A stretch of 20,794 nucleotides of DNA, from the IMG/VR virus record IMGVR_UViG_3300020200_000228, positions 1 to 20,794 of that record; one strand, 5' to 3'. Source of the stretch: a virus. The notes beneath the pieces are model-generated. The model saw only the letters and a list, made by a program, of their open reading frames with translations, made no database searches and had not been told where the DNA came from. Both the position numbers and the translations under genes were made by a program. How positions within the stretch are numbered: the first letter of the stretch is position 1; the number at the start of each line of letters is the position of its first letter. Shown one piece after another: positions 1 to 20,794 of the stretch.

Positions 1-420
1 ATGGCCAAAGATACATCCGGTCACAATCCTAATTTTGAAAAAAAATATGGTAACTTAATGGATAGACCTCATATTGCAGATGCGCTCAAAAAGGCACGAG
101 ATTTTAATTCGTTTTTAAAGGCTGTAAAGCAATTTGAAAGTGTAAACGGGGTAATCAAAGAATCTACTGAAAACTTTATTGGTGCTGCATTAGTAAAAAA
201 GAGCGGCATGGTAAAAGATTTGGATTCATTGGAAAAAGAACCGATTTATGTTAGGGATGTTTTACCTATATATAGAAAAGAGGGTAGTTCATATGTTGTT
301 AAATCCTTAATGACTGGAAACGCATTAAAAGTTCCTGCTGCAAATCTAATAGTTAAAATGAAGGACCAATTTGAGCCTGATAAGTGGGCTAAGTTTATGG
401 CCAAAATGACTAGATACTAA
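1..420 (+). CDS. Hypothetical protein, 139 residues (start at window edge)
   Basis: The frame is open from the first base, which happens to be an ATG, to a TAA at 418-420. Because the window begins here, the true start may lie upstream. The protein is lysine-rich and soluble, with no signal peptide or membrane segment. The central part (about residues 80-115, around EPIYVRDVLPIYRKEGSSY) looks like short beta strands. I recognise no family. The next gene starts 8 bases downstream on the same strand, so it is probably cotranscribed with the two genes that follow. Confidence 0.7.
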   Translation: MAKDTSGHNPNFEKKYGNLMDRPHIADALKKARDFNSFLKAVKQFESVNGVIKESTENFIGAALVKKSGMVKDLDSLEKEPIYVRDVLPIYRKEGSSYVVKSLMTGNALKVPAANLIVKMKDQFEPDKWAKFMAKMTRY

Positions 421-428
421 ATCAAACG

Positions 429-755
429 ATGAAACTATCTGAATTAAGATATATCATCAGAGAAGAGGTCAGACGGGTAATAAACGAAGTTACTATATCC
501 GATGATGATAGGGTTAATTACTCACCTAAGTTCATAAAGGATGTGGAGAGGTTATACGATATTGAAAGTCGTGCTCGTAGAATGTTATACAATTCCAAAA
601 GTATGGATCAACTATGGTCACGACCTACTATACACAAAATTAACAATGAGTGGGATAAACTAACAGAAAAGTTATTTAAAACACCGGAATGGAAAAAGTG
701 GTGTAAGGAAAAGAGGCTTTTGGATAAGTATCCATTTGAGGATGTATTAGCCTAA
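429..755 (+). CDS. Small protein with capsid-targeting-like N-terminus
   Basis: 108 residues. The first 20 (MKLSELRYIIREEVRRVINE) form a charged amphipathic helix that closely matches the start of the next gene product (MKLSQLRQMIKEAVEDIIGQ), although the remainders are unrelated. Among T4-like phages, unrelated internal head proteins share a short N-terminal capsid-targeting peptide that is removed by the prohead protease after a glutamate; the I-N-E at residues 18-20 would suit such a site. That role is inference. The rest is a charged, tryptophan-containing, probably helical domain that I do not recognise. The start is fixed by this shared N-terminus. Confidence 0.75.
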   Translation: MKLSELRYIIREEVRRVINEVTISDDDRVNYSPKFIKDVERLYDIESRARRMLYNSKSMDQLWSRPTIHKINNEWDKLTEKLFKTPEWKKWCKEKRLLDKYPFEDVLA

Positions 756-788
756 AGAACTATATTTATACTAAATAGGAAACAAACA

Positions 789-1181
789 ATGAAGCTATCC
801 CAATTAAGACAAATGATTAAGGAGGCTGTTGAGGATATAATAGGGCAAGAAAACATAAAGGCTTATTATACAGCGTTATGTAATTCTGAGGGTGTTAAAC
901 CTCTACCCATAAAGTTTGGCAGGGTTGGTGGTGCTGGAGCAGCGACCACTTACAATCCTAAAACGATGAAGGGGTTGTATATTACATTTGATGTTAATAG
1001 ATTACATGACCCAGAAACCGCAATTATTCATGAATTGACTCATCAAATAAAATTAGAAACTGAAGGTGATGCTTATGTTGGTAAAAGGGATAAGTTGGAT
1101 AAATTTAGAAAGTTAGAGAATAAGTTAATTGATAAGTATCTTTATTCAAAATACTCAAAACTATTATACAATTCAAAGTAA
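789..1181 (+). CDS. Putative zinc metallopeptidase with capsid-targeting-like N-terminus
   Basis: 130 residues. Residues 1-20 repeat the N-terminal motif of the preceding gene. The C-terminal domain carries HELTH at residues 81-85, the HExxH zinc signature, preceded by the hydrophobic strand/helix pattern PETAII as expected for a small zincin. A third zinc ligand is not certain; candidates are E90, E92 or D94 just downstream. The lysine-rich tail is helical. If the N-terminus is a targeting peptide, this would be a protease packaged in the head or injected with the DNA; that is inference. A strong terminator follows 14 bases after the stop, so this is the last gene of its transcription unit. 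Confidence 0.75.
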   Translation: MKLSQLRQMIKEAVEDIIGQENIKAYYTALCNSEGVKPLPIKFGRVGGAGAATTYNPKTMKGLYITFDVNRLHDPETAIIHELTHQIKLETEGDAYVGKRDKLDKFRKLENKLIDKYLYSKYSKLLYNSK

Positions 1182-1195
1182 TTACGAAAAAAGAG

Positions 1196-1220
1196 AACCC
1201 CGAACCTACGGGGTTTTTTT
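1196..1220 (+). terminator. Rho-independent terminator
   Basis: A 7-bp perfect stem AACCCCG / CGGGGTT with a 6-base loop (AACCTA) runs directly into seven T residues. It lies 14 bases after the stop codon of the metallopeptidase gene and ends the first transcription unit of the window. Confidence 0.9.
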
Positions 1221-1985
1221 ATGCGCAAACGAATGAACGCAGTGAGTGAGTGGGAAATAAACACAAAAAAAATAATAGTATATAGTAGTAGTATTATAAG
1301 TAGTAGTAGTAGTATATAAAAAGAACTATATAAGAACACACCCCCATTAACCCACACAAGCAACAACAACCAAACCAAACAAACAAAGAGAGAGAGAGAA
1401 AGCTTGCTCAAAAAATGAACAAATTTCCCACAATCCCCCACTTTCCCCCACTTTATATTATATGACAGGGTAAAAACATTAAAAGAACCCATAGAAAAAA
1501 TGGGTGTCAAAAATAGGAATAGAGTAAGGAAAGAAGAAGAAGGCAAGAATAGGGGTGGGGGAATGTAGATAATACCCAATAATGACAGGGTAAAAGGCAG
1601 GAGAAAATGGCTTAGAAAAGCTGTATCAAAATTGGGAAAATAGAGCTTTTATAAATATTGGGGAAAAAATTGTAACAACAAAAAAACTCCCCTTGGTTAC
1701 CCCATAACATCAGCTTCATCGCTCTCAACACATTATTTTGGTGTGATGGGATTAACATTTCCCACATCATGTCTAACACAGCGCAGATGATGTAAGGCGT
1801 GGTGTTGTGCTATTAAGCTCGAGCGCTTATACTACTACTACTATATAGTATATGTAACACATCCTTCTCTCTTGTCTATATACTATATACTATTATACTA
1901 TATAGTGTTAGTGTATGGTTGTGGGGTGTTATAACAAATTTATTTTTTGTGTGGGTTTTATTCCCCAGCGCTTCTACTACTATAT

Positions 1986-2014
1986 ACTATATACTATATA
2001 CACCATATAACACA
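1986..2014 (+). repeat. 29-bp direct repeat, copy 1
   Basis: Identical to 2131-2159: an ACTATATACT-type AT-rich tract ending in CACCATATAACACA. The two copies are 145 bases apart inside the non-coding region, each preceded by more TACTATA units. Confidence 0.85.
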
Positions 2015-2023
2015 GCTATTGGG

Positions 2024-2051
2024 GTGTGTGTGTGTGTGTGTGTGTGTGTGT
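2024..2051. repeat. (GT)14 dinucleotide repeat
   Basis: An uninterrupted run of 14 GT units on the + strand, followed by CTATATACTATT. Such a long perfect dinucleotide run is rare in phage DNA and could adopt a left-handed or slipped structure; it may also vary in length between virions. Confidence 0.95.
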
Positions 2052-2130
2052 CTATATACTATTACTATATACTACAGCGCTACTACATCACTTCGGCTCA
2101 TTCCGGCTTTTCCCTATATATACTACTACT

Positions 2131-2159
2131 ACTATATACTATATACACCATATAACACA
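2131..2159 (+). repeat. 29-bp direct repeat, copy 2
   Basis: Second identical copy of the 1986-2014 unit. It is preceded by TACTACTACT and followed by ACGCTTGGTGTCTGTCTGTC. Confidence 0.85.
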
Positions 2160-2210
2160 ACGCTTGGTGTCTGTCTGTCTATATACTACTACTATATAGT
2201 ACAAGAGGGG

Positions 2211-2277
2211 TGTGGATAAATTTAACGATAATTTAACATAAAAAGCTTGGAAATATGGATTTTCTGTTGTATCTTTA
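2211..2277 (+). promoter_or_regulatory. Promoter module 1 with DnaA box (no gene behind it)
   Basis: A perfect DnaA-box 9-mer TGTGGATAA (2211-2219) is followed by the AT-rich element TTTAACGATAATTTAACAT, then AAAGCTTGG with CTTG at 2246-2249, exactly 20 bases, and TATCTTTA at 2270-2277. This fits the Bacteroidota -33/-7 promoter. No gene lies between it and the palindrome at 2303, so it looks like an upstream duplicate of module 2, or it makes a very short RNA. Confidence 0.7.
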
Positions 2278-2302
2278 TGGGGGGGATTATATATAAAAAA
2301 AC

Positions 2303-2320
2303 TGTCCAATAAATTGGACA
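2303..2320. promoter_or_regulatory. Perfect 18-bp palindrome TGTCCAAT-AA-ATTGGACA
   Basis: Two 8-base arms separated by AA, identical base for base to 16321-16338 and related to 11273-11298 and 18828-18847. It has no T-run here, unlike the other copies, which argues for an operator role at this place. It sits between promoter modules 1 and 2, just 7 bases upstream of a DnaA box. Confidence 0.7.
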
Positions 2321-2326
2321 CCGGAA

Positions 2327-2393
2327 TGTGGATAACTTTAATGAAATTTTAATCCAAAAAGCTTGGAAATATGGATTTTGTGTATTATCTTTA
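2327..2393 (+). promoter_or_regulatory. Promoter module 2 with DnaA box
   Basis: TGTGGATAA at 2327-2335, a diverged AT-rich element, AAAGCTTGG with CTTG at 2362-2365, 20 bases, and TATCTTTA at 2386-2393. It drives the small genes starting at 2415. The sequence from the DnaA box to the start codon closely matches 11309-11399. Confidence 0.8.
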
Positions 2394-2414
2394 CTTTATA
2401 AATTAATGAGAGAT

Positions 2415-2627
2415 ATGAAAAACAATATGTTTTCCACCAATTCAGTCCGATTATACCTTAGTATTGATTGGCCCTATGCTTCAACCTGTTTTGCTACTGA
2501 TATGGTTAAATATGGTAGTGAGGTATCGGCTGCAGTAGTTTCAATGTGGTTTTCAACCTATTTCCCATCCCCAATTGGGTGGTTGGAATATGAGAAAATG
2601 AAGGAAAACTTAAATATGAATGTTTAA
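2415..2627 (+). CDS. Hypothetical protein, 70 residues
   Basis: Starts MKNNMFSTNSVRLYLSIDWP. An in-frame reading extends upstream to 2328, but that part is the translated promoter module. The chosen ATG lies 21 bases after the -7 box, the same distance seen for the genes at 16429, 16661, 18961 and 11397; an alternative ATG at 2406 would leave almost no leader. The protein is rich in aromatic and small residues and has a moderately hydrophobic middle (FATDMVKYGSEVSAAVVSMW) but no clear membrane helix. Family unknown. Confidence 0.6.
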   Translation: MKNNMFSTNSVRLYLSIDWPYASTCFATDMVKYGSEVSAAVVSMWFSTYFPSPIGWLEYEKMKENLNMNV

Positions 2628-2649
2628 TTAAAAAATAATCTTATATAAT

Positions 2650-2829
2650 ATGAAAAATTTGGAATTTAAAGCAGTAGGTAAAAGAAATTTTATGGGTTTT
2701 CAATGGTACAGGTGTATTGTTGATGGTATTGAGGTTTGTAAATATCGTGCCCTAGATGCCGACCATGCTCGTAGGATACATAATAAGAATTGGGACTCGA
2801 TTTGGTCCCAAGTAAGTAATCTTTCATAA
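2650..2829 (+). CDS. Hypothetical protein, 59 residues
   Basis: ATG at 2650, TAA at 2827-2829. The product (MKNLEFKAVGKRNFMGFQWY...) is basic with several tryptophans and a pattern of short strands, then a helical DADHARRIHNKNWDSIWSQ end. It resembles small phage proteins of the type that convert an amino-acid modification pattern, but I cannot name a family. The next gene begins one base after its stop, so it belongs to the operon behind promoter module 2. Confidence 0.65.
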   Translation: MKNLEFKAVGKRNFMGFQWYRCIVDGIEVCKYRALDADHARRIHNKNWDSIWSQVSNLS

Positions 2830-2830
2830 T

Positions 2831-3061
2831 ATGAAATTGACATCATCAGTTATCGGTCGGATAGAAGAGGTATTCGGTGAGTTTGACATCTGTCAGGATT
2901 GGTGGGGAAAAAGTAACCTATATTTCCGTTTTGGGTATTGGAAACGGATTAATGTGGTTGAACTTCAAAACCTCTTACCTAACCCCATCCTTGCGGTAGA
3001 GGATACAATGGAGGATGATGATTGTGGAACTCTTTATTCCTATGAAATAAGGTATATTTAA
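2831..3061 (+). CDS. Hypothetical acidic protein, 76 residues
   Basis: Begins MKLTSSVIGRIEEVFGEFDI one base after the preceding stop, and ends in the run TMEDDDCGTLYSYEIRYI. It is acidic, has aromatic-rich segments (QDWWGKSNLYFRFGYWKR) and probably mixes helix and strand. No membrane segment and no recognised motif. Its stop codon lies 2 bases before the next promoter module, so it ends the short operon that starts at 2415. Confidence 0.7.
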   Translation: MKLTSSVIGRIEEVFGEFDICQDWWGKSNLYFRFGYWKRINVVELQNLLPNPILAVEDTMEDDDCGTLYSYEIRYI

Positions 3062-3063
3062 AA

Positions 3064-3120
3064 TTTAATGATAATTTAATATAGAAAGCTTGGATATATG
3101 CCCTTTGTGTAGTATCTTTA
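3064..3120 (+). promoter_or_regulatory. Promoter module 3 (no DnaA box)
   Basis: TTTAATGATAATTTAATAT, then GAAAGCTTGG (CTTG 3089-3092), 20 bases, TATCTTTA at 3113-3120. The AT-rich element is identical to the one at 11319. It directly follows a stop codon and lacks both the palindrome and the DnaA box. Confidence 0.8.
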
Positions 3121-3155
3121 CTTTGTAAGTGATTGAGAAATAAACCCCCTAAAAA

Positions 3156-3443
3156 ATGAATAAATTAAGTTCGATTACCCCCCTCCTTTCCCAACTAAGT
3201 CTTGAAGAGCTTCGCACTCTTAATAGTATGGTAGTTGCCACAATCAAATCCACCCGTAACCTTGAGAGTAAGTTGGTTGGTGCGCAGTTGAGAGTTGGTG
3301 ATATGGTTATGTGTGACCACCCAAAGGTGCGTGGTAGTAAACTACGGGTCACTAAAATCGGCCGAACTAAAGCATCGGTTAAGGATGAGGCCGGTGGTCG
3401 TGGTTACAATATTCCTATGAGTATGTTAATTTTATCCAAATAA
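3156..3443 (+). CDS. Small-barrel-like protein, 95 residues (paralogue of the 4496 product)
   Basis: Residues 1-45 are a helical segment (LSLEELRTLNSMVVATIKST). From about residue 46, LRVGDMVMCDHPKVRGSKLRVTKIGRTKASVKDEAGGRGYNIPMSML reads as a series of short strands with the 'VGD.V.c..pK..G..L.V.KIgR.ka.V' pattern of KOW/SH3-like small barrels, which often bind nucleic acid or ribosomes. The same helix-plus-barrel order occurs in the 4496-5038 product. The barrel assignment is inference from pattern. It is the first gene behind promoter module 3, with a CCCCCT-containing leader. Confidence 0.7.
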   Translation: MNKLSSITPLLSQLSLEELRTLNSMVVATIKSTRNLESKLVGAQLRVGDMVMCDHPKVRGSKLRVTKIGRTKASVKDEAGGRGYNIPMSMLILSK

Positions 3444-3445
3444 TT

Positions 3446-3598
3446 ATGATAGAGGTCTATTTGATGCAGAATGGTAAGGTGGTTAAATCCCTTAAATGTT
3501 CGAGGTATCGGTTGAAATCAACCCTTGCCGGTGTGAGAGCGCTTGTTGGTACTCTACCCCAAAAAAAGAAGGATATCTTTAAAATTGTGGTTGAATAA
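3446..3598 (+). CDS. Hypothetical basic protein, 50 residues
   Basis: ATG two bases after the preceding stop; TAA at 3596-3598. The product (MIEVYLMQNGKVVKSLKCSR...) is strongly basic, with a first half of short strands followed by a probable helix (RYRLKSTLAGVRALVG) and a KKKD turn. The C-terminus IFKIVVE returns to a strand. Family unknown. Packing on both sides is tight, the next ATG following directly after its stop, which supports it as a real gene. Confidence 0.65.
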   Translation: MIEVYLMQNGKVVKSLKCSRYRLKSTLAGVRALVGTLPQKKKDIFKIVVE

Positions 3599-3736
3599 AT
3601 GATAGATATGAAAGAGATGTTTAATGAAATCGCAGATATGTGGAAAAATGACCGGAAAGAGGTAATAGGTAGTATCCTATTTATCGCTGGTGGTGGTACT
3701 TTGTTCTACTTTTTGATGTTAATTGTTGGAGAATAA
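3599..3736 (+). CDS. Small single-pass membrane protein, 45 residues
   Basis: ATG immediately follows the preceding TAA. Residues 1-21 are charged and helical (MIDMKEMFNEIADMWKNDRKE); residues 22-43 form a hydrophobic segment with a GGG kink (VIGSILFIAGGGTLFYFLMLIV) ending at GE. The expected topology is N-terminus in the cytoplasm with one membrane span. No family recognised. Confidence 0.65.
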   Translation: MIDMKEMFNEIADMWKNDRKEVIGSILFIAGGGTLFYFLMLIVGE

Positions 3737-3771
3737 AATTAAAGTAATGAAAAACCTTAAATATTACTACG

Positions 3772-4008
3772 ATGAATTTGTTTAAAAAATTATTTATTCC
3801 TAACGGACAAAAAGAAACCGTAACAGCTTATGAAACTTGGGTTGTTAGATGGAGAAGCAGACACGGACAATATTCAGGTGAAACACAGGATGAATGCGAA
3901 ATATTTACAACAAAAGAAGATGCTGAAAAATTTGCAACTCAATTAAGAGAAGCATTTAAGTTGATAAAGCATTCATCTGGTAATAGAGTAGAAGTTTCTA
4001 AGAACTAA
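3772..4008 (+). CDS. Hypothetical protein, 78 residues
   Basis: Begins MNLFKKLFIPNGQKETVTAY. The middle forms likely strands (YETWVVRWRSRHGQY) and the C-terminal half a helix (TKEDAEKFATQLREAFKLIK), a beta-beta-alpha order seen in many small phage proteins in which a helix starts with 'tkeeAekfa'. No named family. A 12-residue frame (3747-3785) overlaps its start in another phase and could be a coupled leader, but I do not call it. Confidence 0.7.
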   Translation: MNLFKKLFIPNGQKETVTAYETWVVRWRSRHGQYSGETQDECEIFTTKEDAEKFATQLREAFKLIKHSSGNRVEVSKN

Positions 4009-4039
4009 TGGTTCGGTGGTAATTTTTAAAACACTTACA

Positions 4040-4140
4040 TATAACTCGCTTATTTGTCCAGTTTTCCTTTACCTACTGACCAGGATTAAGATGAATTTGT
4101 GTGGGTAAAATTTGAAAATATAAAAATTATTTTGTATATT
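4040..4140 (+). repeat. 101-bp promoter-bearing repeat, copy 1
   Basis: Aligns without gaps to 8417-8517 with 83 of 101 bases identical by my count. Shared blocks include TATAACTCGC, ATTTGTCCA, ACCAGGATTA, ATTTGTGT and the final AAAATTATTTTGTATATT. It carries the promoter for the YD-repeat gene at 4146. Confidence 0.85.
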
Positions 4141-4142
4141 TA
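4111..4142 (+). promoter_or_regulatory. Bacteroidota-type promoter, class 2
   Basis: TTTG (4111-4114), 20 bases, TATATTTA (4135-4142). The ATG of the next gene is only 3 bases past the -7 box, so the transcript would start at or next to the start codon (near-leaderless). Confidence 0.7.
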
Positions 4143-4145
4143 AGT

Positions 4146-4469
4146 ATGAAAACAATAGCAGAGCAAATTAAATGGGATTTCAAAACCAATGGTAGCTTGA
4201 AAATATTGGATAAGAATGGTAATCAAATATACATTGAGGCTTCAAATGGAGGTTGGTCAAAACATGAATATGATTCTAAAGGCAATCTAATCTATATTGA
4301 GACTTCAGCTGAAGGTGGATTTTGGAGAAAGCATGAATATGATTCTCAAAATAATCTAATCTATTGGGAGGATTCAAACGGTCTGTGCGGAATCGTTCCA
4401 TGGGAGGATTCAAACGGTGAAATCGAAGACTTCGATTTCGAAATCGAAGATAACCGATTGGCGGAGTAA
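4146..4469 (+). CDS. YD-repeat-like protein, 107 residues
   Basis: The N-terminal MKTIAEQIKWDF is shared with the product at 7286. It is followed by units of about 21 residues with the pattern G-x-W-x-K-x-E-Y-D-S-x-G-N-x-I-Y-x-E: two clear units (residues about 36-78) and two WEDSNG fragments. The pattern resembles the YD repeats of RHS/wall-associated proteins, which fold as beta hairpins wrapped in series. The last 15 residues are acidic (EIEDFDFEIED). At DNA level an 18-base direct repeat (4365-4382 and 4401-4418) and a 20-bp palindrome (4430-4449) mark this end as recently rearranged. Function unknown. Confidence 0.75.
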   Translation: MKTIAEQIKWDFKTNGSLKILDKNGNQIYIEASNGGWSKHEYDSKGNLIYIETSAEGGFWRKHEYDSQNNLIYWEDSNGLCGIVPWEDSNGEIEDFDFEIEDNRLAE

Positions 4470-4495
4470 TAAAATAATATCTAAAAATAAAAATT

Positions 4496-5038
4496 ATGAA
4501 AGATTATCAATCTCACGCGTACAATGTAAACGCAGCCATTGAAATGCTGCAAAATGCAGATTACGAAACAATGGAAGAAATTATTAAGGGTGGAATCGAT
4601 GATGTAGAAATACTTTTACATTTATCTGATAATCCAACTACAAAAAACTTGAGACATCTAAGTTCCAAAGATCTTGGTTTATTAAGTAATAAACTTATTA
4701 GTTGGTATAATACAACTATTTCAACGATGAAATCCAAGCAAAAAATGGAAAAAAAGTATGAGGAATTTACCCTCAATGTGGGTACTATAGTTACTTGTAC
4801 CGAACCAAAGCTCGTTGGAAAATCGTTGGAGGTTGTTAAAAAACCCCGCCTAAGAAAGTGTGGTAGGGTATTAGTTTGGGTTCGTCCAACTGATTCAACT
4901 CGTACCTATAAAGTTCCTATAGAGCTGATAGTTTTCCCAAATGGGAAACATTATCCCAAAGAATATTTCCTTTATTATGTACATCCGGAATATGATTGGG
5001 GAGGGCTTAAATGGTCTGATTATTTTACGGAGAAATAA
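4496..5038 (+). CDS. Helical plus small-barrel-like protein, 180 residues
   Basis: Residues 1-70 are helical (MLQNADYETMEEIIKGGIDD..). Residues about 55-150 match the 3156 product in order and spacing: LSSKDLGLLSNKLI, then LNVGTIVTCTEPKLVGKSLEVVKKPRLRKCGRV, then the R-x-Y-x-V-P-x-x-L signature. This barrel-like domain would suit RNA or DNA contact; that is inference. A tryptophan- and tyrosine-rich tail follows (YPKEYFLYYVHPEYDWGG). It starts 26 bases after the YD-repeat gene and 15 bases before the next gene. Confidence 0.7.
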   Translation: MKDYQSHAYNVNAAIEMLQNADYETMEEIIKGGIDDVEILLHLSDNPTTKNLRHLSSKDLGLLSNKLISWYNTTISTMKSKQKMEKKYEEFTLNVGTIVTCTEPKLVGKSLEVVKKPRLRKCGRVLVWVRPTDSTRTYKVPIELIVFPNGKHYPKEYFLYYVHPEYDWGGLKWSDYFTEK

Positions 5039-5053
5039 ACAAAAATAAAAATC

Positions 5054-5311
5054 ATGAACAATTCAGAATTTATAGCACAAATTATTCAAGAAAAACTACA
5101 AAACGGCATTAATGGAAATAAGTTTCTAAAAATAAAAATTTTACCAATAATGAAACATCCGTTCAAAGAACAATATAACATCCCAATAATAATGGATGAT
5201 GATAAAATTGTTGTGAGCATATATAATAGTAAACTAGAACAAAATGAACAAGATTTAATCAATCTTTCACATATACACGAATCAGAATCTTATGATGATA
5301 AAATTTTCTAA
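5054..5311 (+). CDS. Hypothetical protein, 85 residues
   Basis: Starts MNNSEFIAQIIQEKLQNGIN and ends ESESYDDKIF. A helical start is followed by strand-like stretches (FLKIKILPIM, NIPIIMDDDKIVVSIYNSK) and a polar acidic end. No signal peptide, no membrane span, no recognised motif. Translation initiation follows the common local AAATAAAAATCATG pattern also seen before the genes at 4496 and 5331, which supports the start. Confidence 0.65.
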   Translation: MNNSEFIAQIIQEKLQNGINGNKFLKIKILPIMKHPFKEQYNIPIIMDDDKIVVSIYNSKLEQNEQDLINLSHIHESESYDDKIF

Positions 5312-5330
5312 ATAAAAAATAAAAATAGCA

Positions 5331-5573
5331 ATGAAAAAGCTAATCCAATTCCTATTCAATAGGAAAAAAAGAGTATATAGTAGTAACAGTATAGTAAGAC
5401 CAATGGACTTTAAATACAACCCTATAGACTCCAACCCCAAAGTTTTAGGGCTAGAGCATAACCCAAACATTAAATCCGTTATTGAACCACCAATGAGTTC
5501 AACGGAGTGGTGTATTAAAGAGCATAATAGGTTCGCTAATTCGCTATTGGGAAAAAAATGGAAGGGAATTTAA
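5331..5573 (+). CDS. Hypothetical protein, 80 residues
   Basis: The basic N-terminus MKKLIQFLFNRKKRVYSS is followed by an extended, proline-containing middle (RPMDFKYNPIDSNPKVLG) and a helix with a conserved-looking SSTEWCIKEHNRFANSLLGKKW end. It has no signal peptide: the N-terminal hydrophobic run is only 6 residues and interrupted by charge. The family is not recognised. It lies in a regular series of genes with 14-20 base gaps. Confidence 0.65.
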   Translation: MKKLIQFLFNRKKRVYSSNSIVRPMDFKYNPIDSNPKVLGLEHNPNIKSVIEPPMSSTEWCIKEHNRFANSLLGKKWKGI

Positions 5574-5586
5574 AAATACACCAAAA

Positions 5587-5829
5587 ATGAAAAAAACCAA
5601 ATATAGTGAAGGGTACATCCCCAAAATCAAATATTGGATAGATAAGTTACTTAAAGCAGGTACACCAATCGAACAAGCGGCTGCGCTTAGTAAGATTAAC
5701 TACTTTAAGAAAAGACACCAACAAAAATATGGTGGTGATATCGTATCAATCGCTGAGCTGATGGTGAAGGATAGCAAACCCAAAGATGATGTATCAAGCT
5801 TATTTTCCCATTACACCTCATCGAAATAG
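5587..5829 (+). CDS. Hypothetical basic helical protein, 80 residues
   Basis: Lysine-rich (MKKTKYSEGYIPKIKYWIDK...), with two likely helices: IKYWIDKLLKAGTPIEQAAALSKINYFKKRHQQKY and IVSIAELMVKDS. The arrangement could suit a small DNA- or RNA-binding protein, but no motif is decisive. It is the last gene before a 300-base gap. Confidence 0.65.
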   Translation: MKKTKYSEGYIPKIKYWIDKLLKAGTPIEQAAALSKINYFKKRHQQKYGGDIVSIAELMVKDSKPKDDVSSLFSHYTSSK

Positions 5830-6081
5830 TTTGATTATGAGAGGTGAAAAGAAAGCGCTGTGTTAAATTATTTCAAATTTTAGGGGGGTAGCATTTCAAT
5901 GTAAACCCAAAAAAAATTTATTGTGTTATGGGTGGGGGGACCGGTTTTCATATAGAGGTCAATTTTTTGGCTGTGGAAATACTCCCCTAAAAGCTTGTAT
6001 AATATGTAATACAGCTCTTTTCCTTAGCTCTTTTCCTTTTATCTCTTTATCCTTTTACTTTTAAAATTTAGTATAAACCTT
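5830..6081 (+). other. Intergenic region without a supported gene
   Basis: AT-rich, interrupted by G and C runs (TTAGGGGGGTAG, GGGTGGGGGGACC, ACTCCCCT). It contains AAAAGCTTG at 5992-6000, which resembles the -33 part of the local promoters but has no TATCTTTA at the right distance. A pyrimidine tract at about 6013-6062 holds two copies of AGCTCTTTTCCTT. Frames here are at most about 20 codons. It probably holds the leader and promoter of the methyltransferase operon, but I cannot place the promoter. Confidence 0.5.
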
Positions 6082-6139
6082 ATTAACAAAAATTAATTTT
6101 ATGAAACAATATTAACAAAAATTAATTTTATGAAACAAT
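6082..6139 (+). repeat. Perfect tandem duplication, 2 x 29 bp, over a start codon
   Basis: 6082-6110 and 6111-6139 are identical (ATTAACAAAAATTAATTTT, then ATGAAACAAT). Each copy carries an ATG. In copy 1 the frame closes after MKQY; in copy 2 it opens the 95-residue gene. The exact identity implies a recent event. Confidence 0.95.
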
Positions 6140-6417
6140 TATTTAGAAATTCAACACACACAAAAAGCAATAGTCACGATTGTCTTATTGCCGAAATTAA
6201 AGGCAAAAAAATTAAAGTTACCTATGAAGCGTACAATGCAAACGAGAGGTGTAGTATAGATTTTTTTGATGGGGATAAATGGAATAACATTTTATCAATG
6301 TTAGATATGGGGGTACAACCAAGCAGAGATGCCTACATTTGGAATGAAAATAAACGTAAAGATAGAGCTGATGAATTATTTAAAAAAGCGACTACTATGT
6401 GCAACGGCATTCTTTAA
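6130..6417 (+). CDS. Hypothetical protein, 95 residues, upstream of methyltransferase
   Basis: Starts MKQLFRNSTHTKSNSHDCLI within the second copy of a 29-bp tandem duplication. A strand-rich N-terminal half (CLIAEIKGKKIKVTYEAYN) leads to the segment SIDFFDGDKWNNILSMLDMG and a basic helix rich in R and K (NENKRKDRADELFKKA). It ends 9 bases before the methyltransferase ATG, so the two are probably cotranscribed and may act together. I do not recognise the family; a DNA-mimic or accessory function cannot be judged from sequence alone. Confidence 0.65.
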   Translation: MKQLFRNSTHTKSNSHDCLIAEIKGKKIKVTYEAYNANERCSIDFFDGDKWNNILSMLDMGVQPSRDAYIWNENKRKDRADELFKKATTMCNGIL

Positions 6418-6426
6418 TTGTTGCTA

Positions 6427-7176
6427 ATGGATATAGAAAAACTTAAATACGAAGCACAAAACAAGGCATTGCATATAGCCGATGTTAGTGGCAGTGCTTT
6501 GTTCAATGCGGATTGTATGGATATTTTACCTCTTATTCCTGATGAAAGTGTTGATGTAATTTTAACAGACCCACCCTACAATATAGGATATGCTGATTGG
6601 GATAAATTCTTTCACATACCTAAAATAACAAAGGAATGGTATCGAATACTAAAACCTAATGGCTCTGTATTTTGTTTTGCGGGGTGGAGTTTTGTATGCA
6701 ATGTAATCAATGAATTTGATAAAGGATTTAAACTAAATGATTGGATAATTTACGATAGAATAAAAGGTAGGGGTGGAAAAAAAAGGATGGTATCAACAAG
6801 AGAAGATTTATTGTGGTATGTAAAATCAAATGAATGGGTATTTAATAAAGATAATGCATATAGCACTATAAAGAAAAAAACAAAGGGGATGGGTGAGAAA
6901 AACGGCAGAAATACAAGGGCATTGTCTAATGTGTGGACTGATATTTCACCAATCGTACCTTGGTCTAAAGAAAGAAACGAACACCCTACTCAAAAACCTT
7001 TACAAATAGGTGAAAGAATTTTAAATGTGTTTTCAAATAGCGGGTCTGTAATTTTGGATTGTTATGCGGGAAGCGGAACATTTTTAGTAGCAGCAAAAAA
7101 TAAAGGAAACACTTTTATTGGGATTGAAAAAGATGTAAAATATTATGATTTGGCGGTTGCCCGTGTGTTCGGGTAG
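6427..7176 (+). CDS. DNA (adenine-N6) methyltransferase, beta class
   Basis: 249 residues from the ATG at 6427 (a TTG at 6418 is in frame but not needed). Motif IV DPPY is at residues 48-51, preceded by VDVILT; HPTQKP is at 186-191; motif I appears as LDCYAGSGT at 210-218, followed by FIGIEKD. The order catalytic motif, target-recognition region, AdoMet-binding motif is that of beta-class N6/N4 methyltransferases (Pfam N6_N4_Mtase). DPPY favours N6-adenine. No restriction endonuclease stands beside it, so it is probably an orphan that protects phage DNA. Recognition site unknown. It is followed 36 bases later by a promoter. Confidence 0.92.
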   Translation: MDIEKLKYEAQNKALHIADVSGSALFNADCMDILPLIPDESVDVILTDPPYNIGYADWDKFFHIPKITKEWYRILKPNGSVFCFAGWSFVCNVINEFDKGFKLNDWIIYDRIKGRGGKKRMVSTREDLLWYVKSNEWVFNKDNAYSTIKKKTKGMGEKNGRNTRALSNVWTDISPIVPWSKERNEHPTQKPLQIGERILNVFSNSGSVILDCYAGSGTFLVAAKNKGNTFIGIEKDVKYYDLAVARVFG

Positions 7177-7212
7177 CATTACCACTAACTTGTTTATATA
7201 TCTAAATGTTTT

Positions 7213-7244
7213 TTTGGAAATATAAGTTTTCTGTTGTATATTGT
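7213..7244 (+). promoter_or_regulatory. Bacteroidota-type promoter, class 2
   Basis: TTTG (7213-7216) followed by GAAAT, 20 bases, and TATATTGT (7237-7244), ahead of the second YD-repeat gene at 7286. The TTTTCTGTTG stretch before the -7 box matches the class 1 module at 2259-2269. Confidence 0.7.
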
Positions 7245-7285
7245 GGTTGTGAAAAAAATGATGTAAAGTACAAACTTGTAAAACT

Positions 7286-7681
7286 ATGAAAACAATAGCG
7301 GAACAAATCAACTGGGATTTCAATAGGAATGATAACTTGGAAATTCGGGACAAAAATCATAACCCAATTTACTTTGAAAATCGGAATGGGGATTGGTATA
7401 AATGGAGATATGATTCCAACAGAAATGAGATATATCTTGAAACTTTCAATGGAGATTGGTCAAAGCGGGAGTATGATTCCGAAAATAATCTAATTTACTT
7501 TGAGGATTCGCATGGAGATTGGTCAAAGTGGGAATTTGATTCAAACGGAAATCAAATCTACCACAAAGATTCGTATGGGTATTGGTCAACTCGGGAGTAT
7601 GATTCTAACGGCAATAGTATCTACTTTGAGGATTCAAATGGTGTAATCAAAGACAACCGACCAAAACCCTATAAGGTCTAG
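7286..7681 (+). CDS. YD-repeat-like protein, 131 residues
   Basis: Begins MKTIAEQINWDF like the product at 4146. From residue 35 it contains four regular 21-residue units (GDWYKWRYDSNRNEIYLETF, GDWSKREYDSENNLIYFEDS, GDWSKWEFDSNGNQIYHKDS, GYWSTREYDSNGNSIYFEDS) and ends in a basic tail, DNRPKPYKV, where its paralogue is acidic. The repeats resemble RHS-type YD repeats and should form stacked beta hairpins. There is no secretion signal, so it acts inside the cell or in the virion. It is followed 2 bases later by the HNH endonuclease gene. Confidence 0.78.
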   Translation: MKTIAEQINWDFNRNDNLEIRDKNHNPIYFENRNGDWYKWRYDSNRNEIYLETFNGDWSKREYDSENNLIYFEDSHGDWSKWEFDSNGNQIYHKDSYGYWSTREYDSNGNSIYFEDSNGVIKDNRPKPYKV

Positions 7682-7683
7682 AT

Positions 7684-8421
7684 ATGGAAAAAAAATGTAA
7701 TTGTTGTAAAGAGATAAAGTCAATTAATCAATTCTGTAAAAATAAAAGATTTTTTGATGGGTTTAATAAATCTTGTAAAAACTGTAATAATGAACGTAGA
7801 AGAAAGGAAAATGGATCCTATTGGAAGCAACAGATAAAACAGGGAGGCAATAAATACTGTCCAAAATGTAGTACTGTAAAATCTATGGATGAATTTAGCA
7901 ATGTAAAAAACAATAAAGATGGTAAGTTTGGTCTTTGTAAGAGTTGTAAAAGCAAATCAGATAAAATATATAGAGATAAGTTAAAAGAAAATGGTTTATA
8001 TAAAGAAAGAAAAAAATCTGAGTATATTCGGAATATTGAAACATATAAAAAACAACAGAAAAATAAGGTTAGAGATTATAAAAAAGAATATTCTGATATA
8101 AGGAAGTCAGACATTAGAACCCTTAAATATTCTTTAAGAAATAGAATATACCAAGCCTTTAAGTATAGAAAGACTAATAAAGACAAATCAACATCAAAAC
8201 TTTTAGGGTGTAGTTTTGAATGTGCGAAAAAACATATTGAGACAAAATTTGTTGAGGGTATGAGTTGGGATAATTACGGAATGTGGCATATTGACCATAT
8301 AAAGCCTCTCGCAGAAGCAAAAACTAAAGAAGAATTAGAAAATTTATGTAATTATCAAAACCTTCAACCGCTTTGGAGTTTTGATAATTTAAGTAAGGGA
8401 GCAAGTTTTAATTACTTATAA
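7684..8421 (+). CDS. HNH endonuclease with two zinc ribbons, homing type
   Basis: 245 residues. Two treble CxxC pairs form the N-terminal DNA-binding part: C5/C8 with C31/C34 and C59/C62 with C85/C88. A lysine-rich linker (90-160) follows. The C-terminal nuclease shows WHIDHIKPLA at 201-210, LCNYQNLQPLW at 221-231 and DNLSKG at 234-239, the H...N...H pattern of phage HNH enzymes. These are usually free-standing homing endonucleases that spread themselves and their neighbours. Its last three bases lie within the 101-bp repeat copy 2, so the gene end is at a recombination-prone boundary. Confidence 0.9.
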   Translation: MEKKCNCCKEIKSINQFCKNKRFFDGFNKSCKNCNNERRRKENGSYWKQQIKQGGNKYCPKCSTVKSMDEFSNVKNNKDGKFGLCKSCKSKSDKIYRDKLKENGLYKERKKSEYIRNIETYKKQQKNKVRDYKKEYSDIRKSDIRTLKYSLRNRIYQAFKYRKTNKDKSTSKLLGCSFECAKKHIETKFVEGMSWDNYGMWHIDHIKPLAEAKTKEELENLCNYQNLQPLWSFDNLSKGASFNYL

Positions 8422-8517
8422 CTCGCCCATTTGTCCAATTTTACATCACCTGCCCACCAGGATTATGTTGTATTTGTGTAAGTAAGATTTGGAAATCTGA
8501 AAATTATTTTGTATATT
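8417..8517 (+). repeat. 101-bp promoter-bearing repeat, copy 2
   Basis: Gap-free match to 4040-4140 (18 differences). It begins at the stop codon of the HNH gene and ends in a promoter. The 4.4 kb between the copies holds the YD-repeat, methyltransferase and HNH genes. Confidence 0.85.
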
Positions 8518-8519
8518 AT
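8488..8519 (+). promoter_or_regulatory. Bacteroidota-type promoter, class 2
   Basis: TTTG (8488-8491) with GAAAT, 20 bases, TATATTAT (8512-8519), within the 101-bp repeat. It reads into the chain of very small genes that starts at 8540. Confidence 0.7.
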
Positions 8520-8539
8520 ACTTATAAAGTAAAAAAACT

Positions 8540-8758
8540 ATGGAATTTATATTTAAAACAGAAACACAAATTTTAACAAAAATAGATACCTCTCAAATGA
8601 CAAGAGATATTCTAAAAGAAATTCAAAATACTTTTATGGATAAACCTATTAAAAAGTATGAGATAACTTTTAAAGAAGGAGTTGTTGTAAAGCAAATTGA
8701 TAGGCTTGAAAATATTAAACCTGAGATGGTGTCGGCTATAACAGTTACAGTAGGTTAA
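8540..8758 (+). CDS. Hypothetical protein, 72 residues
   Basis: MEFIFKTETQILTKIDTSQM... A strand-helix-strand-helix-strand order (EFIFKTE; TRDILKEIQNTFM; KKYEITFKEGVVVKQID; PEMVSAITVTVG) suggests a small compact alpha/beta domain. No motif is recognised. It is the first gene behind the class 2 promoter at 8488 and is followed by a short AT-rich stretch with a possible extra -7 box (TATATTTT at 8770). Confidence 0.65.
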   Translation: MEFIFKTETQILTKIDTSQMTRDILKEIQNTFMDKPIKKYEITFKEGVVVKQIDRLENIKPEMVSAITVTVG

Positions 8759-8805
8759 AATTTAATTTGTATATTTTTAAGGTATGAAAACTATAACTAT
8801 ATTTT

Positions 8806-8976
8806 ATGGATAAGTTATTTTTAGGTGATAATGGTTATATTGGTGGGGTATGTGATGGGCTTGGAAAATGGAGCGGTATCCCATCAATCCTTTGGAGAAT
8901 AGGATTTTTATTTATATTCCCATACGCATTTTGGATATATCTAATACTTTGGGTTGGATTAAAAAAACAGGTTTAA
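8806..8976 (+). CDS. PspC-domain mini membrane protein, 56 residues
   Basis: Starts MDKLFLGDNGYIGGVCDGLG. The GGVCDGLGKWSGIPSILWRI stretch (residues 13-32) matches the PspC domain core (iGGVcaGla.y.g.d.tlvRl), followed by one hydrophobic span (about 33-50) and a KKQV end. PspC-domain proteins are inner-membrane partners of the phage shock/envelope stress response. At 56 residues this is essentially a stand-alone PspC domain. A phage copy might dampen or mimic envelope-stress signalling; that is inference. A 9-codon frame starting at 8784 overlaps this start by 8 bases and may couple translation. Confidence 0.8.
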   Translation: MDKLFLGDNGYIGGVCDGLGKWSGIPSILWRIGFLFIFPYAFWIYLILWVGLKKQV

Positions 8977-8994
8977 AAAAAAAGAAATAAAACT

Positions 8995-9165
8995 ATGAAA
9001 AATACAAAATTATCAGTATGGGATTTACCTTATCAATATGGTAAATTTTGGGTTGGTAAATTTACACAATATCACCAATGGGTTGATGAGGAAACCGCAG
9101 AGCTTATTCTTTTAGAATATTATAGTGGTGTTACGGATGGTGATAATTATTTCAGCTTAAATTAA
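8995..9165 (+). CDS. Hypothetical protein, 56 residues
   Basis: MKNTKLSVWDLPYQYGKFWV... to TAA at 9163-9165. Aromatic-rich N-terminal part (YQYGKFWVGKFTQYHQW), then a helix (VDEETAELILLEYYSG) and a polar end. No membrane segment, no recognised family. It shares the AAATAAAACTATG start context with the genes at 8540 and 9625. Confidence 0.6.
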   Translation: MKNTKLSVWDLPYQYGKFWVGKFTQYHQWVDEETAELILLEYYSGVTDGDNYFSLN

Positions 9166-9177
9166 AAAATATAAGTT

Positions 9178-9267
9178 ATGGAAAAAGTAGTTGTTGATGG
9201 GATGACCAAGGTCTTAATACCCGATGGTTTTGGTTTTTATACTATAGGAACATCTCAAAAAAACTAA
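9178..9267 (+). CDS. Hypothetical micro-protein, 29 residues
   Basis: MEKVVVDGMTKVLIPDGFGF... Two short strands separated by DG turns, then TIGTSQKN. Called because it fits the head-to-tail spacing of the flanking small genes and has the usual TTATG start context. The length alone is not convincing. Confidence 0.4.
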   Translation: MEKVVVDGMTKVLIPDGFGFYTIGTSQKN

Positions 9268-9292
9268 TTGAATTAGTAGTAAAAATTTAATT

Positions 9293-9418
9293 ATGATTAA
9301 ACTAACCATTAGGGAACGATTAAAATGTTTGTTGGAATTGATTTTACTTTCCCCGTTCGTTATCTATTGTATTTGGAATATTTCTAAAAAAAATACACCC
9401 AACCCGAATAAAAAATAA
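9293..9418 (+). CDS. Small single-pass membrane protein, 41 residues
   Basis: Basic N-terminus MIKLTIRERLK followed by a hydrophobic segment (CLLELILLSPFVIYCIWNI, residues 12-30) and a lysine/asparagine tail. One membrane span is expected, with the N-terminus in the cytoplasm. Five bases separate it from the next small membrane protein gene. Confidence 0.55.
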   Translation: MIKLTIRERLKCLLELILLSPFVIYCIWNISKKNTPNPNKK

Positions 9419-9422
9419 AGTT

Positions 9423-9530
9423 ATGATTAAAATAGATTTTGCGATACTATCATTTATAATGATGGTTGTTTTTGCGATATTCGTTATTACAACGCATTTG
9501 TATAAAAAGCATAATGATAAAAAATTGTAA
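9423..9530 (+). CDS. Small single-pass membrane protein, 35 residues
   Basis: MIKIDFAILSFIMMVVFAIF... A hydrophobic span at residues 5-24 is followed by HLYKKHNDKKL. Its last codons lie in the 47-bp direct repeat, and the second repeat copy at 10817 still encodes the same end in frame (NHNDKKF, stop). That copy is evidently a leftover of this gene, so this gene used to lie directly before the SLOG gene. Confidence 0.6.
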   Translation: MIKIDFAILSFIMMVVFAIFVITTHLYKKHNDKKL

Positions 9531-9548
9531 ATGAAAGTTGGTATTGTT
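9502..9548 (+). repeat. 47-bp direct repeat flanking methyltransferase cassette, copy 1
   Basis: Matches 10817-10863 at 44 of 47 bases. It spans the end of the 9423 gene, its stop and the next start ATGAAAGTTGGTATT. The repeat brackets about 1.3 kb that contains the methyltransferase gene. Confidence 0.9.
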
Positions 9549-9620
9549 ATCCGTTCTATGGATGGTTCAATTTCATTTAAAATGATTGGTAATAAATTTT
9601 TATTTAATAACGAAGAATAA
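9531..9620 (+). CDS. 29-residue frame, probable by-product of cassette insertion
   Basis: MKVGIVIRSMDGSISFKMIG... The first 15 bases are identical to the start of the SLOG gene at 10846 and lie in the direct repeat; after MKVGI the two diverge. The simplest reading is that this was the original SLOG start, cut off from its gene when the methyltransferase cassette entered. It may still be translated, since its stop lies 4 bases before the methyltransferase ATG and it could couple translation to it. Confidence 0.4.
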   Translation: MKVGIVIRSMDGSISFKMIGNKFLFNNEE

Positions 9621-9624
9621 AACT

Positions 9625-10806
9625 ATGGAAAAAAAATATCAGTTATTCAATGGCAACAATATAGATAAGTTGCGTGAGTTAGAAGATAATTCAGTAGATG
9701 CAGTAGTAACCGACCCGCCGTATGGTTTATCTTTTATGGGTAAGAAATGGGATTATGATGTACCGAGTGTAGAGTTGTGGGCGGAGTGTTTTCGGGTGTT
9801 GAAGCCAGGAGGCCATCTACTTGCCTTCGCAGGAACGAGGACACAGCACCGAATGGCGGTGAGGATTGAGGATGCGGGATTTGAAATCAGAGATATGATT
9901 GCGTGGGTGTACGGTTCAGGCTTTCCCAAGTCTATGGATGTGAGTAAGGCGATTGACAAGGCAGCAGGAGCGGAGCGGGGGGTGGTGGGGCAGCGTACAT
10001 ATTCAGCTCCTGAGATTAAGGGTAATTCATCAAATGGGTGGGGCATAAGTGGGCCAAAAAATGAAGGATTAGAACGTTTAAATGTTCCCATCACCGCCCC
10101 CTCCACCGAAGCCGTAAAGCAATGGGAGGGCTGGGGAACTGCCCTCAAGCCTGCGATGGAGCCGATAACGGTGGCACGAAAGCCGCTGATTGGCACGGTG
10201 GTAGAGAACATCCTGCAACACGGCACAGGTGCGCTGAACATCGATGAATGCAGGGTGGAAGGTGTTGGTGGTATGAAATGGGAAACACCTCGTGGTGGCA
10301 TTTGGACCACAGACAGCAACGCCACTGCGAAGCTGGTGCAGAATGAGCAAGGCCGTTGGCCCGCCAACCTCATTCACGATGGTAGCGATGAGGTGGTGGG
10401 GTTGTTTCCGAGCAACGTAAAAGGCGAAATTGGCAGACAGGGAAGGACTAACGCAGGCAACTACGAGGCAAGCAGTTACAAGGTTGGCATAGTGACTGAA
10501 AATGGCATTAAAGATTCAGGCTCAGCCGCCCGCTTCTTCTATTGCTCAAAAGTAAGTAAAAGTGAAAGGAACGCGGGGTGTGATAATAAACACCCAACTG
10601 TCAAGCCTATTGACCTGATGAGATACCTATGTAAGTTGATAACACCACCCGGTGGAATAGTATTAGACCCGTTTATGGGTAGTGGTTCAACGGGGTGTGC
10701 TGCTTTATTAGATGGTTTTAAGTTTATTGGTATGGAGATGGATAATGAGTATTTTAAGATAGCCGAAGCAAGAATAACCCATTTTAACCCATCAGACTTT
10801 TGGTGA
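9625..10806 (+). CDS. DNA (adenine-N6) methyltransferase, beta class, with mosaic base composition
   Basis: 393 residues from ATG 9625 (an upstream in-frame ATG at 9586 lies inside the previous frame). DPPYG is at residues 30-34 after VDAVVT; a long target-recognition region spans about 100-310; HPTVKP is at 323-328; LDPFMGSGST is at 347-356, then FIGMEMD. DPPY favours N6-adenine. Both ends of the gene are AT-rich like the neighbours, but roughly 9766-10550 is GC-rich: line 10141-10200 has 38 G/C of 60, line 10741-10800 only 20 of 60. This suggests that the core was taken recently from a GC-richer source. No nuclease partner is visible. Confidence 0.93.
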   Translation: MEKKYQLFNGNNIDKLRELEDNSVDAVVTDPPYGLSFMGKKWDYDVPSVELWAECFRVLKPGGHLLAFAGTRTQHRMAVRIEDAGFEIRDMIAWVYGSGFPKSMDVSKAIDKAAGAERGVVGQRTYSAPEIKGNSSNGWGISGPKNEGLERLNVPITAPSTEAVKQWEGWGTALKPAMEPITVARKPLIGTVVENILQHGTGALNIDECRVEGVGGMKWETPRGGIWTTDSNATAKLVQNEQGRWPANLIHDGSDEVVGLFPSNVKGEIGRQGRTNAGNYEASSYKVGIVTENGIKDSGSAARFFYCSKVSKSERNAGCDNKHPTVKPIDLMRYLCKLITPPGGIVLDPFMGSGSTGCAALLDGFKFIGMEMDNEYFKIAEARITHFNPSDFW

Positions 10807-10816
10807 AAATATGGGG

Positions 10817-10863
10817 ATAAAAACCATAATGATAAAAAATTCTAAATGAAAGTTGGTATTATT
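10817..10863 (+). repeat. 47-bp direct repeat flanking methyltransferase cassette, copy 2
   Basis: Second copy of 9502-9548 with three differences. It covers the residual 3' end of the small membrane gene and the first bases of the SLOG gene. Confidence 0.9.
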
Positions 10864-11187
10864 GGTAGTAGAAACTTCAAAGATTACAAATATTTATCTG
10901 AAAAACTTGATGATATTAAATCAGAAGTTAAAGTTGTGATTAGTGGTGGCGCTCCGGGTGCTGACAAATTGGCTGAAAAATGGGCGATAGAACATAAAAA
11001 ATTACTCACAATATATCCAGCTGATTGGATAAATTTAGGTAACTGCGCCGGTTTTATTCGTAATGCTGATATCGTAAAAAACTCTGATATGATAATCGCT
11101 TTTTGGGATGGTAAAAGTAAAGGGACAAAACACACAATTGATTTGGCCAAAAAAATGGGTAAACAATGTAAAATCATAAATGTATGA
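10846..11187 (+). CDS. SLOG-superfamily protein (DUF2493/YAcAr type)
   Basis: 113 residues. GSRNF at 7-11, the glycine-rich SGGAPGAD at 33-40, the segment NADIVKNSDMIIAFWDGKSKGT at about 73-94 and a final strand CKIINV are the marks of the DUF2493 (YAcAr) group of the SLOG superfamily, a Rossmann-like fold that binds nucleotides or ADP-ribose-like ligands. Phage genomes often carry a single-domain copy. Its role may be to sense or sequester a nucleotide signal, but that is unproven. The stop overlaps a possible ATG at 11184, and a terminator-promoter module follows. Confidence 0.88.
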   Translation: MKVGIIGSRNFKDYKYLSEKLDDIKSEVKVVISGGAPGADKLAEKWAIEHKKLLTIYPADWINLGNCAGFIRNADIVKNSDMIIAFWDGKSKGTKHTIDLAKKMGKQCKIINV

Positions 11188-11272
11188 TGAATCCAAAAGA
11201 ACAAATCACCAAAAAACCAAAGGAATTAAAAGAGCAGTATGAAAACAAGTGGAATGAGGGGTTACAAATGGT

Positions 11273-11299
11273 AAAGTGTCCACTAAATTGGACACTTTT
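11273..11299 (+). terminator. Terminator-like hairpin of the TGTCCA...TGGACA family
   Basis: Perfect 10-bp stem AAAGTGTCCA / TGGACACTTT around CTAAAT, with TTTT at the 3' side. It separates the SLOG transcript from the promoter module at 11309 and shares its core with 2303, 16321 and 18828. Confidence 0.75.
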
Positions 11300-11308
11300 G
11301 GGCAAAAA

Positions 11309-11375
11309 TGTGGATAAATTTAATGATAATTTAATATTGAAAGCTTGGAAATATGGGTTTTCTGTAGTATCTTTA
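11309..11375 (+). promoter_or_regulatory. Promoter module 4 with DnaA box
   Basis: TGTGGATAA (11309-11317), the AT-rich element TTTAATGATAATTTAATAT, GAAAGCTTGG (CTTG 11344-11347), 20 bases, TATCTTTA (11368-11375). The sequence as far as the ATG closely matches module 2. Confidence 0.85.
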
Positions 11376-11396
11376 CTTTGTAAGTTAATGAGAGAT

Positions 11397-11513
11397 ATGA
11401 AAACCAACCTGATGTGTTTATTGCTTGTTTACCTTTTCATCGTTGATGAACCTTGTAGGGTAAACCTGCTTAAAGAGCCTGTTCAAAGATTTAATACCGA
11501 ATTAGTATCCTAA
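11397..11513 (+). CDS. Small hydrophobic protein, 38 residues
   Basis: MKTNLMCLLLVYLFIVDEPC... The N-terminal third is hydrophobic (residues 5-15) and could be a short membrane anchor or signal; the rest is polar. The start is chosen at 21 bases after the -7 box as in the other modules. The frame remains open upstream to 11184, across the promoter and the hairpin, so a longer protein of 109 residues beginning MMNPKEQITKKPKELKEQ is formally possible; I consider that an accident or a decayed gene. Confidence 0.5.
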   Translation: MKTNLMCLLLVYLFIVDEPCRVNLLKEPVQRFNTELVS

Positions 11514-11533
11514 ACAATTTAAACCCCTATATT

Positions 11534-12091
11534 ATGACAAAATTTTCAGTTAGTATTCACGGTTCTTCTTACGAACTCCCGTTGAAAGCAATCCGTACTA
11601 AAACCTACGGCCCTACTAAGGGTAGTAAGTATGTGTATGTGAATCCCCCCACCGCCGGTCTTTTGGTGAAGCAGTTTGTTAAACGAAATTTTCCAAATGT
11701 GTTGTGCCGTGTGGCATCCAGTTCCTTTTCGGGTGGTAACTCCCTCCGTGTGTATGTATGCACCAAATTAGGCGCTCCAATTGACTCTTATTCTTTCAAA
11801 ACGATTTCTGATTTTGTGGATATGTGGGAGTATGGTAAATTCAATGGAATGATTGATATGTATGAAAACTATGAAAATAGTGGTGGTTTTTCCGATGATG
11901 GATTGGAGATGGAGGCGGGTGTTAAATACGCATTTACTGAAAACCAACCCCGCTTTGGTACTGTAGAGTGGGTTGTGAATGAGGTTCGAAATGGAAGAAC
12001 TTTTAGTGATACTGTAAAGTATGTGGATGATAAGGTAGCCGAAAAAGCTAAGGTTGAATTGGCGCCCTATATGTGTAATATTTCAGCTTAA
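11534..12091 (+). CDS. LPD29-like domain protein, 185 residues
   Basis: Residues 38-112 (PPTAGLLVKQFVKRNFPNVL, then SGGNSLRVYVCTKLGAP, then FVDMWEYGKFNGMIDMYENY) follow the pattern of the LPD29 'large polyvalent protein-associated' domain: a helix with K..FP, an SGG-x-S-x-x-V strand, and a helix leading to F-x-G-M-x-D. Such domains occur in phage and conjugative-element proteins of unknown biochemical role. The C-terminal part (residues 120-185) is acidic and helical. The leader AACCCCTATATT before the ATG resembles that of the AAA+ gene at 18961. The family call is from memory of the pattern and is tentative. Confidence 0.7.
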   Translation: MTKFSVSIHGSSYELPLKAIRTKTYGPTKGSKYVYVNPPTAGLLVKQFVKRNFPNVLCRVASSSFSGGNSLRVYVCTKLGAPIDSYSFKTISDFVDMWEYGKFNGMIDMYENYENSGGFSDDGLEMEAGVKYAFTENQPRFGTVEWVVNEVRNGRTFSDTVKYVDDKVAEKAKVELAPYMCNISA

Positions 12092-12110
12092 AAAAAATAA
12101 ATTATTTTAT

Positions 12111-12437
12111 ATGAAACAATTGAATTGCCCCCCCTGTACCACTATTGAAGATTTTATGGGTGTATTAACATCCCAACTGAATGAGTATTACAATGCTCAA
12201 TTCGGTAGGACGGTAGTTGATATAAAGTTAAATACCGGATCTAAATTCCATAAAATTGTAGTAAACAATTCTGTGTGGGGGTTTATCGCCCGTAATAATG
12301 GTGTATTAAAAGGTAGACCTTATCTTAGAGGTGATTTGTTAAAAGCAGCAACTCGTCATCAACCCGCCGCAATTAGTCGTGGAAATGTTACTGAAGGTTG
12401 TAATTATACCCCGTATGGACCAAATTATTTAAAATAA
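12111..12437 (+). CDS. Conserved phage-type hypothetical protein, 108 residues
   Basis: Start at ATG 12111 (MKQLNCPPCTTIEDFMGVLT); the frame extends to 12054 but overlaps the previous gene. The central TGSKFHKIVVNNSVWGFIAR and the GDLLKAATRHQPAAISRGNV block look like a compact alpha/beta domain of a type I associate with conserved phage genes of unknown function. The N-terminal CPPC pair could bind metal or form a disulfide, but no second pair is present. It sits between two genes with gaps of 19 and 5 bases. Confidence 0.7.
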   Translation: MKQLNCPPCTTIEDFMGVLTSQLNEYYNAQFGRTVVDIKLNTGSKFHKIVVNNSVWGFIARNNGVLKGRPYLRGDLLKAATRHQPAAISRGNVTEGCNYTPYGPNYLK

Positions 12438-12442
12438 AAATT

Positions 12443-12658
12443 ATGATAAAGAAAAAACCAACCAACCGCAATTTAGAAATTGATTTGACCGGCCCTCAAG
12501 GAAACGCATTCTTTCTTATCGGAACTGCACGAAATTTGGCCAAACAACTTGGTAAGGACTCAAAAGAAATTACTGATAAGATGATGTGTGGTGATTATGA
12601 AAACCTAGTTAAAATCTTTGATGAAGAGTTTGGTAGTATTGTTACATTATATCGTTAA
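12443..12658 (+). CDS. Conserved phage-type hypothetical protein, 71 residues
   Basis: MIKKKPTNRNLEIDLTGPQG... The DLTGPQGNAFFLIGTARNLA segment followed by a helical, acidic second half (SKEITDKMMCGDYENLVKIF, then DEEFG) is a compact, well-formed small domain that I associate with conserved phage genes of unknown function. No catalytic motif. It starts 5 bases after the preceding stop. Confidence 0.7.
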   Translation: MIKKKPTNRNLEIDLTGPQGNAFFLIGTARNLAKQLGKDSKEITDKMMCGDYENLVKIFDEEFGSIVTLYR

Positions 12659-12673
12659 TAAAAAATAAAGGTT

Positions 12674-12793
12674 ATGAAACTAAAAATCACACCATTTGAT
12701 GTATTTTACTATTTAGTAGTAGGTTTCTCATCATTAGTAATTTTATTTTGGGTTGTTCTACTCATTCTTAAAAGTATTTTATTATTAGTCTAA
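12674..12793 (+). CDS. Small single-pass membrane protein, 39 residues
   Basis: MKLKITPFDVFYYLVVGFSS... The protein is almost wholly hydrophobic from residue 8 (one long or two short spans), with a lysine at position 33 only. It ends 7 bases before the tRNA gene at 12801, so it is probably cotranscribed with it. Confidence 0.6.
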   Translation: MKLKITPFDVFYYLVVGFSSLVILFWVVLLILKSILLLV

Positions 12794-12800
12794 AGGAATC

Positions 12801-12874
12801 GTTCTTGTAGCTCAGCAGGTTAGAGCAACTGACTCATAATCAGTTGGTCGTAGGTTCGAGCCCTACCAGGAACA
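12801..12874 (+). tRNA. tRNA with CAT anticodon (Met or Ile2)
   Basis: Full cloverleaf: acceptor GTTCTTG / CAGGAAC, D stem GCTC / GAGC, anticodon stem ACTGA / TCAGT with loop CTCATAA (CAT), T stem GTAGG / CCTAC with TTCGAGC loop, A at the discriminator. The acceptor start is paired, so it is not an initiator. Elongator Met and lysidine-modified Ile2 cannot be told apart here. CCA is not encoded. Confidence 0.93.
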
Positions 12875-12895
12875 CTAAAGTATGAAAAAATAAAA

Positions 12896-13234
12896 ATGGC
12901 ACTTTTAATCGGAATGTTTCTGATGCTTTTAGCACAGATACTCACTTTTTATCAACTACAAGGTCAGATAAAATACCAATGGTTTAAAGATAACTATTGG
13001 GTTATTGTATTAATGGGTATTCCAATATCAATAATGTATATGGAATCGGTTCGGCAAATTATTAACTATTATGGTGGATTACTTTGGCCATCTCGTCTTA
13101 TTGGTTTTGGTATTGGGGTAGTGGTTTTTGCTATACTTTCACAATTACTTTTTGGGGAGAATTTAACCACAAAAACAATGGTGTGTTTAATCTTATCGGG
13201 GGTTATTATACTGATACAAATATTTTGGAAATAA
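12896..13234 (+). CDS. Integral membrane protein, four spans, 112 residues
   Basis: Four hydrophobic segments: about 2-20, 33-50, 60-84 and 92-110, with short loops (LQGQIKYQWFKDNYW; MESVRQIINYYGG; FGENLTTKT). Length, four-helix layout and the final 'LSGVIILIQIFWK' recall small-multidrug-resistance/DMT-type transporters, but the signature glutamate in helix 1 is missing, so transport is not supported. It lies between tRNA-Met and the ATE-like gene. Confidence 0.75.
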   Translation: MALLIGMFLMLLAQILTFYQLQGQIKYQWFKDNYWVIVLMGIPISIMYMESVRQIINYYGGLLWPSRLIGFGIGVVVFAILSQLLFGENLTTKTMVCLILSGVIILIQIFWK

Positions 13235-13289
13235 AAAATCAATATTTATTTATATAAACAATTTAAAAAAATAATTTTATTATCAAAAA

Positions 13290-13955
13290 GTGAAAATTTA
13301 CTTTGATCATATAAAAGGCTTTGGAAAAATCAGTAATATAGAAGTTATAGTTAATTGCGCTTATGGTATATTAGAATCTAATGAATCTTCTATAGATGCA
13401 TTAAAACAGGGATGGATTCCTTGGAAAGGAAAATGGTATAATGAAAGGAGTACCCGAATAGATTTAAATAAGTACTTCCCATCAAAGACTACTAGAAAAA
13501 TATCAAAGAAAATTATTACACAAATAGGTAATCTATCTACCAAAAAAGAAGAATATTTAGAACTCTATGAAAAGTATTGTGAGTATCATAGGTTTAAGCG
13601 TGATATTGATTTATTATCATTTAAAGATTGTTCGGTTATAGAATACTGGAATGGTAATCTGATAGGGATTAGTTTATATAAAGTTTTTGAAAATCAGTTT
13701 GTAGCATATCAGTTTATATGGGACTATGTTGAACCTAAATTATCTCTTGGTACTGTAGCTCAAATGTATGAATGTGAGACAGCAAGAGCATATGGTTGTG
13801 AATATGTATATTTATTGGGAGGATATGAGAAATGTTGTTTATATAAATCTAACTATTCTGGATTTGAGTTTTGGACCGGTGAAAAATGGTCAACCGATAT
13901 AGAGTTGTATAATTCACTAATAGAACGGGATGAAAAAATTAAAATAGAATTATGA
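13290..13955 (+). CDS. ATE/Bpt-like aminoacyl-tRNA-protein transferase (GNAT-like fold)
   Basis: 221 residues from a GTG start; no other start is available. The C-terminal half (residues 118-200: GNLIGISLYKVFENQFVAYQ, then the segments LSLGTVAQM, ETARAYGCEYVYLLGGYEKC, LYKSNYSGFEFW) matches in order the ATE C-terminal domain of arginyl/leucyl-tRNA-protein transferases (LvaVs..D, SavY.f, SLGt, E...A.elG..Y.YLGY.i..c..m.YK..F.P). The N-terminal half keeps a C-x-Y (C23), GW (41-42), WY...R (49-56) and the FPSKTTRK counterpart of F.PSRSQRR. The CxxC pair of typical family members is absent. Such enzymes add an amino acid to a protein N-terminus and feed N-degron decay. Substrate and activity are unproven. 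The 3' end overlaps the next gene by 4 bases. Confidence 0.72.
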   Translation: MKIYFDHIKGFGKISNIEVIVNCAYGILESNESSIDALKQGWIPWKGKWYNERSTRIDLNKYFPSKTTRKISKKIITQIGNLSTKKEEYLELYEKYCEYHRFKRDIDLLSFKDCSVIEYWNGNLIGISLYKVFENQFVAYQFIWDYVEPKLSLGTVAQMYECETARAYGCEYVYLLGGYEKCCLYKSNYSGFEFWTGEKWSTDIELYNSLIERDEKIKIEL

Positions 13956-14152
13956 AAATCTATGAACCTAAAAATAGGGTAGAAGTAACAACCCCAAAGG
14001 GACCAGGAGTCATTTGGTTGGTTACAGAATATGGATATGAAACCGACACAATCTATACGGTGATAATAAATGAAACCGGCGAATTCTGGCAATATGTTCA
14101 TAAAGATATACGTGCAAAAAATAACATTACATTCAACAGAGATATAAAATAA
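13952..14152 (+). CDS. Hypothetical small-barrel-like protein, 66 residues
   Basis: MKIYEPKNRVEVTTPKGPGV... The whole protein reads as short strands (RVEVTTPKGPGVIWLV; TIYTVIINETGEFWQYV) joined by turns, as in small SH3-like barrels, followed by a charged end. It overlaps the ATE-like gene by ATGA, so the two are translationally coupled and may work together. No family recognised. Confidence 0.7.
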   Translation: MKIYEPKNRVEVTTPKGPGVIWLVTEYGYETDTIYTVIINETGEFWQYVHKDIRAKNNITFNRDIK

Positions 14153-14168
14153 ACAGCGATAAATAATT

Positions 14169-14444
14169 ATGTATAAATTAGAAGATGTAAATAGTGGTCG
14201 GGTTTGGGAAGCCGAATCGGCCAAATGGGCCCAAAGAGATTTGCGGGGTGGTATAAAAAATTGGCAAGATGGTGGTCCGCATATAGGTAATATACTCGTT
14301 CTTGATTTTGAGTATTCAGATGGTATGGGTTTATTCTATTCTTTTTGTTCTGATAAGATAACTGAAATCATAAATTGGAAAGATGGAAATATTCATTTTA
14401 AAACCGAAGGTGAAAAGGAATATAAATTATCTTTTAAACTTTAA
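14169..14444 (+). CDS. Hypothetical protein, 91 residues
   Basis: MYKLEDVNSGRVWEAESAKW... contains an RDLRGGIKNWQDGGPH segment and a strand-rich second half (ILVLDFEYSDGMGLFYSFC; IHFKTEGEKEYKLSFKL). No motif that I can name. Only 2 bases separate it from the dCMP deaminase gene, with which it is probably co-expressed. Confidence 0.7.
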   Translation: MYKLEDVNSGRVWEAESAKWAQRDLRGGIKNWQDGGPHIGNILVLDFEYSDGMGLFYSFCSDKITEIINWKDGNIHFKTEGEKEYKLSFKL

Positions 14445-14446
14445 TA

Positions 14447-14899
14447 ATGAACTGGACTGAATATTTTTTAAAAATTGCTGAAGTAGTAAAATTAAAATCC
14501 AAAGATAAAAATACCCAAATCGGTGTAGTATTAGTTGGGGATAATAATGAAATTATATCTACTGGGTATAACTCATTCCCACGGGGGATTGATGATAATG
14601 TTAAAGAAAGACAGGATAGACCTGAAAAATATTATTGGTTCGAACACGCCGAAAGAAATGCAATCTACAATGCAGCCCGAATAGGTGTATCCACTAATGG
14701 AGCAAGAATGTATATGACTTGTGGAATACCTTGCGCAGATTGCGCTAGAGGTATTATAAACGCTGGGATTAAGGAAATATGGGTGTTGGATGGGGGTTCT
14801 AATCAGTTAAAATGGGAAGAAAGCGCGGAACGAAGTATTAAAATGTTTGAAGAAGCGGGGATTGGTGTTTTTTATTACATAAAAGACTTTGATAATTGA
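14447..14899 (+). CDS. dCMP deaminase (deoxycytidylate deaminase)
   Basis: 150 residues. The cytidine/deoxycytidylate deaminase zinc site is complete: H67-A-E69 in FEHAERNAIYNAA and P95-C96-A-D-C99 in TCGIPCADCARGII. H67, C96 and C99 bind zinc and E69 is the proton shuttle. The N-terminal KDKNTQIGVVLV and GYNSFPRGI segments are also typical of the family. The enzyme converts dCMP to dUMP, feeding thymidylate synthesis; large phages often carry it to shift the host pool to an AT-rich genome. The family is related to ComEB and T4 cd; at 150 residues it is a compact form. Confidence 0.93.
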   Translation: MNWTEYFLKIAEVVKLKSKDKNTQIGVVLVGDNNEIISTGYNSFPRGIDDNVKERQDRPEKYYWFEHAERNAIYNAARIGVSTNGARMYMTCGIPCADCARGIINAGIKEIWVLDGGSNQLKWEESAERSIKMFEEAGIGVFYYIKDFDN

Positions 14900-14918
14900 A
14901 CAATTATTTGTATATTAT
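14888..14918 (+). promoter_or_regulatory. Bacteroidota-type promoter, class 2 (19-base spacer)
   Basis: TTTG at 14888-14891, inside the last codons of the dCMP deaminase gene, 19 bases, then TATATTAT at 14911-14918. It would serve the 14942 gene and the tRNA-Arg downstream. One base shorter in spacing than the others, so less certain. Confidence 0.55.
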
Positions 14919-14941
14919 ATAAAATTAAATCGGAGTAGATT

Positions 14942-15124
14942 ATGAAAGAATATTATTTTTATTTCAAAACGGATAATAAAATGGAAGCACTTAGTAAAGC
15001 AAGAGCAGAATCATTAGAAAAAGCGGTTCAGTTTTTTTGTGAAACTAAAAAAATGAAAGTATCCCAATTTAATGAATTATTTAATGTATCCGAAGTGGTA
15101 AGAAAAAAGGTAGTTAATAAATAA
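14942..15124 (+). CDS. Hypothetical basic protein, 60 residues
   Basis: MKEYYFYFKTDNKMEALSKA... A first strand (YYFYFKT) is followed by helices (MEALSKARAESLEKAVQFFC) and a lysine-rich end (VRKKVVNK). The 'eAlskArA.SlekAv.ff' helix is a common pattern in short phage proteins; the family is not known. A GGAG five bases before the ATG region (CGGAGTAGATT) is the closest thing to a Shine-Dalgarno sequence in this stretch. Confidence 0.65.
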   Translation: MKEYYFYFKTDNKMEALSKARAESLEKAVQFFCETKKMKVSQFNELFNVSEVVRKKVVNK

Positions 15125-15131
15125 TAATAAT

Positions 15132-15163
15132 GCCTCGGTGGCGGAATATTCCGGTCCGAGGTA
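15132..15163 (+). pseudogene. tRNA-Leu relic with internal deletion
   Basis: GCCTCGG (15132-15138) pairs with CCGAGGT (15156-15162; one G-T), followed by A. The stem is joined by TGGCGGAAT, the standard D-arm start of tRNA-Leu, and ATTCCGGT, which looks like the end of a T arm. The whole middle of the molecule, including the anticodon, is missing. It lies 36 bases upstream of tRNA-Arg. The remaining sequence forms a strong hairpin with CGGAATATTCCG at its centre. Confidence 0.55.
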
Positions 15164-15198
15164 CAAAAAGAAAAACTAAATATAATATTTTAATCTCT

Positions 15199-15272
15199 GC
15201 GCCCGTAGCTCAGTTGGATAGAGCAACAGCCTTCTAAGTTGTGGGTCAGGGGTTCGAATCCCTTCGGGCGTA
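15199..15272 (+). tRNA. tRNA-Arg (TCT)
   Basis: Acceptor GCGCCCG / CGGGCGT (a G-T pair at the end), D arm GCTCAGTTGGATAGAGC, anticodon stem ACAGC / GTTGT with loop CTTCTAA (TCT), T arm AGGGG-TTCGAAT-CCCTT, discriminator A. It reads AGA codons, which are common in these AT-rich genes. CCA is not encoded. Confidence 0.93.
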
Positions 15273-15287
15273 CTAAAATAAAAAATA

Positions 15288-15671
15288 ATGAGTATAAAAT
15301 ACAAATTCAAAAAACTGCAGGTATGGTTTAGGCGTGGATTGGTTAAGAATGAACCCCATACTAAGCGAGAACTTTTAACAAAACGGGTTTTAATCCGATT
15401 AATGTCTAATCCAAAAACGCATTATTTAATGACCCCATCGGGTAGATATTATGTTCAGACGGATGATAAACAATATACCTTAATACTACAAAATAATATG
15501 GTTAAAGTTTCTAACCATTATTACACTTTTGAATTTACTATTAGTTCATTTTTATCAAATGAATTGATTGAGTTGGTTGAAAGGGCGATTGAGAAAGAAC
15601 GTGGTAAAATGGAAGAAGAAATGTTTAAAACGGAAATAAACATGCTTAATGATATTTTATTAAAAAAATAA
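15288..15671 (+). CDS. Hypothetical basic protein, 127 residues
   Basis: Strongly basic N-terminal 40 residues (YKFKKLQVWFRRGLVKNEPH, TKRELLTKRVLIRLM), a central strand-rich section (HYLMTPSGRYYVQTDDKQYT, LILQNNMVKVSNHYYTFEFT) and a C-terminal helix with many charges (LIELVERAIEKERGKMEEEM). This could bind nucleic acid, but no known motif supports that. It follows tRNA-Arg by 15 bases. Confidence 0.7.
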   Translation: MSIKYKFKKLQVWFRRGLVKNEPHTKRELLTKRVLIRLMSNPKTHYLMTPSGRYYVQTDDKQYTLILQNNMVKVSNHYYTFEFTISSFLSNELIELVERAIEKERGKMEEEMFKTEINMLNDILLKK

Positions 15672-15692
15672 TTGTATTTATTTGTGAAAAAA

Positions 15693-15724
15693 TTTGGAAA
15701 TATGAAATTTCTTTTGTATATTGT
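15693..15724 (+). promoter_or_regulatory. Bacteroidota-type promoter, class 2
   Basis: TTTG (15693-15696) with GAAATATG, 20 bases, TATATTGT (15717-15724). The ATG of the lipoprotein gene follows 23 bases later. The -33 region resembles that of the 7213 promoter. Confidence 0.75.
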
Positions 15725-15747
15725 GTAAAATTTAAAACAATTTAATT

Positions 15748-15912
15748 ATGAAAAACATCTTTTTTATGGTAATGGTGGTTGTATCACTTACGGCCTGCAC
15801 CAACAACGCTGAGCAAACCGATGAATTGGTTACTGAACCAGTTGATTCTGCTGTTGTAGATTCTACTCAGGAGTTTTCGCCCGCTGTAGATAATACTACT
15901 ACCGCACAATAG
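15748..15912 (+). CDS. Small lipoprotein, 54 residues
   Basis: Signal peptide MKNIFFMVMVVVSLTAC with lipobox L-T-A-C17, so residue 17 should be lipidated and residues 1-16 removed. The mature part of 38 residues is acidic, lacks lysine and is rich in D, E, T and V (TNNAEQTDELVTEPVDSAVV...), with no fold evident. Residues after the cysteine are polar. It has its own promoter, so it may be made at another time than its neighbours. Phage lipoproteins on the host surface often act in superinfection exclusion (for example Llp of T5); that is inference here. Confidence 0.78.
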   Translation: MKNIFFMVMVVVSLTACTNNAEQTDELVTEPVDSAVVDSTQEFSPAVDNTTTAQ

Positions 15913-15948
15913 TAGTTTTTTCAGCACATCCCCTTAGTGGGGATACTT

Positions 15949-16019
15949 GCGGGTATCGTATAATGGTATTACATTCGCTTTCCAAGCCTATGACGGTGGT
16001 TCGATTCCATCTACCCGCT
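15949..16019 (+). tRNA. tRNA-Gly (TCC) with two anticodon-stem mismatches
   Basis: Acceptor GCGGGTA / TACCCGC perfect, D arm TCGTATAATGGTATTAC, loop TTTCCAA (TCC), T stem GGTGG / CCATC with TTCGATT loop, U73-type discriminator T. In the anticodon stem TTCGC / GCCTA only three of five pairs form; T28-T42 and C29-C41 are mismatched. The other parts look like a normal bacterial tRNA-Gly, so it is real by descent, but its function may be weakened. Confidence 0.85.
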
Positions 16020-16033
16020 CAACAAAACAAACT

Positions 16034-16255
16034 ATGAGTTATTTAGGACAGGTTATTTATGTAAACGATGGGATGTTTCAGGTCTATCGCACAATAAAAG
16101 AAGAACCAAATCTAAATGTAGATTTCATAAAACAATATTGGGAATGTAGCCATACTTTTAAAAAGGATGGTTTGTTATTTTTTTGTAGGGAAATAGTATC
16201 TATACCATTTGAAGAAATTATTGATGAAGATGGAAACCCTATGCCCATTTCATAA
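16034..16255 (+). CDS. Hypothetical protein, 73 residues
   Basis: Start at ATG 16034 (MSYLGQVIYVNDGMFQVYRT); the longer frame from 15947 runs over the tRNA-Gly gene and is rejected. Strand-rich beginning, then YWECSHTFKKDGLLFFCREI, and an acidic end (SIPFEEIIDEDGNPMPIS). Two cysteines 17 residues apart are not enough for a metal site. Family unknown. Confidence 0.65.
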   Translation: MSYLGQVIYVNDGMFQVYRTIKEEPNLNVDFIKQYWECSHTFKKDGLLFFCREIVSIPFEEIIDEDGNPMPIS

Positions 16256-16320
16256 CGGGTTAAGAAAAAGTATGGGTTTGGGGTTGAACCCAAAGACACC
16301 CCATTTGGGGGTAAATCAAC

Positions 16321-16342
16321 TGTCCAATAAATTGGACACTTT
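16321..16342 (+). terminator. Palindrome/terminator of the TGTCCA...TGGACA family
   Basis: TGTCCAATAAATTGGACA (16321-16338), identical to 2303-2320, here followed by CTTTT. Two further hairpins (16277-16294 and 16298-16312) lie just upstream. The position between a gene end and the next promoter fits a terminator; the perfect symmetry also fits an operator. Confidence 0.65.
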
Positions 16343-16352
16343 TCCATAAAAA

Positions 16353-16408
16353 TGTGGATAACTTTTTGAAAAAAAGCTTGGAAATTTGCTTTTTTATACT
16401 TATCTTTA
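16353..16408 (+). promoter_or_regulatory. Promoter module 5 with DnaA box
   Basis: TGTGGATAA (16353-16361), a shortened AT-rich part, AAAGCTTGG (CTTG 16377-16380), 20 bases, TATCTTTA (16401-16408). It is the most compact copy. The gene at 16429 starts 20 bases after the -7 box. Confidence 0.8.
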
Positions 16409-16428
16409 AGTATTAAATAATTATTGAT

Positions 16429-16596
16429 ATGAGTAAAACCAAAAGAGACAGGAAATTGCTTGATTTTAACGGCAATTGGAGTTCAGGAGAGGCTGCACAC
16501 CATATCGGTAAGAAAATGACAGAAAAGGTGGTCCCCTCATCCAAATCGTATTCAAGAAAGGACAAATCTTGGTTAAAAGATTTAACGCAAATTTAA
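16429..16596 (+). CDS. Small basic protein, 55 residues
   Basis: MSKTKRDRKLLDFNGNWSSG... to TAA at 16594-16596. Many K and R residues and a likely unstructured middle, with SYSRKDKSWLKDLTQI at the end. The product could contact nucleic acid or ribosomes, but nothing proves it. Its stop lies inside the AT-rich element of promoter module 6, so the control region of the next gene reaches back into this one. Confidence 0.7.
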   Translation: MSKTKRDRKLLDFNGNWSSGEAAHHIGKKMTEKVVPSSKSYSRKDKSWLKDLTQI

Positions 16597-16637
16597 TATA
16601 GAAAGCTTGGATATTTGCTCCCTCTGTAGTATCTTTA
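16580..16637 (+). promoter_or_regulatory. Promoter module 6 (no DnaA box)
   Basis: TTTAACGCAAATTTAATATA, GAAAGCTTGG (CTTG 16606-16609), 20 bases, TATCTTTA (16630-16637). The stretch GATATTTGCTCCCTCTGTAG is identical to module 7, upstream of the AAA+ gene. It overlaps the end of the preceding gene. Confidence 0.82.
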
Positions 16638-16660
16638 TATTGTAAGTTAATTCCTCCTAT

Positions 16661-18838
16661 ATGAAAAAATATAAAAAGAACAAATCTTATTATTCCGACT
16701 ATTGGTTGGATAAATCTATATTCGCCCCAATCACATATCGTGGTGTTTATGCTGTTGGTAGTGGTGGTGCTGTTGATGCGCATCAAGTCAAAACTAATGA
16801 CCTTGTTAAGTTGGCCTCTTATAAACGGGCCATTTCTAACTTTGTGAGAATTGTAACAAATAAACCCATTCCGGTCAAATTTTCTACAGGTGCTCAATCC
16901 TATACTGATGGGAATAATGTTGTAATTTCTTCAAAGATGGATGATGCTGAATTTGACCCGGCGGTAGGGTTGGCTCTCCACGAGGGTTCGCACATCAAAC
17001 TTACCGATTTTGGTATTCTTGAAAAGTATTTCAAAATCTCCGCTATAGCGATACCACCCGTTATTGCTAATCGTATTTCCAAAATGCCGGAGGTATCTGA
17101 ATCTGATATATTGGTTGTTCGTACATTGAAAAAGTATATGTTTCAATACCTAAAAGATATTCTCAATATTGTTGAGGATAGGCGTATTGATAATTATATT
17201 TATAACACAGCTCCTGGTTATCGTGGGTACTATCACTCTATGTATGATAAATACTTTAATGATAGTGTTATTGATAAGGCTTTGGTATCTGATGAATACA
17301 CTACCGAAGATTGGGAATCTTATATGTTCCGACTTTGTAATATTACAAACAAACATCGTAGGTTGGGTGCTCTTAAATCTTTACCCACTATTTGGAATTT
17401 GTTGGATTTGAAAAACATTGAACGATTAAAAACTACTACTGATAGTTTGGATTTGGCTTCAGAAATTTTCTTAACTATTTTTGATGCAGTTTATATTGAA
17501 CCTACTGAAAAGGATAATCAATCTTCATCCGGTGATAGTAATGATTCATCTTCAGGTGATTCTGATGGTTACTCGCCAATGACAGGTGATTTTGATTCAC
17601 CTCAAACGGGTGGTGGTTCTATGAAATCTGATGGTAATGGTGACCCTTCTGATGGTGATTCTTCGGATGGTGATTCTTCGGATGGCGATTCTTCGGATGG
17701 TGATTCTTCGGATGGTGATTCTTCTAATAATAGTGCTGGTGGTTCTGGGAACACTCTTTCACCCTCTCTTAAAAACAGACTTAATAACGCTATCAAAAAG
17801 CAGAAGAATTTTTTGAATGGTGATATTTCTAAAAAGAAAATGAGTAAGGGTGAATCTTCCATAGTAAACGCTTTGGAGGAATCTGATGTAGTTTTGAAAA
17901 GTGTATCTGCTGAAAGTCGCCGGTGGGGTGGTGGAGTTCAAAAAACAAATTGTTATTTAGTTAAGAAGCTAACTCAATCGTTGATTGAATCTCAGGCATT
18001 TGCTATTACTACTAATTATACCCGCCACTTTGATGAGAATCAAAAATATATTGATAAAGGTATTACATTGGGTATATTATTAGGTAAGAAGCTTAAAACG
18101 CGTGATGAGAATCGTAGTTTGGTTACACCCCGTCTTAAATCGGGTAAGATATCATCCCGAATGTTACACGAGGTTGGGTTTGGTAATTTCAATATATTTG
18201 AAAAAATTCAAACCAATTCCGTAAAGCCAATCACTCTTCATATTTCAGTTGATGCTAGTGGTTCAATGGGTGGAAAAAAATGGCGTAATACACAAACCGC
18301 TGTGGTTGCTATCGCTAAGGCCGCTTCGATGATATCAAATATCAATGTGGTTATTAGTTACCGAAGCACTTATGATAATGGTGCTTCAGTTCCGCTGATT
18401 GTAATCGCTTACGATAGTAGGGTTGATAATTTCTCAAAGATTAAGAGCATGTTCAAACATTTAGTCCCACACGGTACAACGCCCGAAGGTTTGTGTTATG
18501 AGGCGATTATGGGTGAGATTTTGAAAACCAAAGATAATTCAGAAAAATACCTAATTAACTTTTCGGATGGTATGCCTACATTTGAAAATAAGGATATGAG
18601 TTATGAGGGTGATATTGCTATTAAACACACCGCCGACCAGGTTAATAAATTAAGGATGGGTGGTGTTAGTGTTCTATCTTACTTTATTAGTGAGTATGGT
18701 TTTGATAGAATGCGTAGCACATCCTACGCTGATGACTTTAATCGGATGTATGGTAAGGATGCGAGGTTCGTTAATGTAAATGAGGTGATGGACTTGGCTA
18801 AGACATTAAATGGTAAATTTGAGGTGGGTGTCCAATAA
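16661..18838 (+). CDS. Metallopeptidase-like plus vWA protein (CobT/DUF2201-like), 725 residues
   Basis: Three parts. Residues 1-280: a helical domain with HEGSH at 107-111 (an HExxH zinc motif) and NIVEDRRID at 169-177, whose E172 could be the third ligand as in gluzincins. Residues 285-365: an acidic Ser/Asp/Gly linker with five SDGDS units. Residues 525-725: a von Willebrand A domain with MIDAS motif D531-A-S533-G-S535, HGTTPEG at 604-610 (T606/T607) and FSDGMP at 634-639 (D636). This layout resembles CobT and the DUF2201 proteins that pair with MoxR/CobS-type AAA+ ATPases, and that partner is the next gene. The pair should form a chaperone or remodelling machine; the target is unknown. 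The stop codon lies in the loop of the next hairpin. Confidence 0.88.
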   Translation: MKKYKKNKSYYSDYWLDKSIFAPITYRGVYAVGSGGAVDAHQVKTNDLVKLASYKRAISNFVRIVTNKPIPVKFSTGAQSYTDGNNVVISSKMDDAEFDPAVGLALHEGSHIKLTDFGILEKYFKISAIAIPPVIANRISKMPEVSESDILVVRTLKKYMFQYLKDILNIVEDRRIDNYIYNTAPGYRGYYHSMYDKYFNDSVIDKALVSDEYTTEDWESYMFRLCNITNKHRRLGALKSLPTIWNLLDLKNIERLKTTTDSLDLASEIFLTIFDAVYIEPTEKDNQSSSGDSNDSSSGDSDGYSPMTGDFDSPQTGGGSMKSDGNGDPSDGDSSDGDSSDGDSSDGDSSDGDSSNNSAGGSGNTLSPSLKNRLNNAIKKQKNFLNGDISKKKMSKGESSIVNALEESDVVLKSVSAESRRWGGGVQKTNCYLVKKLTQSLIESQAFAITTNYTRHFDENQKYIDKGITLGILLGKKLKTRDENRSLVTPRLKSGKISSRMLHEVGFGNFNIFEKIQTNSVKPITLHISVDASGSMGGKKWRNTQTAVVAIAKAASMISNINVVISYRSTYDNGASVPLIVIAYDSRVDNFSKIKSMFKHLVPHGTTPEGLCYEAIMGEILKTKDNSEKYLINFSDGMPTFENKDMSYEGDIAIKHTADQVNKLRMGGVSVLSYFISEYGFDRMRSTSYADDFNRMYGKDARFVNVNEVMDLAKTLNGKFEVGVQ
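17651..17725 (+). repeat. 15-bp in-frame tandem repeat, five units
   Basis: Five units of GATGGTGATTCTTCG (one C for T in unit 3, the last base changed in unit 5), coding DGDSS repeats in the acidic linker of the vWA protein. Unit number can be expected to vary by slippage without loss of frame. Confidence 0.95.
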
Positions 18839-18850
18839 AATGGACACTTT
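18828..18850 (+). terminator. Terminator-like hairpin carrying the stop codon of the vWA gene
   Basis: Stem GTGTCCA (18828-18834) / TGGACAC (18841-18847) with loop ATAAAA, followed by TTTT. The TAA stop (18836-18838) is in the loop, so the terminator begins inside the gene. Confidence 0.75.
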
Positions 18851-18859
18851 TCCCTCAAA

Positions 18860-18937
18860 TGTGGATAAGTTGTGGATAAAATTAATGATAATTTAATATT
18901 GAAAGCTTGGATATTTGCTCCCTCTGTAGTATCTTTA
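18860..18937 (+). promoter_or_regulatory. Promoter module 7 with two DnaA boxes
   Basis: TGTGGATAA twice (18860-18868 and 18871-18879, 11 bases apart start to start, about one helical turn), then TTAATGATAATTTAATAT, GAAAGCTTGG (CTTG 18906-18909), 20 bases, TATCTTTA (18930-18937). It drives the AAA+ gene 23 bases further on. Confidence 0.87.
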
Positions 18938-18960
18938 TATTGTAAGTTAAACCCCTATAT

Positions 18961-20250
18961 ATGAAAAACCAAAGATTCGTTTTCGGTACTATCGTTCAAA
19001 GTAACGGTGTACTAATGTTCCAAGATTCAAATGGAGCAATGTTCAACATCCCAGCTCTTAATGAGAAGGGGACTTCCCTCTACCGCAGGGCTCTTCAGGC
19101 TTCTAAGCGACCTGATAAATTCCGATTCAAAATTAGGGTTAAGGGTTCGTTCACTTCTGGTGAGCTTTGTTTTGGTCGTGTTCCTGCTTCTAAAGCAACC
19201 GATACCACCCCCGTTACAAACTTCACCAAACCAAATGGTGGGTTGGAGCAATACGCTGTGGATTCGGTTCGTAAACCTACCGTGACTATGGTATCAACTC
19301 CGGCTCAAATCGCCGCTCCGGTGGTTATGCCTGAAAATGTTTTGAACTTCATTCACACCGAAGCTGCGGGGTTAAAACCAAAGATGTTGTTTATGCCGGA
19401 ACTGAAATGGAAATATTTAATTCGTAACATTCTTCGTGGTAAAAACATTATGATGACCGGTGCTGCTGGTTGTGGTAAAACGATGGCTGCTAAAGCTGCC
19501 GCGTGTTCAATTGATGGGTACTCTACCTTTATCATCAACTTGGGTGCTACTCAAGACCCCCGAACAACGCTGATTGGTAATACCCAATATGACACCACCA
19601 AAGGTACGGTGTTTAATCAATCACCTTTTGTGAAGGCAATCCAAACGCCAAATACGGTGGTTGTATTGGATGAGATTACTAGGGCTCACCCCGAAGCGTG
19701 GAACATTCTGATGACGGTTCTCGATCCAGGTCAACGCTACCTTCGTTTGGATGAAGCCGCTGATGCTCCTACTATCAATGTGGCTGATGGTGTTTCCTTT
19801 ATTGCCTCTGCTAATATTGGTAATGAATATACCGCCACCCGACTGCTTGACAGGGCTATCTTAGACCGATTTACGATTATTGAAATGGATTCTCTGAATA
19901 AGGATGAGGAATCTACTTTGCTTGGTATGATGTATCCTTCGGTATCTTCGGAGGTGTTGGGTAATGTGGCTGAAATTACAACGATGACCCGTAATGAAAT
20001 TTGTAGTGAATCACCCAAACTGACCAACTCCCTCTCTACTCGTACTGCTGTGGAAATTGGTTCGCTACTCTATGATGGATTTAGTTTGACTGAAGCCGCT
20101 GAGATTGCTATCTATCCCTTCTTTGATAATAGTGGTGGGGCTCAATCGGAGCGTGTGTTTATGAAGCAGTTCGTTCAAAAGTTTGTAAAAACTGGTGAAG
20201 AAAACCTATTCAATACTGAAGATACTACTGCTGTTAATAATCCGTTTTAA
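18961..20250 (+). CDS. MoxR/CobS-type AAA+ ATPase, 429 residues
   Basis: Residues 1-80 form a strand-rich N-terminal domain (FVFGTIVQSNGVLMFQDSNG), followed by a flexible T/P-rich linker. The AAA+ core has Walker A GAAGCGKT (167-174), Walker B VVVLDE (233-238), sensor 1 in SANIGNEYTATR (N285), and an arginine finger in LDRF (R303). The ATQDPRTTLIGNT and DPGQRYLRLDEA segments are typical of MoxR/CobS AAA+ ATPases. These work with vWA/metallopeptidase partners, here the preceding gene. The two genes have separate but nearly identical promoters, so they can be made together in different amounts. CobS-like ATPases are also known from T4-like cyanophages. Confidence 0.92.
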   Translation: MKNQRFVFGTIVQSNGVLMFQDSNGAMFNIPALNEKGTSLYRRALQASKRPDKFRFKIRVKGSFTSGELCFGRVPASKATDTTPVTNFTKPNGGLEQYAVDSVRKPTVTMVSTPAQIAAPVVMPENVLNFIHTEAAGLKPKMLFMPELKWKYLIRNILRGKNIMMTGAAGCGKTMAAKAAACSIDGYSTFIINLGATQDPRTTLIGNTQYDTTKGTVFNQSPFVKAIQTPNTVVVLDEITRAHPEAWNILMTVLDPGQRYLRLDEAADAPTINVADGVSFIASANIGNEYTATRLLDRAILDRFTIIEMDSLNKDEESTLLGMMYPSVSSEVLGNVAEITTMTRNEICSESPKLTNSLSTRTAVEIGSLLYDGFSLTEAAEIAIYPFFDNSGGAQSERVFMKQFVQKFVKTGEENLFNTEDTTAVNNPF

Positions 20251-20255
20251 TTTAT

Positions 20256-20675
20256 ATGGGGTATAATAAGTTCAAATGGTGGAGAAAAGGGGCTCGTAAG
20301 AAGCCCCTTTCTTTTAATGCGCATCTTTACGATAAGATTGTGAATGGTGATTTTGATTTATCAGAATTTTTCCAACAGGCTTTAGAGGCTAGAAAAAAAG
20401 CAAATCGTGCATATGAACTTGCCTATAAAAAGTATGGTGGAAATTCTAATTCAGATAGGTGTGAGTTTGCTAGGGATGAAGGTAGGATGGATAGAGTTCG
20501 TGCTTTAAAGCTTGAATTTGAAGGTGAGTTAGATGAGATTCGTATATTAAATTCACTTCGGACCGAACTACAAAAAAAGTTTGGTGTTGATGTGTGGGAT
20601 GAAATGATGAACGAATCTCCAATGGATTTAGATGAACTATATAATTATTACTATCAAAAATCAATTAATAAATAA
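20256..20675 (+). CDS. Hypothetical charged helical protein, 139 residues
   Basis: Starts MGYNKFKWWRKGARKKPLSF five bases after the AAA+ stop. Long helices rich in E, K, R and L follow (EFFQQALEARKKANRAYELA; LKLEFEGELDEIRILNSLRT), probably a coiled coil, and an acidic end (ESPMDLDELYNYYYQK). The basic N-terminus and coiled coil might bind the ATPase pair; that is inference. Codons 11-18 double as one arm-loop-arm of a strong hairpin followed by CTTTT, so part of the transcripts may end here. Confidence 0.72.
   Translation: MGYNKFKWWRKGARKKPLSFNAHLYDKIVNGDFDLSEFFQQALEARKKANRAYELAYKKYGGNSNSDRCEFARDEGRMDRVRALKLEFEGELDEIRILNSLRTELQKKFGVDVWDEMMNESPMDLDELYNYYYQKSINK
20286..20315 (+). terminator. 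Terminator-like hairpin inside the start of a gene
   Basis: Perfect 9-bp stem AAAGGGGCT / AGCCCCTTT with a 7-base loop (CGTAAGA), followed by CTTTT. It begins 36 bases after the AAA+ stop codon and lies within the first 20 codons of the 20256 gene. Confidence 0.7.
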
Positions 20676-20680
20676 TAAAG

Positions 20681-20794
20681 ATGAAAACCTCAGATGAATT
20701 AAAAAAGTATAAAAAAAATCATCATACTAGATATAATCAATCTACATTTGTAGGGCCTGTTAGAGCGTGGGGTAGACTTAAAGCTCGCAAAAGG
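20681..20794 (+). CDS. Start of a basic protein, cut by the window end
   Basis: ATG 20681 follows the previous stop by 5 bases; 38 codons are visible without a stop (MKTSDELKKYKKNHHTRYNQ, then a proline, tryptophan and arginine-rich stretch ending KARKR). It is very basic and probably binds nucleic acid or a protein surface, but the rest is missing. Confidence 0.6.
   Translation, partial: MKTSDELKKYKKNHHTRYNQSTFVGPVRAWGRLKARKR

Follow-up and report, generated by a model that had tools for sequence, protein, structure and literature searches.

A 221-residue protein encoded in a 20,794-nucleotide stretch of viral DNA (hereafter the window) belongs to a branch of the ATE/Bpt superfamily that is real and widely distributed among phages, and that is without the ATE_N domain and without many of the residues by which the known enzymes are recognised. 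Aminoacyl-tRNA-protein transferases of bacteria and eukaryotes are N-degron enzymes. For the phage proteins we suggest, with a probability of about 0.6, an aminoacyl-tRNA-dependent transferase whose acceptor is not the classical protein with an N-terminal Asp or Glu. The gene is the following.

13290..13955, plus strand: ATE-like transferase reading frame, 221 aa, GTG start

An in-frame TAA lies shortly 5′ of this reading frame, and the start position is common to its relatives. The dN/dS against relatives is 0.08-0.18, thus the gene is real and maintained and its protein is under purifying selection. The sequence-only reading of the window had proposed homology to ATE/Bpt and a comparison with three Pfam profiles. 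One of them, ATE_C (PF04377), is the sole Pfam family reported for the protein (E = 1.5e-7, 32.5 bits against a cut-off of 25); the other two, ATE_N (PF04376) and LFTR/Aat (PF03588), give no match up to E = 10. The NCBIfam matches are arginyltransferase models only, at 24-34 bits and thus below their equivalog cut-offs of 170-358, and a sequence search of the PDB places yeast ATE1 on top (E = 0.004). Every motif that had been quoted from the reading frame is present. The CxxC pair, which had been described as absent, is indeed missing, as the four cysteine columns of Bpt hold no Cys in the whole family. The homology itself is confirmed by PF04377, by a profile match to Bpt and by an ATE1-like fold over the whole length.

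In IMG/VR, 55 relatives were retrieved with the single sequence and 412 with an alignment, at identities from 80% down to 28%, and many of them are on contigs of aquatic crAss-like phages. The alignment of 30 family members used here (A1) has 24 invariant columns. ATE_C is matched individually by 27 of these 30 proteins, and its cut-off is exceeded in 16 of 17 large viral contigs. When A1 was compared by hhalign with 30 proteobacterial Bpt proteins, the match extended over residues 53-202 (E = 1.3e-14). The annotated phage genomes of the INPHARED collection contain no convincing relative; the best match is host DNA filed as phage and the others are weak. We discarded the "arginyl-tRNA-protein transferase" of Acinetobacter phage MD-2021a, because its neighbors aat, trxB, ftsK, and tuf indicate host chromosome. 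The region CAKLQH020000030.1 39290-45571 (L163), filed as Acinetobacter phage, is host chromosome with ftsK, trxB, aat, the arginyl-tRNA-protein transferase gene, and tuf. Three matches from bacterial MAGs were not accepted as bacterial genes, since the contigs are short and the gene order is phage-like. In the open-access literature searched we found no description of a phage ATE, in agreement with the earlier statement that no such phage system was known, and the main text of a 2021 survey of crAss-like phages (PMC7886860) mentions neither Clp nor arginyl.

The AlphaFold2 model built from A1 has a pLDDT of 83.7 and a pTM of 0.82, with low confidence for residues 10-22. In a Foldseek search human ATE1 comes out on top (E = 1.2e-9), followed by yeast ATE1s, lysyl-PG synthases (MprF), FemX, L-PGS, and LFTR, all of which use aminoacyl-tRNA. 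The best structural match is thus human ATE1 and not another GNAT family, so that the fold leaves the proposed homology standing. With VIA-align, the model (residues 1..216) superposes on ATE1 (8tzv) over 208 residues with Z = 14.7 and rmsd 4.2, whereas GNAT-only matches reach Z = 11-14 over 120-150 residues. The ATE1 match therefore takes in the N-terminal half. We note that certain proteins with one GNAT domain or with two in tandem score only 1 to 3 Z units lower than ATE1. Among these similarities, the acetyltransferases RimI and VipF align at Z = 12.8-14 across the GNAT part, and residues of the GNAT half common to Bpt and ATE1 are replaced in the phage family. Both observations are compatible with a GNAT-fold enzyme which has gone from aminoacyl-tRNA to another acyl donor, or which modifies a nucleobase or a metabolite. 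We consider this improbable, however, because the N-terminal half aligns with ATE1 too, the basic helix described below is retained, and the acyl-CoA loop motif is missing: in a pattern search, [QR]xxGx[GA] was found in 0 of 29 members and in 0 of 30 Bpt proteins, where a few of the sites matched were other than the intended loop. A sequence comparison with Mu Mom by hhalign gave no clear profile similarity (E = 0.38 over 7 residues).

Four segments of the protein are needed for the comparison with the known enzymes.

13410..13457, plus strand: GWIPWKGKWYNERSTR, residues 41-56, which stand where Bpt has GFRRSG...YRPxCxxCxxC (column comparison with A1)
13467..13514, plus strand: NKYFPSKTTRKISKKI, basic segment and helix, residues 60-75, likely counterpart of ATE1 helix alpha-f
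13623..13868, plus strand: ATE_C GNAT domain, residues 112-193, with G154, Y174, Y185, and K186 common to Bpt and ATE1
13872..13889, plus strand: W-T-G-x-x-W, residues 195-200, C-terminal motif of the phage family, of which W200 is also in Bpt

Helix alpha-f of ATE1 is the tRNA acceptor-stem helix (PMC10115844). Residues 60-75 of the phage proteins carry on average 5.5 K+R and 0.9 D+E per 16 residues, and the values for Bpt are 5.3 and 0.8. Common to the phage family and Bpt, and to ATE1 where seen, are G41, R56, Y96, G154, Y174, Y185, K186, W200, and, nearly so, E193. Missing in the whole family are the four cysteines, GFRRSG, YRP, H118, G121, D160, S167, Y170, K213, and M214 of Bpt. All of these are invariant or nearly so in Bpt, and the last five are also found in three ATE1s. 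In their place the phage proteins have an invariant set of their own: W49, Y50, and R53, which within residues 41-56 are invariant together with G41 and R56, and further E161, Y179, E180, W195-T-G197, Y207, L210, and D214.

The phage proteins thus preserve the GNAT half and the basic helix that would contact tRNA, but have exchanged residues on which Bpt and ATE1 agree. The donor is therefore probably still used, and the acceptor is probably another one. This pattern of conservation would most simply be read as a donor side left in place and an acceptor side built anew. The replacement of D160, S167, Y170, K213, and M214 further implies that catalysis itself may have changed. The same pattern, a kept tRNA-contact helix and the loss of residues common to active Bpt and ATE1, would also be expected of a binding protein which transfers nothing and instead sequesters or discharges aminoacyl-tRNA or blocks the host Bpt or Aat. 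We regard this as very unlikely, as the 24 columns stay invariant down to 28% identity and include the polar, pocket-type residues E161, Y179, E180, Y185, and K186, which argues for an active site.

Bpt (PRK01305, PF04376+PF04377) is like the phage family in its ATE_C domain, in the profile match given above, and in the basic helix, and its residues G183, Y203, Y216, K217, R71, Y113, and W231 have counterparts in the phage proteins. In contrast to Bpt, the phage family is without CxxCxxC, GFRRSG, and D160/S167/Y170/K213/M214, and it forms a separate clade with a support of 0.996 in a midpoint-rooted tree of about 80 columns in which ATE1 is represented by fragments. As the phage clade stands apart from Bpt and ATE1 in this short alignment, a recent capture from a host Bpt is somewhat disfavored. 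Eukaryotic ATE1 (8tzv, 7wfx, 8e3s) is the top fold match over nearly the full length, and F-I-W-D, SLGK, and the acidic residue at E161 in the phage family recall the fungal ATE1 sequence. However, ATE1 has about 500 residues as compared to 221, and the phage protein lacks both the zinc cysteines (C20/C23/C94/C95 in yeast) and the variable domain.

LFTR/Aat (PF03588) shares the GNAT aminoacyl-tRNA transferase fold, and its G-x-x-P-W...W-[WY]...R segment is in the same register as the phage residues (GWIPW...WY...R and GIFPW...WWSPDPR). The Trp of FPW is, we presume, Trp49 of E. coli LFTR, located within the aminoacyl-adenosine site. The N-terminal part matches a single Aat with E = 0.008 and a profile of 23 Aat sequences with E = 0.035, both at low probability (1.5% for the profile). 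As the profile comparison is not significant, we did not adopt a descent from LFTR even though the motif is in register. FemX, MprF, and L-PGS are also GNAT-fold users of aminoacyl-tRNA by fold match, but they are tandem GNAT proteins with cell-wall precursors or lipids as acceptors, and no sequence-family match to them was found.

Seven of ten contigs of 102-187 kb with relatives of the gene have the terminase and portal of one strongly matching group. The terminase of this group matches those of crAss-like, Bacteroides, and Flavobacterium phages, at best with about 25% identity over about 90%. The ATE-like gene is also present in unrelated contigs of 180-205 kb. In the window, the large-ATPase gene and the adjoining gene for a 725-aa protein resemble Microcystis phage Mel-JY01 and a 484-kb phage. 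None of the 32 large contigs related by this ATPase has the ATE-like gene, where the contigs may be incomplete and the query did match in other sets. The gene therefore looks acquired in the lineage of the window.

Near the ATE-like gene of some relatives we see, as judged by eye, amidinotransferase-like genes (L053, L054, L131) and S-adenosylmethionine decarboxylase-like genes (L048-L050, L053-L055). A small reading frame with a HELTHQ motif at 789-1181 of the window could encode a metallopeptidase, and several crAss-like relatives have a different HExxH protein directly 5′ of the ATE-like gene (L091:9561-10001). The window further contains the following genes.

6418-7176 and 9586-10806: two N6/N4 DNA methyltransferase genes (PF01555)
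4146-4469 and 7286-7681: two repeat reading frames of the W.K.EYDS.GN.IY.E.S.G type

Homology to Bpt and ATE1 raises the question whether the phage protein is a true N-degron writer. Such an enzyme would extend N-termini by a destabilising residue such as Leu or Arg, and a ClpS encoded by host or phage would deliver the marked proteins to the Clp protease, so that host or phage proteins are removed during infection. ClpS (PF02617 above cut-off) is encoded in 9 of 17 ATE-positive contigs and also in G146, G163, and G164. Counting the large ATE-positive contigs, 10 of 20 encode ClpS, and these span two unrelated phage lineages. In the crAss-like group ClpS is short, matches no PHROG, and has the N-D and, in most cases, also the H that belong to the N-degron pocket; in the other lineage ClpS is full (IND..TTMEFV, IHDDG; 79 bits). 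In the reverse direction, an ATE-like gene is found in 4 of 14 large contigs chosen by ClpS and in 0 of 32 of the independent set chosen by ATPase (p = 0.006, with shared ancestry and no phylogenetic correction). One of these four is, however, a close relative of a known pair and two are short ATE_C-only proteins. Moreover, ClpS is also present in 9 of the 32 independent contigs (28%), so that ClpS is not clearly enriched in the ATE-positive contigs (p = 0.14 against 10 of 20), and several ATE-positive phages have no ClpS on the contig. Among crAss-like contigs chosen by terminase and without an ATE-like gene, 3 of 7 encode ClpS. We therefore do not take ClpS as proof of an N-degron function, the background frequency being too high. 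The loss of GFRRSG, of the four cysteines, and of further residues common to Bpt and ATE1 also speaks against a true N-degron writer, which we consider unlikely.

The counts nevertheless suggest that the ATE-like protein and ClpS may act as writer and reader. In a bolder form, which we hold to be slightly more doubtful still, large aquatic phages including crAss-like ones would possess their own N-degron writer with a rebuilt acceptor site and their own reader ClpS, and would thereby turn the Clp protease of the host on a new substrate class. Large aquatic phage contigs commonly encode ClpS homologs, of no fewer than two sequence types, whether or not an ATE-like gene is present (L170:457-708, L196:10362-10616, L503:1447-1752, L505:1459-1710, among others). 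Two contigs, of 329-352 kb, encode ClpS as well as a short ATE_C-only relative in a frame of about 150 residues (G173:C1:264813-265226, G177:C1:44818-45228). The PDB matches of the ClpS profile are repeat proteins only, which we dismissed as artefacts.

Three tRNA genes are located near the ATE-like gene.

12801-12875: tRNA of Met type, CAT, 0.41 kb from the reading frame
15199-15273: tRNA-Arg, TCT, 1.24 kb from the reading frame
15949-16020: tRNA-Gly, TCC, in addition to the two noted before

The first two distances agree with the 0.4 and 1.2 kb given in the sequence-only reading, which had supposed that the phage uses its own tRNA and had proposed a survey of relatives for tRNA-Arg. This supposition is not supported. 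Within 10 kb of the gene, relatives have tRNAs for Arg(TCT), Met, Tyr, Leu, Ala/Thr, or none. In the ten contigs of 102-187 kb, tRNA-Arg(TCT) is present in only five, and one of these ten, a 115-kb relative, has no tRNA at all. Because of this variability we consider the neighboring tRNAs incidental and have dropped an own tRNA as required partner.

A single conserved neighbor was found.

13952..14152, plus strand: partner reading frame, 66 aa, overlapping the ATE-like stop codon (ATGA at 13952), predicted SH3-like barrel

In a profile search, the partner lies directly 3′ of 64 of 75 distinct ATE-like genes; the deeper clades do not have it, nor does one clade of 60% identity. Conversely, of 80 loci with the partner, the ATE-like gene immediately precedes it in 73 and is lacking in seven, thus the two are not obligate partners. 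At L296:2556-2933 (PF00856) and at L308 a gene for a SET-domain protein, likewise of a protein-modifying family, replaces the ATE-like gene 5′ of the partner. The partner matches no Pfam or PHROG family. Its model is a five-stranded SH3-like barrel (pLDDT 77.6) with only weak fold matches, to tudor, KOW, and KorB domains. The partner could be a substrate, an adaptor, or a neighbor by history. An EF-P-like modification of its lysine 16 was rejected, since the position is variable and is R or N in some members.

Returning to the transferase with a changed acceptor, we suggest that the reaction would proceed as follows. Aminoacyl-tRNA from the host pool, or from that of the phage, would be bound via the basic helix and the GNAT half. 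The amine that then receives the amino acid would belong to an acceptor different from the classical protein with N-terminal Asp or Glu. A protein would be the most likely acceptor, and a phage protein synthesised concurrently, for example the 66-aa partner, is one possibility.

An enzyme in which the donor half is kept and the other half is rebuilt would show how such enzymes change their substrate, and being a small protein without a metal site it is amenable to testing. If the link to ClpS is true, it would reveal how phages steer regulated proteolysis.
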